IMG/VR virus record: IMGVR_UViG_3300042549_004702
Coordinates: 1-60,420 of that record
Reading direction: 5' to 3' (one strand)
Origin: a virus
Length of the DNA stretch: 60,420 nt
Both the position numbers and the translations under genes were made by a program. How positions within the stretch are numbered: the stretch's first letter is position 1; every line of letters starts with the position of its first letter. Positions 1-60,420 of the stretch are shown in pieces. The notes beneath the pieces were generated by a model. It did no database searches. It was not told where the DNA came from and saw nothing but the letters and a program-made list of their open reading frames with translations.

Positions 1-131
1 AGCGGCTGCTGTGTGGTGATCGTTTCCGGCCGATAGACGCACACCGGCCCTCCGGGTGCATCGAATGACTGGGCGTGGGCGGGAATAGCCAGTGCGACTA
101 TCCCAAGTATCGTTGCGAGTATTGCTTTCAT
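1..131 (-). CDS. 5' part of secreted small protein, cut by contig edge
   Basis: This is the first 43 codons of the gene seen whole at 59949-60413, starting at the ATG whose complement is 129-131, after an AGGAGG-like ribosome site. The N-terminus (MKAILATILGIVALAIPAHA) is a textbook Sec signal peptide with an AHA cleavage site. It is truncated only because the circular genome was opened here; it is not a second gene. Confidence 0.85.
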   Translation of the reverse strand, partial: MKAILATILGIVALAIPAHAQSFDAPGGPVCVYRPETITTQQP

Positions 132-138
132 AGTCCTC
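1..138. repeat. Terminal redundancy (contig overlap) with 60283-60420
   Basis: Bases 1-138 match 60283-60420 at a constant offset of 60282. Positions 9 (c versus a) and 12 (t versus c) differ; 13-138 are identical. This is what a circular assembly shows, so the genome is complete and about 60,282 bp. The two substitutions change His to Gln in the gene that spans the junction, which points to mixed population reads. A short true terminal repeat is possible but less likely. Confidence 0.9.
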
Positions 139-151
139 CTGTTGTGGCCAT

Positions 152-235
152 CTACCAGATAGCCAGAAAATAGACGAGCAGCGCAAGTCCTGTGCAAAAA
201 AGGAAAATCGGGAATGGGTGTTCCTGTTTGGTCAC
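152..235 (-). CDS. Tiny single-pass membrane protein (27 aa)
   Basis: A 27-codon frame starts at a GTG that overlaps the upstream stop (GTGA) and has a GGAGGT ribosome site at good spacing. Residues 9-26 form one hydrophobic helix after a short polar N-terminus with K, E and H. It is the last of three overlapping genes for tiny membrane proteins (390-533, 232-390, 152-235). No family is recognised. Such clusters may act in membrane disruption or superinfection exclusion; that is inference. Confidence 0.5.
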   Translation of the reverse strand: MTKQEHPFPIFLFCTGLALLVYFLAIW

Positions 236-390
236 GCGCCACCTCCGAATCTGACCCAGCCCAGCCAACCGATGAGGGCCATCGTGACGAGCGCAAACAG
301 CTTCCAGCCTGTGGTTTCGCTTTTCCGTGTTAGGATGAATATCCCCATCGGAAACGTCGTTGCCAGTAGGTATATGATCACGTAATCCAT
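232..390 (-). CDS. Small two-helix membrane protein (52 aa)
   Basis: The start ATG overlaps the stop of the upstream gene (TAATG), so it is translationally coupled. There are two hydrophobic stretches, residues 3-20 and about 31-46, joined by a charged turn containing RKSETT. Size and topology resemble small holin-like or antiholin-like proteins, but the gene is far from the endolysin at 18.6 kb. Function unknown. Confidence 0.55.
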   Translation of the reverse strand: MDYVIIYLLATTFPMGIFILTRKSETTGWKLFALVTMALIGWLGWVRFGGGA

Positions 391-533
391 TAGCGCACAC
401 CTCCAAGCGTGGCAAGAATCGTCTGACCTGCGATGATGCCAATGATTACCGCAATCCAAATCAGCGTGCGCATCTGTATTCGGATCACGCGCTCTGGTTT
501 CTGGTTGTTGTTGTCTTGGTCGTTGTTCTGCAT
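390..533 (-). CDS. Small membrane protein, polar N-terminus (47 aa)
   Basis: The start is preceded by AAAGGAG at good spacing. The first 20 residues are rich in N, Q, D and K; a single transmembrane helix follows at about residues 24-44. It is first in a run of three overlapping tiny membrane-protein genes. No homologue is recognised. Confidence 0.55.
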   Translation of the reverse strand: MQNNDQDNNNQKPERVIRIQMRTLIWIAVIIGIIAGQTILATLGGVR

Positions 534-548
534 AATACTCCTTTGTTG

Positions 549-863
549 TTATGGCTTTCGAGCCTTGTTGATCTTGTCCGCCTCGACCTTAGCGTCGATA
601 TGCGTTGGCTTGACGCCACGCTGCTTCAGATCGGCGGCGCGCTCTCGTGAGTATCCCATCAGCATCTCACGGACGCTGCACGATGACTCCGGTTTCGATG
701 CGTCAAATGGCTTGCGCTCGCTGGCCATCTTGCGACGGCACCAATTTACCGCGCCGTCGCGGACTGTCGGTGTCACGTCGTCAAGCGAACTGGGCACGTA
801 ATCCTGAGCGGTCACGATTGTTGACGCGACCAGTACCAGTGCGGGTAGTATTGTGGCTTTCAT
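549..863 (-). CDS. Secreted small protein with signal peptide (104 aa)
   Basis: The chosen start (ATG ending at 863) has an AGGAGGAACG ribosome site. Residues 1-18 (MKATILPALVLVASTIVT) form a Sec signal peptide, so the mature protein should be periplasmic or outside the cell. The mature part is charged and contains two cysteines that could form a disulfide. Three 12-bp repeats lie just upstream (915-949). Its N-terminus resembles that of the 59949-60413 protein (MKAI... versus MKAT...), suggesting a common secreted-protein layout. No family is recognised. Confidence 0.6.
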   Translation of the reverse strand: MKATILPALVLVASTIVTAQDYVPSSLDDVTPTVRDGAVNWCRRKMASERKPFDASKPESSCSVREMLMGYSRERAADLKQRGVKPTHIDAKVEADKINKARKP

Positions 864-914
864 CGTTCCTCCTGATTTTGTGGAGCCTGAAAAGCGTTTC
901 AAACTCCGTTAATT

Positions 915-966
915 AAACACGAAATGAAACACGGAATTAGACACGAAATTGCGAGCGTGTTTAATT
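915..966. promoter_or_regulatory. 12-bp direct repeat array upstream of the 549-863 gene
   Basis: AAACACGAAAT-like units begin at 915, 927 and 939, an exact 12-bp period, with units AAACACGAAAT, AAACACGGAAT and AGACACGAAAT. A reversed partial copy (GCGTGTTTAATT) lies at 955-966. The array occupies most of the 112-bp non-coding gap between two leftward genes. This looks like a protein-binding site controlling the distal membrane/secreted gene cluster. The binding protein is unknown. Confidence 0.5.
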
Positions 967-975
967 GCGCGCGAA

Positions 976-1248
976 TCACTCCCCCTCCGCCGCTGCGATC
1001 GCGGCAACTATGCGTTCCGTCACATCAGCCTCTGGCACGATACAGAATTGCCGTGATACCTCGATAATATAGTCATACGCCTTACGTAAGGCGCTATTAA
1101 GCAATGGCACAGCAGCCATTTGTCGGGCGTCCTCTTCCCAGAAATGCACAGATACCGTTTCATAGGATTCATCGTATACCGCATATCGCAACTGAGTTTC
1201 TGGAAACTCGTTTGACGCCAGCTCTCGTATTTCCCACTTCTCACCCAT
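976..1248 (-). CDS. Small cytoplasmic phage protein, paralogue of next gene (90 aa)
   Basis: The ATG ends at 1248 and shares a base with the upstream stop (TGATG). A GTG three bases upstream is an alternative. The core around residues 40-60 (EDARQMAAVPLLNSAL) matches a motif common in small phage proteins of the ARLIAAAPELLEAL type. The C-terminus (AIAAAEGE) is identical to that of the 1248-1523 product. The two are tandem paralogues of unknown function. Confidence 0.7.
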   Translation of the reverse strand: MGEKWEIRELASNEFPETQLRYAVYDESYETVSVHFWEEDARQMAAVPLLNSALRKAYDYIIEVSRQFCIVPEADVTERIVAAIAAAEGE

Positions 1249-1523
1249 CACTCCCCCTCCGCCGCTGCGATTGCGTTACGTGCTTGGTCAAATGCCTCTT
1301 GCACCGCGGCTTTATTGGCGACGATTGGCGTCAGTCCAATCACAGCCGTCAGCGTCTCCAACGCTTCCAGCATCAGCGGCGCAGCTGCGATTAACTTTGC
1401 ATCTTTACGGCTGGTGACGTTGGCTACCAGCTCTTTGCCATTTTTCGCAAAGACGCCATATTCAACGGTGCGCACTATTTCGCGCTCAAACGGTTGTTTC
1501 ACCACTTCCCACTTTTTAGCCAT
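1248..1523 (-). CDS. Small cytoplasmic phage protein, paralogue of previous gene (91 aa)
   Basis: Begins MAKKWEVVKQ behind a GGGGGAGCG ribosome site. The motif at residues 38-56 (SRKDAKLIAAAPLMLEAL) is the widespread phage KLIAAAPxLLEAL segment. The last eight residues (AIAAAEGE) and the DNA encoding them are shared with the 976-1248 gene, indicating tandem duplication. Biochemical role unknown. Confidence 0.7.
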   Translation of the reverse strand: MAKKWEVVKQPFEREIVRTVEYGVFAKNGKELVANVTSRKDAKLIAAAPLMLEALETLTAVIGLTPIVANKAAVQEAFDQARNAIAAAEGE

Positions 1524-1531
1524 CGCTCCCC

Positions 1532-2131
1532 CTATAATCTCGCGGTGACAATGCCTTGCTGATCTTGGTATTTGCCCTGACGGTCACCGTAAGTGACAGC
1601 AGGACGCTCGTCGAGTGCGAGCATAAGCAGCTGGCCGATGCCTTCGTGCGCGTAAACACGCATCGGTAGAGGCGTGGCGTTGGAAAGCTCAAGCACAAGC
1701 TGGCCCGTCCACCCCGGCTCAAGTGGTGTCGTGTTGAGGATGAGTCCACACCGCGCGTAGGTCGATTTGCCAATCACGAGCCCGATGTGATTATCCGGCA
1801 TCGTGATCCGCTCGTGGGTCACGCCCAGCGCGTACGAGTGCGGCGGCAGTGTGTAGTAGGTATCAGGGCTGTTACGATAGTCATACTCGGCATCGAGCGT
1901 GATCAGGCATCGCTCATCGAAACGCTTCGGATCAATGACTGCATCGTTGACCCGTCCATGGACAGCCGTAAACAGCTGCATCCCAGACGCACTCAGCGAC
2001 AGGTCATACCCTGCCGACGACGTGCCAAAGCTGATAACGCGATCGCCGTGGTACTGGCGCACCTGCCCAGCGTGAAAGACATCGAGTATCTCCGGCCCGT
2101 ACTTCTGCCACCATTTGTCACTGCGGATCAT
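1532..2131 (-). CDS. dcd: dCTP deaminase
   Basis: A 199-residue protein of the trimeric dUTPase/dCTP deaminase fold. The Dcd signature is clear: SAGYDLSL near residue 40, the KSTYARCGL active-site segment near 122, and a C-terminal segment containing GKYQDQQGI. It converts dCTP to dUTP, feeding dTMP synthesis together with ThyX (17377-18180) and thymidylate kinase (58838-59461), both encoded in this phage. The start overlaps the preceding stop (ATGA). A bifunctional dCTP deaminase/dUTPase cannot be excluded from sequence alone. Confidence 0.92.
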   Translation of the reverse strand: MIRSDKWWQKYGPEILDVFHAGQVRQYHGDRVISFGTSSAGYDLSLSASGMQLFTAVHGRVNDAVIDPKRFDERCLITLDAEYDYRNSPDTYYTLPPHSYALGVTHERITMPDNHIGLVIGKSTYARCGLILNTTPLEPGWTGQLVLELSNATPLPMRVYAHEGIGQLLMLALDERPAVTYGDRQGKYQDQQGIVTARL

Positions 2132-2472
2132 CGCGCCTCCTTCGTGATGGCGACCAACTCGGTCACGATGTCAGGAGCCAACGCTATATATGCGTGACTG
2201 TACATGCTGATGGCATCCAGCGTGTCCACTACGACGTAACCAGGATTCTCACTGGCCAAGATCGCGCGCGCAATCACCAGCAGTGCGCGATCACACTCCA
2301 GCTGCGCCTGATTTACCGCTCCAAGGAGCTCGTAGTATTTGGCAAGCTCAGCGTCTTGGTCGGTGACGAGGGCGTCCTGTACAGTCTGCGATTGCCGGTT
2401 GCCTGCGCGAGTCAATGCCTCAAGGATAAGGCGACACTGCGCGTACTGAGTGAAAGCTGTTACGTCAATCAT
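2128..2472 (-). CDS. Hypothetical early protein (114 aa)
   Basis: A mostly alpha-helical, slightly acidic protein with no recognised family. It starts at ATG ending 2472 behind GAAAGGAC and overlaps dcd by four bases (ATGA), so the two are probably co-translated. Its place between the bet-containing genes and dcd suggests an early nucleotide or replication role, but this is only context. Confidence 0.65.
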   Translation of the reverse strand: MIDVTAFTQYAQCRLILEALTRAGNRQSQTVQDALVTDQDAELAKYYELLGAVNQAQLECDRALLVIARAILASENPGYVVVDTLDAISMYSHAYIALAPDIVTELVAITKEAR

Positions 2473-2517
2473 TTTTGTCCTTTCGGGGAGGGCGCCCTCC
2501 CCTGATAGCGTGGTTAG

Positions 2518-2778
2518 TTAATCGGTCACGTCTTCTGCGCGAACGCGAACCGCGCGTCCATCGTGAGCCACGAGCCATGTCAGGTAATATGGCCCCATGT
2601 TGCCGGTTTTTGTGATGATCGAATCGCACTCCATCAGTCCATTGTGATCAGCTACGATATAGAGTCGTTCATCTTCGATGACATCCTGTATCGACCTGCC
2701 AGCGGTCAATGGCAGCTGGATTGCGCGTCCATTGGCAATGTGCCGGGCAAAGATGACATGAGCTTGTTTGTCAGTCAT
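2518..2778 (-). CDS. Hypothetical early protein (86 aa)
   Basis: Begins MTDKQAHVIF and overlaps the 3' end of bet by eight bases, so translation is probably coupled. The sequence suggests a small beta-rich fold with no cysteine clusters or membrane segments. No family is recognised. Confidence 0.65.
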   Translation of the reverse strand: MTDKQAHVIFARHIANGRAIQLPLTAGRSIQDVIEDERLYIVADHNGLMECDSIITKTGNMGPYYLTWLVAHDGRAVRVRAEDVTD

Positions 2779-3817
2779 ACATCATGTCATCCACATCATT
2801 AGAATTTGCAGATGCGTAGTGCGGCTGTATTTTCGCACGAGCTGGAGTCGGACTAATATCTGATTCAGAGAATGCCTGACGGTCAGGCTGACCATCGCGC
2901 TCTGCATCGAGCTGATTGAGGCGCGTGCCGTAGCGCGTTATCAGCTTCTCCAGCTCCTCCGGCGACAGCAGCGCAAGTGAATGGTCGAAGAGGTCGGGCA
3001 ATTGCTGGCCGGTCATATTCGCGATGCCTTGCAGGATCAGCGCGTCGGCGACTCCGAATCCTGACAGCCCGTCGAGGATCTGCGAAAGCTGCTCGACCAG
3101 TCCGGTATCAGCTGCGGTCACAATAGGCGCAGGAGCCTCAGAAATGGCGCGTGGTGCTTTTTTGGGTGCGGGTGCTGGTGTTGCAGGAACTGCGACGGCT
3201 GAGGGCGTTACGTCGATGACGTTCGACGCCTGACCCATTTCCTCGCTGGTATAAATGCCGCTCATCTCAGCCGGAAACGCTTTGCGAAGCGAGAGAGCCT
3301 CGGCGCATTTTGCCAGCTGCGCGGCAGGCATACGCGCCCACATCGGATTCGGCCTGACCTGACCAGACGACTTATCCTTGTACGTCTGGCAGTACTCGCT
3401 AAAAAGCGCGACGCCCCAAAATGGCTCACGGCATCCAGCGCGCCATACTCCTACTTTGGCTGCGCGTGGCGGCTCGGTCGCCAGCCACACATCGACCCAC
3501 TGGCCATCTGCGCCACACCAGAACGGGCCAGACTGGCCCTCATAACGTCCGGTCCGATCGGCGATGAGGCGATAGCCATCGATGCCGGTCTGGATCTCGC
3601 ATACCTCACGCTGGGCTTTTGCGTCCCAGCGTTTCACCAAGTGGATCTGGCGGGACAGGATGTCGAGACCCTTTTTCTGCGCTACGGCAAGAAACAATTG
3701 AAACTCGCTCTCGCTGGCCCCTTTGGCGAATGTGTCCCGGATTAATTTTACCTGATCCTGAGAGTACGACTCGGCCATCTGGCCGGGTGTCGTGATCGTA
3801 ATTGCTGTGCTGCTCAT
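2771..3817 (-). CDS. bet: Bet/RecT-family single-strand annealing protein
   Basis: 348 residues. The first 200 match the lambda Bet/RecT core: KLIRDTFAKGASESEFQLFL near residue 24, then RQIHLVKRWD and IQTGIDGYRLIADRTGRYEG. The C-terminal half is a Pro/Ala-rich linker plus an acidic tail ending DDMMYD, as often seen where SSB-binding tails occur. It promotes annealing of complementary strands during phage recombination and replication. No lambda Exo or YqaJ-type exonuclease is encoded beside it. Start ATG with AGGAGGACAT ribosome site. Confidence 0.9.
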   Translation of the reverse strand: MSSTAITITTPGQMAESYSQDQVKLIRDTFAKGASESEFQLFLAVAQKKGLDILSRQIHLVKRWDAKAQREVCEIQTGIDGYRLIADRTGRYEGQSGPFWCGADGQWVDVWLATEPPRAAKVGVWRAGCREPFWGVALFSEYCQTYKDKSSGQVRPNPMWARMPAAQLAKCAEALSLRKAFPAEMSGIYTSEEMGQASNVIDVTPSAVAVPATPAPAPKKAPRAISEAPAPIVTAADTGLVEQLSQILDGLSGFGVADALILQGIANMTGQQLPDLFDHSLALLSPEELEKLITRYGTRLNQLDAERDGQPDRQAFSESDISPTPARAKIQPHYASANSNDVDDMMYD

Positions 3818-3825
3818 ATGTCCTC

Positions 3826-3978
3826 CTACCAGGTGCTGCGGCTGCGTCGCAGCCAGTCGTTGATTGAATCGGCATTGTCGCGCCGAAGCGTATCGTCCGG
3901 TGCGCGTTCGTCGTGCTCGTCGTCGCAGTCGTCACGATCAAGGTCGTAGTCGTCGTCTCGTCGATTGTCGTCGATCAT
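3826..3978 (-). CDS. Very acidic small protein (50 aa)
   Basis: A short frame starts MIDDNRRDDDYDLDRDDCDD behind GGAGGATTAGCA. About a third of the residues are Asp or Glu, and the C-terminus is basic/aromatic (WLRRSRSTW). It sits directly upstream of bet, ending nine bases before its start. It could be a DNA mimic or regulator of a basic partner, but no evidence beyond composition exists. Confidence 0.5.
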   Translation of the reverse strand: MIDDNRRDDDYDLDRDDCDDEHDERAPDDTLRRDNADSINDWLRRSRSTW

Positions 3979-4034
3979 TGCTAATCCTCCACGCAAGAAA
4001 AGCCACTCCGATGTAGATCAGAGTGGCTCGAAAT

Positions 4035-4763
4035 TTAGAAACGGTACACGATGCCGTTCAGCAAAACGGCAGAGATCTCGGCAGTCTTGCCGATGCTGAG
4101 GTATCCCTCAGCAGACCAACTGCCTACCAGCCCATCCGCCGACAGCTCAAGATTATAAGCGTCGTCGGACGCCGCCATCTTATCGAAAAGCGCGGTGACG
4201 CTCTCCGCCGTGGTTTTGTGCATTGATCGCCACTCGTCGGTGGCGAAAGCAACGGTCTCGATCAGCTGGGCAGCGCGGCCCACTGGCAACTCCTCGATCG
4301 TCTCAGGTTCGTCCTCCTCGCAGCCGACGAAACCAGCGTGCCGGAACACGGCAACCTTGCGGACGCTGCCGTCCGGCTGCGTCTGATCAACGCTCTCCCG
4401 GACGCTGAAAGCGTACATAGGCGTGATCCCGTGCGCACGAAGGGCGGACTCGAGTGGGGCCATCAGGTACGGCGCGCCGCCGATCATGGCGTATTCGAAG
4501 CAGTTAGCCTCAGTGTGGAGCGGCTCTCCGGCCCACTCCTGGGCGTACGGCAACGCCGATTTTTCGCGCCAAATCGCGCAGCTCGCTATCTTGGCGATCT
4601 GCTGTGCCCTTTGCGCAACCTCGCTTGAGCTGGGCAGAGTCTCAAATGTCAGTAGTGAGCGAATTTCCATGATCTGCTCTGGGGATAGCTCCCCTGAGGT
4701 CACTCCGGCGGCGATCTGCTCAGTAGTGGCGGTGTGCTGGGTAAGGTTGAGTATTCGGTTCAT
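4035..4763 (-). CDS. TQHxAT-type conserved phage protein (242 aa)
   Basis: The N-terminus MNRILNLTQHTATTEQIAAG is a recognisable conserved start found in many phage and plasmid proteins of unknown function. The middle (about residues 70-165) contains PYAQEWAGEP and a segment around MIGGAPYLMAPLE. The last 70 residues read as a separate beta-rich segment. The ribosome site AACAGGAGAAAC is preceded by a GGGGC/GCCCC hairpin, the arrangement repeated at other genes of this block. Function unknown. Confidence 0.7.
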   Translation of the reverse strand: MNRILNLTQHTATTEQIAAGVTSGELSPEQIMEIRSLLTFETLPSSSEVAQRAQQIAKIASCAIWREKSALPYAQEWAGEPLHTEANCFEYAMIGGAPYLMAPLESALRAHGITPMYAFSVRESVDQTQPDGSVRKVAVFRHAGFVGCEEDEPETIEELPVGRAAQLIETVAFATDEWRSMHKTTAESVTALFDKMAASDDAYNLELSADGLVGSWSAEGYLSIGKTAEISAVLLNGIVYRF

Positions 4764-4802
4764 TGTTTCTCCTGTTGTGGGGCCGTGCCCCTGATAGCTG
4801 CG

Positions 4803-4964
4803 TTAGAAAGGGATAGTCTCGTCACCCTCAGCATCGGCGTCAGTGACGATTGGTATCATGCAGAGTCCGCACGGGACACCGTGCCACTCAGGAGAGCCAT
4901 CGCTGGCCATATACGGCCCAGTGACGATGACTCCGTTTTCGCATCGTGGGTCAATGCAGGTCAT
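4803..4964 (-). CDS. Small cysteine-rich protein (53 aa)
   Basis: Starts MTCIDPRCENGVIV at an ATG overlapping the upstream stop (ATGA). Four cysteines in the pattern C-x4-C ... C-x2-C suggest a small zinc-binding knuckle. It lies between two other small early genes. Function unknown. Confidence 0.5.
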   Translation of the reverse strand: MTCIDPRCENGVIVTGPYMASDGSPEWHGVPCGLCMIPIVTDADAEGDETIPF

Positions 4965-5191
4965 CGGCTCACGCGCCAGTTCTTGGCCGTCCGCGCACTG
5001 ATGACGAACTCAACGACGCGAGGCATACCAAATGCCGAAGTACCAGCTGACTCGTCCCACGTCAGCTCGAGAATGCGGCCATCGGCCAATCGATACTCCT
5101 CGCGGCAGCGAGGACCAGCGACGCGCCCCGACTCTGAGTTGACGATGGTTGCGGTGCGCACTAAGGACGCAATTTCGGTCTGGTTGATCAT
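4961..5191 (-). CDS. Hypothetical early protein (76 aa)
   Basis: Begins MINQTEIASLV behind AACAGGAGAAACGACA. It is the first gene downstream of the strong promoter at 5256-5284. No conserved domain is recognised; the sequence reads as a small alpha/beta protein. The ribosome-binding leader is nearly the same as that of the 7396-7632 gene, which has its own copy of the same promoter. Confidence 0.65.
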   Translation of the reverse strand: MINQTEIASLVRTATIVNSESGRVAGPRCREEYRLADGRILELTWDESAGTSAFGMPRVVEFVISARTAKNWRVSR

Positions 5192-5255
5192 TGTCGTTTC
5201 TCCTGTTAGCTGCGTTTGCGTCTCCGAGAGCCTCACTGCCCCCGTCGACGATGCG

Positions 5256-5284
5256 AATATATCGCGAGTAATAGTTATTGTCAA
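5256..5284 (-). promoter_or_regulatory. Sigma70-type leftward promoter
   Basis: Read leftward: TTGACA (complement of 5279-5284), a 17-bp spacer, then TATATT (complement of 5256-5261). An upstream element AAAATAACTG is shared with the promoter at 7696-7725. It would drive the gene at 4961-5191 and everything downstream. The promoter overlaps the 3' end of the 5281-5847 gene. Confidence 0.75.
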
Positions 5285-5847
5285 CAGTTATTTTGCAAGT
5301 CGTTTACTTTTTTCTCGTCCACGACTGGATCATCCCAAACGCGCACTCCGTGAGACTCCGACCTGACGTGAAGCCCGATCTCTACCGCCAGCTCGTGCGC
5401 AGTCCGTGAGCACACGTCGATCGAGCCGCGCGTTGTCGCCGAGAAGCGAATGTACACGCGCTGAGTAGCTGGCACGTCCGTCAAACCGCGCACCAGGCAC
5501 AGCGTACACGTCCCGACGGATCGCACGTCGTAATTGACGTCGTCGATGCGCGGCCACACCTCGACGATAGCGATAGGCTCGAAGGAATACCCAGCGGTGA
5601 TAGCAGCGACCGCCTCTGTGCGTGTCTCCCAGCACTCCGGAGAGCGTCGGGGGAACTGCCCCCCCTGCTCTATGCGCCATCCATCAGCGGCGCGCACGAC
5701 GCGCTGAGCCGTGCTGGCTGCTGCTTCTCTCGCCGCTAGACGCGCATCTAGCGCGCGGTCATTGCGCTTCTTCAGCTGTGTCGGAGTCGCCGACACGCTC
5801 GACGACAGCGACATTGGCCGCAGTCTATTTTCGATTTTGGGCTTCAC
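5281..5847 (-). CDS. Hypothetical protein (188 aa)
   Basis: The GTG ending at 5847 has AGGAG at 4-5 bases spacing; a TTG at 5865 would add six residues. Residues 30-60 are Arg/Ala-rich and basic, followed by a mixed alpha/beta segment with C-x2-C (TCTLCL). The stop codon lies inside the -35 element of the next promoter. No family is recognised. Confidence 0.55.
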   Translation of the reverse strand: MKPKIENRLRPMSLSSSVSATPTQLKKRNDRALDARLAAREAAASTAQRVVRAADGWRIEQGGQFPRRSPECWETRTEAVAAITAGYSFEPIAIVEVWPRIDDVNYDVRSVGTCTLCLVRGLTDVPATQRVYIRFSATTRGSIDVCSRTAHELAVEIGLHVRSESHGVRVWDDPVVDEKKVNDLQNNC

Positions 5848-5854
5848 ATTGCTC

Positions 5855-6064
5855 CTAAATGTCAATCGCCCCTGATCGGGGCGTATCGGTGGGTTGCGGC
5901 TTGCGAAGCTGACTAGTCTCCCGCTCTCGCAATAGGTCGCAATGAATGCACCGGCGACCGAGTGATTGCCGGTGCGTAAAATGCGTTACCGGGGCGCATA
6001 TCGCGCATACCGGATAGTCGCCGAGGTGATCGTCACCGCACCTCTGGCAGATGGCGTCGTTCAC
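5855..6064 (-). CDS. Small zinc-ribbon-like protein (69 aa)
   Basis: A GTG start overlaps the preceding stop (GTGA). The product has three CxxC pairs: CQRC near residue 6, CAIC near 21 and CIHC near 41. This suggests one or two zinc ribbons, as in small DNA- or RNA-binding phage proteins. An ATG 12 bases upstream is an alternative start. Function unknown. Confidence 0.55.
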   Translation of the reverse strand: MNDAICQRCGDDHLGDYPVCAICAPVTHFTHRQSLGRRCIHCDLLRERETSQLRKPQPTDTPRSGAIDI

Positions 6065-6168
6065 AATGGCATCTCCCATCCGCGCCACGGGCGAACAACA
6101 GAGTCCGGCGTAAAGCCGGACTCGTAGTGCAGATGGCATAGTGCCGCGACGAGTGTGTCTCTTTTCAT
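6061..6168 (-). CDS. Tiny protein (35 aa)
   Basis: The frame runs from an ATG overlapping the upstream stop (TAATG) to a stop overlapped by the next start (GTGA). The product starts MKRDTLVAALCHLHYESG. Tight coupling on both sides is the main evidence that it is translated. No function is suggested. Confidence 0.4.
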   Translation of the reverse strand: MKRDTLVAALCHLHYESGFTPDSVVRPWRGWEMPL

Positions 6169-6815
6169 TATGCCACCTCCAGCTTAGTCCGCCGAAACGG
6201 CGTGACCATTGATGCGCCGGTTGTCCGACCGCAAGATGCCTCGTAGATGAGGCCAAATGACGTCCATGGGCCGATAGGCTCATCATTCGTAATCTCCATC
6301 GGCAGGTGTGGCTCACCCGCCCACTGACCGGAGGGATAACGCTTAATCGGCCACGAGAAATTTAGCCACCGCCAAATAAACGGATCAGCTGTTTGTAGCT
6401 GAGACTCGACCCGCAAAGCGGAAGTCCCCGCCATATCAAGCACTCGCGGCAAAGCCATCGCCGCCGCTAACTCTGACCAGACGGTGCCCTCAAATAGCCC
6501 GTCGTCACCCTGATGGGTGGCTGCGTAGAGCGCGCGCCAGTGGCTGCGCTCCGAGTAGGATCGGGGCTCAAATGTCTCCGTAAACGTCAGCGTGTCGCCC
6601 TCAAGCGCAAGCGTCGCGCGTCGGTAAAGCTGGGGACGCTCATGAGAGCTCCACTCGAAAGTGCAAGTATGCTCGATGCGACGAATTCTCATTGACGTTT
6701 CGTTGTTGGTCAGAGTCTGGAATAAATCCATACTCTCCGGGACATTGGCGGCAAATCCGCCGTATCCGAGGTGCTTCAAAATTGCGATGATGTGCTTGCT
6801 GTCGATCTGGTTCAT
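6168..6815 (-). CDS. Hypothetical early protein (215 aa)
   Basis: Begins MNQIDSKHIIAIL behind the repeated leader with CAGGAGACGAC. It is a soluble, Trp-rich alpha/beta protein with no motif I can name. It shares the start MNQID/MNQIN with the neighbouring 6867-7085 product, probably because the leader and first codons were duplicated together. Confidence 0.65.
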   Translation of the reverse strand: MNQIDSKHIIAILKHLGYGGFAANVPESMDLFQTLTNNETSMRIRRIEHTCTFEWSSHERPQLYRRATLALEGDTLTFTETFEPRSYSERSHWRALYAATHQGDDGLFEGTVWSELAAAMALPRVLDMAGTSALRVESQLQTADPFIWRWLNFSWPIKRYPSGQWAGEPHLPMEITNDEPIGPWTSFGLIYEASCGRTTGASMVTPFRRTKLEVA

Positions 6816-6819
6816 GTCG

Positions 6820-6855
6820 TCTCCTGTGGTTGCGCGGCCCGATCACGAGCCGCTG
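6820..6855 (-). repeat. Leader module copy: hairpin plus ribosome site (36 bp)
   Basis: An exact 36-bp copy of 7090-7125, 270 bp away. Read leftward it is a GC-rich hairpin (GCGGCTC / GGGCCGC, 7 pairs with one G-T, 6-base loop) followed by CACAGGAGA and then the start codon of the 6168-6815 gene. It is a portable translation-initiation leader. Related hairpin leaders precede the genes at 7140 and 4035. Confidence 0.75.
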
Positions 6856-6866
6856 ATAGTTGATAG

Positions 6867-7085
6867 TTATTTTGTAAAAATCCACGCGCGCTTATCGGTA
6901 AGGTCTGCGTCCGACATATCCCCACCGCCGAAGCAATCCTCGCTATTGGCGCAGCCCGTGTGATATGCGACGTACTGACCGTCGGCAGGGATCGGCTCAG
7001 ACTGGGGGTGAATATCGTTGAGGTTGACTGCGTACCCGCAAACTGCGCACCGTTGCGGGGCGTTGATCTGGTTCATTTTACTCAT
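6867..7085 (-). CDS. Small cysteine-containing protein (72 aa)
   Basis: Begins MSKMNQINAPQRCAVCGYAV. A CxxC pair near residue 13 and further Cys and His near residues 42-51 suggest a small zinc-binding domain. Its leader (7090-7125) is the exact 36-bp hairpin module shared with the next gene. Function unknown. Confidence 0.6.
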   Translation of the reverse strand: MSKMNQINAPQRCAVCGYAVNLNDIHPQSEPIPADGQYVAYHTGCANSEDCFGGGDMSDADLTDKRAWIFTK

Positions 7086-7089
7086 TGTT

Positions 7090-7125
7090 TCTCCTGTGGT
7101 TGCGCGGCCCGATCACGAGCCGCTG
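7090..7125 (-). repeat. Leader module copy: hairpin plus ribosome site (36 bp)
   Basis: Identical to 6820-6855 over 36 bp. The hairpin stem GCGGCTC/GGGCCGC is followed by CACAGGAGA and the start of the 6867-7085 gene. The variant at 7338-7381 keeps the hairpin but with a different loop side (GCGGCTTGTC / GACGAGCCGC), so pairing is kept while sequence changes. Confidence 0.75.
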
Positions 7126-7139
7126 GTTGTGGTGAATGG

Positions 7140-7337
7140 TTAGGCTGCGTCTTCGAGATCCTCGATAGTGAGACTTTCGAGTGCCGGCGACCAGTCGTCG
7201 CCATACTCAAGGCCCATATCGTGAGCCGTGTCCACGACGAGAGCGACAGCGGCTTCGAAGGTCGCCGGTGTGACTTCATTTTGAAAGCAGCCGTCAACCC
7301 AGTTTTGGACATCTCGTCTACTATTCATCTTACGCAT
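7140..7337 (-). CDS. Small acidic protein (65 aa)
   Basis: Begins MRKMNSRRDVQNWVDGCF and ends in an acidic helix (LTIEDLEDAA). It is preceded by a variant of the hairpin leader and AGGAGAAACA. No domain is recognised; charge and length resemble small phage inhibitors of host proteins, which is only a guess. Confidence 0.6.
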   Translation of the reverse strand: MRKMNSRRDVQNWVDGCFQNEVTPATFEAAVALVVDTAHDMGLEYGDDWSPALESLTIEDLEDAA

Positions 7338-7395
7338 TGTTTCTCCTGTGGTTGTGCGGCTCGTCGCAGGACAAGCCGCTGATTGTGGTGGGTGA

Positions 7396-7632
7396 TTAGC
7401 GAGAGACTCGCACGGCCCAGGCGTTGCGGCGGCTGCCGTCACCGCCGACGAGTACGACGCGACCCTGAGCGTCACGGCACTCAATCAGGCCGTCGCCGTG
7501 ATCGGCCACCACGGTCAGCCCTGCTTCCGCGATCTCGTCAGTGACGAGCGCGTTCTCGCTGCCCGTGAGCGCGAATCCGCGCCCGTCGTTGTTCAAAGCT
7601 GAGTAAAGGTTGCGTGCTTCTGTGCTGGTCAT
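7396..7632 (-). CDS. Hypothetical early protein (78 aa)
   Basis: First gene of the leftward block, directly downstream of the promoter at 7696-7725. It starts MTSTEARNLYSALNND behind AACAGGAGAAACGCA and ends AWAVRVSR, a small alpha/beta protein. Its leader is a close copy of that at 5192-5250, so promoter and leader were duplicated together. Confidence 0.65.
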   Translation of the reverse strand: MTSTEARNLYSALNNDGRGFALTGSENALVTDEIAEAGLTVVADHGDGLIECRDAQGRVVLVGGDGSRRNAWAVRVSR

Positions 7633-7695
7633 TGCGTTTCTCCTGTTAGCTGCGTTTGCGTCTTCGGAAGCCTCATTGCCCCCGTCGATAAATGC

Positions 7696-7725
7696 ACTAT
7701 ACCGGAGACCGTGAATTATTGTCAA
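7696..7725 (-). promoter_or_regulatory. Sigma70-type leftward early promoter
   Basis: Read leftward: TTGACA (complement of 7720-7725), an 18-bp spacer and TATAGT (complement of 7696-7701). The flank upstream of -35 (TTGCAAAATAACTG) is identical to the promoter at 5256-5284. The element lies between divergent genes, so the adjacent HTH protein (7807-8052) is a natural candidate regulator. Confidence 0.75.
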
Positions 7726-7746
7726 CAGTTATTTTGCAAATAAATT
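7719..7746 (+). promoter_or_regulatory. Possible divergent rightward promoter
   Basis: TTGTCA at 7719-7724, a 16-bp spacer and TAAATT at 7741-7746, in a strongly AT-rich stretch. Its -35 overlaps the leftward -35, so the two promoters would compete or be co-regulated. Weak matches make this tentative. Confidence 0.35.
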
Positions 7747-7806
7747 ATTAAAATTCGTTTACTTTTATTCTTGACAAGTCGGCGCGTTCGTTCGAATGTC
7801 CTCTTC

Positions 7807-8052
7807 GTGAACGAAATTGATCTTTTGACAATCCGACAGGCCGCCGAGCTCAAGCGCGTCGCAATCAGCACTATCTATCACTGGTTGCGCTCTGGCCGTC
7901 TCACTCCCTACTCTCTGTCTACTGTGACTGGTAGCTATCGTGCCGTCAGTCGGGCAGAGGTCGAGCAGACGCAGATACTCAAGCGCGGCCGGCCTGCAAG
8001 AATATCGTCGATACCAGATCTGACACCAGATCTGACTATCGACCAGGTGTAG
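7807..8052 (+). CDS. Small helix-turn-helix DNA-binding protein (81 aa)
   Basis: The segment LLTIRQAAELKRVAISTIYHWLRSGRLTP is a typical excisionase/MerR-like HTH_17 domain with a recognition helix and a short wing (TGSYRAVSRAEVE). The start is uncertain: GTG at 7807 is used, TTG at 7771 or 7825 is possible, and no good ribosome site is visible. The gene is divergent from the leftward operon and beside duplicated promoter/operator sequence, so it may control early transcription or act as an excisionase-like factor. No large CI-type repressor is seen. Confidence 0.65.
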   Translation: MNEIDLLTIRQAAELKRVAISTIYHWLRSGRLTPYSLSTVTGSYRAVSRAEVEQTQILKRGRPARISSIPDLTPDLTIDQV

Positions 8053-8413
8053 GTGGACTGATCACCCGCAGGCGCGATCTAACGATCGCTTACCACCGAT
8101 TACCCGGTATGGCTCCGGGTCAGGTGGAGAGATACTTCCCACGCTCTCCACCTCCTACCAAGTTATTACGGGTTTCCGCTGCCTCTCCTGTCGGCGGAAT
8201 GTGGGGATGGGTCGCTATCGCATTGACGGCCCTTCCCCGCTGCGTTTTTTGAAGTTTTGCTCGTTGTTCTTTGTGCAAGGAAGGTCTTGATAGATTCGAA
8301 GCTGGGGCATCGAACGCAACTACTACCAAGGCCCGATCTGGAAATCAGCACCAAATCGTAGCGATCCTACGTCGAGCAAATAGCCGGTCAGTGGCAGAGA
8401 TTGACCGGCATCT

Positions 8414-8481
8414 GGGATGGATAGGTAGCGCAAAGGTCTGGCCCGATCTGACGCGCACGGGTTCGATTCCCGGCCATCCCC
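8414..8481 (+). tRNA. tRNA-like element lacking a normal D arm
   Basis: Seven perfect acceptor pairs (GGGATGG 8414-8420 with CCATCCC 8474-8480) and a T arm with loop TTCGATT (stem 8457-8461 / 8469-8473, four of five pairs) define the outline. The 68-base length is short. The middle folds as a single long arm (GCGC / GCGC, then AGGTC / GATCT with a six-base loop) in place of separate D and anticodon arms. It is probably a degenerate tRNA or a tRNA mimic, not a decoding tRNA. Confidence 0.4.
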
Positions 8482-8571
8482 TTACTGGCAGTCGTAGCCA
8501 GAGATCACGCGATCTGAAGCCACGGGGCATCGACACCGGTTCATGTTATTTTCTCCAATAGCTGGTTATTC

Positions 8572-8598
8572 GGGAGTGCCCGCGACTCCCACTTTTTT
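8572..8598 (+). terminator. Intrinsic terminator
   Basis: GGGAGT (8572-8577), loop GCCCGCG, ACTCCC (8585-8590), then ACTTTTTT. It lies immediately before the tRNA-like element at 8599, so any transcript from the HTH gene and the first tRNA-like element would end here. Confidence 0.75.
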
Positions 8599-8683
8599 GT
8601 GGGCGTGGTCTAACTGGTCACGACGGTCAGAGGAAGCGCGCAAGTATCTCTGACAAACGCTGGTTCGAAGCCAGCCGCCTGCA
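8599..8683 (+). tRNA. tRNA-like element with enlarged anticodon arm
   Basis: Acceptor stem GTGGGCG/CGCCTGC (8599-8605 with 8676-8682, two wobble pairs), D arm GTC/GAC with a GG-containing 11-base loop, and a perfect T arm (GCTGG, loop TTCGAAG, CCAGC) are all present. The anticodon arm is abnormal: a 7-bp stem (8626-8632 with 8648-8654) closes a 15-base loop, so no anticodon can be assigned. The discriminator is A8683 with no encoded CCA. It could be an intron-like insertion, a decayed tRNA or a decoy for tRNA-acting defences. Confidence 0.5.
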
Positions 8684-8744
8684 TTGCTAGTGTGGTATAA
8701 TGTATCTGGCCGCTGGGGTGACGCTCAGTAGTAGCAGGCCGAAA

Positions 8745-8861
8745 TGGGAAACTGGGATAACTACAACATCAATGAGCCTTTTGAGAAGGCGGGTCAGGCA
8801 ACCGATAGGCCGTCAACCTATCACCAGTTTCCCACCTGCCCGTTTTCTCAAAGGGCTTTTT
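8745..8861 (+). terminator. 24-bp terminator stem with possible pseudoknot
   Basis: The strand 8775-8798 pairs with 8835-8857 over 23-24 pairs (one bulged T, three G-T), followed by TTTTTG. Inside its loop, 8824-8834 is perfectly complementary to 8745-8755, upstream of the stem (11 pairs, core GGGAAACTGG/CCAGTTTCCC). A small GATAGG/CCTATC hairpin is also in the loop. The upstream pairing crosses the terminator stem, so the RNA could form a pseudoknot or switch between two folds before the helicase gene. Confidence 0.65.
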
Positions 8862-8864
8862 GTT
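8844..8864 (+). repeat. 21-bp direct repeat, copy 1
   Basis: TTTCTCAAAGGGCTTTTTGT plus one T recurs exactly at 11314-11334. Both copies are the 3' arm and U-tract of terminator hairpins, and together they flank the helicase and methyltransferase genes. This may mark homologous insertion of the two-gene cassette, or simply a reused terminator. Confidence 0.8.
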
Positions 8865-8923
8865 CGTCAATTCAGCTATAACAACAGAACGTAAATCACG
8901 AATCACAGAGGAGCACATTAACG

Positions 8924-10318
8924 ATGAACCAATTTGAGACAAGCGACTACACTGAGTTTCTATGGAAAAAAACTCAGCTTAACGACGGTGACGGATTTGA
9001 TCCGTTATGGATGCCTGAGTTTTTGTTCGACTTTCAATCTCACCTTGTAGACTGGGCTATCCGTCGCGGTCGTGCTGCGATCTTTGCCGATTGCGGTATG
9101 GGCAAGACACCGATGCAGTTAGTGTGGGCAGAGAATGTCCACAGGCACACAAACAAACCAGTGTTGATACTCACACCATTGGCCGTCTCGACTCAGACGG
9201 TGGAAGAGGCTCAGAAGTTCGGGATCGAAGCGAAGGTCAGCAGGGATGGATCAATCGACTCACCTATCATCGTCACCAATTACGAGCGGCTGCACCATTT
9301 CAATTCGTCAGACTTCGGCGGGGTTGTGTGCGACGAATCGAGCGCGATCAAGTCGTTTAATGGTAGTACCCGGATAGCTGTTACCGAATTTATGCGCAAG
9401 CATCGTTACCGACTTCTGTGCACGGCCACGGCTGCCCCTAATGACTATATCGAACTGGGCACCTCAAGCGAAGCTCTCGGCGAAATGGGAGCGCGGGATA
9501 TGCTGTCACAATTTTTCAAGAACGATCAGAATACGGGCGCGGCTGATGCTGGTCGAAGAGCCTGGTCAGGTCATGGAGCTACGATAAAATGGAGATTCAA
9601 AGGTCACGCTGAGGTTCCATTCTGGCGGTGGGTGTCATCCTGGGCGAGGGCAATCCGCAAGCCATCGGACTTCGGATTCAATGATGATCGATTCAAGTTG
9701 CCAAAACTGACAGAGTCTGAGCATTTGGTAAAAGCCGCCACACTTCCCGATGGATGTTTGTTCGAGATGACCGCTCAAGGGTTGACAATGATCAGAGAAG
9801 AGCAGCGACGTACGATTAACGAGCGTTGTGAAAAACTAGCAGAGCTTTGCCAGACTGATCAGCCTGTTGTCGTCTGGTGCAATCTCAACGATGAGGGCTC
9901 GTTGCTGTCAAAGCTATTGCCTGACTTTGTTGAGGTGTCTGGCAGTAGCTCTCCGGAGTTTAAGGAAGAAGCGTTTAACGGATTCCGTCACGGGCAACTT
10001 CGCGGACTGATCACGAAGAGCAAGATTGGCGCGTGGGGTATGAACTGGCAACACTGCGCGCATACAGTTCTTTTTCCGTCTTACTCATATGAGCAGTATT
10101 ACCAGCTGGTTAGACGTTTCTGGCGATTTGGTCAGGAGCGTAACGTTCAGGTCGATATAGTAACGACAGAAAGTGGTCACGACATTATGGAAGCCTTGAA
10201 ACGCAAGGCTGATCAAACTGACCGAATGTTTTCCTCACTGGTTGAGCATATGAACCAGTCACGGAAGATGACAATAACAACGAAATCAACAAATATGGAG
10301 TTACCAACATGGCTGTAA
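8924..10318 (+). CDS. SF2 (SNF2-like) DNA helicase
   Basis: 464 residues with both RecA-like lobes of an SF2 helicase: Walker A DCGMGKT at 56-62, a DEAH-like box DESS at 137-140, motif III TATAAP near 168, and motif VI QLVRRFWRFGQ near residue 400. It should be an ATP-driven DNA translocase. It overlaps the methyltransferase gene by 10 bases, and the two form a cassette bounded by 21-bp repeats. No nuclease domain is fused. It may support modification-linked remodelling or replication restart; both are inference. The gene is more AT-rich than the structural genes. Confidence 0.85.
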   Translation: MNQFETSDYTEFLWKKTQLNDGDGFDPLWMPEFLFDFQSHLVDWAIRRGRAAIFADCGMGKTPMQLVWAENVHRHTNKPVLILTPLAVSTQTVEEAQKFGIEAKVSRDGSIDSPIIVTNYERLHHFNSSDFGGVVCDESSAIKSFNGSTRIAVTEFMRKHRYRLLCTATAAPNDYIELGTSSEALGEMGARDMLSQFFKNDQNTGAADAGRRAWSGHGATIKWRFKGHAEVPFWRWVSSWARAIRKPSDFGFNDDRFKLPKLTESEHLVKAATLPDGCLFEMTAQGLTMIREEQRRTINERCEKLAELCQTDQPVVVWCNLNDEGSLLSKLLPDFVEVSGSSSPEFKEEAFNGFRHGQLRGLITKSKIGAWGMNWQHCAHTVLFPSYSYEQYYQLVRRFWRFGQERNVQVDIVTTESGHDIMEALKRKADQTDRMFSSLVEHMNQSRKMTITTKSTNMELPTWL

Positions 10319-11265
10319 GCAATCAGGTTATCACTAATGATTATGCGATTTATAACGGCGACTGCATCGAAGTGATGCGAGCTATGCCAGCTCAGTCTAT
10401 ACACCTTTCAGTATACTCACCGCCATTTGGCGGTCTATACAACTATTCAAGCAACGAGCGCGACCTCAGCAATTGCATTTCGTATGATCAGTTTTTTGAG
10501 CATTACGATTTTGTAGTCAAAGAACTTCATCGGATTACCTTGCCAGGTAGAATGACGGCTGTTCATTGCACTGATATCACATCTGGTAATACTGGGTGCG
10601 ATTCGTATTACGACTTTTCAGGCGACATCATCCGCCAGCATCAACGGCTTGGATTTGATTACGTTGCGCGTTATTGCGTATGGAAGGAACCACTGGCCGT
10701 GCGTAATCGCACAATGATGAAATCGCTGGCTCACAAGTCGATCGTTGAGGATTCGTCAAGATGCAGCAATGCAATGGCGGATTACCTTCTGATCTTTCGT
10801 CGTCGTGGTGAGAACAAGATACCGATTGCTCACCCTAATGGATTGTTTGAGTACTACGGCGAGCGGTCAATGCCTGCGGATCTTTTGCCCTATCGAGGTT
10901 GGAAGGGTAACCAGATCGAGAACAAATACTCTCACTGGATCTGGCGTCAGTATGCGTCAGCCTTTTGGGATGACGTTAGGGTTGATCGCGTTTTGCCGTA
11001 TAGGGAAGCGCGCGGTGAGGATGACGAGAAACACGTTCACCCGTTACAGCTTGATGTAATCGACCGGTGCTTGACCTTGTGGTCAAATCCGAATGAAACA
11101 GTATTCACGCCGTTTATGGGCGTAGGCAGTGAGGTATACGCTTCAGTTGTTCAGGGTAGGCGAGGTATTGGTGCGGAGCTGAAAGAGACGTACTTTAATC
11201 AGGCAGTCAGAAATCTGGAAGACGCTTTAACCAAAAAGCCAAACCAGACACAGCTTTTCGAGTAG
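10309..11265 (+). CDS. DNA methyltransferase, beta-class N6-adenine/N4-cytosine type
   Basis: 318 residues. The catalytic motif SPPF is at residues 37-40 and the AdoMet-binding FMGVGSE motif at 269-275. This order (catalytic motif first) is that of the beta class, and SPPF rather than DPPY is typical of N4-cytosine and some N6-adenine enzymes. It probably modifies phage or host DNA to evade restriction. It overlaps the helicase gene and ends at a strong terminator. The recognition sequence cannot be read from the protein. Confidence 0.88.
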   Translation: MAVSNQVITNDYAIYNGDCIEVMRAMPAQSIHLSVYSPPFGGLYNYSSNERDLSNCISYDQFFEHYDFVVKELHRITLPGRMTAVHCTDITSGNTGCDSYYDFSGDIIRQHQRLGFDYVARYCVWKEPLAVRNRTMMKSLAHKSIVEDSSRCSNAMADYLLIFRRRGENKIPIAHPNGLFEYYGERSMPADLLPYRGWKGNQIENKYSHWIWRQYASAFWDDVRVDRVLPYREARGEDDEKHVHPLQLDVIDRCLTLWSNPNETVFTPFMGVGSEVYASVVQGRRGIGAELKETYFNQAVRNLEDALTKKPNQTQLFE

Positions 11266-11331
11266 GTATTCATAACAGGTATATGACGAGCTGAACACCT
11301 TGTCATATACCTGTTTCTCAAAGGGCTTTTT
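11252..11331 (+). terminator. Two-part terminator after the methyltransferase gene
   Basis: A perfect 14-bp stem (11274-11287 with 11302-11315) has a 14-base loop. Outside it, AGCTTTTCGAG (11252-11262, inside the end of the gene) pairs with CTCAAAGGGCT (11317-11327) at ten of eleven positions counting two G-T pairs. TTTTT follows. The 3' arm is the 21-bp sequence also used at 8844-8864. Confidence 0.7.
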
Positions 11332-11334
11332 GTT
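11314..11334 (+). repeat. 21-bp direct repeat, copy 2
   Basis: Exact copy of 8844-8864, here just upstream of the ribosome site TTGGAGATGCA of the 11345 gene. With copy 1 it brackets the helicase/methyltransferase cassette. Confidence 0.8.
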
Positions 11335-11344
11335 TGGAGATGCA

Positions 11345-11662
11345 ATGATGAAATTGACAGAAATTGATCCTCTGATGATAGCGCGTCCGACTGTTGCGGT
11401 AGTAGATGGCAATTTGAATCAAGCATATCTTCTTAGTCAATTAATTTGGACGGTAAACGATCGTTCAGAAGATGCTGAATGGCATAATTTTGACGCTGAA
11501 GACTTTGCCAATCAAATCGGGATGTCTTATGAGTGGCTTCGTTCTCAGGCACAAGATTTAGCCAGGTATGTGTTTTTTGGTTGGCGTACTTGGAATAGGC
11601 CACGACCGATAATTCAGTTTAATTTGCACTTATTCTATCAGTCCCTTGAGGAGAGCAAATGA
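11345..11662 (+). CDS. Small winged-helix-like protein beside the replication initiator (105 aa)
   Basis: Starts MMKLTEIDPLMIARPTVAVV behind TTGGAGATGCA. The text AYLLSQLIWTVNDR ... AEDFANQIGMSYEWLRSQ resembles the winged-helix layout of phage replication organisers (the next gene has LMLSQAVYWMGK ... QDDWLEETMLSR). It overlaps the initiator gene by four bases (ATGA). It may be a truncated paralogue of the initiator or a partner protein. Confidence 0.6.
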   Translation: MMKLTEIDPLMIARPTVAVVDGNLNQAYLLSQLIWTVNDRSEDAEWHNFDAEDFANQIGMSYEWLRSQAQDLARYVFFGWRTWNRPRPIIQFNLHLFYQSLEESK

Positions 11663-12534
11663 AGCTAACCAAGATCCTTAGCAGTCCGATTGCTTTTCAT
11701 CGATGCCTTGCAGAGTTGGCCGGGTCGGTGACATCTGGCTTGATGCTCAGTCAGGCCGTGTATTGGATGGGAAAGACCAAAGATCCGGATGGATGGTTCT
11801 GGAAGACTCAGGACGACTGGTTGGAAGAGACGATGCTCAGTCGAAAAGAGCAGGAATCTGCTCGTCGTCGGCTGAGAGAGATCACTTTTGAGGGGGAATC
11901 TTTGTGGTGTGAGCAGCTGCGTGGCGTACCGGCAAAGCTTTATTATCGAGTCGATATGGACATACTAGAACGCCTCTTAACGGCAGACCAGTATGCCCAA
12001 AAGGAGCAATCCAGTATGCCCAAAAGGGGCATACTAGAAAGCCCAAAAGGGGCATACAAGAACGCCCAAAAGGGGCATACATTCTTATTAGCAGAGACTA
12101 CTACAGAGACTACATCAGAGAGTACGGCAGAGAGTACGACAGAAACCACGGAACCGGCGCGCGCGCCGAGACCTCTTCACGTAGTCGAGAGTGCAGACAT
12201 TGACAGCTTAGGCGACGCATTCGACGAAGCCTACCCTGGCATGTTCAATCAGTGGGGAAAGCTGAAAGACATGCGTGAGCTTGTCAAACGCCTGAATGCG
12301 AATGCATCGCACGTACGAGAGTTTCCATCATGGCTCAAAAGAGCCTACCCCCTAAAAGCGAACAATCACTTTGCGTTCATGGATCTCTTCCCCGAGTTCG
12401 TGAAGCAGTCACCAAAGAAAGCGACTAAGCCTGTCTCCACTTGCGGCAAGTGTGATGCCGGGTACGTCGTCAACGATCAGGGGCTTGCGGCTAAATGCCC
12501 TTGCCAGTCACCACGTCAGGCCAAAGCAGTCTGA
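11659..12534 (+). CDS. Replication initiator / replisome organiser with internal origin
   Basis: 291 residues. The N-terminal ~105 residues carry the phage initiator winged-helix pattern (LMLSQAVYWMGKTKDPDGWF, then GVPAKLYYRVD). A Thr/Glu-rich linker lies near residues 145-165, followed by a helical region and a Cys-rich C-terminus (CGKC ... CPC) that may bind zinc. The coding sequence contains a 23-bp iteron array (11972-12080). DnaB follows directly. This is the lambda O / SPP1 gp38 arrangement: the initiator binds iterons in its own gene and loads the helicase. Confidence 0.8.
   Translation: MKLTKILSSPIAFHRCLAELAGSVTSGLMLSQAVYWMGKTKDPDGWFWKTQDDWLEETMLSRKEQESARRRLREITFEGESLWCEQLRGVPAKLYYRVDMDILERLLTADQYAQKEQSSMPKRGILESPKGAYKNAQKGHTFLLAETTTETTSESTAESTTETTEPARAPRPLHVVESADIDSLGDAFDEAYPGMFNQWGKLKDMRELVKRLNANASHVREFPSWLKRAYPLKANNHFAFMDLFPEFVKQSPKKATKPVSTCGKCDAGYVVNDQGLAAKCPCQSPRQAKAV
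11972..12080 (+). repeat. 23-bp iteron array, probable replication origin
   Basis: GCCCAAAAGGGGCATAC-type units start at 11995 (one change), 12018, 12041 and 12064, exactly 23 bp apart, and a decayed unit fits at 11972. The second unit is a full inverted repeat (GTATGCCC, AAAAG, GGGCATAC). Since 23 is not a multiple of three, the protein text differs at each unit, so selection is on DNA. Short CAGAGA-type repeats follow at about 12090-12160. Position within the initiator gene matches the lambdoid origin design. Confidence 0.85.
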
Positions 12535-12567
12535 CACGGTAAAATATAACCACTACGAGGAATAACG

Positions 12568-13929
12568 ATGAACGACGACGAACTAATCCAAACACCACGC
12601 GATAACTCAGCAGAGCGTCTCATCCTGGGATGCTTGCTCTTTAATGGCGACCTCGCTTCAGAGCTTGTCAGCGATCTTTCATCCGACGACTTTTTCCACC
12701 CGACTCACAAGCAGATATGGCGCGCTATCCGTCATCTCGAATCACAGCGTCAGACTATCGACTTGCTCACTGTTCCCCGCACTATCCAGTCATTCAACGA
12801 AGCTGCAGATATCGCTTACATCTGCGCTCTCGTTGACAGCATTCCCCGATACTCCCGCGCTTCTTACCTCTCAACTCACGTCAAGCTGGTCAAGTCAGCG
12901 GCTGCACGTCGCGATCTGCTCAAGGTCAGCTCGTGGATGATGGCCAATGCAAACGCCAACGACACCACTATCGACGACTTGCTTGCCGAGTCGATCCGCA
13001 AGCTGCAGTCAATCGAGCTGCTGAGCGAAACGAAGGATGAGCTGATCCACTCGTCAGACGCAGTGACGCGCACGTTTCAGGATCTCGAGGAACGATGGGC
13101 GCGTGGCGATAAGATGCTCGGACTATCGACAGGACTAAGCCAGCTTGATGACGTCACCGGCGGATTGCGTGGCGGTCGCTACTACGTCATCGCAGCCGGC
13201 ACGGGAATGGGTAAGACCACACTGGCCTTGAACTTCGTCAACTCGATTATGACTCACCGTCGCGCCGAGAATGCGCGATGTGCCGGACTTGTCATATCCC
13301 TCGAGATGTCCGTTCCTGAACTTACTGTCAAGATGCTTGGCATCAATACGCGCATCGACACCTGGCGGATTGAGACTGGACGACTCGACAACGATGAGCG
13401 ACGCAAGCTCATCATTGCCGGTGACGTGCTCTCAGGTCTGGACATCGAATACTGCGAGGGCTTCTCACAGGTCACGCCTGCCAGCCTTCAGTCGATGGTT
13501 GAGCGCGTTAAAACCCGTCGCGGCCAGATCGACTTTCTCGTTATCGACTACCTCCAGCTTGTGGACAGCAACGGCAAGAACCGCAACGAGAGCGAGCACC
13601 AGAAGATCAGCGAAGTCAGCCGCGAGCTGAAGCGGATTGCGATCAGATACAATATCCCTGTAATTGCTCTCAGCCAGCTCAACCGCAAGTCCGCCGATCG
13701 AACGACGCGCGACTACCAGCTATCCGACCTTCGCGGATCCGGATCAATCGAGCAGGACGCCGACTGCGTGTTCTTCCTCCAGCCGGACGACTGGAACGAT
13801 GAAACGAACATGAAGCGCAAATTCCGAATTGCCAAGCATCGCGCCGGCAAAAAGGACGTCACCGTAGAGCTTATGTTTTTCCCGGCACATTCGCGATTCG
13901 CACAGTTCGCGGATGTCAACGAGTACTAA
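12568..13929 (+). CDS. dnaB: Replicative DNA helicase DnaB
   Basis: 453 residues, the normal DnaB length. The N-terminal helical domain (SAERLILGCLL, DFFHPTHKQIWRAI) binds primase/loader. The RecA-like domain has Walker A AAGTGMGKTT at 209-218, Walker B FLVIDYLQL, and the SQLNRKSADR and LRGSGSIEQDAD segments typical of DnaB. It is a hexameric 5'-3' helicase acting at the fork, next to its presumed initiator. No primase gene was recognised, so host DnaG is probably used. Confidence 0.95.
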   Translation: MNDDELIQTPRDNSAERLILGCLLFNGDLASELVSDLSSDDFFHPTHKQIWRAIRHLESQRQTIDLLTVPRTIQSFNEAADIAYICALVDSIPRYSRASYLSTHVKLVKSAAARRDLLKVSSWMMANANANDTTIDDLLAESIRKLQSIELLSETKDELIHSSDAVTRTFQDLEERWARGDKMLGLSTGLSQLDDVTGGLRGGRYYVIAAGTGMGKTTLALNFVNSIMTHRRAENARCAGLVISLEMSVPELTVKMLGINTRIDTWRIETGRLDNDERRKLIIAGDVLSGLDIEYCEGFSQVTPASLQSMVERVKTRRGQIDFLVIDYLQLVDSNGKNRNESEHQKISEVSRELKRIAIRYNIPVIALSQLNRKSADRTTRDYQLSDLRGSGSIEQDADCVFFLQPDDWNDETNMKRKFRIAKHRAGKKDVTVELMFFPAHSRFAQFADVNEY

Positions 13930-13959
13930 CCACACCATCACAGAAAGGGACTATCGCAA

Positions 13960-14202
13960 ATGCGAAACCATCACCGCCAGTACACGGCCATCCTCGAGGA
14001 TAGCCATCAGACGCTCGACTTGCTGAAGAAGACAATTCAGATCGACATCGAGAAGTGCGCACACACTGATCCGCCAATGGCCGATCAGCTTGTGCTTCTC
14101 AAATTGACCATTGCTAGATTTCAGCGTGACATGTTGCACCAGATTGCCCTACAACGAGACGAAGCGTTCAAGGTAGGGCAAAGTATAGGGGGTGCAGCTT
14201 GA
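13960..14202 (+). CDS. Hypothetical helical protein (80 aa)
   Basis: Starts MRNHHRQYTAILEDSHQ behind GAAAGGGAC. It is predicted to be almost entirely alpha-helical with no cysteine clusters or membrane segment. It overlaps the nuclease gene by four bases. Function unknown; location suggests a replication accessory. Confidence 0.6.
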   Translation: MRNHHRQYTAILEDSHQTLDLLKKTIQIDIEKCAHTDPPMADQLVLLKLTIARFQRDMLHQIALQRDEAFKVGQSIGGAA

Positions 14203-14564
14203 AGGGCCTTAGAAGCCTTCCTGTGGCTCGTGGGCGCACCGTCAGACGCCAGTCAGGACAGATGAACCTGACCGAAGCGCGCTACGAAGCCGAAATGCTC
14301 AGACCGCGACTGATGGCTGGCGACTACTGCGCCATCTGGTTTGAGCGATTCACTTTTCGCGTCGCCGATGATTGCCGGTACACACCCGACTTTGTCGTGC
14401 AGCTGGCGAATGGCGAACTCGAGGTGCACGAGGTCAAAGGATTCTGGGAAGATGACGCACTGGTCAAAATCAAGGTCGCTGCCGACCTCTTCCCTTTTCG
14501 ATTTGTCGCAGTACAAGCCATCCCGAAGAAAAGCGGCGGTGGCTGGAAGGAGCGTGAATTTTGA
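14199..14564 (+). CDS. PD-(D/E)XK nuclease, DUF1064-like
   Basis: 121 residues with the nuclease core RYTPDFVVQL ... EVHEVKGFW ... ALVKIKVAADLFP: the catalytic pattern PD ... E-x-K. This layout is that of DUF1064 phage proteins, thought to be resolvase-like endonucleases. The TTG start overlaps the preceding stop with GGGGG upstream; an ATG at 14262 is an alternative. It may process recombination or replication intermediates and could partner the Bet annealing protein. Confidence 0.75.
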   Translation: MKGLRSLPVARGRTVRRQSGQMNLTEARYEAEMLRPRLMAGDYCAIWFERFTFRVADDCRYTPDFVVQLANGELEVHEVKGFWEDDALVKIKVAADLFPFRFVAVQAIPKKSGGGWKEREF

Positions 14565-14755
14565 GATTTGCCGAAATACTACAGGGCATCTTTTTTCTGA
14601 CTATCAGCTTGTTGATTCTGATGGTCGTATCGTTTCGACTAAACTATGTGTCGTGGGAAGAGCTTCAGCTTCCCGTTATCGCGGTGACAGTAGTGGCACT
14701 GGTCGCGGGTGCGGTCGCTGCTATCTCAGACGCAATCACCGGACGGCGCAATTAA
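14561..14755 (+). CDS. Small two-helix membrane protein (64 aa)
   Basis: A TTG start overlaps the nuclease stop, with GGAAGGAG just upstream. Two hydrophobic segments (residues 6-26 and 36-56) are separated by a short polar loop, and the C-terminus is basic (GRRN). Topology resembles class II holins, yet it is in the replication block. It may work with the next membrane protein. Function unknown. Confidence 0.6.
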   Translation: MRFAEILQGIFFLTISLLILMVVSFRLNYVSWEELQLPVIAVTVVALVAGAVAAISDAITGRRN

Positions 14756-14782
14756 CCACACAGCACGAAAGGGATAATCACA

Positions 14783-15613
14783 ATGGGACTTTTTGACCTA
14801 AACAAACTTCTCGACAAGGACGACAAGACCAGAGGCGAATCGTTGATGGAAGAGGCGCGATCCTTCGATCTTGCCGGCACTGGCGGCTTCCTGGCAATCG
14901 TCAAGTATTTGATCTTCGCGATTCTGGCCAGTCTCAACTTTCATCTGTTCTACTCGCACGTGCCTGGCATCTGGGGAGTAGCACTCGGGTCTGTCGCGCT
15001 TCTCTTTGAGGCGTGCTGCGTCTACTTCTGGAACAAACAGAACAAGAGCGCAGGTGCGCACAAGATTGCGCTGCAGTCATTCGCGGTGCTGTTCACGACG
15101 ATCAGCTTCGTTCACGGATGCGCGGCACTCTACCAGATCAGCGGCGTCGGGCCGACGCTCGAGAACACGATCTACAACTATTCCAAGTACGTTGCCTTCC
15201 CGCTTCTCTTTGGCCTGATGGTTCTTGCCGTTTGCGTTCTCCACGCTTTCCACTGGTCAACGGCGATCAGCGAATCACGCGCGGATTCTCTTCTCGCGGC
15301 TGAACGTGGACGTGCCCAACTTGTGACTCAGGCTTTGGAGCTTGAGCACCAGTCGGAAATCGAGAATTCGCGGTTGGCCTACTTTGAGCACAAGTCCGTG
15401 CTCGAGGAAAAACTCGTGGGCGCAATGGAGAATTACATCCAGATCAAAGAGCGGTCACGACGTGCAATGGACTCTGTGAGCGATCCAGAGCTTCGTCAGT
15501 CGCTCCTGAATGCGATGGGCAGGACTAGCACGTCCGCACCTACCCAGCGACGAATCAACCCGCTTCCGGCGGCGGCACAGGCGTCAGACCCAAAAGACAA
15601 TCCCCCGAGTTAG
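14783..15613 (+). CDS. Four-helix membrane protein with C-terminal coiled coil (276 aa)
   Basis: Hydrophobic segments lie at about residues 35-56, 63-83, 96-117 and 135-160, followed by a long charged helix (about 165-235) likely to form a coiled coil and a Pro/Thr-rich tail. The ribosome site is GAAAGGGATAATCAC. The stop codon falls in the loop of a hairpin covering the next gene's ribosome site, so the two genes are translationally linked. It may tether replication to the membrane or act in exclusion; no family is recognised. Confidence 0.65.
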   Translation: MGLFDLNKLLDKDDKTRGESLMEEARSFDLAGTGGFLAIVKYLIFAILASLNFHLFYSHVPGIWGVALGSVALLFEACCVYFWNKQNKSAGAHKIALQSFAVLFTTISFVHGCAALYQISGVGPTLENTIYNYSKYVAFPLLFGLMVLAVCVLHAFHWSTAISESRADSLLAAERGRAQLVTQALELEHQSEIENSRLAYFEHKSVLEEKLVGAMENYIQIKERSRRAMDSVSDPELRQSLLNAMGRTSTSAPTQRRINPLPAAAQASDPKDNPPS

Positions 15614-15622
15614 ATCGGGGGG
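15601..15622 (+). promoter_or_regulatory. Hairpin masking the ribosome site of the next gene
   Basis: CCCCCGA (15602-15608) pairs with TCGGGGG (15615-15621) around a six-base loop that contains the upstream TAG stop (15611-15613). The GGGGGG strand is the likely ribosome site for the ATG at 15631. A ribosome finishing the membrane-protein gene would open the hairpin, so translation should be coupled. Confidence 0.55.
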
Positions 15623-15630
15623 ATGCCGAG

Positions 15631-16218
15631 ATGGTGCGCGTGATTCGCGATCAGGATATCGACGATCCGACCATCGAAGAATACGTGCACTTCCCAACGC
15701 CCGGACGCCTCGCGCCGTCTGTGCCAGTAGTGGCACAAGATCAGTCACAACCAGTGGCACAGTCAGTGGCACAAGCTCAGAATATCGAGTCTGTGCCCGT
15801 GACTGACTCGGTGGCACAAGGCCAAAATTCCGACCGTGTGACCAGCCCGTCACCGGTGGCACAATCGCCAATAATGCCGCCTGTGCCCGTGACACAACCA
15901 GTGGCACAGATACGTGTGTCACTAGTGGCACAACGGCCAAATCGGAGGTCATGTGCCACTAGTGGCACATTGGCGTTAAGGTCTGCTAAAATCAACAACT
16001 TACCGAAAGGCAAGTCTCACACTGTGCCACCACCAAAAATAGCGGGGCACGAGTGGCGACAAGCCGGTGCGGGATGGTCACTCTGGCGACGTGTGCCCAC
16101 AATTTCGGCGACAGGCAAGCGCACTTCTGAGCGCAAATATGTGCGATACATTACTCAGTCTGCAATCGAAAGGATCTACAATCGGAATGGAAAATCGAAA
16201 CCACAAACCAAGTCTTGA
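15631..16218 (+). CDS. Protein with PVAQ-type repeats and conserved C-terminal domain (195 aa)
   Basis: Residues 30-105 are a low-complexity region with seven xVAQ repeats, each encoded by GTGGCACA(A/G), the half-site of the palindrome array. The last ~65 residues (GHEWRQAGAGWSLWRRVP ... KYVRYITQSAIERIY) form a compact basic domain of a kind often seen in phage DNA-associated proteins. The repeats may be dictated by the DNA sites, not by protein function. A nucleic-acid-binding role is inferred from charge. Confidence 0.6.
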   Translation: MVRVIRDQDIDDPTIEEYVHFPTPGRLAPSVPVVAQDQSQPVAQSVAQAQNIESVPVTDSVAQGQNSDRVTSPSPVAQSPIMPPVPVTQPVAQIRVSLVAQRPNRRSCATSGTLALRSAKINNLPKGKSHTVPPPKIAGHEWRQAGAGWSLWRRVPTISATGKRTSERKYVRYITQSAIERIYNRNGKSKPQTKS

Positions 16219-16413
16219 GGAGGTGCAAAGTTGGCCTGTGCCACTTCAGCAGCTCGAACTTGCAATGCTCTGTGACTCGCCCGTGCCACTAGTGGCACAG
16301 CAGGCACAAGATCACCTATTCGTGGAAATCTCCATCGACACACCACAGCTCATATGCCAATTATGGGAGGAACAAGAGAGAGCTCAGGCCGTCATTTGAC
16401 GGCCCGTGCCACA
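15720..16413. repeat. Array of TGTGCCACTAGTGGCACA palindromes and half-sites
   Basis: Full or one-mismatch palindromes lie at 15720-15737, 15915-15932, 15951-15970 (perfect 20-mer) and 16282-16299. Half-sites (AGTGGCACA or TGTGCCACT and close variants) lie at 15753, 15765, 15792, 15810, 15855, 15882, 15900, 16023, 16237 and 16405. The sites continue through two genes in different reading frames and into the gap before the gene at 16431, so selection is on DNA. The spacing and density suggest a partition-like centromere, an operator cluster or a second initiation region. The best candidate binder is the 16431-17357 product. Confidence 0.8.
16187..16399 (+). CDS. Small acidic protein (70 aa)
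   Basis: Starts MENRNHKPSLEEVQSWPVPL, with GAAAGGA about 14 bases upstream, and overlaps the previous gene by 32 bases. It contains one full palindrome and one half-site of the array as coding sequence (PVPLVAQ). It is mostly helical and acidic; function unknown. Confidence 0.5.
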   Translation: MENRNHKPSLEEVQSWPVPLQQLELAMLCDSPVPLVAQQAQDHLFVEISIDTPQLICQLWEEQERAQAVI

Positions 16414-16430
16414 ACAAAAGGACAATCACT

Positions 16431-17357
16431 TTGAGCGAAAACGGATTGATTCAGAAAGACTCAGCATCTAGTCAGATCGACTGGATGTACGCCATCGACG
16501 GATCTGCAGACCAAATTGTGCACAGCCTGCCATCGCGCACAGACGAGGAGGTATCAGAGATCCGCAACTCAGCGCGCGCACTCGGAAGGGCAGCGTGGAG
16601 AATCGAGGCGGCTTGTGATGCGGTCATCCTCGACCGTGTCAAGCTTCGCGGCGGACGTGGGCAGAAGGACATCGAAGGCGTAGGCGTCGATGCCGCTGTG
16701 CGCCAGGTAGCACACGACCTCAACGTCACGCCCCGAACGATCTACCAGAACGCAGCCATTCACAAAACATTCTTTGCCGAACAACCAGGCGAAGACGGAA
16801 CGTCTGAACGCGCGATCAGTAGTTTTGATCACCTCGAAGAGAAGGAGTTCTTCAAGGCTGCATTACGGTCACCTGACCCACACGAGACGATCGAGCTGCT
16901 GGCACGAAAGAAAGCCGAAGACCCAAACTTCTCGACGCGCGATGCGTGGCAGCTGGTCAAGCCGCGTCACGTGCCAGACCTGACAGCGATACTCCCGGCA
17001 ATTACTCTCGACGACGACGGCCAGCGCATATGGTCGAATATCTGGGAGCACGTGAAAGCGTTTGCCACGAAGTATCCGGCAACGCGCCAGACACTCTTCG
17101 ACGCGCTCGATGAGGTCAAATACATCGTAGAGATCCCCGCTCAAGCCGTTCAGGAAAGGATCATCAATGTCATTCAGAATCTGGGCATCAACGAACTTGA
17201 TCCGATTGCTGACTTTCTGCGAGAAGATCGCGAGGTGGTGCGGGTATGGCTGAGCAGGATGATTGATGACGACGTGCTCACATCGCGCATTCAGACAATG
17301 GAAGAGCGCGTACCAGGCGCACGAGGCCCGGCGCGCACTTACTACGACATCGCCTAA
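16431..17357 (+). CDS. Putative sequence-specific DNA-binding protein (308 aa)
   Basis: A TTG start has AAAGGA at good spacing. Residues 86-112 (AAVRQVAHDLNVTPRTIYQNAAIHKTF) read as a helix-turn-helix, and the surrounding text resembles plasmid/phage regulators that scan for binding sites. The C-terminal part is helical with LAREDREVV-like charged segments. It lies directly after the palindrome array, so autoregulation or partition by binding these palindromes is the natural hypothesis. No ParA partner was recognised. Confidence 0.6.
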   Translation: MSENGLIQKDSASSQIDWMYAIDGSADQIVHSLPSRTDEEVSEIRNSARALGRAAWRIEAACDAVILDRVKLRGGRGQKDIEGVGVDAAVRQVAHDLNVTPRTIYQNAAIHKTFFAEQPGEDGTSERAISSFDHLEEKEFFKAALRSPDPHETIELLARKKAEDPNFSTRDAWQLVKPRHVPDLTAILPAITLDDDGQRIWSNIWEHVKAFATKYPATRQTLFDALDEVKYIVEIPAQAVQERIINVIQNLGINELDPIADFLREDREVVRVWLSRMIDDDVLTSRIQTMEERVPGARGPARTYYDIA

Positions 17358-17376
17358 TCACGGAAGGGGACAACGA

Positions 17377-18180
17377 ATGGAAAGCAAAAGCACAACAACT
17401 ATCAAGAGTTACGGATCGGCAAAAATGGTCGAAAGTTGGGGAGACGATTACTCGATTGCCAAGATTGCCAGAGTATCGACGGGATCAGAGAACAAAGGCA
17501 AAGCCGCCAATCGCCGACTGATCAAGACTCTACTCGAGCACGACCACGGATCGCCGCTTGAGTTTGGTGGGATGATATTTCGGATGCATATGCCGCTATA
17601 CCTTGTGGCACAACTGCAACGTCACCGGATGGCCAGCTACTCTCAGCGATCCGGCCGATACGTCGAAATGGATCTGACATTCCACAAGCCGTCCGGATGG
17701 CGGCGACAATCGCTTGTAAACCGTCAGATGTCCGACACCCTTATCACCGACCAGCAAGCGGCTGAAAATGCTTACCTGGGGGCAATAGAAGCGTCTGTGA
17801 CGGCATATCAGAAGCTGCTGTCACTTGGCGTGAGCAGGGAGCAGGCGCGAACGGTGCTACCAGTATGCACGGAGACCGAACTGTACGCGCAGTTCAATAT
17901 CCGATCACTGATGAACTTCTTGCGACTACGAAAGGCGCACGACGCACAAGGCGAGATACAGCTATACGCGCAGGAAATGGAGGATCACTTTGTGCGCCAA
18001 TTCCCGCTTATCGGCGAGCTGCATCAGATATTGTGTGAGGTTGAGTCGGATCTTGCGTCGCAACGTAAGCAGCTCTGGCAGCGCAAGGTAGACGACCTTA
18101 CCGAGTTTGAGGTCAAACGACTCGAGCATTGGACAGAGCAGGCAAGGACGAACGAAGGCGTCGATCCGGAAGAGTACTAA
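17377..18180 (+). CDS. thyX: Flavin-dependent thymidylate synthase ThyX
   Basis: 267 residues. The ThyX signature RHRxxSxxxxSxR is present at residues 82-94 (RHRMASYSQRSGR), with EHGSPLEF-like text upstream (EHDHGSPLEFGG) and a C-terminal RLRKAHDAQGEIQLYA segment that shapes the FAD/dUMP site. It methylates dUMP to dTMP using methylenetetrahydrofolate and NAD(P)H. With dcd and tmk it gives the phage its own dTTP route. Start ATG behind GGAAGGGGAC. It meets the leftward gene at 18177 tail to tail with a four-base overlap. Confidence 0.93.
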   Translation: MESKSTTTIKSYGSAKMVESWGDDYSIAKIARVSTGSENKGKAANRRLIKTLLEHDHGSPLEFGGMIFRMHMPLYLVAQLQRHRMASYSQRSGRYVEMDLTFHKPSGWRRQSLVNRQMSDTLITDQQAAENAYLGAIEASVTAYQKLLSLGVSREQARTVLPVCTETELYAQFNIRSLMNFLRLRKAHDAQGEIQLYAQEMEDHFVRQFPLIGELHQILCEVESDLASQRKQLWQRKVDDLTEFEVKRLEHWTEQARTNEGVDPEEY

Positions 18181-18515
18181 GCTCGATCCGCATTCTCTTC
18201 ACGCCTCAATATGCGCGTAGCCCAACGTAAGCCAGCATCCCCGCCCCAAAGATCCCACGCAACACGACCAGCCGAAGGAAAGCCTGTCTCACCCTGACGT
18301 GCTCCTTCGGCTTTGAGGTCTACTGCGTGACGCGCAAAGTAACTGACCATTCGCTTGATTGTCTCGATCGGTATTCCCTTCCCGTTGCTGAGATCTCGTG
18401 CACGTGCTACTCCGATCTCAGTACCTCCACGTCCATACTCTCGACGCCATTCAAGGGCGCGTTTTGCTGTCGATTGAACGTCTATTGGCGGAACTGCTGG
18501 CATTGGCATAATCAA
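18177..18515 (-). CDS. Conserved phage protein, GRGGTxxGVARARDL family (112 aa)
   Basis: Contains REYGRGGTEIGVARARDLSNG, KRMVSYFARHAVDLKAEG and GFPSAGRVAWDLWGGDAG. This text is common in phage genomes, often as an N-terminal or stand-alone domain near packaging genes, without a proven role. It is the only leftward gene inside the rightward block and has its own ribosome site GGAGGGTTGATT. Charge and residue pattern suggest nucleic-acid binding. Confidence 0.75.
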   Translation of the reverse strand: MIMPMPAVPPIDVQSTAKRALEWRREYGRGGTEIGVARARDLSNGKGIPIETIKRMVSYFARHAVDLKAEGARQGETGFPSAGRVAWDLWGGDAGLRWATRILRREENADRA

Positions 18516-18586
18516 CCCTCCAATAAAATATTTGCACTCGAGACTATATCTTTGGGCGATTTAGAAAAAATTCAGCGAGGTGATTG

Positions 18587-19147
18587 ATGATTACGATAGG
18601 AATATTACGAGCAGTCTTTCCACGAGTTGAGGCGCACAAGCTGCAGCTATTTGCTATCTGGTTTGGTCGTTATTGCGATGAGTACCAGATCAACGACAAC
18701 AAGCGTCAGGCGGCATTCTTTGCGCAGATCGGACACGAGAGCGGCGACCTTCGATGGATGGCTGAGATATGGGGGCCAACGGCGCAACAGCTGCGCTACG
18801 AGCGACCGACCACGCTTGCAGCGTCTCTCGGCAATACAGAAGCTGGCGATGGGTCACGCTTTCGTGGTCGCGGGCTGATCCAGATCACTGGACGCGCCAA
18901 TTACACAGAGGCCAGCATTGCGCTATCAGTGGACTTTGTGGGACAGCCGGCACTTCTGCAGCGACCACAATACGCGGTGCAGTCTGCTTGCTGGTGGTGG
19001 AAGAATCGCGGACTAAACGAGATTGCTGATATCGACACTGAAGACTCATTCAAGGCAATGACCAAGAAAATCAACGGCGGACTGAATGGATACCCTGACC
19101 GATTGGCTCGATGGATGAGATTGCGCGAAGTGTTCAAACTCGACTAA
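18587..19147 (+). CDS. Endolysin, glycoside hydrolase family 19
   Basis: 186 residues with the GH19 chitinase/lysozyme pattern: AAFFAQIGHESGDLRW carrying the catalytic Glu, then GDGSRFRGRGLIQITGRANY and the C-terminal NGGLNGYPDR. In phages this fold cuts peptidoglycan glycan chains. There is no signal peptide, so release needs a holin; likely membrane partners follow at 19288-20709. The ATG at 18587 has GCGAGGTG upstream; a TTG precedes it. Confidence 0.93.
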   Translation: MITIGILRAVFPRVEAHKLQLFAIWFGRYCDEYQINDNKRQAAFFAQIGHESGDLRWMAEIWGPTAQQLRYERPTTLAASLGNTEAGDGSRFRGRGLIQITGRANYTEASIALSVDFVGQPALLQRPQYAVQSACWWWKNRGLNEIADIDTEDSFKAMTKKINGGLNGYPDRLARWMRLREVFKLD

Positions 19148-19287
19148 CAGAAAAGCCGAATGAAAAATTTTTCAAAATTTCGCGGCATAATCGAGACTCT
19201 CGACAACCATATGTTGCGAGGCTTTATGTCAGGTGGTCAGAGTACGTGACTCTGGTTACTTTCAGATCTGAAACAATTGGAGGATCG

Positions 19288-20100
19288 ATGCAGAAAATAA
19301 TCTCAATTCTTGGCGTGATCAGCTCGGTAACATTTGCCGTAGCTCCACAGTTTACCTCTCTTCAGCCCAAGACGGCGGCGTGGCTTGTGCTTATCGGCAC
19401 GACTGTTACTTCGGCTTCAGGGGCATTGATGAAGTTTGGCGAAGATAACAAGGTCATTACAGCTATCGGCGTTGCCGTTGCGGTGTTGACGGTTCTTGCC
19501 GGAGCTGCGGATCTGTTGCCTACCAATGCAGTTTTTATTCTGACCGTGGCCGGCACCGCGCTTGCTGCAGTAGGTAAGTCGCTGTTCAACTTTTCGAGTA
19601 ACGACGACGACTTTCCCGGCAATGGTGGCAAGGGTTTTATCATTCTCCTGATGCTTGTCGCTGGTGTCGGGAGTCTGACAGCTTGCGAGAAGGATAAAGA
19701 GTACGCAAAGACGCTTGATCGCGTCTCCGGATACGTCAACGCTGGCATCCAGCTTGTCGATCGTCAGACCGGAACGGGCGAGATGTCGAAAGATACCGGC
19801 ATCGTCATCACGACGTCGCTTGTACAGATCAACGAGCTAAATCGACAGTTGATCACCGTGTCTCAGTCGTACATATCGAAGGACGGTCAGCGTCTCGAAC
19901 TGACGGGAGACGGCAAGACTAAGATCCTGTCAATCCTGATCAGCTCGCGAACGATCGCCAATGAGCTGGTAAACAATCCCGTATTCAAGGCCATTCCCGA
20001 CGCGAAACGACGTCAGTACACAATCCTGATTGATGACCTGGTTGGCACGATCGCGTCAATCACAGAGCTTGTCACAGTCGCAAAAGAGGTGAAAAAGTAA
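19288..20100 (+). CDS. Membrane protein with internal lipobox, holin/spanin candidate (270 aa)
   Basis: Starts MQKIISILGVISSVTF behind TTGGAGGATCG. The first 100 residues have three or four membrane helices like a holin. Residues 115-133 (GKGFIILLMLVAGVGSLTAC) then look like a lipoprotein signal with lipobox SLTAC at Cys133, followed by ~135 soluble residues rich in helix. It could be a holin fused to a spanin-like lipoprotein, or the second half may also be made separately from an internal start (ATG in LLMLVAG). Position after the endolysin supports a lysis role. Confidence 0.65.
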   Translation: MQKIISILGVISSVTFAVAPQFTSLQPKTAAWLVLIGTTVTSASGALMKFGEDNKVITAIGVAVAVLTVLAGAADLLPTNAVFILTVAGTALAAVGKSLFNFSSNDDDFPGNGGKGFIILLMLVAGVGSLTACEKDKEYAKTLDRVSGYVNAGIQLVDRQTGTGEMSKDTGIVITTSLVQINELNRQLITVSQSYISKDGQRLELTGDGKTKILSILISSRTIANELVNNPVFKAIPDAKRRQYTILIDDLVGTIASITELVTVAKEVKK

Positions 20101-20303
20101 TGAACAATCAGATCATTCAGAACCCGGTAACGGGATATCTCAACTTTATTTCGTATGCCGCGCTTGCCATCCTGAAAGAGATTCTTGCCGAATCTGCACG
20201 GTCTGGCAAAAGCGTGGAAGAGCTTCTCGACGCTGCTATGATTCAGACAAACACCAACGCTGATCAGGCTGCTGCGCTCTTGGCACGGCTGAAGGGAGAG
20301 TGA
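20100..20303 (+). CDS. Small protein of the lysis region (67 aa)
   Basis: The ATG overlaps the previous stop (TAATG). The product begins MNNQIIQNPVTGYLNFISYA and is helical and acidic toward the C-terminus. No transmembrane helix is certain (residues 13-25 are moderately hydrophobic). Lysis-cassette context only. Confidence 0.55.
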   Translation: MNNQIIQNPVTGYLNFISYAALAILKEILAESARSGKSVEELLDAAMIQTNTNADQAAALLARLKGE

Positions 20304-20316
20304 TCCATCATCTACC

Positions 20317-20380
20317 GTGCGCCATTGCCATCATCGAGGCCGACCATCTAACAGGCTCGAAGATACCGGCAATGGCGCAC
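20317..20380 (+). other. Long hairpin in the lysis-region gap
   Basis: GTGCGCCATTGCC (20317-20329) is a perfect 13-bp inverted repeat of GGCAATGGCGCAC (20368-20380). An inner TCGAG/CTCGA pair can extend it. There is no T-tract, so it is not a simple terminator. It lies 24 bases before the start of the next gene and could act in mRNA processing or expression control. Confidence 0.6.
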
Positions 20381-20403
20381 ATATCAGCCCCACGAGGAAC
20401 GCT

Positions 20404-20709
20404 ATGAACGAAATAATGAATCAGGCCATAGGAACGATCGTAGTATCAGTAGTTAGTGTCCTTGTCGGGTGGATGATGAGTGCACTCAAAATGACATCGC
20501 GCGTCGAATTTACGCGGCGAATCAGTGAGATCAATGAGCGACTTAAGCAGATCGAGACCGAACAGAAGACCTTTGTGACGCACGCGGAATTTCGAAACAC
20601 AATGCAGGACTTAAAGGAGTCACTCGAGAAGCAGCACGATCAACTTCGTGATCAGCTCAATCAAATCAATGCCACGCTGCTCTCCCGGCGAGGCCCAACG
20701 CAGGGGTAA
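20404..20709 (+). CDS. Single-pass membrane protein with coiled coil, inner spanin/holin candidate (101 aa)
   Basis: Starts MNEIMNQAIGTIVVSVVSVL behind CACGAGGAAC. One transmembrane helix spans about residues 8-27, followed by a long heptad-rich coiled coil (SEINERLKQIETEQ ... LEKQHDQLRDQLNQI). This N-in/C-out layout is that of inner-membrane spanins (Rz type). A lipoprotein partner may be the lipobox segment encoded at 19288-20100. Confidence 0.65.
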   Translation: MNEIMNQAIGTIVVSVVSVLVGWMMSALKMTSRVEFTRRISEINERLKQIETEQKTFVTHAEFRNTMQDLKESLEKQHDQLRDQLNQINATLLSRRGPTQG

Positions 20710-20711
20710 TT

Positions 20712-22460
20712 ATGGCAATTGGAGTTGTGAATTTTCCTACAACGCTTGACACGCTCGACACGCTCATCAAAGCCACTGACAACGCAACTACCACGCTCAC
20801 CAGTGCGGTCAACAGTACAACTGATGTGATTACCGTGGCGTCAACAGCCACGTTTGCCTCAAGTGGACTACTGGCAATCGATAACGAGCTGATCACGTAC
20901 ACGGGCAAGACAAGCCTGACCTTCACCGGATGCGTTCGCGGCTTTAATGGCACGACTGGCGCATCCCACGGCAACAGCTCACTCGTTGAGAATGTCGATT
21001 CATCGGCATATCACAACACTCTGGCCGCGGCCTTAGTTGCGACGCAGACCAAGCTGGGAGCCGGTGCTACAACCAATCGCGCTATCGTCTCTGATGGATC
21101 GGGCAACTATACGGCATCAGCGATGACCTTCAACTCGACCGATACAGCCTTCGGCAACGTCGGCGCGATCGATTTTGATACTACGCCTGCCGGAACCGTC
21201 ACGACTGCTCGATACATATGGGACGATATCGATGGCACGGTCAATCTTGGGTTAAAAGGCGGAAACGTCACACTGCACGTCGGCCAGCAAAACATCACGC
21301 GAGTTGTCAATAAGACTGGAGCACAACTCACCAAAGCTGCATACAAGATAGTCAGAGCGGGCGGAGCGCAGGGACAGCGATTGTCAGCACTGCTGGCGCA
21401 GGGAAACAGCGAGATTAACTCAACTGACATCCTTGGGCTGGTGGCTGAGACAATCGACAACAATCAGGAAGGATTCGTTGTACAGCTCGGACTTGTCGAA
21501 GGCATCAATACTACGGGAAGCTTGCAGAGTGAGACGTGGGCCGACGGAGACGTGATATACCTGTCGCCAACGGTTGCAGGCGGACTCACAAAGGTCAAGC
21601 CGGTCGCACCGAATCACTTAGTCATCGTAGGATACGTGGTATACGCTCACGCCAACAACGGCAAGATCTTTGTCCATCACGCCTCAAGCTGGGAGCTTGA
21701 CGAGCTTCACAGCGTGCTGATCAGCTCTCCAACTAACGGTCAGTCGCTGGTGTACGAATCAGCTACTGGTCTGTGGAAGAATCAGGCAGTGGTCGCGACA
21801 CCTGCCGGCACGTCAGGCAGCTACCAGTACAACAACGCTGGAGCACTTGGCGGGGGAAGCCTAAGCGAAGGCTCAAGCCTCGTCACCAGCTCAGTCAACT
21901 TTCGAGTGCCAACTGGTGGATCTGCGTCATCGACGACATTGCAATTAGGTTCTGCCAATACAGGCTTCTACCTGTTGTCCGGATCCGTTGCGGTATCAAG
22001 CCAAAACGCAGCAATGATGCTGTGGAATGGATCGAATGGCCATGTCACAATTCCCGCAGGGTATCAGTACTCATTCGGTTCATCGGGATTATCATCGCCG
22101 GATCTTGGGATGATTCGTCACGCTGCCGGAGTACTACGCATTACCAATGCCGATGGATCGTCGGGTCAGTTGCTGATCGGCGCAAGCGGCGCAACTGCCG
22201 GTGGACAGGCTCACGTCATATCAAGTGCCGCAGGTACAACCGGACTGCGTGTAGATTCAGCAGCGTCGCCAACGTCACCCATTCTTGACGTGCGCGTCAA
22301 TGGCACAGCCGATAGCGGCATCAAGGTTGACGCCTCAACGACAACGGGTGACACTCGATTCTTTCTATACGACGCCACGGCCGGCACGATCAAGCGAGTG
22401 CTAGTTGGTGCAGCCGATTCAGGTGGCTCAGGCTTCAAGGTGCTTCGAGTCGCTAACTAA
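20712..22460 (+). CDS. Tail fibre / virion surface protein (582 aa)
   Basis: Gly/Ser/Thr-rich beta protein. The N-terminus (VNFPTTLDTLDTL, ELITYTGKTSLTFTGCVRG) matches text common in phage fibre proteins. The middle (LLAQGNSEINSTDILGLVAE ... QLGLVEGINT) resembles a conserved beta domain in tail fibres. The end (SANTGFYLLSGSVA ... FLYDATAGTIKRV) is typical of trimeric fibre repeats. It is probably a host-range determinant. It sits away from the main tail block, which is unusual but common in metagenomic siphoviruses. Confidence 0.75.
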   Translation: MAIGVVNFPTTLDTLDTLIKATDNATTTLTSAVNSTTDVITVASTATFASSGLLAIDNELITYTGKTSLTFTGCVRGFNGTTGASHGNSSLVENVDSSAYHNTLAAALVATQTKLGAGATTNRAIVSDGSGNYTASAMTFNSTDTAFGNVGAIDFDTTPAGTVTTARYIWDDIDGTVNLGLKGGNVTLHVGQQNITRVVNKTGAQLTKAAYKIVRAGGAQGQRLSALLAQGNSEINSTDILGLVAETIDNNQEGFVVQLGLVEGINTTGSLQSETWADGDVIYLSPTVAGGLTKVKPVAPNHLVIVGYVVYAHANNGKIFVHHASSWELDELHSVLISSPTNGQSLVYESATGLWKNQAVVATPAGTSGSYQYNNAGALGGGSLSEGSSLVTSSVNFRVPTGGSASSTTLQLGSANTGFYLLSGSVAVSSQNAAMMLWNGSNGHVTIPAGYQYSFGSSGLSSPDLGMIRHAAGVLRITNADGSSGQLLIGASGATAGGQAHVISSAAGTTGLRVDSAASPTSPILDVRVNGTADSGIKVDASTTTGDTRFFLYDATAGTIKRVLVGAADSGGSGFKVLRVAN

Positions 22461-22475
22461 ACAGAAAAGGGAACA

Positions 22476-23081
22476 ATGAAACTTGCCACAATCACATTTT
22501 TGATCGTCACTGCTTGTCCGGTTATGTCAGCCGGACAAAGCATTACCAGTATATATGCGCGGATCGCTCCGCCTTCGCCGTCATCCGGCAACTCTGCGCA
22601 AATTGGCGCAGGTGTGGATGGAATCTACTCACTTGGTGGTGGAATTTACGCAGACATTGACCTGAGTGCCGTTCAGGAGACCAAGACGTATGTTGGTAAC
22701 GGTTGGAGCCTTCGAGGCCAGTCAGAAGCCTTGTATCGCGTAAATCGGGCATTCCTGATTGGTGGCGGAATCACAGCAGCCCGTCACACTAATAGCCAGT
22801 ACACGAAGTACCAGTATCAGCCCATAGCTACAGGCCACTATCGACGATCAGCGGCAACCGATGTTTACGCCAGCTACCTATTCAAGGCTTCCGGCAACGA
22901 TAACCAGTTGCACGGATACCGCCTCGGATATCGCGGGACATATGCCGCAACCAATAGTCCACGCACTGGACTATTCTTTCAGGTAGAATATACACACTTT
23001 CGATTCCTGACCGCCTTTCGGGAGCAGAGATCGGGCGGCGTCGTTGTTCTTGGCGTCGGAATCAGTCGCATAGGCAAGTAA
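22476..23081 (+). CDS. Secreted beta-rich protein, outer-membrane-barrel-like (201 aa)
   Basis: Residues 1-19 (MKLATITFLIVTACPVMSA) form a Sec signal peptide. The rest alternates polar and hydrophobic residues with aromatic girdles (GGGIYADIDLSAV, DVYASYLFKA, GYRLGYRGTY, GLFFQVEYTHFRF), as in small 8-strand outer-membrane barrels such as Lom. The last residue is not aromatic, which weakens a BAM-inserted barrel. If made in the host it could mask a receptor; a virion role is also possible because it lies among tail genes. Confidence 0.55.
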   Translation: MKLATITFLIVTACPVMSAGQSITSIYARIAPPSPSSGNSAQIGAGVDGIYSLGGGIYADIDLSAVQETKTYVGNGWSLRGQSEALYRVNRAFLIGGGITAARHTNSQYTKYQYQPIATGHYRRSAATDVYASYLFKASGNDNQLHGYRLGYRGTYAATNSPRTGLFFQVEYTHFRFLTAFREQRSGGVVVLGVGISRIGK

Positions 23082-23102
23082 TATTTACACAGAGGATCAA
23101 CC

Positions 23103-23486
23103 ATGAAAATCAAATTGCACCAATTGTTCACAAGCTGGGCCATACTCAAAAAAGTCTCTCAGTTCGAGATCGAAGCAAGTCAGGCCATTCGCCTCAATCG
23201 CTTTATGCAGTCAGCCGAGAAGGAGCACGCGCTCATCGAAACGCAGCGACTCCGCCTTGTTCAGCAATTCGGCGAAGAGTCGAAGGACTTACTAGGTGAG
23301 TCGGTGTGGTCAGTGCCAAAAGAAAAAGAGTCCGAGTTCTGGGCGGCATTCTCGCCGATACTCGCCGAAGAGATCGAGATATACAATCCCGCATTATCCG
23401 CCGATACTCTGGCCGGTCAGAAGATATCAGCAATCGACTTCTTTGCTATTGCGTTTCTATTCAAGAACGAAAGCGAGTCTGAATAA
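23103..23486 (+). CDS. Conserved phage structural-region protein (127 aa)
   Basis: Begins MKIKLHQLFTSWAILKKVSQFEIEASQ, a pattern seen in phage genes near head or tail modules: a helical N-terminus, a KEKESEFWAAFSPIL middle and an acidic C-terminus. Ribosome site AGAGGATCAACC. The stop overlaps the next start (TAATG). Exact role unknown. Confidence 0.6.
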   Translation: MKIKLHQLFTSWAILKKVSQFEIEASQAIRLNRFMQSAEKEHALIETQRLRLVQQFGEESKDLLGESVWSVPKEKESEFWAAFSPILAEEIEIYNPALSADTLAGQKISAIDFFAIAFLFKNESESE

Positions 23487-23917
23487 TGGCCGTGTGGGGC
23501 GAGTTCAAATGGGGAGTGCGTCGATTCTGGGAGCAGTACTCGCCGATCTTTGGCGCAACCGTTACCATCTCGACATCACAAGTCACCGTCGCCACAATCT
23601 CACATATCATCGAAGGTGGATCTACTATGCCAGAATATGTCGTCGGTAACGTCCTCAAGCTTGCGGCCAATTTCAAGAACGGATCTACCGATGTCGATCC
23701 CGGATCGATCGTACTCAAGATCAAGTCGCCACTCGGTACTATCCAGACATACACCTACGGAGACGATGCCGACCTGGTGAAAGACTCGACAGGTGACTAT
23801 AGCTTCAACTACTCGCCCGCATACGAAGGGCGATACTCTTTCCGGTGGGCAGGACTCGGCACGAACGCCAGCGCGGCTGAATCGTCGTTTGTCGTCACCG
23901 AAAGCCAGTTCAACTAA
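23486..23917 (+). CDS. Ig-like beta-sandwich protein (143 aa)
   Basis: Residues 50-140 (EYVVGNVLKLAANFKNGSTDVDPGS ... YEGRYSFRWAGLG ... ESSFVV) read as an immunoglobulin-like beta sandwich, typical of accessory domains on phage virions. The N-terminal 45 residues are distinct and end in Gly-Gly-Ser. Start overlaps the previous stop. Confidence 0.6.
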   Translation: MAVWGEFKWGVRRFWEQYSPIFGATVTISTSQVTVATISHIIEGGSTMPEYVVGNVLKLAANFKNGSTDVDPGSIVLKIKSPLGTIQTYTYGDDADLVKDSTGDYSFNYSPAYEGRYSFRWAGLGTNASAAESSFVVTESQFN

Positions 23918-23994
23918 GTCGCCAGATAGCCAAGATACGCGCACAGTTGACCGCTGACGCGTTTTTCTGCTTCAGGTGCTAGATAGGGTAGGGT

Positions 23995-25092
23995 ATGCCG
24001 CCAAAACCGACTACAAGCCAAATTGCCGCAATGGCCGAACAGTTCAAGGAAGACTTGCTCAACCTCGAACGTCAGTCAGCGTCACGTCTTGTCCGGCATT
24101 ACGGGGCGGCCTACAAGCGTATGCAGTCACGCATTCGCGCCCTTACCAATCAGATCGAGCGCGCGCGAACCACCGGCACTCGCATCAGTCCCGCATGGCT
24201 TTTCCAGATCGAGCGGTATCAGGAGCTAATGCGCCAGGTCGAAGCCGAAACGTCACGCTTTGCCGGCATTGTTGAGTCCACAATCAAAACCAATCAACGC
24301 AAAGCCGGACTATCAGGTATCGCTAACGCGCAAGCCATCGGCACGGCCAGCATCGAAGCGGCTGATCTCTCCGTCAGCTTCTCGACACTCAATCCATCAG
24401 CCGTCGAATCAATGGTCGGATATCTGGCCGACGGTTCCCCGCTCACGCGCATACTCAGCCGACTGCCCGCAATGGCCGCTCAGTCCGTCACAGACGCACT
24501 CGTTGAAGGTGTGACGCTTGGCTACAACCCCGAGAAGACGGCACGACTTGTTCGTAATGCACTGGGCGGCGACCTGAACCGCGCACTAACAATCACTCGC
24601 ACCGAAACACTGCGCGCATATCGTGAGGCTACATACCAAACCAACCTCAAGAACTCATCGATCGGCTCAAGCTGGGTGTGGATCGCCAGCTACAGTCGCC
24701 GCACGTGCGCAAGCTGTCTCGCACTTGCCGGATCCGTTCACCCACTGTCCGAACGGATGGAGTCACACCCACGATGCCGATGTACTCAGATGTTTCTCGT
24801 CAACGGGCTACCCAATCGCGTGGAACCCGGCAACGAATGGTTCGCCAAACAGGACGAGCCAACGCAAAGAGCCATCATTGGCACAAACGCAGGTTACGAG
24901 GCATACCAGCAAGGCAACCTCAAGTTGACCGACCTTGTAGGCCGAAAGAATGATCCCCAATGGGGCAATCAATACCATCAGCTATCCGTCAGGAAAGCAT
25001 TGCAACAGCAAGGCCAATTTCCCGGATACAATCGCCAGCAGCAGGACGCTGTCGGCGACTTACTGACAAGGCTCGGCGGGATGCCTGAGTAA
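23995..25092 (+). CDS. MuF-like minor head protein
   Basis: 365 residues. The C-terminal part has the Mu gpF-like core: TRTETLRAYREATYQ, then WVWIASYSRRTCASCLALAGSVHP and SHPRCRCTQM, with the CxxC and CxC cysteines that typically coordinate metal. The N-terminal 200 residues are helical. MuF proteins sit inside or at the portal of the capsid and may be delivered with DNA. In many phages the gene follows portal; here it lies upstream of terminase, separated by the AT-rich cassette. Confidence 0.85.
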   Translation: MPPKPTTSQIAAMAEQFKEDLLNLERQSASRLVRHYGAAYKRMQSRIRALTNQIERARTTGTRISPAWLFQIERYQELMRQVEAETSRFAGIVESTIKTNQRKAGLSGIANAQAIGTASIEAADLSVSFSTLNPSAVESMVGYLADGSPLTRILSRLPAMAAQSVTDALVEGVTLGYNPEKTARLVRNALGGDLNRALTITRTETLRAYREATYQTNLKNSSIGSSWVWIASYSRRTCASCLALAGSVHPLSERMESHPRCRCTQMFLVNGLPNRVEPGNEWFAKQDEPTQRAIIGTNAGYEAYQQGNLKLTDLVGRKNDPQWGNQYHQLSVRKALQQQGQFPGYNRQQQDAVGDLLTRLGGMPE

Positions 25093-25112
25093 TGACGAAA
25101 GGTAATCAACAA

Positions 25113-25706
25113 ATGAAAAAGAAATCAGGCAAGGATACTGGTGCGTGGAAGAATCGAATAGTCTCCCACGGTGAGCAGCCAGCAAACCAATTTTTAGCTC
25201 ACGAACTGAACGCCCGACGTCATCCAAGCAAGCAACGCAATGCTCTGCGTGGATCATTGAACGATGTGGGATGGATTGCGCCTGTAATTGTATCTGCTAA
25301 AACTGGTAAAATTCTTGATGGTCACGCCAGAGTAGAAGAATCGTTATCTCAAGATGAAAATTCGCTCGTGCCATTTATAGAAGTGGATGTCAGCGAAAAT
25401 GAAGAGCGAACCATTCTTGCCACATTTGATCCAATTACCGGGTTAGCAATATACGAGCGAGAGTCTCTTGATGCATTATTACAAGAAGTGAATACTAGCG
25501 AAATGGCGCTTCAAGAATTGCTAGCCGATCTTGCTCAAAAAGAAGGTATTATTATACCTGATGATGTTAATGTTCCGGATGTATCGTCTCAGATACAAGG
25601 ATTAGAATATCGCGTTATTGTGATTTGTGATTCTGAGTCTCATCAATCTCAATTATTAGAACAATTCGAATCGGAGGGTCTGCAATGTCAAGCATTGATA
25701 TCGTAG
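25113..25706 (+). CDS. ParB/sulfiredoxin-fold protein
   Basis: The ParB N-terminal domain is visible: LNARRHPSKQRNALRGSLND, then PVIVSAKTGKILDGHARVEESL. Stand-alone ParB-fold proteins in phages usually accompany DNA-modification genes, not partition. The ATG at 25113 has AAAGGTAAT; an ATG at 25092 overlaps the MuF stop. Base composition becomes AT-rich from here. It overlaps the ABC-ATPase/GNAT gene, so the two act together. Confidence 0.8.
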   Translation: MKKKSGKDTGAWKNRIVSHGEQPANQFLAHELNARRHPSKQRNALRGSLNDVGWIAPVIVSAKTGKILDGHARVEESLSQDENSLVPFIEVDVSENEERTILATFDPITGLAIYERESLDALLQEVNTSEMALQELLADLAQKEGIIIPDDVNVPDVSSQIQGLEYRVIVICDSESHQSQLLEQFESEGLQCQALIS

Positions 25707-26797
25707 TAAAGTCAGATATATCAAATTCGTCACGAGTAAAGCAATTAAGCGCAATGTTCGATGTTCCCCCTCAAGAAGTTTCAACTTTACGGTGGCAAGG
25801 CGAATTTAAATACAACGATCAACCGTGGAATGTTGGGTTAATTGTTGGACCATCTGGATGCGGTAAAAGTACCATTGCGCAAAAAGTATTTGGGAAAATG
25901 CCAGATCTGAAATGGCGAGGTAAAAGCGTAATTGATGATTTTGCATCATCTCTTTCGATCTCAGAGATTTCAGAGATGTGTCAAAGCGTAGGGTTTAATA
26001 CAATTCCTGCATGGATGAGACCTTATGCAGTATTGAGCAACGGCGAAAAGTTCAGAGTTGAAATGGCTCGTCGATTGCTTGAGCTGTCTGATCCTGTCTT
26101 TGTCGATGAGTTTACGAGCGTAGTAGATCGACAAGTGGCGCAAATAGGATCGTACGCTATTCAAAAATACGTGAGAAAAAATGGGCGGAAGTTTGTCGCT
26201 GCGAGTTGTCATTATGACATCATTGACTGGTTACAACCCGATTGGATATTCGAGCCAGCCACGATGACATTGACTAGGAGGTTACTTCAACGACGCCCAA
26301 ACTTACAGATTGAAATTTCAAGAGTTCCATATGAAACGTGGAAAATCTTTGCCTCCTATCACTATTTAAGTGCAAATTTGCATAAAGCTGCTCGATGTTT
26401 TGGGTTGTTTGTAAATGGTCAATTAGCTAGCTTTGCTGGGGTATTGCATCGCCCACATCCTAAAGTTCGCGATATAGTAGGCATTTCTCGAAACGTAACT
26501 CTTCCTGATTGGCAAGGTTTAGGATTAGCTATGATTTTAAGCGATAATTTAGGATCGGCTTATAAAGCAATCGGAAAACGACTTCATCATTATCCCGCGC
26601 ATCCTGGATTTATTCGGTCATTCGATAAATCGAAAAACTGGAAAATGGAGAAGCGTCCCGGTATGTTTTCATCGTTAGACGGGAAGACATCAAGTCTAAA
26701 GAATGTTAGTAAATCTCGTCCTTGCGCAGTATTTAGCTATCAAGGACCGTCGATTGATTATTCAATTGCCAATACGTTTATAAATAGCAATGTCTAA
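25685..26797 (+). CDS. ABC-ATPase fused to GNAT acyltransferase, Mom-like DNA-modification candidate
   Basis: 370 residues. Residues 40-200 form an ABC ATPase: Walker A GPSGCGKST at 55-63, signature LSNGE at 117-121, Walker B PVFVDEF at 137-143 and H-loop His176. From about residue 205 a GNAT fold follows (YETWKIFASYHYLSANLHKAA, then VTLPDWQGLGLAMILSDNL with the Q-x2-G-x-G/A CoA loop). There are no membrane helices, so it is not a transporter. ABC plus Mom-like GNAT next to a ParB-fold protein suggests modification of DNA bases; that function is inferred. Strongly AT-rich, likely acquired. Confidence 0.75.
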   Translation: MSSIDIVVKSDISNSSRVKQLSAMFDVPPQEVSTLRWQGEFKYNDQPWNVGLIVGPSGCGKSTIAQKVFGKMPDLKWRGKSVIDDFASSLSISEISEMCQSVGFNTIPAWMRPYAVLSNGEKFRVEMARRLLELSDPVFVDEFTSVVDRQVAQIGSYAIQKYVRKNGRKFVAASCHYDIIDWLQPDWIFEPATMTLTRRLLQRRPNLQIEISRVPYETWKIFASYHYLSANLHKAARCFGLFVNGQLASFAGVLHRPHPKVRDIVGISRNVTLPDWQGLGLAMILSDNLGSAYKAIGKRLHHYPAHPGFIRSFDKSKNWKMEKRPGMFSSLDGKTSSLKNVSKSRPCAVFSYQGPSIDYSIANTFINSNV

Positions 26798-27218
26798 AAA
26801 GAAAGCTACAAAAGCAACGCCTAAAAAAGCAAAAGAAGCTCCGTGGCAAGATAGATTCTTGGAACTATTTGCTATCTCTTTAAACGTGGCTCTTTCTGCT
26901 CAAGGTGCTGGCGTAAATCGAACTACAGTTTATCGTGAAGCTGAACGCAACAACGATTTTGCTGATAAGTGGAACGAAGCTAAACAGTCAGCAATTGAAC
27001 GCCTTGAGGCCTCGGCTTATGATCGAGCGCATAAAACATCAGATACTCTCTTGATTTTTCTTCTCAAGTCTCACAAGCCGGGAATTTATCGAGAGACTCA
27101 TCACATACAGACAACTCAACTAAACATCAACTACGCAGACCTGACACAGCCGCAACTTGAGAGGCTCGCCAATGGTGAAGACCCAGCAACAGTCATATCA
27201 ACAAAACGCGATAGCTGA
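26790..27218 (+). CDS. terS: Terminase small subunit
   Basis: 142 residues. A Lys/Ala-rich N-terminal tail is followed by a helix-turn-helix (ISLNVALSAQGAGVNRTTVYREAERN) and the TerS-typical FADKWNEAKQSAIERLEASAYDRA and LLIFLLKSHKPGIYRE text. It recognises the packaging site and regulates the large subunit. Composition switches from AT-rich to the phage norm near 27090, so a recombination joint lies inside this gene. It overlaps TerL by 47 bases. Confidence 0.85.
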   Translation: MSKKKATKATPKKAKEAPWQDRFLELFAISLNVALSAQGAGVNRTTVYREAERNNDFADKWNEAKQSAIERLEASAYDRAHKTSDTLLIFLLKSHKPGIYRETHHIQTTQLNINYADLTQPQLERLANGEDPATVISTKRDS

Positions 27219-28599
27219 GTTGGCGCGGCGCGAGTTGCTGAGGCGTGGTCGAGACGAAAGCTTCATCGATTTTGTCAACCGGATCAATCGTCGTTACGTG
27301 TGGTACAAGCACTGTCAGGTAATCGCAAACGTAGTCGAGCGCGTCGAGCGTGGCGATATTAAGCGGCTGATGCTATTCGTTCCGCCACGTCACAGCAAAA
27401 GCGAGACAATCAGCCGACTATTCACGGCATACTACCTGCGCAAACATCCGGATCAGTGGGTTGGCCTGACAAGCTATTCGGCCGATCTGGCATACGTTCT
27501 CAGCAAGGCGTCTCAAGAAAACTTCGTCGAGTCTGGCGGTGTACTCGATAGTCGGGCCGGAGCGGTGAAGCACTGGCAGACAAGCGCAGGCGGCGGACTG
27601 TGGGCGACTGGTATAGGTGGGCCTATCACCGGCAAAGGCGCAAATCTTGCGCTTATCGATGACCCACTCAAGAACGCTGAAGACGCCTCAAGCGAGGTCA
27701 TCCGCGAGAAGCAGAAGGAATGGTACAACTCCACGCTATACTCCCGACTTGAGCCAGGTGGCGCGGTAATCGTCATTCAAACTCGCTGGCATGAGTCGGA
27801 CATCAGCGGCTGGTTGCTCGATCAGGAAAGCGAAAGCCCGGAACACTGGCACGTTGTGAACCTGCCGGCCATCGCTGAGGAGCCGCGCCTATTGCCTGAT
27901 ACGTGCACGTCTGAGCCGGACTGGCGCAACATTGGCGAGGCTCTATGTCCTGAGCGATACCCGCTTCACCGACTCGAGCAGATACGCTCACAGATCGGCG
28001 GATACTTCTTTGATGCGCTATACCAGCAGAGGCCAAGCGCGAAAGAGGGTAGTCATTTCAAGGTAGGTCAGCTGCAGATTGAAGACGCTCATCCGGTGCT
28101 ACTACGCGAATGCCGAGCGTGGGATCTGGCCGCGAGTGCCGGCAAAGGTGACTACACGGCAGGCGTCAGACTTGGTGTTGATGCTGATGGCGTCTGGCAT
28201 ATCGTTGACGTGCGGCGCGGTCAGTGGGCACCTGATGAACGCGACAACGAGATGCGGCAAGCGTCACAGCTCGACGGGCCAAAGGTGCGCATCAGGCTTG
28301 CTCAGGATCCGGGGCAAGCTGGCGTCGATCAGTCACAGCGATTAACACGTATGCTCTCAGGCTTCCCAGTGCGGTCAGAGCGCGTCAGTGGCGACAAGTC
28401 TACACGTGCATCAGGCTTGGCATCTCAGATCAATGCAGGCAACGTAAAGCTCGTAAAGGGTGCGTGGAATGCGGCATTTATCGAAGAGTTCCGCCAGTTC
28501 CCACACGGCAAGAATGATGATCTTGTCGATTCTACTGCAGACGCATTCAACGAACTATCGCTGGCGAATCAGTTCTCACAAGGCAAGCTGCTTCGATAG
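27172..28599 (+). CDS. terL: Terminase large subunit
   Basis: 475 residues from the ATG at 27172 (GAGAGG upstream; a TTG at 27157 is possible). ATPase: Walker A-like VPPRHSKSE at 71-79 and Walker B LALIDDP at 159-165. The RNase-H-like nuclease begins AWDLAASAGKGDYTAGVRLG and carries the later acidic DDLVDSTADAF. It packages DNA into the prohead, cutting concatemers. The family cannot be assigned to cos or headful from text alone. Confidence 0.95.
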   Translation: MVKTQQQSYQQNAIAELARRELLRRGRDESFIDFVNRINRRYVWYKHCQVIANVVERVERGDIKRLMLFVPPRHSKSETISRLFTAYYLRKHPDQWVGLTSYSADLAYVLSKASQENFVESGGVLDSRAGAVKHWQTSAGGGLWATGIGGPITGKGANLALIDDPLKNAEDASSEVIREKQKEWYNSTLYSRLEPGGAVIVIQTRWHESDISGWLLDQESESPEHWHVVNLPAIAEEPRLLPDTCTSEPDWRNIGEALCPERYPLHRLEQIRSQIGGYFFDALYQQRPSAKEGSHFKVGQLQIEDAHPVLLRECRAWDLAASAGKGDYTAGVRLGVDADGVWHIVDVRRGQWAPDERDNEMRQASQLDGPKVRIRLAQDPGQAGVDQSQRLTRMLSGFPVRSERVSGDKSTRASGLASQINAGNVKLVKGAWNAAFIEEFRQFPHGKNDDLVDSTADAFNELSLANQFSQGKLLR

Positions 28600-28610
28600 T
28601 TAATAGCTGA

Positions 28611-28638
28611 TTGTCGAAAAGTTTCGATGTGCTATGAT
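28611..28638 (+). promoter_or_regulatory. Possible sigma70 promoter after terL
   Basis: TTGTCG (28611-28616), a 16-bp spacer and TATGAT (28633-28638) lie in an AT-rich gap, followed by a terminator at 28677. A transcript starting here would be either attenuated or a short RNA. Confidence 0.4.
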
Positions 28639-28676
28639 GCATCATCTGGTCGTGGTTCGTTGTTCCTTTCTGTGCG

Positions 28677-28710
28677 GCGGGGGTCTATGGAGACTCCCGC
28701 TTTTCCTTTT
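28677..28710 (+). terminator. Intrinsic terminator after terL
   Basis: GCGGGGGTC (28677-28685) pairs with GACTCCCGC (28692-28700), one G-T pair, loop TATGGA, then TTTTCCTTTT. It separates terminase from the metallophosphoesterase/csf region. Confidence 0.75.
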
Positions 28711-28806
28711 GGTACTTGCTTATCCGGCAACCTCATACTTATTGTAAATAAATAAACCGTCGAATAACTGATACTTGCCAAGCCCTGTCGGAAAAGAAAG
28801 GAGCTT

Positions 28807-30084
28807 ATGGCGTATCCAAGTTTTTCAGACGAGAAGATTGCGCGAATCATCGAGTGTTACCTGCGCAATAATCGAAACATTCAAAACACCAGCATCCAGC
28901 TTGAGGTGGGCTACAATGCAGTATCAAAGTATGTCCGCAAATGGCAAATGGGCCAGCTGTCCCACATCCAACTCCCACCATATTCAGACGCGCCGGTAGA
29001 AGTACGAGCGCAAATCGAGAACGTCGAGAGCATCAGCACTGGCGATATGCGACGGCAAATTGTATCGCTTCGAAAAGAACGTGATGATCTGATGCGAGAG
29101 CGTGAACAGCTGCAGAAGGTTGCAGCCTTCTTTGAGTTCGTCAAGGAAGCAAGGATGGTTGTGCCTGAGTGGGTGAGCAAGCGACCATCACGAGGCAGCA
29201 AATCGGCAATACCAACGGCTCTATTCTCAGACGTGCATCTTGATGAGGTAGTGAAGCCGGAGCAGGTCAACTTTGTCAACGCATACAATCGAGCCATCGC
29301 CGAAGAGCGCGTGAAGCTGTTCTTCGATAACACGCTTGAACTATCAAAAGACTACTTGCAAGGCTTCAAGTACGAAGGCTTCGTAATGCCACTTGGCGGC
29401 GATCTCTTCAGCGGCATCATTCACGAAGAGCTTGCAGAGACCAATGCAGCCACGATCTTTGAGAGCTTGCTTTACTGGGCGGAACCGATAGCATCAGGCA
29501 TTCGCAAACTTCGCGATACCTTCGGGCGAGTCTTCCTGCCCTGCGTGGTCGGCAATCACGGACGACGCAAGCACAAGCCGCACGCAAAGAATCGCGCGCA
29601 GGACAACTTTGATTACTTCTTTTGCCACCTGCTGAACAAGTTGCTTGCCAACGAAAAGGGCATTACTTTTGCCATATCAGAAGCCAGCGATCAGCCGTAC
29701 AATGTCTTCGATACTCGATACCTTCTCACGCACGGCGACCAGTTCAGAGGCGGCAGTGGCATTGCCGGAATGCTGTCACCGCTGATGATTGGTGACGCGC
29801 GTAAACGAGAGCGTGAAAGCGCAGTCCAGCGGCCTTACGACTACCTGGTGATGGGACACTGGCATCAGCTGGCATTCCTTCGCGGACTCATCGTCAACGG
29901 ATCGGTCAAGGGATATTGCGAGTACGCCTTTCAGTCGAACTTTCGATATGAGCCACCACGTCAGGCATTCTGGATCACTGACGCCCACCACGGTGTAACG
30001 ATTCAGGCACCGATTCACGTTGCCGCCAAGAACGAAAAGTACTCAGCCAGCACCGGCAATCAAGCGATAGTCTCTATGGGGTGA
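28807..30084 (+). CDS. Metallophosphoesterase with N-terminal HTH
   Basis: 425 residues. Residues 5-50 read as a helix-turn-helix (EKIARIIECYLRNNRNIQN ... GYNAVSKYVRKW), then a coiled coil (about 75-105), then a calcineurin-like phosphoesterase: LFSDVHLDE, PLGGDLFSG, VVGNHGR, LLTHGDQF and MGHWHQ, giving the full set of metal ligands (D-x-H, GD, GNH, H, GH-x-H). It could be a nuclease or phosphatase acting on nucleic acid, since the HTH suggests a DNA target. Ribosome site AAAGGAGCTT. Confidence 0.85.
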   Translation: MAYPSFSDEKIARIIECYLRNNRNIQNTSIQLEVGYNAVSKYVRKWQMGQLSHIQLPPYSDAPVEVRAQIENVESISTGDMRRQIVSLRKERDDLMREREQLQKVAAFFEFVKEARMVVPEWVSKRPSRGSKSAIPTALFSDVHLDEVVKPEQVNFVNAYNRAIAEERVKLFFDNTLELSKDYLQGFKYEGFVMPLGGDLFSGIIHEELAETNAATIFESLLYWAEPIASGIRKLRDTFGRVFLPCVVGNHGRRKHKPHAKNRAQDNFDYFFCHLLNKLLANEKGITFAISEASDQPYNVFDTRYLLTHGDQFRGGSGIAGMLSPLMIGDARKRERESAVQRPYDYLVMGHWHQLAFLRGLIVNGSVKGYCEYAFQSNFRYEPPRQAFWITDAHHGVTIQAPIHVAAKNEKYSASTGNQAIVSMG

Positions 30085-30527
30085 AAATGACATCGAGGAG
30101 CAAAATTACAACCATCGAATCCGACGATCTCTTGACGTTTCGCGTATATCCAGAAAACAAGCGACTACACTTCGATGTATTTGTGTGGCCAAGTAGACGC
30201 AGGATGCGCGAGTACCTGAGAGAAGCAAGTCCTGGACTAAGCGTCTACCAGATACTGGCTTGTGTGCTATGGCCAACCAACGAAGCAGACCGTGCACGGA
30301 AGACTCAGCTTGGCGAGATCCATTTCAATAGACAGGACCTGGGGTCGGACACGATCTGTCACGAGGCTACCCACGCAGCCTTGAGATGGGCACGATATAT
30401 CGGCATTGATGTTGGCGAAGCAGGGGATGGCTCATCGGCTCCTGACTCCGAAGAGCTTGTCGCATACGCAGTCGGTACGATCGCGCACCAACTCGAGACT
30501 GTACTTGTCGATAAAAAGTACAAGTAA
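30081..30527 (+). CDS. HExxH metallopeptidase-like protein (148 aa)
   Basis: The motif ICHEATHAALRWARY is a zinc-binding HExxH helix, and SEELVAYAVGTIAHQLE downstream supplies a Glu in the position of a third ligand. This is the minimal zincin core seen in ImmA/IrrE- and SprT-like proteins, though no such family is certain. A GTG overlaps the upstream stop (GTGA); an ATG at 30087 has better spacing to GGGG. It lies just before the csf1-like gene. Confidence 0.65.
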   Translation: MKMTSRSKITTIESDDLLTFRVYPENKRLHFDVFVWPSRRRMREYLREASPGLSVYQILACVLWPTNEADRARKTQLGEIHFNRQDLGSDTICHEATHAALRWARYIGIDVGEAGDGSSAPDSEELVAYAVGTIAHQLETVLVDKKYK

Positions 30528-30576
30528 CTTGTGGATTTTTATCAACGATGTCCTTGTGATGTAGTAATATCACAGA

Positions 30577-30593
30577 GCCTCATATGTTGAGGC
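30577..30593 (+). promoter_or_regulatory. Leader hairpin just upstream of the csf1-like gene
   Basis: GCCTCA/TGAGGC stem with loop TATGT ends one base before the ribosome site GGAAAGGA. In the same 79-bp gap GTGAT/ATCAC forms another inverted repeat, and TTATCA followed 17 bases later by TAGTAAT could be a weak promoter. The gap marks the start of a separate transcription unit for the csf-like genes. Confidence 0.4.
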
Positions 30594-30605
30594 GGAAAGG
30601 ACAAA

Positions 30606-31286
30606 ATGGAACTGACCACGTCACGACTGATATACCCAGACGCGCCTTCGGGATTGCTGTCTGGGTATTGTTCTATTTGCGGCCAGTACGACATCACGCA
30701 CTTCCACCGCAACGACCTACTGACTCCCACCTCGGCCAACCTCACGGCCATCTTCGACTTTCACCACGAGCACGTTTGCCGCTTCTGTTCCGCTATATGG
30801 CGAGAACCGAAGAAGTATCACCGTGCAATTTACGCCGATCACGAATCGGTGCTATTCCCCGTGATATCTGCGGAGACCGCATCATCGGAGCGTCCGTTAT
30901 GGGCCGACGTTATCCGGCAAATGCCGACAGACCGAGAGCGCGTTATCGTGCTCACCACAGATCCTAAGAAGCGAGTGTGGCCATTTGCGCGCATCAGCTC
31001 CGGTAATGTGGCGTGCATATACCTTCACGATCCATCGCGTGGAGTGTCGGGCAATACCTGGGTAGAGATAGCACGGCTGAGAGAATGCCTTGTGATCATC
31101 GAAGAGGCTTACGAGCTTGGATTTTCGAAGCCAGCGATCGAGGAGTCGCTATTCACGTCCTACAATCAACTACAGGCCGTAGGATTGGCCACAACAACAC
31201 GAATGGAGAAAGCCATATCATCGTATAGGGCCACTCCTGAATTCCTGCCTGCGCTCATTGTGGCGCAAAGAAAGGTAACACTATGA
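30606..31286 (+). CDS. Csf1-like zinc-finger protein of a type IV CRISPR-like complex
   Basis: 226 residues. Cys22, Cys25, Cys58 and Cys61 form a split CxxC ... CxxC zinc finger with the intervening text HFHRNDLLT ... HHEHVC, the layout of Csf1 (Cas8-like large subunit of type IV effectors). The middle contains VIVLTTDPKKRVWPFARIS and the C-terminus is helical. The gene is followed with an ATGA overlap by Cas7/Csf2- and Cas5/Csf3-like genes, which is the strongest support. Csf1 identity from the finger alone would be weak. Confidence 0.7.
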   Translation: MELTTSRLIYPDAPSGLLSGYCSICGQYDITHFHRNDLLTPTSANLTAIFDFHHEHVCRFCSAIWREPKKYHRAIYADHESVLFPVISAETASSERPLWADVIRQMPTDRERVIVLTTDPKKRVWPFARISSGNVACIYLHDPSRGVSGNTWVEIARLRECLVIIEEAYELGFSKPAIEESLFTSYNQLQAVGLATTTRMEKAISSYRATPEFLPALIVAQRKVTL

Positions 31287-32719
31287 CCACATCAAACACT
31301 GGGATAATCGCGCCGTACCGATTCACGGCAAAGGCCACATCCACGGTTGCCCACGGAGAAGCCGGAGCCAACTCGACCGGGGCCAATAACACGACACTCT
31401 TTGCCCGGGAGTTGACATTGCTTCAGCGTGACCAGCTCTCGTACAGCAGCGACAAGGCGCAAGCGGCGATTGAATCACTGATGAACGTGATGCCGATCAC
31501 CGAGTCGTCTGTCGAGTTCCTTCGAACGCTATCAGGCGGCGAATTGATCGCGACACTATTTGCTGCTCAATTTCCGATCATTTATCGCGGCGAAGGAGAA
31601 GGACTATTCGCCGGACTCGAGCGTTACCAGTACCTGACAACGCGCCTGACTGACTCAGCCGTAGCTTGCACTACGCTTGCAACTGCGTGGGCGTACGTCT
31701 CGCGAAAGCTGAATCTGACCGCGCCATCAGCCTCGGCGCATATGCCGTTGATGGCACTCTTTGCACTGCCGAAGCCGATACAGGCGGCTGCGCTTGCGTC
31801 AGTCCTGAAAGCTCCTGAGATGGTCGTTATGGGCGCGCGAATGCTAGCCGAAGGACTCAAGGCCACTAACTGGAAATACGCAGAAGCCGCAGATCGAGAG
31901 ACCGAAGAGAAGGCTCAGTACAACGTGACATCTACGCAGCTTCTCGAGTTGTCGGCGAATAGGGGCAGCGTGCTAGCCGTGCGAATCCCTGCGATATCGG
32001 GCAACTCGCTTCGCCACAACATACTACGCGCACCAGGTGCGACGCGCCTTTTGTCGCATCTTGGACTTGGGCCGAATCAAACAATGGTACCGATCGCCGT
32101 TGAGCGGTTCCTGTACTCTGGCGGCAACACCGTCAAGGGCGCGAAGGCTCCGGGGGCGGCGGATCTACTAGAAGCAAAGGTGCGTAGTCACTATCCGATC
32201 GTTGACGCACTTGGCGGATCGTTCGATATGTTCCTGCTCACTCGGTCGCAGGTCAGCGTAAATAGCTGGATAGTATGCCGGGAGAATAACTGGATCACGG
32301 AGCGTAAGACAGAGGGAAGCATCGGATCCGATGTATCGATCTTCGATCTTATCAGCGAGGTGACACGTACTCGGTCAGGCATTGGCGGCAAGGACAAGGA
32401 GTCGGGACAGATGATCTTTGCCTACGAAGCTTTGGCCGCTCAGACAGAGATACTTGTAGAGGTCAGCTTCCAGCCATACACGCAGTTTGTCACGATTGGC
32501 GCGGTGATGCAGGCGTTGACGGACTGGAACACGGAAGGCGCGTTTCTTGGCGCGAAGTCGGCGCAGGGGCACTCGCAGTGGTTGCCAGACTTCCCGGATG
32601 ATGATCGATGGGCACTTGCTGCCGACTACATCGCACACCTCGACAAGAACCGAGAGACGTTGCGCGATGGACTCATCAAGGCCACATTCGGAACGGAGGT
32701 GCAGCTTTGTGGAGCGTAA
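31283..32719 (+). CDS. Cas7/Csf2-like RAMP protein with helical insertion
   Basis: 478 residues. RAMP/Cas7 features of Csf2 are visible: an N-terminal beta segment (FTAKATSTVAHGEAG), VRIPAISGNSLRHNILR at 234-249, RFLYSGGN near 275-282, and VRSHYPIVDALGGSFD ... SVNSWIVCREN at 300-335. Csf2 forms the crRNA-binding backbone of type IV effectors. Residues ~50-215 are an extra, mostly helical segment absent from simple Cas7 proteins, which may replace a missing Cas11 small subunit. Stop and next start overlap (TAATG). Confidence 0.8.
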   Translation: MTTSNTGIIAPYRFTAKATSTVAHGEAGANSTGANNTTLFARELTLLQRDQLSYSSDKAQAAIESLMNVMPITESSVEFLRTLSGGELIATLFAAQFPIIYRGEGEGLFAGLERYQYLTTRLTDSAVACTTLATAWAYVSRKLNLTAPSASAHMPLMALFALPKPIQAAALASVLKAPEMVVMGARMLAEGLKATNWKYAEAADRETEEKAQYNVTSTQLLELSANRGSVLAVRIPAISGNSLRHNILRAPGATRLLSHLGLGPNQTMVPIAVERFLYSGGNTVKGAKAPGAADLLEAKVRSHYPIVDALGGSFDMFLLTRSQVSVNSWIVCRENNWITERKTEGSIGSDVSIFDLISEVTRTRSGIGGKDKESGQMIFAYEALAAQTEILVEVSFQPYTQFVTIGAVMQALTDWNTEGAFLGAKSAQGHSQWLPDFPDDDRWALAADYIAHLDKNRETLRDGLIKATFGTEVQLCGA

Positions 32720-33447
32720 TGCACATTCCAGAGCTTGACGAGTATGGCGATCGTATAGCGGCTCTCGAGTATGAGCCGCTCAAGGTCACGGTGACGACGG
32801 ACTCGCCCGTCAGCTGCAATGATCCGATATCGCTTGACGGAGTGTTGGCATACGCAATGGTCACGGATGCACTCAAGGGACGGCCTTTTCCGCAAGGAAA
32901 GGGCCCATACTGGCAGCCGCTTCCGCTCCATTGCGCAAAGCTGATTGAGGGTTTGCCGCTATGGTCAAGTACCGACTTTGTACCGACCAACCTTCACAAG
33001 CGAATGACTCACATCCACAGACGGACGGCGGATAACCCGTACGCAATGATCGGCCTGATGCGATCTGCCTACGACAAGCGACCGCGCCGCTTCCCGTCTT
33101 CGGCCGCGGGGCCGTATATGGACTATCGAGTACCAGAGCGTCGTTACGTCGCGGAGTCGTGGTCGGCATTGTGTCTCGGCAATCTTGAAGAGGTGCGACG
33201 ACTTCTCACGCTTGTTGCGACTTTTGGCAAAGGCGGCAAGCGTGGGTCGGGATACGTTCGGCAATGGACGGTTGAGCCGGTCGCAGACTTTTCATTCTAC
33301 ACGCACGATGGCCGCGCTTTGCGCCCAGTGCCTATTGGTGCCACTGAAACAGCGTGGGCAGGGGTAAGGCAAGGGTGGACTCCTCCCTACTGGCTCAAGG
33401 AAACGTGGCTGCTTTGTCAGCCGTCAGATGTGGCATCGATATTATGA
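32719..33447 (+). CDS. Cas5/Csf3-like RAMP protein
   Basis: 242 residues from the ATG overlapping the Csf2-like stop. The N-terminus (LKVTVTTDSPVSCNDPISLDGVLAYAMV) matches the Csf3 pattern of a first RAMP strand followed by a dGLLAY-type helix. A Gly-rich loop at 169-183 (GKGGKRGSGYVRQW) is the typical RAMP C-terminal loop. Csf3 caps the 5' end of the crRNA in the complex. Position and overlaps fit csf1-csf2-csf3 order. Confidence 0.78.
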   Translation: MHIPELDEYGDRIAALEYEPLKVTVTTDSPVSCNDPISLDGVLAYAMVTDALKGRPFPQGKGPYWQPLPLHCAKLIEGLPLWSSTDFVPTNLHKRMTHIHRRTADNPYAMIGLMRSAYDKRPRRFPSSAAGPYMDYRVPERRYVAESWSALCLGNLEEVRRLLTLVATFGKGGKRGSGYVRQWTVEPVADFSFYTHDGRALRPVPIGATETAWAGVRQGWTPPYWLKETWLLCQPSDVASIL

Positions 33448-34247
33448 GCATTGTGAGCTGGGCCGATTACGGAATTACGGGTGAGGTCACGGTTGGACGA
33501 CCGGCAGCGGCAGCACCCTACAAGCGTCAGATTCAGCGACGCATCGACAAGGCATTGTCGGACATTGACCGCTTGGCCGTCTCCACAGACGGCCATTTTT
33601 ACTCGGCAATATCATTCGGTGCTGATTCGCTGGTCGCTGATCATCTGATGCGCCGCTACTATCCCGATCATCCGGCAATGTGGGTCAATCAAGGGCCGCT
33701 TGCTGAATGGCCTGACTGCCTGGCACTCAAGGATCAGATGGTAGCCAACGGTCTGCCGCTGGTCGAGTTGACACCGGACGTCACGCTCTACGATTGGTAT
33801 CGATTACACGGCATCCCGACGTCTTCGGCAATGGATAGCAAGGACGACAAGGAGCTGAACGAAGCGTTGATGTACGCGCCTATCCGGCGATACCAGGAGT
33901 CATCGGCGGCGCGTGGCTACTTGTGGGGGCTGAGGTATGATGGCGAAGGCAACCATCGTCGGATACTGATCCAAAGTCGAGGCACGCTATATCATCGAAA
34001 GACCGATGGTCAGTATGTGTGCTCTCCCGTCGGTCACTGGAGCAAGCACGAGATATGGGCATACATCGACCTGTTTGCGCTGCCCTACGCGAAGATGTAC
34101 GACATTGACCGACTCGAGATCCGCAACGGGCCGCCAATCGGCACAAGCGCGTTGAATATGGGGCGAATCGTGAAGCTGAAGCACAACTTCCCGCATATTT
34201 GGCGAGTAGCTGTCAGTGAGTTTCCCGAGTTGCAGAGGTACACGTGA
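33444..34247 (+). CDS. CysH-like PP-loop protein (PAPS reductase family)
   Basis: 267 residues starting at an ATG that overlaps the csf3-like stop (ATGA). The PP-loop SFGADS at 57-62 takes the place of SGGKDS, followed by VADHLMRRY. Later text includes CSPVGHWSKHEIWAYIDLFALPYAKMYD, typical of PAPS reductases. It lacks an obvious C-terminal redox Cys motif, so it may activate a substrate with ATP without sulfate reduction. CysH-like genes are a known companion of type IV-B csf loci. Confidence 0.85.
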   Translation: MSIVSWADYGITGEVTVGRPAAAAPYKRQIQRRIDKALSDIDRLAVSTDGHFYSAISFGADSLVADHLMRRYYPDHPAMWVNQGPLAEWPDCLALKDQMVANGLPLVELTPDVTLYDWYRLHGIPTSSAMDSKDDKELNEALMYAPIRRYQESSAARGYLWGLRYDGEGNHRRILIQSRGTLYHRKTDGQYVCSPVGHWSKHEIWAYIDLFALPYAKMYDIDRLEIRNGPPIGTSALNMGRIVKLKHNFPHIWRVAVSEFPELQRYT

Positions 34248-34813
34248 CGCCACCGTACAAAATCATAATGCGATCGCATCCGGATAGAGATGACCTTGTT
34301 GAGCAGATAAAGCCGCTACTGCCTGAAGATTCGATGTATAGCAGAGATTCCGCTCGTGAAGGTGGACGAGTAAACTTCATCCGCGCTATGACTATGGCTG
34401 AGGGTGACGCTTGCTTGCATCTTGAGGACGATATCATCCTTTGCCATGACTTCATCGACAACGTGAACCGTGTAGTAGAGTATCGCCCAGGTACGGTGAT
34501 TCAGTTCTTTTCGCGAAGATCGGCAGACATTGACATAGGGTCGCGATACGAATCAGGACGCACCTTTTTAGGCGCGCTTTGCTTTTTCTTGCCGTGTGGA
34601 ATGTCACGCGATTTGTTGAACCATTGGCCAGCGTGGAAGGACAAGGACAAACACTTCGACGCGGTCGATTTATTCGTTGCCGACTACCTGAAAAACCAAA
34701 AGCTCAAGTACTGGATCGAGATTCCTTGCTTGGTTCAGCATCGACAGGTCGTGTCAGTCGTCGATAGTCGTCGATCCAAGTACCGCCAGACATCTACCTT
34801 TCTTGGCGAATAG
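34244..34813 (+). CDS. GT-A type glycosyltransferase-like protein (189 aa)
   Basis: A GTG start overlaps the CysH stop (GTGA), with GCAGAGG upstream. The segment MAEGDACLHLEDDIILCHDF carries the EDD (DxD-type) metal-binding motif at 61-63. TFLGALCFFLPCGMSRDLLNHW and DAVDLFVADYL follow, as in small phage glycosyltransferases. It could glycosylate DNA, a virion protein or a surface sugar. Overlap with cysH suggests joint expression with the csf-like operon. Confidence 0.65.
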   Translation: MTPPYKIIMRSHPDRDDLVEQIKPLLPEDSMYSRDSAREGGRVNFIRAMTMAEGDACLHLEDDIILCHDFIDNVNRVVEYRPGTVIQFFSRRSADIDIGSRYESGRTFLGALCFFLPCGMSRDLLNHWPAWKDKDKHFDAVDLFVADYLKNQKLKYWIEIPCLVQHRQVVSVVDSRRSKYRQTSTFLGE

Positions 34814-34863
34814 CTCACCACTCGCCCGAAAAATTATTCTCGCGACTATCGCAATCTTGCGAT

Positions 34864-36294
34864 ATGAACAGCGAGAGCAACAAAAATTCACCCGCCTATC
34901 ACAACGAAGCTCACGACGAGATGGAGCGTCGGTGGGACATCATCGAAGCCGTATCAGGTGGTACGCTTGAGTTACGCGATGGTGGCGCAAAGTGGCTACC
35001 GCTCGAGCCTGCCGAAGACCAGCGCGATTACGCTATCCGGCTTCGTCGGGCAATATTCTTCAACGCCTTCGAGCGCACGTTGCACGGACTTGTTGGACTC
35101 GTGTTTCGCAAAGATCCCGAGCTTGCCGATGATAATCCCGATCGAATCAAAGAGCTCTGGGAGAACATCGACAATGCCGGAACACACGGCGCAGTCTTTG
35201 CCAAGGAAGCGTTCACGATTGCGTGTAAGTACGGTCATTCGCTGATCTATGTCGATATGCCGCCAGCACTGCCGGAAGGCGCAACGCTTGCCGATGAGCG
35301 CGCCGCCAATCGTCGCCCTTACTGGGTGATGTATGAGCCGGATCAGATCGTCAACTGGCGCGTCGAGTCAGTCAACGGGCAGTCAATGGTGACACTGCTT
35401 GTGCTAGAGGAAGAGACAAACGAGCCTGACGGTCTGTACGGTGAAGAGGAAGTGACGCGGTACCGAGTACTTAGACCGGGATACTGGGAGCTGTTCCGCG
35501 AAGTCAAGAATGATCTGACAGGGGCTACAGAGTACTTGCTCGAGGCTACTGGCGCGTCAAGCCTGCCGTATATCCCCGTCTCAGTGATCTATGCTCGAAA
35601 GACTGGCACACTGACCAGCACCCCGCCATTGCTTGATCTGGCACTGATCAATCTCGCGCATTACCAGAAATACTCAGACTACTCAACGTACCTGCATATC
35701 AGTAGTCGTCCGATCCTATGGTTTCGTGGACGCGATATCAGCAAGGGAGTTGAGGCCATCGGCCCGTACACGTTCTTTGACGTTGACGGCACCAACGGCA
35801 ACGTCGGATTCGCAGAGACCAGCGGCGCGGCACTTGGCGCAGCTAAGGCGGACATTGACCATCTTGAGAAGCAGATGGCAATGCTTGGATTGACGCTACT
35901 TGCCGGCAACAAACCAGTACAGCAAACAGCTACTGAAGCATTGCTCGACTCAGTCAAGGAAGAGTCGGACTTGGCAACCGCTGCCAGATCGCTACAGGAC
36001 GCGCTAGAACTGGCTTTGCATTGCACGGCAGCCTATGAGGGCATCGAGTCCGGCAGCGTGGCTCTTGGCTCAACTATGACCGATTTGACGCTATCGCCTG
36101 AAGAGATGCGAGTGTGGATTGACAGCGCAGACAAGGTGTTCTCGAAGAACACGATCTACGAGGTATTCAAGCAGGCCGGTAAGTTGCCTGATGGCTTCAA
36201 CGCAGATCAGGAACGGATTGCTATTGAAGCGGATGCCTCAACGATGGGCGATCAGCTACTCGCAGCTTTCGACCAAGGTAAACCGATAGCGTAG
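34864..36294 (+). CDS. Portal protein (DUF4055 type)
   Basis: 476 residues. Key text: RDYAIRLRRAIFFNAFERTLHGLVGLVFRKDPEL, then VMYEPDQIVNWRVES and SVIYARKTG, matching DUF4055-type portals. A C-terminal helical part (KADIDHLEKQMAMLGLTLLAG ... TATEALLDSVKEESDLATAARSLQDALE) is the crown/stem region. It forms the dodecameric channel for DNA. No standard Shine-Dalgarno is seen before the ATG; an ATCGCA/TGCGAT hairpin abuts it. Confidence 0.88.
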   Translation: MNSESNKNSPAYHNEAHDEMERRWDIIEAVSGGTLELRDGGAKWLPLEPAEDQRDYAIRLRRAIFFNAFERTLHGLVGLVFRKDPELADDNPDRIKELWENIDNAGTHGAVFAKEAFTIACKYGHSLIYVDMPPALPEGATLADERAANRRPYWVMYEPDQIVNWRVESVNGQSMVTLLVLEEETNEPDGLYGEEEVTRYRVLRPGYWELFREVKNDLTGATEYLLEATGASSLPYIPVSVIYARKTGTLTSTPPLLDLALINLAHYQKYSDYSTYLHISSRPILWFRGRDISKGVEAIGPYTFFDVDGTNGNVGFAETSGAALGAAKADIDHLEKQMAMLGLTLLAGNKPVQQTATEALLDSVKEESDLATAARSLQDALELALHCTAAYEGIESGSVALGSTMTDLTLSPEEMRVWIDSADKVFSKNTIYEVFKQAGKLPDGFNADQERIAIEADASTMGDQLLAAFDQGKPIA

Positions 36295-36386
36295 AAAAGT
36301 TATCGACCTGACGTGACGTAACCTTCAACCCATAACCCACGAAGCGGGATGCTTCGTAATCACTCATCCGGGAGGGATGATTCCAA

Positions 36387-37172
36387 ATGCCAATAGAACA
36401 GATATTTGATACTCGCGATGATGCGCCGGAGTTTCTCAGAGGATCTTTGCTCGAGACCGAAGACGGGAAGTTCAAGTTTCAGGCAGAGCTACCACAAGAG
36501 GTCGGCGGACTGAAGAAGGCACTCGACGCAGAGCGCAAAGCACGCGCCGAATTCGAAGGCAAGCTGAAGCAGTATGACGGCGTAGACGTTGAAAAGTACC
36601 AGTCGATACTCAAGCAGCAGGAAGAGGCCAAGGCGCAGCAGGCGCGATCTGCCGGAGACTGGGAGACGCGAGAGACACAGCTAAAAGCGCAGCTCGAAGC
36701 GGATCTACGCAAACGAGAAGCGCACTACACATCAGAGTTAACTGGACGTGACGCGAAGATTACGTTGATGCAGTCAGCCCTTGAGAAGTCGCTGATCGAA
36801 GCGCAGGCAACATCCGCGATCTCGGCGGCCAAGGGAACACCAGAGTTGCTGCTGCCTCACGTAATGCAGCGAGTCAGGATTGTTGAGGAGGACGGCGATT
36901 ATCAGGTGCGAGTGATCGATCAGAACGGTCAGCCGCGCATCGCCGACATAAAAGGCACTCCATTCACGATCAAGCATTTGATCGAAGAGATGAAGGCCGA
37001 TGCGATTTATGGACGGGCTTTTGAGGCGTCCGGAGCGGGAGGCTCTGGTGCGTATAACAGTAACAAAGCGGGCGGCAACGCCAAGACAATGAGCCGTGGA
37101 GCTTTTGACGCACTCTCACCAGAAACTAAAATGGAGTTCATCAAAGCAAAGGGGCAAATTTCAGATCAGTAG
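36387..37172 (+). CDS. Scaffolding protein
   Basis: 261 residues, highly charged and helical. Residues 35-145 form a long coiled coil (KALDAERKARAEFEGKLKQY ... RKREAHYTSELTGRDAKI), and the C-terminus contains SRGAFDALSPETKMEFIKAKG, typical of scaffold C-termini that bind coat. It lies between portal and coat, as expected. Strong ribosome site GGGAGGGATGATTCCAA. Confidence 0.85.
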   Translation: MPIEQIFDTRDDAPEFLRGSLLETEDGKFKFQAELPQEVGGLKKALDAERKARAEFEGKLKQYDGVDVEKYQSILKQQEEAKAQQARSAGDWETRETQLKAQLEADLRKREAHYTSELTGRDAKITLMQSALEKSLIEAQATSAISAAKGTPELLLPHVMQRVRIVEEDGDYQVRVIDQNGQPRIADIKGTPFTIKHLIEEMKADAIYGRAFEASGAGGSGAYNSNKAGGNAKTMSRGAFDALSPETKMEFIKAKGQISDQ

Positions 37173-37187
37173 GATCGAAGGAGATCA

Positions 37188-38351
37188 ATGGCTAACACCC
37201 TTTCCTCAGTTCTGCCGGTGATCTACGAGGCGGCGGATGTCGTTTCGCGAGAGTTGACCGGTTTCATTCCAGCATCGTTTCGTAACTCGACCGCAGAGCG
37301 TGCGGCGAAGGATCAGACAGTCACTTACCCGATCGTCCCGACGATGGCTGCGGCGGATATTGCGCCTGGTGCCACGTCTTCGACTGGCACGGATATGACC
37401 GTGGGGTCAGGCTCTATGACCATCTCAAAGAGCCGCAAGGTCAGTTTCAATTGGACTGGTGAGGAGCAGACGGCACTCAGCAATGGCGATCGCCCGCAGC
37501 TTACCAACATTCTTCGTGATCAGTTCGCTCAGGCGATGCGCACGTTGTGCAACGAGATCGAGGCCGATCTGTGGGCGGCTGCTTACAAGGGATCGTCTCG
37601 CGCTTATGGTACGGCTGCTACTGCGCCGTTCGGCACTGCTGGCGACCTCAGCGACTTTGCGGGCGTTCGGCAGATCCTTGACGACAACGGCGCGCCACAG
37701 ACGGATCTTCACCTTGTGCTTGGGTCGGCTGCTATGGCCAACCTTCGCGGCAAGCAGTCGGTGCTCTTCAAGGTCAACGAGGCGGGCACGTCGGACTTCC
37801 TGCGACGTGGTGTTATCGGTGACGTAATGGGGCTGATGCTGCATAACAGCTACCCTGTCACCGTCCACACCAAAGGCGGCGGTTCCGCCTACGCGCTCAA
37901 CCTTGTGGCTGGGTATCCTGTGGGTTCGACAACTTTTGCCGTCGATACTGGATCAGGCACCATCCTTGCGGGCGACATCCTGACCAACTCGCAGAGTGGT
38001 CGCGATGCCAACAAGTATGTCGTCAATACTGCGCTTGCTGGTGGTTCACTGTCGATCGGCGCGCCGGGTAACCGTGTGGCGTGGGTCGATAACGATACGG
38101 TGGCGGTCGGCAACAGCTACACTCCGAACGTCGCGTTCCATCGTAACGCGCTGCACCTGATTACGCGCTCACCTGCTATGCCGGCGGGCGGTGACAGTGC
38201 GGTTGACGTTACTGAGGTCGTCGATCCGACGAGCGGATTGGCCTTCCAGGTTGCGCTCTACCGTCAGTATCGCCAGATCTCTTACGAGGTCGGTATGGCG
38301 TGGGGCGTCAAGGCTGTCAAGCCTGCTCACATAGCTACTCTGATCGGATAG
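37188..38351 (+). CDS. Major capsid protein, P22 gp5-like
   Basis: 387 residues. MANTLSSVLPVIYEAADVVSRELTGFIPASF and DQTVTYPIVPTMAAADIAPG match the P22 coat family N-arm. The C-terminus (YRQYRQISYEVGMAWGVKAVKPAHIATLIG) matches its conserved end, and an inserted beta domain lies near residues 225-310. HK97 fold. Strong ribosome site GAAGGAGATCA. Expected to be the most abundant virion protein. Confidence 0.9.
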   Translation: MANTLSSVLPVIYEAADVVSRELTGFIPASFRNSTAERAAKDQTVTYPIVPTMAAADIAPGATSSTGTDMTVGSGSMTISKSRKVSFNWTGEEQTALSNGDRPQLTNILRDQFAQAMRTLCNEIEADLWAAAYKGSSRAYGTAATAPFGTAGDLSDFAGVRQILDDNGAPQTDLHLVLGSAAMANLRGKQSVLFKVNEAGTSDFLRRGVIGDVMGLMLHNSYPVTVHTKGGGSAYALNLVAGYPVGSTTFAVDTGSGTILAGDILTNSQSGRDANKYVVNTALAGGSLSIGAPGNRVAWVDNDTVAVGNSYTPNVAFHRNALHLITRSPAMPAGGDSAVDVTEVVDPTSGLAFQVALYRQYRQISYEVGMAWGVKAVKPAHIATLIG

Positions 38352-38357
38352 TGATTA

Positions 38358-38398
38358 CGCACGGTGGCGGGTCAGATGTAACGGCTCGCCACTGTGCG
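38358..38398 (+). other. Hairpin after the coat gene
   Basis: CGCACGGTGGCG (38358-38369) pairs with CGCCACTGTGCG (38387-38398), twelve pairs with one G-T, 17-base loop. No T-tract follows. It may stabilise the coat mRNA 3' end or partially reduce read-through to downstream genes. Confidence 0.6.
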
Positions 38399-38491
38399 GT
38401 AAATCTTGAAAGGGTGCTAACCCTTAGGCAAGCGGCCAAAAATGCAGCACAGGGCAAGCCACGCATCGAGAATAATCACAAGGATCAGCAA

Positions 38492-38698
38492 ATGAAGTCG
38501 GAAAGCACGGTAGCAATGTATCGAGAAGACCTGGGGGCAAATGGTGGGCCGACAACGGCAGACGTCCACGTCAACGAGGTCGAGATGATGCAGTCATTCG
38601 GATGGCGCATCGCTGACGCCAAAGACACGGCACCATTCCCGAAAGAGGAGGAGTCCGAGATGGGATATAGCAAACCAAAGCCAAAACCGAAGAAGTAA
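38492..38698 (+). CDS. Small head protein (68 aa)
   Basis: Starts MKSESTVAMYREDLGANGGP behind AAGGATCAGCAA. It ends in a Lys/Pro tail (YSKPKPKPKK). Location between coat and connector genes fits a small head-completion or decoration factor, but there is no recognised domain. Confidence 0.6.
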   Translation: MKSESTVAMYREDLGANGGPTTADVHVNEVEMMQSFGWRIADAKDTAPFPKEEESEMGYSKPKPKPKK

Positions 38699-38725
38699 CG
38701 CACACGTGACGGGATGTGATCTGAT

Positions 38726-39283
38726 ATGGCAATCGACGCAAACAGCCTGATAACCACGATCGGCGATTCAACCAGCAACTCATATGTGACGCTGGAAGAG
38801 TTCGCCGATTATCGCGATTTGAACAGAATCAACGCTGATGCTTTTGACGGCGCGACGGCTGATAACAAGGTACGCGCGCTGATTATGGCTGCGCGTCGGC
38901 TGAGTAGGCTTAACTGGCGAGGCGGCAAGGTCAGCGGCAATCAGGCTCTGTCGTGGCCACGCATTGAGGTGCCGGTACGAGACTCGAGCCTTGATGGTAT
39001 ATCGCTTTACGGCACGATGTCTGAGAGTCGCTACAGAGGCGGCTTCTATGGTGACTACTACGAAAGCACGATCATTCCCGAGATTATCAAGAATGCACAG
39101 TGCGAGCTTGCCATAGCGTACCTTGAAGGATTCGAGCAAAGCGAAGGACAACAGATCAAGTCGTTCTCGGCCGACGGTGTCCGCATCGATTACGTAACCA
39201 GTTCGAAGGGGGGCGCGCTACCTGCGACGGTACAGCAGATGATCAGCGGATTATTGACGGGCGAAAGGTTGGTGCGAGGGTGA
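38726..39283 (+). CDS. Head-tail connector (DnaT-like/adaptor fold)
   Basis: 185 residues. MAIDANSLITTIGDSTSNSYVTLEEFADYRDL and ALIMAARRLSRLNWRGGKVSGNQALSWPR match the phage head-tail connector/adaptor family sometimes labelled DnaT-like. It docks on the portal bottom. Stop overlaps the next GTG start. Confidence 0.8.
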   Translation: MAIDANSLITTIGDSTSNSYVTLEEFADYRDLNRINADAFDGATADNKVRALIMAARRLSRLNWRGGKVSGNQALSWPRIEVPVRDSSLDGISLYGTMSESRYRGGFYGDYYESTIIPEIIKNAQCELAIAYLEGFEQSEGQQIKSFSADGVRIDYVTSSKGGALPATVQQMISGLLTGERLVRG

Positions 39284-39657
39284 ACAACCTACTATCGGCC
39301 AAAGCTCTCAACACGCTTCGTCGGTCACTCTATGGCGGATCCGCGTCATTGACCTTCTACAAGATGACTCCGGCAGATGGTGAGGTCGAGATTCACACGA
39401 CTACATCAGGCTGGCACATCCAACGCGATAACAGCGATATCGATAGAACGGGACTGGTCAACATTTGGATGTCATCAGAGAGCGTACCGTGGAAGCTTGA
39501 TAGCAAGTTGCATACTGGCAGCAAGATCAAAGTGACCACGAATAACAGATCTCAGTCGTACCGCATATCATCGATACGTCCAATGCAGCAACTCGGCAGT
39601 GGTTGGTATTTCAAATGCGATCCAATCGAGAACAGCACGGAGCCTGACAATGGCTAA
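39280..39657 (+). CDS. Head-closure/stopper-like protein (125 aa)
   Basis: A GTG start overlaps the previous stop (GTGA). The sequence is beta-rich (GGSASLTFYKMTPADGEVEIHTTTSGW ... SKIKVTTNNRSQSYRISSIRP), consistent with a SPP1 gp16-like stopper in this gene position. Assignment rests on order and beta content. Confidence 0.6.
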   Translation: MNNLLSAKALNTLRRSLYGGSASLTFYKMTPADGEVEIHTTTSGWHIQRDNSDIDRTGLVNIWMSSESVPWKLDSKLHTGSKIKVTTNNRSQSYRISSIRPMQQLGSGWYFKCDPIENSTEPDNG

Positions 39658-40060
39658 TAACCTTCTCACGATAGACGTAAAGGTGATGCCCGACGTTGTG
39701 CCAGGACTGACCGATCAGGCAAGCAGGATCATCAATCAGGTCGGCAATGGCATCGTTGCGGAGATGAAGCGAATAATGGCACTCCCGAAGACTGGGCGCA
39801 CCTATCGCAAAAAAGGCGGTGTGCTTCACGTCGCATCGTCTCCGGGTCAGCCTCCGGCAATGGACACAGGCAACCTGACAAACTCTATCAACATGCAGAT
39901 GATCGGCCCACTTCAGGGAAGGGTAAGTATCAACGCAGAGTACGCGGCATATCTCGAGTATGGAACCGTGCGAATGGCAGCTCGTCCGTACCTGCAGCCA
40001 GCGATTGATCAGACGCGTCAGGACTTTCTTGCAGCTGGCATACTGAGGTCTGCTCGATGA
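39650..40060 (+). CDS. Tail-completion protein, HK97 gp10-like
   Basis: 136 residues from the ATG overlapping the previous stop. The pattern VASSPGQPPAMDTGNLTNSI and NAEYAAYLEYGTVRMAARPYLQPAIDQ is diagnostic of the HK97 gp10 family of tail-completion proteins, which adapt neck to tail. Confidence 0.88.
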   Translation: MANNLLTIDVKVMPDVVPGLTDQASRIINQVGNGIVAEMKRIMALPKTGRTYRKKGGVLHVASSPGQPPAMDTGNLTNSINMQMIGPLQGRVSINAEYAAYLEYGTVRMAARPYLQPAIDQTRQDFLAAGILRSAR

Positions 40061-40512
40061 CGTATACCGAATCAAACGTAAGATCAGCTATTGAGAGCCT
40101 GATACATACAGCAGCCCCGAACGCTGTAGTCTTCCCTTGGTGGGTGCTTGGATATCAACGCGACGTGTGGCCGGGACTGCTTCGAAGCGATGCCGACGGC
40201 GGCAAGGTTCACGGATACGTGATCACGCGATCGATGAGTGACGGCACAGAAACCGGAATGCGATGTGTGCGTCGTTACTGGTCATACGAGATCTGGGCCT
40301 TCCACTACTACGCGACCGGCAACAAAACATCGAATACTGATCTGACCTTTAACGCGGAGTTGGACGCGATTACCACGGCTTTTGACGACGTATCAACGCT
40401 GGCTGCATCACTGCAGCGCAGGCAACCGCCTAAGTGGAATGTGGATCTTGGCGTATATGGCGGCGAACTGCTTCATTTCGCTGTCGGGACAATAACGATT
40501 GAGGCCTGTTAA
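40057..40512 (+). CDS. Tail terminator-like protein (151 aa)
   Basis: The start overlaps the gp10-like stop (ATGA). Gene order and size match siphophage tail terminators, and the fold reads as alpha/beta (CVRRYWSYEIWAFHYYATGN ... LNAELDAITTAFDD). It caps the tail tube at the head-proximal end. Based mainly on context. Confidence 0.65.
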   Translation: MTYTESNVRSAIESLIHTAAPNAVVFPWWVLGYQRDVWPGLLRSDADGGKVHGYVITRSMSDGTETGMRCVRRYWSYEIWAFHYYATGNKTSNTDLTFNAELDAITTAFDDVSTLAASLQRRQPPKWNVDLGVYGGELLHFAVGTITIEAC

Positions 40513-40523
40513 GGAGACAGACA

Positions 40524-41600
40524 ATGGCAACATTTTTGACAAACGACGTCGCCCTATACGTCAGCAAAACTAGGGAAAGCGCGTACAACACGGATGAGAC
40601 GACCGGCACGAACTACCTGAAGGTGCGAACGCAGCAGCCCGGATATGTGTTACCGCAGGTCGAGTTCATCAACGATGCGGGAGTGCCAGGTAACGGTCAC
40701 GAGTTCGCGACCGAGTGGTGCGCTACGTATATCGCGCATCCGGCGATCACGTTTACCGACGACATCAACTTTGGTGTGGCTGGTCGGCTGGCCTTGCGCG
40801 CGCTCGGTGGCGCAGTGACGACCGCTCAGCTTGGGTCTACGACGGCATACAAGCATTCGTGTTCGATGCTGCCTATTGCCAGTGGTCGCCAGCTTCCATC
40901 GACGACTATTGCTGCGTTACTTGGCGGTGCAAGCTTCAGGATGGCGGGAATGGTTGTCGATCGTTACCGCATTTCGCAGAACAGAGCCGATCGTCCGCAG
41001 TATTCGTGCGATATGGTAGGGTCTGGTGACTTCACGACTCCGCACGGACTGACCAGCTTGCCATCTACGGTAGACACGGCTGCGTGCCTGAACGGCAACT
41101 CAACGTCGGTATACTGGACGGATGCTGATGGTACTACGACGTTCTCTGGTGCAACGTGTACGCTTCGTTCGTGGTTTGTCGAAGTGGCAAACAGTCTCAG
41201 GCTGAATGACCGATGTCCGGGAGACTCGACCAAAACTCTCACGTACGATTCGACGACGACTAATCCGGCATTTGCTGGCAAGCTGCTTCGCGGATCGCGC
41301 GCGGTGACGGCTCAGATCGTGATATTGCTTGACTCGACCATCGTACCGTGGGAACGCTTCGTTACTGGTCAGGAGTTGACCGACGTTACTTTCAAGGCGC
41401 AGTCGGGCACGGAAGCCGGAACCGGACACAAGTTCACGGTCAACTACATCATCCCGAAGGCGCGCATCACGTCAGTAGAGCCGACCGACAATGACGGCGA
41501 CGCGGCACTTACTATCAACCTGGTTGGGATGTATGACTCAACGTCGGGCGGTGCGCTCAATTGCGAAGTGATCAATGCGGAGACTAGCGCGTATGTCTAA
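40524..41600 (+). CDS. Major tail tube protein
   Basis: 358 residues, beta-rich, starting MATFLTNDVALYVSKTRESAYN behind AAGGAGACAGACA. The body is Thr/Gly-rich and the end (FTVNYIIPKARITSVEPTDNDGDAALTINLVGMYD) is typical of tube proteins. Position after the terminator and before the chaperones supports this. It is longer than many tube proteins (about 200-250), suggesting an added surface domain. Confidence 0.8.
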   Translation: MATFLTNDVALYVSKTRESAYNTDETTGTNYLKVRTQQPGYVLPQVEFINDAGVPGNGHEFATEWCATYIAHPAITFTDDINFGVAGRLALRALGGAVTTAQLGSTTAYKHSCSMLPIASGRQLPSTTIAALLGGASFRMAGMVVDRYRISQNRADRPQYSCDMVGSGDFTTPHGLTSLPSTVDTAACLNGNSTSVYWTDADGTTTFSGATCTLRSWFVEVANSLRLNDRCPGDSTKTLTYDSTTTNPAFAGKLLRGSRAVTAQIVILLDSTIVPWERFVTGQELTDVTFKAQSGTEAGTGHKFTVNYIIPKARITSVEPTDNDGDAALTINLVGMYDSTSGGALNCEVINAETSAYV

Positions 41601-41853
41601 ATACAAGCGTGATTTTACTGACGATGTGACGATCGAAGAGGCTCCAACCGTGGAGTCCTTCGACTTCACCGTTGATGAGTCTGTGATGCCAGCACGTACA
41701 CGTCTGGCATACTACAGGCTGCGACGTGCGGCATTGACTCGCAATGATCCGTCGGCCTTCCCTGAAGGCAAGACGATGACGCTCGACGAGGTTGAGTCGT
41801 TGCTTGGCTTCGAACTTGGGGATGCCGAAGGGCCGCGTCAATGTTGCGTATAA
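41593..41853 (+). CDS. Small tail-region protein (86 aa)
   Basis: Starts MSKYKRDFTDDVTIEEAPTV, overlapping the tube gene. Charged and helical, with LAYYRLRRAALTRNDPSAFPEG and LDEVESLLGFE. Likely a tail assembly factor by position; no domain is recognised. Confidence 0.55.
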   Translation: MSKYKRDFTDDVTIEEAPTVESFDFTVDESVMPARTRLAYYRLRRAALTRNDPSAFPEGKTMTLDEVESLLGFELGDAEGPRQCCV

Positions 41854-42071
41854 TCAAGTTTATTCGAGTACTGTGGTCATTCTTCGTGTACGGCGATGTG
41901 AAGCTGAACGTCTACAACGCGAGGTTTACACGATGCGAAGGATGCCCACAGATTCGAGTTACCAAGCGTGGTCTGTTTTGTGACGCTTGCGGATGCCCGG
42001 AAACGTCACTATCAGATCTTCGAACAAAAGCACGGATGAGGCTTTCAGCCTGTCCAAAGGAACAATGGTAA
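41841..42071 (+). CDS. Small zinc-ribbon-like protein (76 aa)
   Basis: Starts MLRIIKFIRVLWSFFVYGDV, overlapping the previous gene. Two CxxC pairs (CEGC and CDAC, plus a following Cys-Pro) suggest a zinc ribbon: CEGCPQIRVTKRGLFCDACGCP. Similar small zinc-ribbon genes occur in siphophage tail modules. Role unknown. Confidence 0.6.
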   Translation: MLRIIKFIRVLWSFFVYGDVKLNVYNARFTRCEGCPQIRVTKRGLFCDACGCPETSLSDLRTKARMRLSACPKEQW

Positions 42072-42082
42072 GAGGAACAATT

Positions 42083-42832
42083 ATGACTGAGAGTAATCTT
42101 TACCCATTCGACGCTGCCGAAGTTGCAGTGTCATTTAATGCGCGACCGGGAGCGGACAATCCGGTGATCGTCTCGCACAAGCTACGCAAGCCAACGCTGA
42201 TGGAGCTGGTAGCACGCGATCGAGACGTCAATCTTGAGATCGTTGAGATATCACCACGAGAAGAGCAGATCGTCACCGACGATGAAGCAGCTAATGCACG
42301 CCTTTGGGACAAGCTGATACTCGGCGTCAAGGGCTATGCCGGTAATGCTCAGTGGGCTGAGATTCCCGACGGTGACAAGGCCGGAGTACGCACGGGACAC
42401 AAGACGACCGCAATCAAGGCTATGTATATTGGCGATTGCAGTATCGTCGGAGACATTGATTCAGAGGTCAGCCTGACGTCTGATACCTGGGTGATACGCC
42501 AGTCGATTGGCGATGTGGACAATCCGCAGTTCGTGATCGATCACACGTTGCGAGAGCCTACGGAATCGGAGCGCATTCAGTTCAAGCGATCTGCTAGCAA
42601 AGTGTCGTTTATTCGCGGCGGCAAGAAAACGCGTACGCGCATCGGTCAGGATCTGACAGCCTTCGTGAAGATGTACGACTTGCTGGTAGAGAGCATCATT
42701 GGCGGATCAGTCAATAGCGCAGAGTACACGTCATCGAACCGTCAGGCGTTTCTTGCGGCCATTGATCCGACGTGGAAGCGATTGATCGTGCAGACGCTGA
42801 TGAACGCAATTGAGGCGGCATTGCTGGACTGA
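42083..42832 (+). CDS. Tail assembly chaperone, upstream frame (gpG-like)
   Basis: 249 residues from the ATG behind AAGAGGAACAATT. Gene order (between tube and tape measure) is that of lambda gpG. The sequence is a charged alpha/beta protein (ESERIQFKRSASKVSFIRGGKKTRTRIGQD). Its stop lies within 21 bases of a long overlapping frame shifted by -1 that lacks its own start, so a fused G-T product by frameshifting is likely. Confidence 0.7.
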   Translation: MTESNLYPFDAAEVAVSFNARPGADNPVIVSHKLRKPTLMELVARDRDVNLEIVEISPREEQIVTDDEAANARLWDKLILGVKGYAGNAQWAEIPDGDKAGVRTGHKTTAIKAMYIGDCSIVGDIDSEVSLTSDTWVIRQSIGDVDNPQFVIDHTLREPTESERIQFKRSASKVSFIRGGKKTRTRIGQDLTAFVKMYDLLVESIIGGSVNSAEYTSSNRQAFLAAIDPTWKRLIVQTLMNAIEAALLD

Positions 42833-43230
42833 GTAACGCTCTGGAGGCTTACTTTGATCGACAGATCCAAGCGTCAAAGCGAGTTGGTACGCAGCCCTGC
42901 CCGGGTGAAGAGGTCTGTCAGGTCATCGGCCCATTGGCACAACATCCTAACGAGCCAGTGGAAGCGGTCTGCGGAGCTTGCGCCAAGCGTGAGACGAAGC
43001 CGGGAATGCAGCCGCGAAACATTGCGGACGCGATCGGCGAGGCGTTGCAGTTGGACGAGCTACACGCACTCGGGGCCACGTTCCCGTATCCGGCAAGCCT
43101 GACCACGTACCAGTGGACTTGCTTACGAGCGTTGGAACGAGCCAGACAGAAAGAGCGTGATCGAGTACAGGTGCAGCAAACGCAGCACGCTGAAACAGAG
43201 CGAATGAAGGCAAGACTCGGAAGGGGGTAA
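42814..43230 (+). CDS. Tail assembly chaperone, -1 frame extension (gpT-like)
   Basis: This frame is open from 42814 to 43230 (138 codons) and reads as real protein: AYFDRQIQASKRVG, a Cys pair region (EAVCGACAKRETKPGM) and TTYQWTCLRALERARQKERDR at the end. No ATG, GTG or TTG starts it before the TTG at 42934, so it is probably reached by -1 slippage between 42811 and 42832. I see no classical slippery heptamer there. GGAGG at 42843 with TTG at 42854 sets a third frame, which may instead reflect re-initiation or a sequence error. Confidence 0.6.
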   Translation, partial: GGIAGLSNALEAYFDRQIQASKRVGTQPCPGEEVCQVIGPLAQHPNEPVEAVCGACAKRETKPGMQPRNIADAIGEALQLDELHALGATFPYPASLTTYQWTCLRALERARQKERDRVQVQQTQHAETERMKARLGRG

Positions 43231-43231
43231 G

Positions 43232-46200
43232 ATGGCAGGAACTCTTGAGCTAAACTTGGTCATCAACACATCGCAGATCGACGGCGCGGCAAACGATGCT
43301 GCTCGTAAGATCAAGAGTGCTCTTGATAGTACTGCCGTCAATGCTCAGGCGTCAGGACGTCGCATTGGTGATGCGCTATCGTCGAGCTTCACCGATGCGG
43401 CACGGCGCATATCGTCAACGCTATCAGATGTCGGGACTAAGCTGTCAGTGGGATTGACCGTACCGCTTGCAGGGCTAGCGGCAGCGTCAATCAAAGCGGC
43501 GGCTGATGTGGATAAGACGCGGCAGACGCTTGTTGCCCTCACTGGGAGCGTAGGCGCGGCAAATGCCAAGCTGTCAGAGCTGCGCAAGCTGGCGGCAACT
43601 TCACCTGGCGTTACCACGTCGTTTGCCTCGTCACTATTCGGCCAGTTCAAGGCACTCGGTACGGTGGCGGATGAGTCGATCAATCGGATTATCAAGAGCA
43701 TCGGGCGTCTTAATGCGGTATTCACGCTACCAGATCCGAATCAGTTTGCACGTAATCTTCAGCAGATCTTCACTCAGGGATTTGAGCGCGCCGACATCAA
43801 AGAAGCCATTGGGCAGGTGCCGATCTTTGAACAGATACTTGAGCAAGCTTTTGGCACCAAAGATGCAGCTAAACTTCGAAAACTCAAGGATACTGGCAAG
43901 CTCACTATATCGACTTTTCTCGATGGCATATCAAACGCTGTCGATACTGACCAGCGATTCGCCAACGTGCAAGAGTCGATAGCATCGAAGTTCGCGAAGA
44001 CCAAAGATCAGATACTCGTGGCACTTGCCCCACTGGGTGAGAGCTTGCTGCGAACACTGACGCCAGCGTTGGAGCGAATCATACCAAAGATCATCGAGCT
44101 TCTTGACGCATTCGCGAAGCTTCCGGCGGGAGTGCAAGAGGCGATCGTCATCTTCGGATTGCTGAATATCGCGCTCGGTCCAGTATTGAAAGGATTTGCT
44201 TCGCTGCTGTCACTGGTGACGTCTATATCCGGCGCTGTGGCTGGAGCTGGTGGTATAACCGCAGCCATCGCGGGGCTGAATCCCGTGGTGCTCGCGATAG
44301 GTGGCATACTAACAGCCGGCGCGATTGGATGGTACGCGTATCGGAAAGCGGTACAGGACGGCACGGACGCAATAGATCAGGCACTTGCAAAGGTAGAAAG
44401 AAGTCAGGGCATATTCACCGATCTTCAAGGCAACAAGGTCAATAGACTCGGTGGCAAGGTGCTTACACCTGAACAGCAAGCAGCGTTGTCAGGATTGCAG
44501 TCAGGCGGCGGGGGGGTGGTCAGTGGTCAGTCTGTGAATATAAATGCAGCCACAGGCAAGCCTGACGCTTCTGCGCCTATCGTGGGAGCGTTAGCAGCAA
44601 CTGCGACCGGATCAAGCGCGGCTCTCAACAATGCCAGAAAGCTGAAAGAGGCTCTCGTGTCTTTGGAGCGTGAACGAGTCGAGCAGACCAACCGAATATT
44701 GAAAGCCGAAGGTGACGCGCGATCAGCCGCTCTCACACGTCAATTTGACGCGGGGCTGATATCCTATCGCGAGTACAACGACGCAAGATTCAAGATTCAG
44801 GAAGAGAGCATCAAGCGTGAGATTGCGCTATCGCAGACCGAAGCGGCGCAACTTGAGACAGCGAGAAGCACGGCCAAAGGCGCGGAGAAGATCAAGATCG
44901 AAGATCAGCTTCTCAAGCTGTACGCTGATCAGAAGATCAAGATTATCGACCTGACCAGCGCACTCGAAGAGAACTTTGACGAGTACAAGAAGCGCAATGC
45001 ATTGCCGAATCTGGATCTTCAGAGACAGTCGCAGGAGCAGGTTGTATCAGTAGTCGAAGATCCGCGAGTTGTAGCGGCGCGTAAGAAGATGCAATCCGAG
45101 AAGGACGCTATCATCGCGCAAGATATCAAGCTCATAGATATTCGTCGTCAGCAGCTCGAAGTCGAGAACGCTATTGAGCTTGGCGTTATCAGTCAGGCTG
45201 ATGGACGACAAGCCATCAATGCGCTGTTACGCGAAGAGCGAGACCTGAGAACGGCGGCACTTGAGGCGGAGAAGTTGACCGAAGGCATATCGGCAAAGCG
45301 TGTAGCAGAGATCAACGCAGAGATTGCGTCGATCCGTAACCTGGGCGTCGAGCTTACTGCTACCCAGCGTTTTATGCGTGGCTTTAACTCGGCGATCGAG
45401 ACCACTGGCGACGCCTTCGAGCGACTCGGTCAGGGCATCAGTCAGTCATTCGGCAAGGTCGGCGGATTGCTGTCAAACCTCAAGAACGCGTTTAAGCAGT
45501 TCTTTAACGATCTTCTCGGACTCGGCATTCAGCGAATATTCCAGCAGCTATTCGGCGGCATAACAGCGGCGATCGGTGGCGGTGCGACAGGTGGTCGAGC
45601 TGGTGGCGGCGGCATTGCTGGCGGCATCGGTGGAGCTATCACGAACATTGCCGGCGGTGGCAGGTCTGGCGGTAGTGGCGGTGGTGGCTTGCTGGGTAAC
45701 ATCTTCGGTGGTGGCGGTGGTGGCGGTGGATTCATCACTCCGGGATTTGGTGGCGGGTTTGCCGGGTTTGGCGGAGTAGAAGGCCCATCGTCAGCCGGTC
45801 CTCCCGGCGGAGTGCCAGCTGTCGGACAGTTTGGCGGATTAAGTGGACTTTCGAACATATTCAAGGGTGCCGGCGGACTGTTCAAGGGCATAGGCTTTGG
45901 ACTCAAACCGGGGTCAGGTACAGGCGCACTCGCCGCAGCTGCGCCATTACTCGGGTTATCGCTTGGCGCGAGTGCTGGCGGCTCATCGAGCTTCGGCAAG
46001 ATACTAGGCGGCGCAGGTGGAGCGCTTCTCGGTATCGGACTGACAGCAGCTCCTGCCGCACTGCTTGCCGGTGGCTCACTGGCGTCACTCGGTAGTCTGG
46101 CCGCACTATTCAGCAATCCGATTACCGCTGGCGTTGGTGCGGCATTGCTTGTTGGCGCGGTTCTGCTAGGTCGAAGTAAGCAGCGAAAATCAGACGAAGA

Positions 46201-46864
46201 GCAAGCTGGTATATGGCTTCAGGATGCGGTCAACCAGATTGCTGATCTCAAGTCGCAAGCATCGCAAGGCCAGGTAACGGTCGATCAGGCGCGCGCGATC
46301 TTCGAAGGTCAGATACTGACATCGTTTACTTCGCAGATCAGTACACTCAAAACCAAAAGCGTCAGGGACTCGCGACTGACGAATCAGGTACGTGACCTTC
46401 GCAACCTCTTCGAGACGACTGTCATACCAGCGGCTCAAGGCGCGGCAAAGAGAACGACTGCATCGCGCGACATCATCCCCGAATTTGCCACTGGCGGAAT
46501 CGTAATGGGCCGCGATCGTGGCTACGACTCGGTGCTTGCAATGGTGCGACCTGGTGAGATGGTTCTTACTCGCCAGCATCAGGACGCGATTGCTCAGATC
46601 GCAGGGCCGAACGTCTTTTCGCGGGTCGGAGTACCTGACGCGCCTCAATCGACGGTCAATGGTATGCCAGCATTTGCGGCAGGGGGCGTTGTCCCGATGC
46701 GTGGCGGCAATCCTGATCAGCCGCTCGAAGTCAATCTCGTTGTAGACCTTCGAATGGGCACGAGTGCCGCTACTCAGATCTTTGCGGCTGGTGGGTCAAC
46801 CAATGCTGGTCGGCGAGTAGTTGTAGGCAACGTGCGCAGGGCGCGCATTGATGGAGACTTGTAA
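43232..46864 (+). CDS. Tape measure protein
   Basis: 1210 residues. The N-terminal third is helical and matches tape-measure text (AARRISSTLSDVGTKLSVGLTVPLAGLAAASIKAAADVDKTRQTL). Hydrophobic segments occur at about residues 280-370. A coiled-coil middle (460-660) is followed by a Gly-rich region (750-860) and hydrophobic repeats. Near the end TGGIVMGRDRGYDSVLAMVRPGEMVLTRQHQDAI is a typical C-terminal tape-measure motif. It sets tail length and is probably injected with DNA. Ribosome site AAGGGGGTAAG. Confidence 0.93.
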   Translation: MAGTLELNLVINTSQIDGAANDAARKIKSALDSTAVNAQASGRRIGDALSSSFTDAARRISSTLSDVGTKLSVGLTVPLAGLAAASIKAAADVDKTRQTLVALTGSVGAANAKLSELRKLAATSPGVTTSFASSLFGQFKALGTVADESINRIIKSIGRLNAVFTLPDPNQFARNLQQIFTQGFERADIKEAIGQVPIFEQILEQAFGTKDAAKLRKLKDTGKLTISTFLDGISNAVDTDQRFANVQESIASKFAKTKDQILVALAPLGESLLRTLTPALERIIPKIIELLDAFAKLPAGVQEAIVIFGLLNIALGPVLKGFASLLSLVTSISGAVAGAGGITAAIAGLNPVVLAIGGILTAGAIGWYAYRKAVQDGTDAIDQALAKVERSQGIFTDLQGNKVNRLGGKVLTPEQQAALSGLQSGGGGVVSGQSVNINAATGKPDASAPIVGALAATATGSSAALNNARKLKEALVSLERERVEQTNRILKAEGDARSAALTRQFDAGLISYREYNDARFKIQEESIKREIALSQTEAAQLETARSTAKGAEKIKIEDQLLKLYADQKIKIIDLTSALEENFDEYKKRNALPNLDLQRQSQEQVVSVVEDPRVVAARKKMQSEKDAIIAQDIKLIDIRRQQLEVENAIELGVISQADGRQAINALLREERDLRTAALEAEKLTEGISAKRVAEINAEIASIRNLGVELTATQRFMRGFNSAIETTGDAFERLGQGISQSFGKVGGLLSNLKNAFKQFFNDLLGLGIQRIFQQLFGGITAAIGGGATGGRAGGGGIAGGIGGAITNIAGGGRSGGSGGGGLLGNIFGGGGGGGGFITPGFGGGFAGFGGVEGPSSAGPPGGVPAVGQFGGLSGLSNIFKGAGGLFKGIGFGLKPGSGTGALAAAAPLLGLSLGASAGGSSSFGKILGGAGGALLGIGLTAAPAALLAGGSLASLGSLAALFSNPITAGVGAALLVGAVLLGRSKQRKSDEEQAGIWLQDAVNQIADLKSQASQGQVTVDQARAIFEGQILTSFTSQISTLKTKSVRDSRLTNQVRDLRNLFETTVIPAAQGAAKRTTASRDIIPEFATGGIVMGRDRGYDSVLAMVRPGEMVLTRQHQDAIAQIAGPNVFSRVGVPDAPQSTVNGMPAFAAGGVVPMRGGNPDQPLEVNLVVDLRMGTSAATQIFAAGGSTNAGRRVVVGNVRRARIDGDL

Positions 46865-49341
46865 TGTCACGTGGTGGAATTGAGGACGATTACAATATTC
46901 TGGTGGGACTGCCTGACGAGTTCCCGAATACCATACTTGCGGCCCAGATCCTTAAGCCTGAGCGACCGGATACACCGACAAGGAATGTGTATTACGCTAC
47001 TCAATCGATTACGCACCTGACCAGGGCATACGAAAACAGGCTCAAGCGTGCTACGCCAATATCAGCAAAGCTCGATGATGGGCTGTCATCCGTCACGATC
47101 ACGATTATCAACGCAGACCTCGATCAGCGATCGGAGGTCTACCCGTATCCAGACCGTTACATCGGATCATTCCTGACGCTGTATCACATCCTTGAAGCTG
47201 AAGATCAGGGCGGATACCTGACTATCTTTGAGGGAATATGCGTTGCTATTCGATACTCGGAGATGTCGATTGATCTTGATTTTGTCGCGGAGACGAATCG
47301 ATCAAAGAATCTCACGTTGCGCACGGTTGGGCACAAATGCCCGTGGGAGTTCAAGGGCGCAGAATGCGGATATAGCGGCGCAGAGACGGTCTGCAACAAG
47401 CTCTACACTGATGCTGGCGGATGTTCCGGCCGAAGCAATCAGCATCGGTTTGGGGGCTTTCCGGGGCGGCCTGACGTAGCAGCGATTGGCAAGTACTCGG
47501 GGCTGGGCGCGTCACCGTCTTACCAGTTGCTTCAGTCCGGAGACAGCATCGTTACGCAGCGAGTGACAACGTCGTTCGACGACACATTCAGCGTTGCCGA
47601 CGACTCCGCCAACAATCGCACGGTAGTTAGCTCGATTACGCCTGACTGGGTCAACGTGCGCGCGCCAAAGTACAAGGCTGCGGCGAGTCTGACCACGACG
47701 ACAGGTACGATAGCGTCAGGGTCGTCTTCGCTTGTTGTCGCAAATGCAAGCGGATGGGAAGTCGGTCACGGTGTGCGCGTGATTGGTGCGGGTACTGTAG
47801 CAGGTACGTCAACGCTTAACGGCGCGATCAATTCGAGCGTTACGACGATCACGCTTGCCAGTACCGCCAACTTTGACGAATACGGAATGGCCAGAATAGG
47901 CAGTGAGATTGTCTACTACTACGGGAAGACATCGACTCAGCTTCAGAACGTGAGCAGAGCATACGAGGGGACATCAGCCGCAAGCCACTTGAACGGCGCG
48001 ACCGTCACACCTTACGAAGATCTGGTCACGACGGTCACGGCGATCAGTGGCACGACATTGACGCTTGCGGCGGCGGCTGGCACAACGGCGACAGGACGCA
48101 CGGTTTACCACGATGATACCTACGCCATAGGGGAAGCACTTAACGACGCTCTGACGGGCATCAGGCCGCTTTATTTGGGGTCTGGCTCATACTACTCAGG
48201 GCCGATTATCATTGATGGCGAAGATCCGGTGACGATTCTTGGCGACGGGCCGGGACGATCAACTATCTACTCGATCCATCCTACTCCGGCAATCATCGTA
48301 GACACCGCGACAGGATCAAGCGGCACGATCCTTTTTCAGGATCTCGGCTTTTACGGTGCTGGCGGTGGAGCTGTCAATCACGGTCTGCGATTTCGCGATA
48401 CCGGAGCGAATGGTATCTACGGTGTGACGCTGCGTAATTTGAAGCTTGAGAACTTTGGCGGAAGTGGCGTAAAGATGGAGTCTGGCACATATGCCACGTC
48501 TACGATACTGATAGAGTCGGTCGATGTTGATCAATCAGTGTATGCGATTGGCGACGCCTTCGATCTCTGGGGCGCGAAAGATCTGACGCTTCTTCGATGC
48601 CAGGTGCGATTCGTACCTGATGGCAAGTCGGGGTATCGAGTGCGATCCGGATCGCCTGTATTCATTGGGTGCACCGGCATATCAAGCGGCACTGATACGC
48701 GATGGGCCACGCTTGGGAACAACGTCACCGATGATGGCGTTGCCAGTTACGTGAAGGCATCGCTCATCGGATGCAGCGTCGCTGAGTTCTCCGGAATTGG
48801 CGTACACTGCAAGTCGGAGTCGGTCGCGAGCTTCTACTCGACGACGATATCCCCGTCTACGACGGGCACGTTGCGCGCGCTCAAGTTTGATTACGTCACC
48901 GCTGATCAGGCCGGCATCTTTGACGCTCAGAGCACTATAGACACTGGTGGTCGCACGTTCACCAATAGTCAGCCAATACACTCGTATAATGCGCCCTTTG
49001 TTCAGATCGGCCATCGCGAGTTTACCCAGTACTACGACACGAATGTGAGCACGGCTGTCAGCTTCCCGGCGATCCGCACCACATCCATCGGATCAGGTGC
49101 AACGATTCAGCAAGCTACCACGCTTGCCGGATATAGCAGGGTCAGCGGCCATACCCTCTACGACGAGCAATCAACACCAGGCACCCCGCCAAGTAATACC
49201 GGATACCTTTACGCAAAAGACATTGGCGGTGTGACGGGGTTATACTGGAAGGCTGATGGAGTTGCGGAACGTCGAATTGACACCCAGACATCGTCAGGCT
49301 CGGCGTCAGGCGATAGAGCCTATGCGTGGTTTATCAGTTAG
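46864..49341 (+). CDS. gpL-like tail-tip protein fused to beta-helix
   Basis: 825 residues. Residues 1-205 match lambda gpL-type tail-tip proteins, with Cys159, Cys168, Cys177 and Cys187 in CPWEFKGAECGY ... CNKL ... GGCSGRSNQHRFGGFPG, the iron-sulfur site. Residues ~260-720 form Gly/Ser-rich repeats and a parallel beta-helix (VDTATGSSGTILFQDLGFYG, GIYGVTLRNLKLENFGGSG, TILIESVDVDQSVYAIG), as in depolymerases. The last 60 residues resemble fibre tips. The fusion puts a glycan-active or binding module on the tail tip. Confidence 0.8.
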   Translation: MSRGGIEDDYNILVGLPDEFPNTILAAQILKPERPDTPTRNVYYATQSITHLTRAYENRLKRATPISAKLDDGLSSVTITIINADLDQRSEVYPYPDRYIGSFLTLYHILEAEDQGGYLTIFEGICVAIRYSEMSIDLDFVAETNRSKNLTLRTVGHKCPWEFKGAECGYSGAETVCNKLYTDAGGCSGRSNQHRFGGFPGRPDVAAIGKYSGLGASPSYQLLQSGDSIVTQRVTTSFDDTFSVADDSANNRTVVSSITPDWVNVRAPKYKAAASLTTTTGTIASGSSSLVVANASGWEVGHGVRVIGAGTVAGTSTLNGAINSSVTTITLASTANFDEYGMARIGSEIVYYYGKTSTQLQNVSRAYEGTSAASHLNGATVTPYEDLVTTVTAISGTTLTLAAAAGTTATGRTVYHDDTYAIGEALNDALTGIRPLYLGSGSYYSGPIIIDGEDPVTILGDGPGRSTIYSIHPTPAIIVDTATGSSGTILFQDLGFYGAGGGAVNHGLRFRDTGANGIYGVTLRNLKLENFGGSGVKMESGTYATSTILIESVDVDQSVYAIGDAFDLWGAKDLTLLRCQVRFVPDGKSGYRVRSGSPVFIGCTGISSGTDTRWATLGNNVTDDGVASYVKASLIGCSVAEFSGIGVHCKSESVASFYSTTISPSTTGTLRALKFDYVTADQAGIFDAQSTIDTGGRTFTNSQPIHSYNAPFVQIGHREFTQYYDTNVSTAVSFPAIRTTSIGSGATIQQATTLAGYSRVSGHTLYDEQSTPGTPPSNTGYLYAKDIGGVTGLYWKADGVAERRIDTQTSSGSASGDRAYAWFIS

Positions 49342-49353
49342 GAGTCCTTCAAT

Positions 49354-52300
49354 ATGCTTATCGTCCTTGATTCTACTACTCGAAAACTTCAAGCCAAGAT
49401 GTCTATGGCTGCGATGGATCTTAATTGCTCAGTGACGTGCACGTATGGCGACAGCACATCAAGCACGTTCGTTGAAGGCATCTATCCGTCAACCTTAAAT
49501 GGAACAACACTGGTAGACATCCTGCCGGCTCCTGCTGCGTCTACTCGGCGAGTCGTCAAGTCGATTATTCTGTTCAACGACGATACTGACACGCACACTA
49601 TTACTTTGTATCTCGCAGATGGCGCAGCAAGTTACCCTATCACGAAGGTAACTTTAGCTCCGGGTGCAAGTTGGGCCAGCGATGATCAGAGTGGCATAAA
49701 TATTGGCGGAGCAGTCACCGACGGAAGCAAGGGCGATATCAATGTCAGCGGCGGTGGTACGACATGGACGATTGCAACTGGTGCTGTCAGTACCAGTAAG
49801 ATGGGCGGCGACATTACCGCGGCGGGTAAAGCGTTACTCGATGATGCTAATGCGTCGGCTCAACGAACGACGCTAGGGTTGGGGTCTATTGCAACTCAGA
49901 ATTCGAGCAGTGTTAGTATTACGGGTGGCTCGATTGCAGGTATCACCGATCTTGCCATTGCTGATGGTGGCACGGGACAATCGACGCGACAATCCGCAAT
50001 GGATGCGTTGGCCGGATCTGTCACTAATGGTCAATTTTTGCGGGGCGATGGTGCTAATGTCTTAATGGCCGCAATCAAAGCGTCAGACGTCCCCACGCTT
50101 AATCAGAACACGACAGGTACGGCATCGAACGTAACAGGTACGGTCGCAGTTGTGAATGGTGGCACAGGCGCAACGACTGCGAGCGATGCGAGAACGAACT
50201 TGGGACTTGGCACTATCGCAACTCAGAGTTCGGCGAGTGTCAGCATCACAGGCGGATCGATTGCCGGTATTACGGATCTCGCAGTGGCCGACGGTGGAAC
50301 GGGCGCATCTACAGCCGCCAACGCTTTGACCAATCTTGGGGCATATCCGGCAAGCAATCCAAGCGGATATACCAGTAATACGGGAACCGTCACGTCAGTA
50401 GGTGGCACGGGAACGGTCAACGGCATTACCTTGACTGGCTCAGTTACCACATCGGGCAACCTGACGCTTGGCGGGACATTGAGCAATGTGAGCTTAACAT
50501 CGCAAGTAACAGGTACTCTACCGATCGCTAATGGTGGCACGGGGCTAACTGCTACGCCAACAAATGGTCAAATCGATATCGGCAATGGAACCGGTTTTGC
50601 GCGAACAACCTTAACAGCTGGATCAAATATTACGATCACCAATGGCGCAGGCACTATTACTATTGCCTCGACGTCATCAGGAGTGACAGATACTGATAAG
50701 GGCGACATTGTTGTTAGCGGTGGTGGTACCGTTTGGACAATCGACTCGGCTGTAGTGTCGAATGCAAAACTTGCCACGATGAACGCAAATACGATTAAAG
50801 CTCGTGTTGCTGGATCTACAGGCGCACCTGAAGACGCGACGCTAACTCAGGTACTTGATCTTACGGGCGGATCTGCTCAGGGTAGTATTCTATATCGAGG
50901 TGCTAGTACGTGGACGACTTTGGCACCTGGCACCACTGGTCAGTTTCTGAGAACGAACGGATTTGCGGGTAACCCTGAATGGAATACTATTCCCACATAC
51001 GACGTTACAGGCACAAATACTGGCGATCAGAATGTATTCAGCGTCGTTGCCGTTGCTGGTCAATCTAATATTGTCGCCGACACTACGTCGGATACACTGA
51101 CTATTGCAGCTGGTAGTAACATTACAATTACGACAAACGCGACATCGGATACGCTCACTATTGCTTCGACAGCCGCAGGCGTCACGAATGGCGATAAGGG
51201 CGACATTGTAGTATCAGGTAGCGGTGATGTTTGGACGATTGATTCTGGCGTAGTGTCGAATGCAAAACTAGCTACTATGAATGCGAGCACGATCAAAGCT
51301 CGAATCACCGGTTCAACGGGCGCACCTGAAGATGCAACAATGACGCAAGTACTTGATCTTACCGGCGGATCGGCGCAGGGTAGTATTTTGTATCGAGGGG
51401 CTAGTACGTGGACAGCCTTAGCCCCTGGTACTTCTGGTCAGTTACTGCAAACTCAAGGAGCAGGCGCGAATCCTGCGTGGGCTGGCTTAACTGTCGGAAC
51501 ATCGGCAATATCTAATGGTAGTTCAGGTCGCGTACTATACAATAATAGTGGAGTGCTTGGAGAGTTGGGCACAACGGGTAGCGGTAACGTAGTGCTTGCA
51601 ACTGGGGCAAATGTTGTAAACTTGGTACTATCAGGCACATTGTCAGCGAGTGGTGGAATCGGCACAAGCGGTCAGGTATTGCAAAGTACAGGCTCTGGTG
51701 TTCAGTGGGCGGCTGGCGGTGGCGGTGGTGTTAGTGCTAATTTTTTAATCAATGCTGACTTTGCTGTTAGTCAACGTGGAACCTCTTTTACCAACTCGAC
51801 AACTAATAACGCAACCCCCAATACTGATGGCAACTATTTATTAGATCGCTGGGTGTTGTTGAGTAATGGTAATAATATTGTCAATGTGACCCAAGGTTCC
51901 GCGTCAACCAATACACTAAATATTGCTACGGATGTCACCTTCACGGCGGTATCAGCTCAAAAATTTGGTTTCTTTCAGCCTATTGAAAACATCAATTGCC
52001 GTAGTTTGCGAAGCACGACGGTTACCTTTAGTTTTTATGCACAGGTATCCAATACCCGAATGGGTAATATTAAAGCGGCTATTGTGCAATGGACTGGTAC
52101 GACTGATAGTATTACTCGCGATATTGTTTCAGCATGGGATACAGAAGGCACTAATCCTACGTTAGTTACATCTTGGTCATATGTAAACTCTTCGCCAACT
52201 GATTTAGGTGTTACCACTTCATGGGTAAGGTATTCAGTGACGGGTACTATCAGCGCGTCTGCAAATAATATTGGCGTGTTTATTTGGTGCGATGATACCA

Positions 52301-52773
52301 CGTTTGACGCAAGTGATACCCTAACCATAGCTGCGGCAAAATTGGAAACAGGCACTACACCAACCTCTTTTGAGGCGTTGGATTATGCAAGCAATATAGC
52401 TCAGTGTCAGCGATATTACTATCGACGGGTAGCTGATAGAATAGATGACGTTATCTGCATGATTACAATTTATAGTATAACTTCAGGCGGTGTATGGGGC
52501 ACACTAGTAAATATGCCAGTTGAGTTGCGCATAGGTAATCCCACCTGTAGATATTCCTCGGTCACACATATGTCGATTGTGTCAATTACCGGTACGGCGA
52601 GGTTTGCCATTACCTCTGGCGGCAGTCTTAGCGGCAGTAAAAGGTCACTTACCGCCTTTGGTGGTTTAACGTCATCGTCATTTATTAACGCGGCTAATTA
52701 CGCAAACGGTATGGCCTTATTTATTGTTTTTAATACAGCTAGTGGATGGTTTGATGCTGCGGCTGAATTATGA
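49354..52773 (+). CDS. Long tail fibre / receptor-binding protein (1139 aa)
   Basis: The N-terminal ~120 residues are a beta domain that may attach to the tail. Residues ~120-760 are fibre repeats (IADGGTGQST, VADGGTGAST, KGDIVVSGGGTVWTIDS). A ~95-residue block near 450-545 is repeated almost exactly near 620-715. From residue ~790, NFLINADFAVSQRGTSFTN ... NYLLDRWVLLSNGNN starts a jelly-roll receptor-binding domain common in fibres. The 3' part (51.7-52.8 kb) is visibly more AT-rich, as expected for exchanged tips. Confidence 0.85.
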   Translation: MLIVLDSTTRKLQAKMSMAAMDLNCSVTCTYGDSTSSTFVEGIYPSTLNGTTLVDILPAPAASTRRVVKSIILFNDDTDTHTITLYLADGAASYPITKVTLAPGASWASDDQSGINIGGAVTDGSKGDINVSGGGTTWTIATGAVSTSKMGGDITAAGKALLDDANASAQRTTLGLGSIATQNSSSVSITGGSIAGITDLAIADGGTGQSTRQSAMDALAGSVTNGQFLRGDGANVLMAAIKASDVPTLNQNTTGTASNVTGTVAVVNGGTGATTASDARTNLGLGTIATQSSASVSITGGSIAGITDLAVADGGTGASTAANALTNLGAYPASNPSGYTSNTGTVTSVGGTGTVNGITLTGSVTTSGNLTLGGTLSNVSLTSQVTGTLPIANGGTGLTATPTNGQIDIGNGTGFARTTLTAGSNITITNGAGTITIASTSSGVTDTDKGDIVVSGGGTVWTIDSAVVSNAKLATMNANTIKARVAGSTGAPEDATLTQVLDLTGGSAQGSILYRGASTWTTLAPGTTGQFLRTNGFAGNPEWNTIPTYDVTGTNTGDQNVFSVVAVAGQSNIVADTTSDTLTIAAGSNITITTNATSDTLTIASTAAGVTNGDKGDIVVSGSGDVWTIDSGVVSNAKLATMNASTIKARITGSTGAPEDATMTQVLDLTGGSAQGSILYRGASTWTALAPGTSGQLLQTQGAGANPAWAGLTVGTSAISNGSSGRVLYNNSGVLGELGTTGSGNVVLATGANVVNLVLSGTLSASGGIGTSGQVLQSTGSGVQWAAGGGGGVSANFLINADFAVSQRGTSFTNSTTNNATPNTDGNYLLDRWVLLSNGNNIVNVTQGSASTNTLNIATDVTFTAVSAQKFGFFQPIENINCRSLRSTTVTFSFYAQVSNTRMGNIKAAIVQWTGTTDSITRDIVSAWDTEGTNPTLVTSWSYVNSSPTDLGVTTSWVRYSVTGTISASANNIGVFIWCDDTTFDASDTLTIAAAKLETGTTPTSFEALDYASNIAQCQRYYYRRVADRIDDVICMITIYSITSGGVWGTLVNMPVELRIGNPTCRYSSVTHMSIVSITGTARFAITSGGSLSGSKRSLTAFGGLTSSSFINAANYANGMALFIVFNTASGWFDAAAEL

Positions 52774-52779
52774 GGAGCC

Positions 52780-53022
52780 ATGATGTACCAATACACAGAA
52801 TCAGATACAATAATAAAACGACTTACAGATAACGCCTATATTCCATGCAACTTAGAGAATCCTGACTATCGTCTTTTTTTGTTGTGGCTAGATGAGGGTA
52901 ATATACCAACTCCGGCTCCCGTAGTTGCTCCTGAGATTGCCGCACCCTCAATCAACGAACGCCTTGAAGCCGCAGAACTGATGATTGACCTAATGCTCGA
53001 CACTCAACAGGGAGGCGCGTAA
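52780..53022 (+). CDS. Tail-fibre-associated small protein (80 aa)
   Basis: Starts MMYQYTESDTIIKRLTDNAYIPCNLENPDYRLFLLWLDEGN. This opening is typical of small phage proteins following fibre genes, with the N/xPDY..FL.WL.eGN segment. The C-terminus is a helix (ERLEAAELMIDLMLD). Possibly a fibre chaperone. Confidence 0.7.
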   Translation: MMYQYTESDTIIKRLTDNAYIPCNLENPDYRLFLLWLDEGNIPTPAPVVAPEIAAPSINERLEAAELMIDLMLDTQQGGA

Positions 53023-53267
53023 TGGCAGAGATAGCGATCACCCCGCAGTATCGATTGATACTGAATCGCTGGACGGCTGGCACTATCACGATTCGACAAG
53101 TAGAGTTGTTCGTAAAAACAAAATGGCTGACGCGCGAACAGGCTGACGACATATACACGCACGATCGAGCGCAGACACCGCTTGTGATTGCCGATCCGTA
53201 CAGCCCCGAGACCGTCACCACGTACCGCATAGCTTTTGACGATAATCTGATCCATAGTGAGGTATAG
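53022..53267 (+). CDS. Small tail protein (81 aa)
   Basis: The start overlaps the previous stop (TAATG). ITPQYRLILNRWTAGTITIRQVELFVKTKWLTREQADDI reads like the XkdX-type short tail proteins near fibre genes (KWVxxGxIT.. f. vk. WIT.eq...I). Function unknown. Confidence 0.6.
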   Translation: MAEIAITPQYRLILNRWTAGTITIRQVELFVKTKWLTREQADDIYTHDRAQTPLVIADPYSPETVTTYRIAFDDNLIHSEV

Positions 53268-53315
53268 GTCGCGACCTAAAAACGCGCTACAGGTCAATTG
53301 TGGGGCTTGATTTTT

Positions 53316-54728
53316 ATGTTTGATAGCACCAATCTGTACTACGATCCGTCTGATCCGAATCAACCATACGATCCATCACTTCCGCCTGGCGGTGGAGGCT
53401 CAGGCAGTGGTGGGCCGCCGTCACCTGTACCACCATCACCAGACAAGACCCTGACCGAACTGCAGATCGACGAGAATGCCACGCTTGCTCTTGCCTATGG
53501 CCAGCACGTGGTAGCGGGTAACCTTGTCGAGTATGAGCACACGTCCGGCCCTCCGCCTTCGTGCAAGTTTATCGTTGCGCTTGGTAATGGCCCGTGGAAC
53601 GCGATATCACGCGCCTGGTATGCGGGCGAGTCGATTTCAGCGTCTGCAAGCTCGACTACTCCGGGATACAAGTTTCATCCTGGCACGTTGTCCACAGGTA
53701 CGGGAGACGCTGTGCAAGGATTGCCGATGTTCTTTCCGTCGTCACCGACGTACTCGCGCACGGCATATTCTGAGGTACTGCTGTCAACGGATCAGTCAGT
53801 AGAGGAGCGGCCAGATAAGTTCCGCGCTGTGTGCGAATGCCTAAAGGTTGCGGATTATGACAGCGTTGGTAACCTCGTTGATGCCGGATCCTACTCGACG
53901 AATCCGGCGCGTATTGCGGCTGATCTGCTTCAGCGTGCGGGGCTTCTGACTCGCGTTGACTGGGCAAGCTGGACGACGTGGAAGAACTATTGCGACGTGC
54001 TTATTGCGTGGGGTGGATCGACCATCAAGCGGTTTGAGTCGAACCTTGTGCTAACTCAGTCGATGTCGATACTGAATGCGTTGACGATTGTATGTCAGTC
54101 AAGCTGCACGTATTGGCAGGACAACGGCCAGTCGATCGAGTTCTTGCCGGTACTGAGTTCGTCGAATGTCGTGCTTGAAACTCACGCCTTCACCGAGTCG
54201 AATTGCCGAAGTGTGAGTCTGTACGTGGCGGATCAGCGAAGCCTTCCGACTGGGTACAAGGCGACGTTTCGTGATGTGGATACCGAGTACCTTGAAGAGG
54301 TGTCGGTCGAGTATTTCGATGCTGATCTTGAGGAGTACACGAGCGGCCAGAATCGCGTAGAGATACAGCTACCGCCGATGAAGCGATCGCAGGCAGAGCG
54401 CATTTGCTATTGGCGCACGCAGCTTGACGGAGTGTGTAATGCTGGCATCGAGCTGATAGCGTTTGGCGATGCTTACGCCTTGCTTCCGGGTGACTTGATT
54501 ACGATCGCGCACGAGTTACTGCTGCCGTCGAATGCAGTAGAAAGCTCGTTGTTCGGATCTCACGTGTTTGGGTCAACTCGCTTTTGGGAGAGGTCAAGTC
54601 CGATCTATCGCGCAATGGTGACAGAGACTGAGGAGCTTGAGGAAGGGCCGCAGCTCAAGCGCATTCGGGCAAAGATCCTAGTAACTACTCCATACTCAGA
54701 CACCGCGCACTCAGTACCTGTGCCATAA
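53316..54728 (+). CDS. Tail-tip / baseplate hub protein
   Basis: 470 residues from ATG 53316; the ribosome site is weak and a TTG at 53298 is possible. A Pro/Gly-rich N-terminal linker is followed by a domain with LSTDQSVEERPDKFRAVCECLKVADYDSVGN and NPARIAADLLQRAGL, a pattern found in phage hub proteins related to gpJ central domains. The C-terminal part is beta-rich. It probably forms part of the tail-tip complex with the gpL-like protein. Confidence 0.65.
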   Translation: MFDSTNLYYDPSDPNQPYDPSLPPGGGGSGSGGPPSPVPPSPDKTLTELQIDENATLALAYGQHVVAGNLVEYEHTSGPPPSCKFIVALGNGPWNAISRAWYAGESISASASSTTPGYKFHPGTLSTGTGDAVQGLPMFFPSSPTYSRTAYSEVLLSTDQSVEERPDKFRAVCECLKVADYDSVGNLVDAGSYSTNPARIAADLLQRAGLLTRVDWASWTTWKNYCDVLIAWGGSTIKRFESNLVLTQSMSILNALTIVCQSSCTYWQDNGQSIEFLPVLSSSNVVLETHAFTESNCRSVSLYVADQRSLPTGYKATFRDVDTEYLEEVSVEYFDADLEEYTSGQNRVEIQLPPMKRSQAERICYWRTQLDGVCNAGIELIAFGDAYALLPGDLITIAHELLLPSNAVESSLFGSHVFGSTRFWERSSPIYRAMVTETEELEEGPQLKRIRAKILVTTPYSDTAHSVPVP

Positions 54729-54740
54729 GGAGACTTGATT

Positions 54741-55073
54741 ATGCCGACATTGCCATATCAGCCCAGCTACGTGATATCAGGACGACAACTTCAGAATGCC
54801 GTTGTGGACTACTCCGATGATCGTACTCGATTCGGCCGCACGAAGGCGGGACGATACTTTGAGTACGACTTGGAATTCAAGAATCGCCAGCTTGACGAGT
54901 TCCAGGCATTCCAGACCTTCTACAACCAGAACTTTCCGGCGACCGCCTTTGACTGGCTTGAGCCATATCAGAACGTGACGCATACTGGCTACTTCATTTC
55001 AGCGTTAGAGTATCAGATCAATTTCGACAATTCGATTGATTACAAGGTGCGAATTCAGACGACGACTACTTGA
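54741..55073 (+). CDS. Minor tail protein (110 aa)
   Basis: Starts MPTLPYQPSYVISGRQLQNAVVDYSD behind AAGGAGACTTGATT. The segment YDLEFKNRQLDEFQAFQTFYNQN ... TAFDWLEPYQNVTHTGYFIS is typical of the small phage minor tail proteins that follow hub genes. Last rightward gene before the terminator. Confidence 0.7.
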   Translation: MPTLPYQPSYVISGRQLQNAVVDYSDDRTRFGRTKAGRYFEYDLEFKNRQLDEFQAFQTFYNQNFPATAFDWLEPYQNVTHTGYFISALEYQINFDNSIDYKVRIQTTTT

Positions 55074-55135
55074 CGAGGATGTTGGTTCTTGGTATCCTTT
55101 ACTCGAAATTTGAGGCTATCAAGTTTTGGGACTAT

Positions 55136-55201
55136 CCCTGAGAACATGTAACTTTTGCCAAGACGCATGTTCTCAGGGTACTAAAATTCTCCCTGGCAAA
55201 A
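55136..55201. other. Interleaved inverted repeats before the terminator
   Basis: CCCTGAGAACATG (55136-55148) pairs perfectly with CATGTTCTCAGGG (55166-55178). TTTTGCCA (55153-55160), inside that loop, pairs with TGGCAAAA (55194-55201), outside it. The two stems interleave (A-B-A'-B'), so the RNA could form a pseudoknot or the DNA could be a protein-binding site. It lies between convergent operons. Confidence 0.6.
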
Positions 55202-55204
55202 ACG

Positions 55205-55237
55205 AAAAGGCCGCGCCATTATTGACGCGGCCTTTTT
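55205..55237. terminator. Bidirectional intrinsic terminator
   Basis: AAAAGGCCGCG (55205-55215) pairs with CGCGGCCTTTT (55226-55236), loop of 10, with T-runs on both strands. It ends the late rightward operon and the leftward operon finishing with the sliding clamp gene at 55263. Confidence 0.92.
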
Positions 55238-55262
55238 GCTTTGTTGGTCGATAGCTACTATC

Positions 55263-56360
55263 TCAGATCCTCATCGGCATCACGATATACTGGTAATCGT
55301 AGTCACCGTCATCTGTGGGTCTCATCACGATCTGTGACGCACTGTCCTTGTAGTCGATGGTCATATTTACAGCATTGCAAGCGGTGAAGAAGTCGGCCAC
55401 GTACCCAGACTTCAGCCCTATCGACTGACCTATCAACGCTTCCGGGACGTTTGACGGCACATCCTCGCCAGCGTCTCCCACGTCCTGAGATGCAGCCGAT
55501 ATACTCACGAGGTCGCGATTCATCGTCAGCTTGACCGACGATGACTGAGCGTCTGCAACCAACGCAACTCGACGTAACGCAGACGCAAACTCTTGAGCGT
55601 TGACTGCGATCCGCTCAGGATGATTCGCCATCACAAGCCGATAGTTAGGGAACTGACCAGCAAGTACACGGCTGGCAATGACGCGCTTGCCGACCTCAAA
55701 GAACACCGTAGTGTCTTCGTATCCGATCGATATAGTGTCCGATGACGACGCCAGTTTTGACACAAGGTCGAGTGTCTTGGCGGGAATCAGCACGTCAATA
55801 GGCGCGCCTTCGTAGTACACGTCACGCTCGATGTATGCCATTCGGTGACTGTCTGTGGCGACCATTCGCGCCTTGCCTTCGGCCAGTTCAAACTTGACGC
55901 CATTGAGCGCGTATCGCGATTCTTCCTTCGATGCGGCGAACTGTACGCGATCAATCATTGTGCTGAGAATCGATGCAGATATCGGTAGCAGGGAAGAAGG
56001 AGCAGTGCGCCTGTCGGGATATCCGTCAGGGTGAGTTGTCGAAAGCCTAAATCGGCTGCGCTGGCACTTGATCACGGCTTCGGTGTCGTTCGTGGTAATC
56101 GTGATCTCAGCGTCTGGCAGTGCCTTTACGATGTCGTGAAAACGCTTTGCGGGAATGCACGCTGATCCTTCGCTATCGATCGTCGCATCAGCGAAGGTCG
56201 CGATATGCACGTCAAGGTCTGTAGCTCGAAGATTCAATCCCCCACTCGTTGAGGATATATGCACATTTTGGAGTATCGGAATTGAGGACTTGCGCTCAAC
56301 TGCGCCTTGCAGGAATGCGAGTTCTTTGAGGAGTGATGATTTGCCTATTCTGAAGTTCAT
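55263..56360 (-). CDS. dnaN: DNA polymerase III beta sliding clamp
   Basis: 365 residues, the usual length. The three-domain pattern is clear: KELAFLQGAVERKSSIPILQNVHI at the start, TDLDVHI, KFELAEGKARMVATDSHRMAY in domain 2, and the C-terminal YQYIVMPMRI. It forms the dimeric ring that tethers DNA polymerase. Phage clamps of bacterial type are uncommon; since no phage replicative polymerase was recognised, it may redirect the host polymerase. Confidence 0.93.
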   Translation of the reverse strand: MNFRIGKSSLLKELAFLQGAVERKSSIPILQNVHISSTSGGLNLRATDLDVHIATFADATIDSEGSACIPAKRFHDIVKALPDAEITITTNDTEAVIKCQRSRFRLSTTHPDGYPDRRTAPSSLLPISASILSTMIDRVQFAASKEESRYALNGVKFELAEGKARMVATDSHRMAYIERDVYYEGAPIDVLIPAKTLDLVSKLASSSDTISIGYEDTTVFFEVGKRVIASRVLAGQFPNYRLVMANHPERIAVNAQEFASALRRVALVADAQSSSVKLTMNRDLVSISAASQDVGDAGEDVPSNVPEALIGQSIGLKSGYVADFFTACNAVNMTIDYKDSASQIVMRPTDDGDYDYQYIVMPMRI

Positions 56361-56587
56361 TTGTTGTCGTTTCCTTTTGTGTTGTTGAGGTTGTCGGTGT
56401 CGAGTGAGTCCGGCCAGTCGGTATCAGATATCTCGATACCTGGCATTGTCGATATGTTGACCGCCGGTTCGGACTCGTTGTAGGTCTGAGTGATCGTCAC
56501 TCCGTTGCCCTTGCCGTGATTGATCAGTAGCCCCGTGATTACGCCCATTGCGTAAATAAAGATCAGGGCTGCGGTAGTTGTGTCCAT
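56357..56587 (-). CDS. Single-pass membrane protein (76 aa)
   Basis: Starts MDTTTAALIFIYAMGVITGLLINHGKG behind AAAGGC. One membrane helix is at residues 5-24; the rest is acidic and Asn-rich (NNTKGNDNK). It overlaps dnaN by four bases. Between a Cas6e-like gene and a clamp gene its role is unclear. Confidence 0.6.
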   Translation of the reverse strand: MDTTTAALIFIYAMGVITGLLINHGKGNGVTITQTYNESEPAVNISTMPGIEISDTDWPDSLDTDNLNNTKGNDNK

Positions 56588-56616
56588 AGTGAATAGCCTT
56601 TCGTGTAGTGGCCGTT

Positions 56617-57291
56617 TTAGACCAGCAGCAGCCCGTAGCCAAACGCTTTGCCCGTGCCTATACCATCGCATAGGGCAAGCCTGAAGTCGTCAGCGTTGGT
56701 GACGCGAAGTGTTCCGGCAAAGTCGATGCTGGTGAAGGTCATTCGACGGTCGCCATATCCGCTGAGGCTCGATGCGGTCACGAGCTGGCGACCGATCTTG
56801 TGTTCAGGCTGTCCGCACTTGCTGAGATGGAGAACCTCAAAGCCTGACTGTTCAGACTTGCGCTTGAGCCAGTCGTGCCAGCCGGACTCGTCTCTGATGG
56901 CGACTCGCTTTCCGTTGATGCCGTTCTTGCTGGATAGTCGCTTGGTGGGATTGCCGCGAAGGAGGAAGGGCATTACCTCGTCAGTGGTGATAGCGTCGTA
57001 CCTGGAAGCGATGCTGGCGCACGACGACTCTTCGATATTGTCGAAGTAGTCGAACGGTATACCATTGGCAGACCAGTCAGGCAGGATGCGTGACTGGACG
57101 ATGATCCGCGGGCGGTGGAGAGTGTCGTCGGTCTCGAGTCGATAGAGGACTCCGAAGTGGCGGCGTGACTCTTCGATGTTCGGCATCTCCGGGAAGGCGC
57201 GCATCAGTCGCCGATGAAGCGCGTGACAGTCTTCAAGCTCCATCTGTACGATGCGCCGTGTGTGGTTTGGGTATAAAACCGAGACGAACAA
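56617..57291 (-). CDS. Cas6e-type CRISPR RNA endoribonuclease
   Basis: 224 residues, normal Cas6e length. The CasE/Cse3 pattern is present throughout: MFVSVLYPNHTRRIVQMELED, LHRRLMRAFP with His26 in the position of the E. coli catalytic His20, GVLYRLE, IIVQSRILPDWS, FLLRGNPTKRL, GKRVAI, WLKRKSEQSGF, FAGTLRV and the C-terminal Gly-rich loop GIGTGKAFGYG. It should cut hairpin repeats to make crRNA. The TTG start has AAAGGA upstream. No array, Cas1, Cas2 or Cas3 is nearby, but Csf-like proteins are encoded at 30.6-33.4 kb. Confidence 0.88.
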   Translation of the reverse strand: MFVSVLYPNHTRRIVQMELEDCHALHRRLMRAFPEMPNIEESRRHFGVLYRLETDDTLHRPRIIVQSRILPDWSANGIPFDYFDNIEESSCASIASRYDAITTDEVMPFLLRGNPTKRLSSKNGINGKRVAIRDESGWHDWLKRKSEQSGFEVLHLSKCGQPEHKIGRQLVTASSLSGYGDRRMTFTSIDFAGTLRVTNADDFRLALCDGIGTGKAFGYGLLLV

Positions 57292-57356
57292 TGTGGTGAT
57301 CCTTTCTGTGTGAGAGGCTGGAAGTCCTGATTTTACTGCATTATTGTCATTTCCCT

Positions 57357-57433
57357 ATTTACTAAATAGTGGTTTAGTAATACTAGGTTGTTTTGGTTTA
57401 GATATGGCTTAGTAAAGTCATTTAGTAAAGTCA
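57357..57433. promoter_or_regulatory. TTTAGTAAA box cluster upstream of the cas6e-like gene
   Basis: ATTTACTAAAT (57357-57367) and TTTAGTAAT (57373-57381) are followed by two exact TTAGTAAAGTCA units at 57409 and 57422, 13 bp apart. The AT-rich 126-bp gap has no gene. The boxes are near-palindromic and probably bind a repressor controlling cas6e and the downstream clamp gene. Two of the boxes lie inside the 3' end of the upstream gene. Confidence 0.55.
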
Positions 57434-57720
57434 TCCCGCGACACATTGGATCTGCTCAGCACCTCACGGGCCTTGCTTATCCAGATCTCATCTTTGATGG
57501 CTTTGCTTACTAATGCCTCAGCCAGCAAACAGTGAAGATCGTACGACGACGCAAAGAGTGTCGCGTTCTCCAAGTGTGGCACGCTTCCACTCCTAGAGCT
57601 GAAGTTGTCGCCGCACCATCCAATCGGCTCTCCCTTCGGCCCTTCGATAGCAGTGCCCCAACCTCTAGGTCGAACAACGTATGGGCCAGTCGTGCACGGT
57701 CTTTTTGTTTTCTTTGCCAT
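57418..57720 (-). CDS. Hypothetical protein (100 aa)
   Basis: Starts MAKKTKRPCTTGPYVVRPRG behind AGGACGAGGTAGT. A WGTAIEGPKGEPIGWCGDNF segment is followed by a helical C-terminus. The beta-hairpin-like start (VVRPRGWGTAIEGP) is common in small phage proteins of unknown function. Confidence 0.6.
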   Translation of the reverse strand: MAKKTKRPCTTGPYVVRPRGWGTAIEGPKGEPIGWCGDNFSSRSGSVPHLENATLFASSYDLHCLLAEALVSKAIKDEIWISKAREVLSRSNVSRDDFTK

Positions 57721-57721
57721 A

Positions 57722-57919
57722 CTACCTCGTCCTTTCGTTTTCATACTCAATCGGCCAGTTCGTAAGCTCTCGCTCCAACTCGGCAATCCGCGACTTCAAC
57801 GATGCGATCTCTGCCGCTTGCATCTCAACCACGCTTTCAAGATAGTCAATCGCCATCCACGGGTTGAGCTTCTTGGCTAGTGCCATTCGCTTTGCCGCTT
57901 CCTCTTCGATCGTTGCCAT
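57722..57919 (-). CDS. Small coiled-coil protein (65 aa)
   Basis: Starts MATIEEEAAKRMALAKKLNP. Residues 25-52 form a strong coiled coil (VVEMQAAEIASLKSRIAELERELTNW). It ends just before the next gene starts. Probably a dimeric accessory protein; function unknown. Confidence 0.6.
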   Translation of the reverse strand: MATIEEEAAKRMALAKKLNPWMAIDYLESVVEMQAAEIASLKSRIAELERELTNWPIEYENERTR

Positions 57920-57946
57920 TGCGTCACGTCTCCCGACTCGGTAAGT

Positions 57947-58834
57947 CTAGCCAACTTTGAGAAAATCACCGGACGACTCGTCCGGCCTATTGTGCAAGTA
58001 TCGATCGGTGATTGAGATCGACGAATGACCCAGCGTTGAGCTGACTAGCTTCAGCGGCGCGCCGTGGTCGAGTGAGTGTGTGGCGTGGCTATGCCTGAAC
58101 CAGTGCGGCGAGAGCTTGTCCGTGATGCCTGCGCGCTTCGCCGTAGCCTTGACGATACTCCACGCCCTCTGACGGGTGATCGGAAAGATACGCTCGCTAT
58201 TCTCTGCCCCGTCACGAATATCCTGCAACGCTGACACAAGCGTTAGCGGTATCTGTACCACTCGCGTCTTGCCGCCTTTGCCGAATAGCGTGACTTGGCC
58301 TTGCTCCGGCTTGACGACCAGATCCGCCCAGGTGATCGTTACCACTTCCGATATGCGGCCTGCCGTGCGATACATCATACGGATGAGTGCCTTGTCGCGA
58401 GGACTCCAAGCCGCCATCGTAAGCCTCAGTACCTCCTCTTCGGTCAGGATGCGTTCGTTGAGGGTATCCTTGCTTTGAGGTGCTCTCAGCAAAGCTGCCA
58501 CGTTGACGCGCACATATCCGATCTTGTGGCAGAAGCTGTACAACGACTTGACCGACGCTATCCGCTGCGCCTGAGTTGCCGGACGCATCGACGAGAGCGA
58601 CTCGGTGAAAATCAGCAGGTCATTCAGCGTCATCTCGCAGATCTGGCGACCAGTCACTTCGAAGAGGCGACGCACTGATAACTGGTACTGGTACACGGTC
58701 TTTGCGTTGCGCTTCGTCGCCAGCCATAGCGCGATGACCTGATCGTCATTCGCGGCATCAGCTACGGACATATCACCTGCATTGCGGATGAGCTGCCGTG
58801 GCTGTTCTGGTTCGTATCTCTGGATATTCGACAT
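57947..58834 (-). CDS. Tyrosine recombinase, XerD/integrase type
   Basis: 295 residues with all catalytic residues: Arg160 (TAGRISEV), Lys189 (GKGGKT), His244 and Arg247 (HWFRHSHATH), His270 (LGHSS) and Tyr279 (TDRYLH). The N-terminal SAM-like core-binding domain spans about residues 30-115. The overall layout is closer to XerC/XerD than to lambda Int, so it may resolve genome dimers as well as, or instead of, integrating. No attP was identified. Confidence 0.92.
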   Translation of the reverse strand: MSNIQRYEPEQPRQLIRNAGDMSVADAANDDQVIALWLATKRNAKTVYQYQLSVRRLFEVTGRQICEMTLNDLLIFTESLSSMRPATQAQRIASVKSLYSFCHKIGYVRVNVAALLRAPQSKDTLNERILTEEEVLRLTMAAWSPRDKALIRMMYRTAGRISEVVTITWADLVVKPEQGQVTLFGKGGKTRVVQIPLTLVSALQDIRDGAENSERIFPITRQRAWSIVKATAKRAGITDKLSPHWFRHSHATHSLDHGAPLKLVSSTLGHSSISITDRYLHNRPDESSGDFLKVG

Positions 58835-58837
58835 AGC

Positions 58838-59461
58838 TCAGTTCCCTTTTCCCAAGATATCCGTAACTGTCTTCTCGACATCCGCATAGACAACGTCGTA
58901 TGGTCGATCGGCATCGATGAACATCAGTTCGCCTGTCCACGAATGCGTATACTTCGCCGGATCGCGTCGAATAGCTTCGTACGCTCCCCACGCTCGAAAC
59001 AGTTCTTCACGTTCACGATCCGTCATTGATCGCTTCTCGCGATCCTCAATGCGTCTGCATATCGTGTCAAAAGGCGCGTAGAATATGATCGTAGCTGACA
59101 CTGATACGCTGTTCATCGCCACGTCGTTCAGTTCGATCAGCCAGTCAAGATCGACGTTGCCAGACTTGCCCTTCGCGCTTCCCTGGTAGACCATCGTTGA
59201 CAGCGGCCCACGGTCGCAGATGATGTGGTCGTCTTCGAGCCATTCGCGGACCTCCGCCATATGCAGACGGCGATCAGCGCAATAGAGCATCGTCTGCGTC
59301 GTCACGTCAGCGTGTCGCGAGGTGGCCAGATCGCGTATTGAGCCGTCAAATGGCTCACTTGTTGTTTCCACATCTAGCGCGATGTAGACAGCACCGATAA
59401 CGCTCGACTTGCCGATGCCATCCGGCCCTTCAAAGAATATGAGTTTATGCTTCTGGTTCAT
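58838..59461 (-). CDS. tmk: Thymidylate kinase
   Basis: 207 residues. P-loop EGPDGIGKSS at 11-20, the DRGPLSTMVYQG segment (DR-motif) near residue 80, and the LID-region DREKRSMTDRERE. It phosphorylates dTMP to dTDP, completing the dcd-thyX-tmk route. Start ATG behind AAAGGATCGCA, inside the end of the upstream gene. It ends four bases before the recombinase gene starts. Confidence 0.88.
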   Translation of the reverse strand: MNQKHKLIFFEGPDGIGKSSVIGAVYIALDVETTSEPFDGSIRDLATSRHADVTTQTMLYCADRRLHMAEVREWLEDDHIICDRGPLSTMVYQGSAKGKSGNVDLDWLIELNDVAMNSVSVSATIIFYAPFDTICRRIEDREKRSMTDREREELFRAWGAYEAIRRDPAKYTHSWTGELMFIDADRPYDVVYADVEKTVTDILGKGN

Positions 59462-59768
59462 TGCGATCCTTTCTTGCTTGTGAGCGTTCGATTGCCTTGG
59501 TGAGCAAGATACGCGTATCGTCGTCTGTTGCGTCAACAGGCATTTTGTGACCATCGAGAAGTCTGACGATTTGCGCCACGTCTCGATCTTCATTGAGGTC
59601 GTAAAGACCTGCGTAGAATGACGGAATAGTAACGGTCACTGAAGAGCTTGAGTCAGTGTCTGGCGACACCGCGAAGTGAAATCGAAGTTCGTATGCAGTG
59701 CCGGATTCGGTCAGATCGCGCACCGGATCAAGCGTGTAAGTTGTGGTTGTTTGCATTGTGATAGTCAT
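59445..59768 (-). CDS. Hypothetical protein (107 aa)
   Basis: Starts MTITMQTTTTYTLDPVRDLT; an internal ATG (Met5) is an alternative. The first half is beta-rich (YELRFHFAVSPDTDSSSSVTVTIPSFY) and the second helical, ending in a basic tail. It overlaps tmk by 17 bases, so the two are translated together. No family is recognised. Confidence 0.6.
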   Translation of the reverse strand: MTITMQTTTTYTLDPVRDLTESGTAYELRFHFAVSPDTDSSSSVTVTIPSFYAGLYDLNEDRDVAQIVRLLDGHKMPVDATDDDTRILLTKAIERSQARKDRNEPEA

Positions 59769-59868
59769 TGTGCTTCCTGTTTTCTCGTCGTCAGGATGGC
59801 CTACAATCGATTATTGCAAGCCATCCCAGTGGTTAGTATGAGCGGCCAAACTGGCCACGCGCTCAACC

Positions 59869-59952
59869 TCAGTATCCTCCACCGTCGCTGCCGTCATCTC
59901 TCGTCCACCACATCCACAGAAGCGCAACGATAAATCCACCGATGATGATCAT
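59869..59952 (-). CDS. Tiny single-pass membrane protein (27 aa)
   Basis: Starts MIIIGGFIVALLWMWWTRDD at an ATG overlapping the upstream stop (ATGA), with GGAGGTGCAAG as ribosome site. One hydrophobic helix, then an acidic Gly-rich tail. A counterpart of the 27-residue protein at 152-235. The 100-bp gap to the next gene holds GATGGC/GCCATC and GGCC-AAACT-GGCC inverted repeats. Confidence 0.5.
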   Translation of the reverse strand: MIIIGGFIVALLWMWWTRDDGSDGGGY

Positions 59953-60413
59953 CTTGCACCTCCGTTGCAGCCGTCGTTAAATGCCGACTCGACGACGCGC
60001 ACCAACCACATCCCAAAGTACGCGCGCTGATGAGGATTGCCGCTGATCGAGTACGCGCGCACGAGTCCAGCCAACGTCATATTCGGGGCTTCGTCGTGCC
60101 ACGCTGCCAACCTGATGTCACCGATGATCGATGATCCGGCAATCGAGTACTGCACCGCAGCCGATGCGGACTCGTGGACGAAAAACGCATCACGCGATCC
60201 GCCGACGACGCGCAGGTATTGCACAGCGTCTACCGGCTGGAGGTATCCGTATGCTCTGCCCTGGACGATCACAGATCGGCGAAGCGGCTGATGCGTGGTG
60301 ATCGTTTCCGGCCGATAGACGCACACCGGCCCTCCGGGTGCATCGAATGACTGGGCGTGGGCGGGAATAGCCAGTGCGACTATCCCAAGTATCGTTGCGA
60401 GTATTGCTTTCAT
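59949..60413 (-). CDS. Secreted small protein with signal peptide (154 aa)
   Basis: Residues 1-20 (MKAILATILGIVALAIPAHA) are a Sec signal peptide with AHA cleavage site. The mature part is beta-rich with SVIVQGRAYGYLQPVDAVQYL and a helical C-terminus with one Cys near each end, so a disulfide is possible. It is exported to the periplasm or beyond. The gene crosses the contig junction (second partial copy at 1-131). Function unknown; exclusion or lysis roles are possible. Confidence 0.7.
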   Translation of the reverse strand: MKAILATILGIVALAIPAHAQSFDAPGGPVCVYRPETITTHQPLRRSVIVQGRAYGYLQPVDAVQYLRVVGGSRDAFFVHESASAAVQYSIAGSSIIGDIRLAAWHDEAPNMTLAGLVRAYSISGNPHQRAYFGMWLVRVVESAFNDGCNGGAR

Positions 60414-60420
60414 AGTCCTC

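Follow-up and report, generated by a model that had tools for sequence, protein, structure and literature searches.

An array-less type IV-B CRISPR-like operon carried by a temperate phage, with a Cas11-like domain within Csf2

The window, the whole 60,420-nucleotide stretch of viral DNA analyzed here, contains a type IV-B CRISPR-like operon (csf1, csf2, csf3, and cysH) that lacks an array and is carried by a temperate phage; our analysis confirmed that the operon is real. Its Csf2 contains a helical, Cas11-like insert, and Cas7 and Cas11, which ordinarily supply one strand each of the RNA-binding filament, appear to be joined in one chain, unlike in all other type IV systems compared here. 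We give a probability of about 55% to the overall reading that this is a IV-B-like Csf module carried as phage cargo, in which a Cas7 with a nested Cas11 would form an RNA filament, work with a CysH partner, and serve in counter-defence or competition. To our knowledge, type IV-B ranks with the most poorly understood kinds of CRISPR system, with no guides, no nuclease, and an unexplained CysH partner.

A csf operon in the late region of a temperate phage

The initial annotation described positions 30606–34247 as four tightly packed genes in the same direction, csf1-csf2-csf3-cysH, located between terminase and portal, and both the layout and the location were upheld. The relevant features, all on the + strand, are as follows.

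27157–28599, +: terminase large subunit, context (phrog_38, 1.8e-92)
30549–30603, +: csf1 leader, a predicted three-way junction enclosing the GGAAAGGA ribosome-binding site (RNAfold)
30606–31286, +: csf1 (Cas8-like large subunit), 226 aa, two CxxC pairs (PADLOC Csf1_0_IV, E 7.1e-10, residues 19–220; dN/dS 0.04–0.12)
31283–32719, +: csf2 (Cas7) with embedded Cas11-like domain, 478 aa (PADLOC typeIV_Cas7, E 2.1e-26, residues 232–464)
31418–31966, +: Cas11-like insert, Csf2 residues 46–228 (hhalign against IV-B Cas11, P 4.6e-6, score 41.4)
31634–31873, +: Cas11-aligned part of the insert, residues about 118–197 (hhalign)
32719–33447, +: csf3 (Cas5), 242 aa, FGKGGKRGSG (PADLOC Csf3_0_IV, 5.7e-28; NCBIfam cas5_csf3, 4e-12, under its curated cut-off)
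33444–34247, +: cysH-like PP-loop protein, 267 aa (Pfam PAPS_reduct, PF01507, 2.4e-9)
34244–34813, +: small glycosyltransferase-like gene overlapping the cysH stop (phrog_854, 5e-10)
34864–36294, +: portal protein, context (phrog_145, 3.7e-115)

Upstream of the operon are the terminase, a phosphoesterase, and a 148-aa ORF (27157–30527), and downstream are the 189-aa glycosyltransferase-like gene and the portal (34244–36294). The identities of the four operon genes are close to certain: the Csf1, Csf3, and CysH assignments were borne out by profiles, and the matches of the whole operon lie far above chance (PADLOC/NCBIfam values down to 2e-26 for Csf2, 6e-28 for Csf3, and 7e-10 for Csf1; Pfam 2e-9 for CysH). 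All of the motifs first noted were recovered, namely the Csf1 CxxC pairs YCSICG and VCRFC, SGNSLRHNILR and LYSGGN in Csf2, and the Gly-rich loop FGKGGKRGSG in Csf3; CysH has a PP-loop-like SFGADS. The csf1 and csf2 genes overlap by 4 bases. The start codon of csf3 is the ATG at 32719, which runs into the csf2 stop (TAATG), and that of cysH is the ATG at 33444, in a 4-base overlap with csf3 (ATGA) that takes in the csf3 stop; the start calls at 32608 and 33354, respectively, are wrong. No free gene that could be a separate cas11 was found between csf1 and cysH. Strong purifying selection acts on each of the four genes, with dN/dS values of 0.02–0.16 in comparisons with relatives L002 and L008.

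In the predicted csf1 leader, the outer stem pairs TGTCCT (30549–30554) with AGGACA (30598–30603) around hairpins at 30555–30574 and 30577–30593 (RNAfold). A GCCTC...GAGGC hairpin is also present upstream of csf1 in L008 and L010, where the enclosing stem has a different sequence; conservation of the fold among relatives is suggestive, based on three sequences only. The glycosyltransferase-like gene was seen only in contigs 95–98% identical to the window and had no match in the csf2-to-portal span of the L008 phage (L038), so it is probably outside the operon core.

The operon is phage cargo. It is missing at the same slot in three related phages (L039, L040, and L042), and in L003 it is inverted, with a promoter-like match (TTGCAA-16-TATAAT) just upstream. 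A scan of 84,980 cellular genomes for the Csf2 clade described below gave one match only, a MAG contig with phage genes, and among 286 genomes of that MAG's class only the same contig matched.

A Cas11-like domain within the Csf2 backbone protein

The initial annotation treated the csf2 product as a Cas7 RAMP, which was borne out, but it overlooked the Cas11-like domain inside the protein. In the structural comparison set in advance, which was run for Csf2, the top PDB matches by Foldseek were type IV-A Csf2 chains (7xg1 and 8rc3), and the IV-B Csf2 7jhy_a was also found. Confidence in the model of the whole Csf2 is no more than moderate (pLDDT 66.6), and a Foldseek search of it against viral structures gave nothing at E <= 0.001. 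Searches of Csf2 against PDB sequences (phmmer and hmmsearch) produced no useful match, and NCBIfam TIGR03115 matched weakly (0.057). A tree of the Csf2 core, the phylogeny proposed at the outset, placed the protein on the IV-B side with 100/100 support against IV-A. The fused Csf2 proteins, which nine additional contigs (virus or MAG) also encode, form a separate clade (100/100) whose long stem joins archaeal IV-B with weak support (85/64).

At 478 aa, Csf2 is longer than its IV-B relatives (about 290–390 aa). The difference lies in a helical insert of 183 residues between the first strand of Csf2 and the SGN motif, which is missing from all 18 other Csf2 proteins in our alignment and was modeled as all-helical (pLDDT 85.5, pTM 0.84). 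The profile of the insert matched stand-alone type IV-B Cas11 with the hhalign values listed above, improving to P 1.7e-7 when Cas11 of a second lineage was added to the profile, and the match was stable in leave-one-out (jackknife) tests; the second-lineage Cas11 profile alone reached only P 0.017 against the insert. The Csf2 core used as a control against Cas11 gave P 0.47 and reversed profiles gave 0.66–0.67, whereas the top score from 200 column shuffles was 21.0, about half of the real score. When the insert was compared with 44 clustered families, the two Cas11 profiles took ranks 1 and 2, and the next score was 24.2. Single Cas11 sequences were too weak in hhalign against the insert: one came out on top of a set of unrelated proteins, and the rest stayed in the background. 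A search of the insert against PDB sequences with hmmsearch found no match. In the IV-B operons compared, cas11 directly precedes csf2, and the insert occupies the corresponding place in the fused gene. On these profile comparisons, the insert probably derives from Cas11. Release of a free Cas11 by internal initiation was ruled out because there is no stop codon between the insert and the C-terminal part of Cas7.

The same operon and complex could instead carry a helical domain that is peculiar to this lineage and has no kinship with Cas11, such as a lid over the target RNA, with Cas11 itself lost as in type IV-A. It would fit this alternative that Foldseek matched the insert model to no PDB chain of any kind, the IV-B Cas11 of 7jhy included, and that the insert is larger than most stand-alone Cas11 proteins here, with only about 80 residues aligning. 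We consider it unlikely, however, given the controlled profile match to Cas11, the all-helical insert adjoining the cas11 position of related operons, and the operon's lack of a free-standing cas11 gene.

CysH, guide RNAs, and a proposed mechanism

The CysH motif SFGADS replaces SGGKDS, and our alignment showed an altered PP-loop, SFG[AV]DS, throughout the clade and no C-terminal catalytic Cys motif in CysH. In two relatives, L006 and L007, the cysH genes are only 36% identical while csf1–3 are 86–94% identical; this natural exchange, with the Csf backbone almost unchanged, suggests that CysH provides the functional output. Phages commonly carry cysH as an auxiliary gene, and CysH matches PAPS reductase in Pfam and NCBIfam, so it might be an ordinary metabolic gene for sulfate assimilation that neighbors the Cas-like genes by chance. 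That is highly improbable: the altered PP-loop is clade-wide and the catalytic cysteine motif is absent, and in the IV-B operons that were compared a cysH stands beside the csf genes and has been exchanged as a unit next to csf2.

In the window record, which is possibly incomplete, a Cas6 profile search gave no match, and a search of short-distance direct repeats for a CRISPR array or mini-array returned nothing but coding repeats and iteron-like sites. In L009, a close relative, cas6 lies between csf3 and cysH (PADLOC 8e-45). Two repeat copies ahead of csf1 in that relative, 72% alike, were rejected as an array.

By analogy with the solved IV-B complex (PMC7937560), Csf2 would polymerize along an RNA whose length is fixed, giving the Cas7 backbone. 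A Cas11 domain within every subunit would mean that the usual second (Cas11) filament comes covalently attached, one per Cas7. Csf3 and Csf1, which were not seen in the published IV-B complex (PMC7937560), would cap the filament ends. CysH would be the enzymatic partner, and ATP at its PP-loop may allow modification of the bound RNA, the target, or a partner. As the operon supplies no guides itself, the complex would load small RNAs from elsewhere (host crRNAs or others), and the loaded complex might then blunt host RNA-guided defence or silence competing mobile elements. A role in counter-defence or in competition among mobile elements is tentative. The fullest version of the model is more doubtful still: a phage-specific IV-B branch with the small subunit nested in the backbone subunit, a covalent Cas7-Cas11 filament, no guides of its own, and an exchangeable CysH effector, which would capture RNA for counter-defence or competition and not for adaptive immunity.

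True RNA-guided interference, in which crRNAs borrowed in trans from a host array would repress rival phages or plasmids, would agree with the cas6 gene of L009 and with the ability of IV-A systems to repress plasmids without cutting (PMC11656645). We regard it as rather unlikely, if less so than an unrelated insert, because neither cas6 nor an array was detected in the window record; in addition, the purified IV-B complex bound heterogeneous RNA in which crRNA was not enriched (PMC7937560), and a crRNA-specific role is therefore not favored. If the fusion is genuine, Cas7 and Cas11 as one chain would fix the filament stoichiometry and offer a simpler object for structural work, and a removable phage cargo with empty-slot relatives provides a route to what IV-B does for its carrier.

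Comparison with known systems

The tree position of the Csf2 core supports the initial choice of array-less, cysH-linked type IV-B as the right comparison. Because it has no separate cas11 gene, we class the operon as a variant rather than as a standard IV-B system. Type IV-A, marked by a dinG helicase and by csf5/cas6 with an array, was not matched, since there is no Cas6 and the operon neighbors are phage genes. Neither was type IV-C, in which a Cas10-like large subunit with an HD domain replaces Csf1, as Csf1 is present and no operon protein matched a Cas10 profile. The type III-E Cas7-11 and III-I Cas7-11i proteins also place Cas7 and Cas11 in one polypeptide, but there at least three Cas7 domains are combined with one Cas11 in a single-protein type III effector (PMC12669027). 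The window Csf2 has a single Cas7 domain with a nested Cas11-like domain and is presumably polymerized, and Csf1 and Csf3 are separate genes. The passages of this 2025 CRISPR-Cas classification found by keyword make no mention of a type IV Cas7-Cas11 fusion (PMC12669027).

Type IV-B systems of actinobacterial plasmids (Mycobacterium sp. JS623, PDB: 7JHY; Rhodococcus pREL1) share csf1, csf2, csf3, and a cysH-like gene with the window, lack adaptation genes and typically an array, and likewise have Csf2 and Csf3 found by type IV profiles. They differ in having a stand-alone cas11, a Csf2 of about 285–300 aa, and SGGKDS in CysH, whereas the window has the longer Csf2 with its insert and SFGADS. 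The Gloeobacter plasmid pGMOR1 and the virus loci L053–L058 also have cysH-linked type IV genes, and CysH proteins from L053 and its kin are 47–48% identical to that of the window, but in these loci a stand-alone Cas11-like gene immediately precedes a csf2 that has no interruption (385–400 aa), and cas6 is also present.

Prophage-borne type IV-B has already been published. We found a complete, unannotated type IV-B locus in Skermania phage SPI1 (KR011061), likewise a phage genome with csf1, csf2, csf3, and cysH in the same order; its Csf3 is 29% identical to that of the window, its cas11 is separate (137 aa, PADLOC Cas11 5.9e-15), and its Csf2 (339 aa) is without the insert. The Fuxiviridae, viruses of Bathyarchaeia, encode a IV-B system in which CysH adjoins Csf3 (PMC10848311); theirs is an archaeal virus system with a two-repeat mini-array and typical components, and the available part of its description includes no Cas7-Cas11 fusion (PMC10848311). 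Phage-borne IV-B is thus already known, and the apparently new part is the anatomy, with a Cas11-like domain within Csf2.

The csf operon and its Cas7 subunit

Four genes lie head-to-tail at 30606–34247 of the window (a virus record of 60,420 bases from IMG/VR), with stop-start overlaps between neighbors.

Genes of the type IV-B-like module
30606–31286, plus strand: csf1; PADLOC Csf1, 7.1e-10
31283–32719, plus strand: csf2; PADLOC Csf2/Cas7, 2.1e-26, residues 232–464 only
32719–33447, plus strand: csf3; PADLOC Csf3/Cas5, 5.7e-28; NCBIfam agrees (4e-12, below its curated cut-off)
33444–34247, plus strand: cysH; assigned by Pfam and NCBIfam

The listed csf3 and cysH starts are too early, and ATGs overlapping the preceding stops fit better. 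Profile searches placed a terminase, a metallophosphoesterase-like gene, and a small ORF upstream of the module, and a small glycosyltransferase-like gene followed by the portal downstream. Coordinates, PADLOC, NCBIfam, and Pfam bear out the initial annotation of overlapping Csf1/Csf2/Csf3/CysH genes between terminase and portal. Module GC content (0.562) differs little from that of its surroundings (0.53–0.56). The glycosyltransferase-like gene (34244–34813) overlaps the cysH stop and has no match in L038, a locus of the L008 phage that covers csf2 through portal.

An AlphaFold2 model of Csf2 from an eight-sequence alignment (pLDDT 66.6) was compared with the PDB using Foldseek. The best match was type IV-A Csf2 (7xg1_G, E 1.8e-4), followed by 7xg2, 7xg0, 8rc3, and others, and IV-B Csf2 (7jhy_a) was matched at 0.036. 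The highest-ranked hits are Cas7-type backbone subunits of class 1 systems. The proposed Cas7 identity therefore stands; best matches to virion or metabolic proteins would have refuted it.

A Cas11-like insert in Csf2

When the window Csf2 and seven close relatives were aligned with 18 other Csf2 proteins (IV-A, IV-B, and Gloeobacter), residues 46–228 emerged as one continuous extra block in the former group, located after the first strand and loop (HGEAGANSTGxNNTTLFARE) and before the VPxISGN motif. The fetched IV-B plasmids and Skermania phage SPI1 have a Cas11-size gene directly before csf2, whereas the window operon has no separate cas11; the SPI1 product was recognized as Cas11 by PADLOC (5.9e-15) and by its match to 7jhy_h, Cas11 of the solved IV-B complex (4.9e-7).

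In hhalign, the insert profile matched a profile of ten Cas11 proteins (P 4.6e-6, score 41.4, 78 columns), with Csf2 residues ~118–197 aligned. Swapping the direction gave P 2.3e-5, compared with 0.47 for Cas11 against the Csf2 core and 0.66–0.67 for reversed profiles; the maximum score in 200 column shuffles was 21.0. Among 44 families from automatic clustering of the fetched DNA, two Cas11 profiles, one curated and one automatic, ranked first (41.5) and second (40.4), and the next family scored 24.2. Leave-one-out of the Cas11 set changed P little (3.6e-7 to 6.6e-6), and adding a second, cyanobacterial-type Cas11 set gave 1.7e-7 over 95 columns. Modeled alone, the insert is predicted to be nearly all helices (pLDDT 85.5, pTM 0.84). 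Two results speak against a Cas11 origin: Foldseek gave no match for this model in the PDB, including the 3.9-Å IV-B Cas11, and single-sequence comparison was weak. On balance, we consider a Cas11 origin of the insert likely (probability roughly 0.8). Its dN/dS against L008 and L010 is ~0.1, similar to the core, so the insert is being maintained.

Relatives, mobility, and CysH exchange

Scans of IMG/VR and 84,980 genomes found further fused-Csf2 loci in virus contigs L002 to L009 and in L010, a Pseudomonadota MAG contig with phage genes. In a Csf2-core tree, the eight distinct fused proteins group together as one clade (100/100, stem 2.33), which lies with IV-B rather than IV-A at the split between them (100/100); its link to archaeal plasmid IV-B is weakly supported (85/64). 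The module behaves as mobile phage cargo: L008 and L010 carry it in the window's slot, behind the phosphoesterase and small ORF, and L003 has it between the same neighbors on the opposite strand, whereas L039, L040, and L042 have phosphoesterase, small ORF, and portal (56–62% identity to the window portal) but no csf genes. A TTGCAA-16-TATAAT match lies just upstream of L003 csf1, although promoter-like matches overall were no commoner than in shuffles.

The window phage is probably temperate because it carries an integrase gene (57947–58834, minus strand). Within its O-like replication gene, an iteron-like repeat (TATGCCCAAAAGGGGCATA, 11958–12077) occurs four times, spaced 23 nt apart, as in the lambda origin. 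At 15720–16299, the GTGGCACA octamer occurs nine times together with several TGTGCCACTAGTGGCACA palindromes, mostly within an ORF of no known family (15631–16218), a pattern that resembles clustered protein-binding sites.

CysH of the window clade has the PP-loop SFG[AV]DS (6/6 members seen) versus SGGKDS in IV-B CysH, and in the alignment it lacks the Cys motif found at the C terminus of true PAPS reductases. Both features fit published work that regards CasCysH as ATP pyrophosphatase-like (PMC8175902). Between L006 and L007, identity is 86–94% in Csf1–3 and only 36% in CysH, and the CysH of L007 clusters with its counterpart from a Gloeobacter plasmid (94/98), which suggests that CysH is an exchangeable partner. 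A cupin gene, read from sequence in L007, follows cysH in both L007 and the plasmid; relative to L006, this cupin-like gene was gained between cysH and csf3. Separately, phages and plasmids repeatedly have a second PAPS-reductase-like gene and/or a ParB-like gene beside their type IV-B modules.

CysH and associated genes in related loci
L006:5384–6079 / L007:9428–10129: exchanged CysH pair, replaced, 36% identity
L003:10926–12182, L008:11575–13214, L009:8842–10755, L012:8050–8685, L016:7305–8672: second PAPS-reductase-like and/or ParB-like gene

Guides, mechanism, and known systems

Cas6 was not detected by profile searches in the window record, nor in most relatives; the sole carrier is L009, whose Csf2 is fused as in the window and whose cas6 lies between csf3 and cysH (5605–6228, PADLOC 8e-45). 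No CRISPR-like array was found in the window by direct-repeat scan, nor was one recognized around fused-Csf2 relatives by local repeat scans or in the scanned 15 kb of the 17-kb L009 contig. The csf1 leader (30549–30603) is predicted to form a three-way junction hiding the ribosome-binding site, and L008 and L010 have a similar predicted structure of different sequence; the leader looks like translational control rather than a guide. In L053, tandem GC-rich hairpins (CCCCAC-N4-GTGGGGGTG, 1330–1724, unit ~37 nt, variable stretches between) with no apparent long open frame precede a cas11-csf2-csf3-cas6-cysH operon by ~3 kb. The array also occurs in L054, L055, L056, and L057, and unit number varies between near-identical phages; it is possibly a short-spacer guide array for the Cas6 of that operon.

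If the module works like the published IV-B complex (PMC7937560), Csf2 would polymerize on RNA, with the Cas11 belly carried covalently, 1:1, in the fused protein. Because the module is without its own guides, host small RNAs would be the likeliest inputs, and CysH may provide the enzymatic output. Of this scheme, the sequence analysis establishes the identities of the genes, their domain architecture, selection on them, and mobility of the module; we infer that a ribonucleoprotein forms, where its RNA comes from, that CysH is active, and that the phage benefits.

A type IV Cas7 with nested Cas11 was not found in the literature searched. Cas7-Cas11 fusions are known in types III-E and III-I (PMC12669027). 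Phage or prophage IV-B was already known (PMC11656645; PMC10848311). SPI1 (KR011061) carries a complete canonical IV-B locus with stand-alone Cas11 (L011:5740–9373), its genes annotated solely as hypothetical proteins, and on sequence grounds it is a further instance of phage IV-B.

Follow-up and report, generated by a model that had tools for sequence, protein, structure and literature searches.

The IMG/VR virus record IMGVR_UViG_3300042549_004702 comprises 60,420 bases, and the window analyzed here is this entire record. Toward its right end, a block of leftward genes includes a cas6e gene located between an integrase and a sliding clamp:

57947-58834, minus strand: tyrosine integrase, upstream of cas6e (Pfam Phage_integrase, E 2e-31; PHROG integrase)
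57292-57417: AT-rich gap upstream of cas6e (126 bases, 36% GC)
56617-57291, minus strand: cas6e, 224 aa, TTG start behind AAAGGA (full-length Pfam, PADLOC, and PDB matches; AlphaFold/Foldseek; His26)
56357-56587, minus strand: small ORF, membrane-protein-like, separating cas6e from the clamp
55263-56360, minus strand: sliding clamp (DNA polymerase III beta), three Pfam domains
55205-55236, minus strand: terminator-like hairpin past the clamp

Read along the minus strand, the integrase is followed by two small overlapping ORFs, the 126-base gap, cas6e, the membrane-like ORF, the clamp, and the hairpin. The position and strand of cas6e are those given by a sequence-only reading of this DNA, and its proposed leftward operon near the clamp is borne out, with cas6e two genes upstream and the small ORF in between. 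The motif TTTAGTAAW occurs three times in the 60-kb window (0.4 expected), each time within 57358-57429, in the gap or just upstream of it, and the gap with this cluster is possibly a promoter/operator region. No sigma-70-type promoter pattern was found on the minus strand upstream of cas6e. The reading frame of cas6e is undamaged, and its GC content (57.5%; GC3 72%) is near the values of the other phage genes. Instead of a cas7e-cas5e-cas6e-cas1e operon, the gene is surrounded by the integrase side and the clamp.

This 60-kb phage encodes an integrase. Direct repeats of 138 nt at its ends (1-138 and 60283-60420) are 99% identical, so the genome is probably complete; joining the ends would probably unite the leftward genes at 8000-1532 with those at 60413-55263 in a single unit. 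Assigning a host by the coat protein was abandoned, as the nearest match, from Microcystis phage Me-ZS1 (53%), is too distant. Searches of viral sequences with the integrase and clamp as queries returned no match, and no Rfam family reached its gathering score on the window. Tandem 23-base repeats at 11959-12073 lie within an O-like replication initiation gene (PHROG), with a DnaB-like helicase gene after it; they are probably the phage origin, and the lambda origin has the same arrangement. The early-operon protein encoded at 4035-4763 (minus strand), behind a hairpin leader, matches PADLOC Csx20 over residues 84-146 (E 1.7e-6) and has no Pfam match. Csx20 proteins are ring nucleases associated with type III CRISPR loci (PMC12409355), and this Csx20-like gene could be, judging by its sequence, a counter-defense against type III systems. 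Palindromes of the type TGTGCCACTAGTGGCACA occur at 15720-15742, 15915-15937, 15952-15974, and 16282-16304, in or just after the ORF 15631-16218. Another element, TTGCAAAATAACTGTTGACAATAA, is repeated before early genes at 5275-5298, 6854-6877, and 7716-7739 (minus strand); it has a promoter-like -35, and two of its three copies are identical.

In bacteria, Cas6e is the enzyme that cuts out CRISPR guide RNAs. The phage protein matches this family from end to end, as previously claimed: its residues 1-224 align to positions 1-221 of 223 in the Pfam CRISPR_assoc profile PF08798 (143 bits against a cut-off of 25, E 1.6e-41), the PADLOC Cas6e model scores 137 bits (E 1.8e-40), and Cse3 of T. thermophilus is the best hit in a PDB sequence search (E about 1e-13). 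In agreement, the AlphaFold model (pLDDT 84, pTM 0.81) adopts the tandem ferredoxin-like Cas6e fold, with Thermus Cse3 as the top Foldseek hit (E about 1e-17, TM 0.77-0.81); the proposed structural check against E. coli Cas6e, made here as a Foldseek comparison only, gave 5cd4 at E 3.5e-14. The histidine singled out earlier as a candidate catalytic residue, His26, which we take to be catalytic as is established for Cas6e, aligns with His26 of Thermus Cse3 and is invariant across every set aligned, while the C-terminal glycine-rich loop is retained in the phage protein and all aligned relatives. A histidine replaces Tyr23, as it does in both cyanobacterial Cas6e proteins first aligned. With the fold present and His26 retained, the model shows no loss of the catalytic pocket, and membership in a non-CRISPR RAMP family is not supported, the relatives found being CRISPR Cas6e proteins. 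PHROGs contain no family for the protein. Judged by sequence and model, the product of 56617-57291 is a true, full-length Cas6e, and it is most likely an active Cas6-type RNase.

The best bacterial matches come from Planctomycetota (top 39%, E 1e-28) and cyanobacteria (31-36%), and the identity of 39% is the highest to any relative found. Where flanks are present, these bacterial genes appear to lie in I-E operons, several with arrays. Annotated phage records gave only distant matches, and exact peptide patterns retrieved no close Cas6e relative from viral contigs and GTDB genomes.

The same phage encodes a csf-cysH module on the plus strand:

30606-31286, plus strand: csf1 (Cas8-like; PADLOC Csf1_0_IV, E 7e-10)
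31283-32719, plus strand: csf2 (Cas7-like), long, 478 aa (PADLOC typeIV_Cas7, E 2e-26, residues 232-464)
32719-33447, plus strand: csf3 (Cas5-like; PADLOC Csf3_0_IV, E 6e-28 on the longer ORF 32608-33447), start set at the ATG overlapping the csf2 stop
33444-34247, plus strand: cysH-like gene (PAPS reductase domain; Pfam PF01507, E 2e-9, on the ORF 33354-34247; PHROG), start chosen by inspection

This module (30606-34247) is flanked by terminase and portal-like/coat genes. As the sequence-only reading noted, cas6e is far from it. The gene lies about 22 kb away on the other strand, yet the two are adjacent in other phages (see below). By sequence, the module has the features of type IV-B, namely csf1, csf2, csf3, a cysH-like gene beside csf3, and no array. 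The csf operon itself also lacks a crRNA-processing enzyme, as is typical of IV-B, but Cas6e is encoded elsewhere in the genome. DinG, Cas3, and Cascade proteins were absent from the listed PADLOC matches of the window proteins (in one scan, the best 25 of 37 families), and the type IV-A combination of a DinG helicase with an array was not found in this phage. Type IV-B has been described as lacking Cas6 (PMC8175902, PMC7937560), and by these descriptions Cas6e plus csf-cysH, with neither an array nor a detected DinG, is indeed the unusual combination that had been suggested.

Csf2 is long, at 478 aa against the usual length of about 285, and long versions also occur in the loci L005-L008 and L089. 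The part before residue 232 is unmatched by Cas7 models; residues about 55-195 are modeled as helices (pLDDT about 75-85), and outside this stretch the model is poor. A PDB search with this model was discarded as meaningless, the Cas7 part being poorly modeled (pLDDT 44). We found no separate Cas11 gene and therefore guess, from the model, that the long Csf2 might contain a built-in Cas11-like part; the PADLOC Cas11 models did not match the insertion.

No CRISPR array was detected in the 60-kb window by a script that recovers the array of the I-E control contig L029. Comparison with I-E repeats, namely those of the nearest relatives, E. coli, and Thermus (for example, GTCGTCCCCACGCACGTGGGGGTGAACCG of the planctomycete/cyanobacterial type), found nothing in the window clearly above shuffled sequence, which argues that the phage does not supply a I-E-like repeat itself; the comparison covers repeats of the I-E type, and that of the host may differ.

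Our profile scans of viral contigs revealed that Cas6e recurs next to csf genes. The first scan returned eight Cas6e loci, seven of them linked to csf (with L032 a near-copy of L033) and one, L029, an ordinary I-E system with an array; a second scan added L094. This leaves seven distinct viral records (L030, L031, L033, L034, L035, L036, and L094), in which cas6e lies directly upstream of csf1. Each of the seven gave a match to csf2, and behind csf1 come csf2 and cysH. PADLOC confirms cas6e, csf1, cas11, csf2, and csf3 in L036, cas6e and csf1 in L033, cas6e in L030, and csf1 in L035, the remaining gene order being taken from translations. L030, L031, L033, L034, L035, and L036 were checked for a CRISPR array, and none of the six carries one. 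The csf-linked Cas6e proteins form their own branch and are shorter, most of them about 187 aa long; the records are related to each other and thus are not seven independent cases. Even so, with cas6e directly upstream of csf-cysH in seven further viral records, Cas6e recurs as a partner of IV-B-like modules in phages. By their sequences, these records point to a partnership beyond the IV-B descriptions cited above, although it may have been noticed before in the literature on type IV diversity. The main text of the 2025 classification does not mention Cas6e (PMC12669027). PADLOC includes a generic type IV Cas6 model, Cas6_5_IV, so its makers must at least have noticed type IV Cas6 proteins that the IV-A models do not represent.

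Within the lineage of the phage itself, the link between Cas6e and csf is loose. G007 is collinear with the window (coat 90%, csf2 69%) but has no cas6e in its 50 kb, with other genes between the integrase and the clamp; before the clamp it carries an ORF that, judged by eye only, resembles 56357-56587. The region at about 9-22 kb of the window has no equivalent in the G007 record, so a Cas6e could be encoded in that missing part. G005 and G006 have csf genes and gave no match to two Cas6 families. These two records (L006/G005 and L007/G006) are 78-80 kb long and end in exact terminal repeats of 127 bases. Their module runs csf1-csf2-cysH-csf3, with cysH before csf3, their Csf2 is of the long form, and few of their other proteins are shared with the window. 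On plasmids, the csf loci H104, H128, and H133, examined closely, have no annotated Cas6. The Rhodococcus plasmid pCP209, with Cas6e and csf2 about 20 kb apart, was rejected as a parallel, its Cas6e lying in a normal I-E operon. The tree does not settle whether the phage Cas6e is a sister of the csf-linked proteins: the AU test rejected neither this grouping (p 0.079) nor those with cyanobacterial (0.22) or planctomycete (0.15) Cas6e.

Cas6e enzymes bind stem-loop repeats, cut them at the 3' base of the stem, and then retain the product. We tentatively propose, at something short of an even chance, that an active-looking Cas6e supplies host-derived stem-loop RNA to the Csf proteins or withdraws it from the host Cascade. 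In this view, the leftward operon of an integrase-bearing phage includes cas6e as an accessory gene, whose product would most likely bind I-E-type stem-loop repeats, cut them at the 3' stem base, and keep the product. As the phage has no array, the RNA would have to come from elsewhere, most likely from the CRISPR transcript of the host. The cut RNAs could pass in trans to a complex of Csf1, Csf2, and Csf3 with the CysH-like protein; at a minimum, they would be withdrawn from the host Cascade, presumably to the benefit of the phage. The earlier suggestions that the enzyme processes host crRNA or feeds the phage effector appear strengthened by the adjacent cas6e and csf genes of the seven other viral records.

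This explanation is supported by the family, the fold, His26, the glycine-rich loop, the undamaged reading frame with its phage-like GC content, and the recurrence beside csf in other phages. For an outside source of RNA speaks the lack of an array and of a I-E-like repeat in the window, while the nearest Cas6e relatives sit in I-E operons, several with arrays. Counting against it, the two loci are 22 kb apart on opposite strands, with csf among structural genes and cas6e in an early-looking operon, so the timing of their expression may differ. Moreover, the closest csf relatives lack cas6e, G007 at this site and G005/G006 altogether, and the tree leaves a position beside the csf-linked Cas6e unsettled. 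In addition, when a plasmid IV-B complex was co-expressed with a I-E Cas6 and array, crRNA was not enriched (PMC7937560), which argues against a general rule that IV-B takes up I-E crRNA; the plasmid system studied there does not itself encode a Cas6. The more specific proposal, in which an array-less IV-B-like phage system harvests host I-E guide RNAs through Cas6e during infection and loads them onto Csf, is put forward as rather unlikely. Host immunity would thereby be disarmed or redirected, the two halves of the system being encoded apart in this phage.

The strongest rival, itself rather doubtful, is that Cas6e acts against CRISPR independently of csf, competing with the host Cas6e for repeat RNA; a poor fit to the host Cascade would leave pre-crRNA tied up or miscut and lower I-E immunity. 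The nearest relatives are indeed I-E Cas6e proteins, the divergence is strong (identity of 39% or less) although His26 and the fold are kept, the gene is in an accessory position and absent from G007, and phage repeat-mimic RNAs that bind Cas6 are known to attack the same step (PMC10651486). This explanation presupposes that the host has a I-E system, and it leaves the recurrence of Cas6e beside csf in other phages unexplained. Another rival is a host Cas6e captured recently, without present use, and now being lost as a passenger gene. Such a history would suit the single occurrence within the lineage and the variable site between integrase and clamp, but we consider it quite unlikely, since the gene is open and full-length and retains its catalytic histidine and RNA-binding loop although no relative found exceeds 39% identity, a state not expected of a recent or unused copy.

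The sequence-only reading had also raised the cutting of phage hairpin leaders. Early genes at 4.8-7.4 kb (minus strand) have hairpins immediately 5' of the ribosome-binding site, among them:

6834-7379, minus strand: three hairpin leaders (6834-6853, 7104-7123, and 7356-7379) before AGGAG and ATG

Their stems have 8, 8, and 10 pairs, respectively, with 4-nt loops. If Cas6e cut them, it would set the 5' ends and the expression of early mRNAs, and the presence of 8-10-bp stems with 4-nt loops before the ribosome-binding sites of several genes in the leftward operon is what invites the idea. However, the csf-bearing G007 and G004, both probably incomplete and with no detected Cas6e, also have early-gene hairpin leaders, of other sequence, which weakens the proposal, and the likeness of the hairpins to I-E repeats is not beyond chance. 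The three leaders are thus unlikely Cas6e substrates, and we regard this role as improbable. Finally, misassembly of a bacterial I-E fragment into a phage contig could account for a gene present in one record only, but this is hardly credible, given that the flanking phage genes have G007 counterparts, that the neighbors are the clamp and the integrase side rather than cas5e and cas1e as in I-E relatives, that the GC content matches the phage, and that the record ends are 99% identical over 138 nt.

Returning to the proposed supply of stem-loop RNA to Csf, the RNA carried by type IV-B complexes is an open question (PMC8175902, PMC7937560). The recurrent Cas6e partner suggests that at least these phage IV-B-like modules use processed stem-loop RNA, and the seven csf-linked viral records provide named loci for testing such use. 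If the RNA is host crRNA, the system would represent a protein-based, crRNA-hijacking anti-CRISPR.

Among known systems, the closest counterpart of the protein itself is the type I-E Cas6e of T. thermophilus (TTHB192, Cse3/CasE; PDB 3qrp, 2y8w), with which it shares the full-length family match, fold, His26, and glycine-rich loop. In contrast to it, the phage copy is accompanied by neither a I-E operon nor an array, has at most 39% identity to any relative found, and carries histidine in place of Tyr23, as the two cyanobacterial proteins do. Type IV-A3 likewise combines Csf proteins with a Cas6e-type nuclease, but the phage has no array and no detected DinG, and the IV-A3 Cas6 model scores its protein at 25 bits, compared to 137 for the I-E Cas6e model. 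Racrs are phage RNAs that use host Cas6 and interfere with Cas6/crRNA (PMC10651486); a I-E-like Racr was not found in this phage. Fuxivirus also carries IV-B genes on a virus, but it has a mini-array, and the text describing it does not mention Cas6 (PMC10848311). The IV-B modules of the type csf1-(cas11)-csf2-csf3-cysH, for example on the Mycobacterium sp. JS623 plasmid (PMC7937560), share the operon of csf1-3 and a cysH-like gene and the lack of an array, whereas the phage has Cas6e elsewhere in its genome, a Csf2 of 478 instead of about 285 aa, and no separate Cas11 gene that we could find. The cas6e-csf1-cas11-csf2-csf3-cysH modules of the seven viral records hold these genes contiguously, whereas in this phage they are split between two loci.
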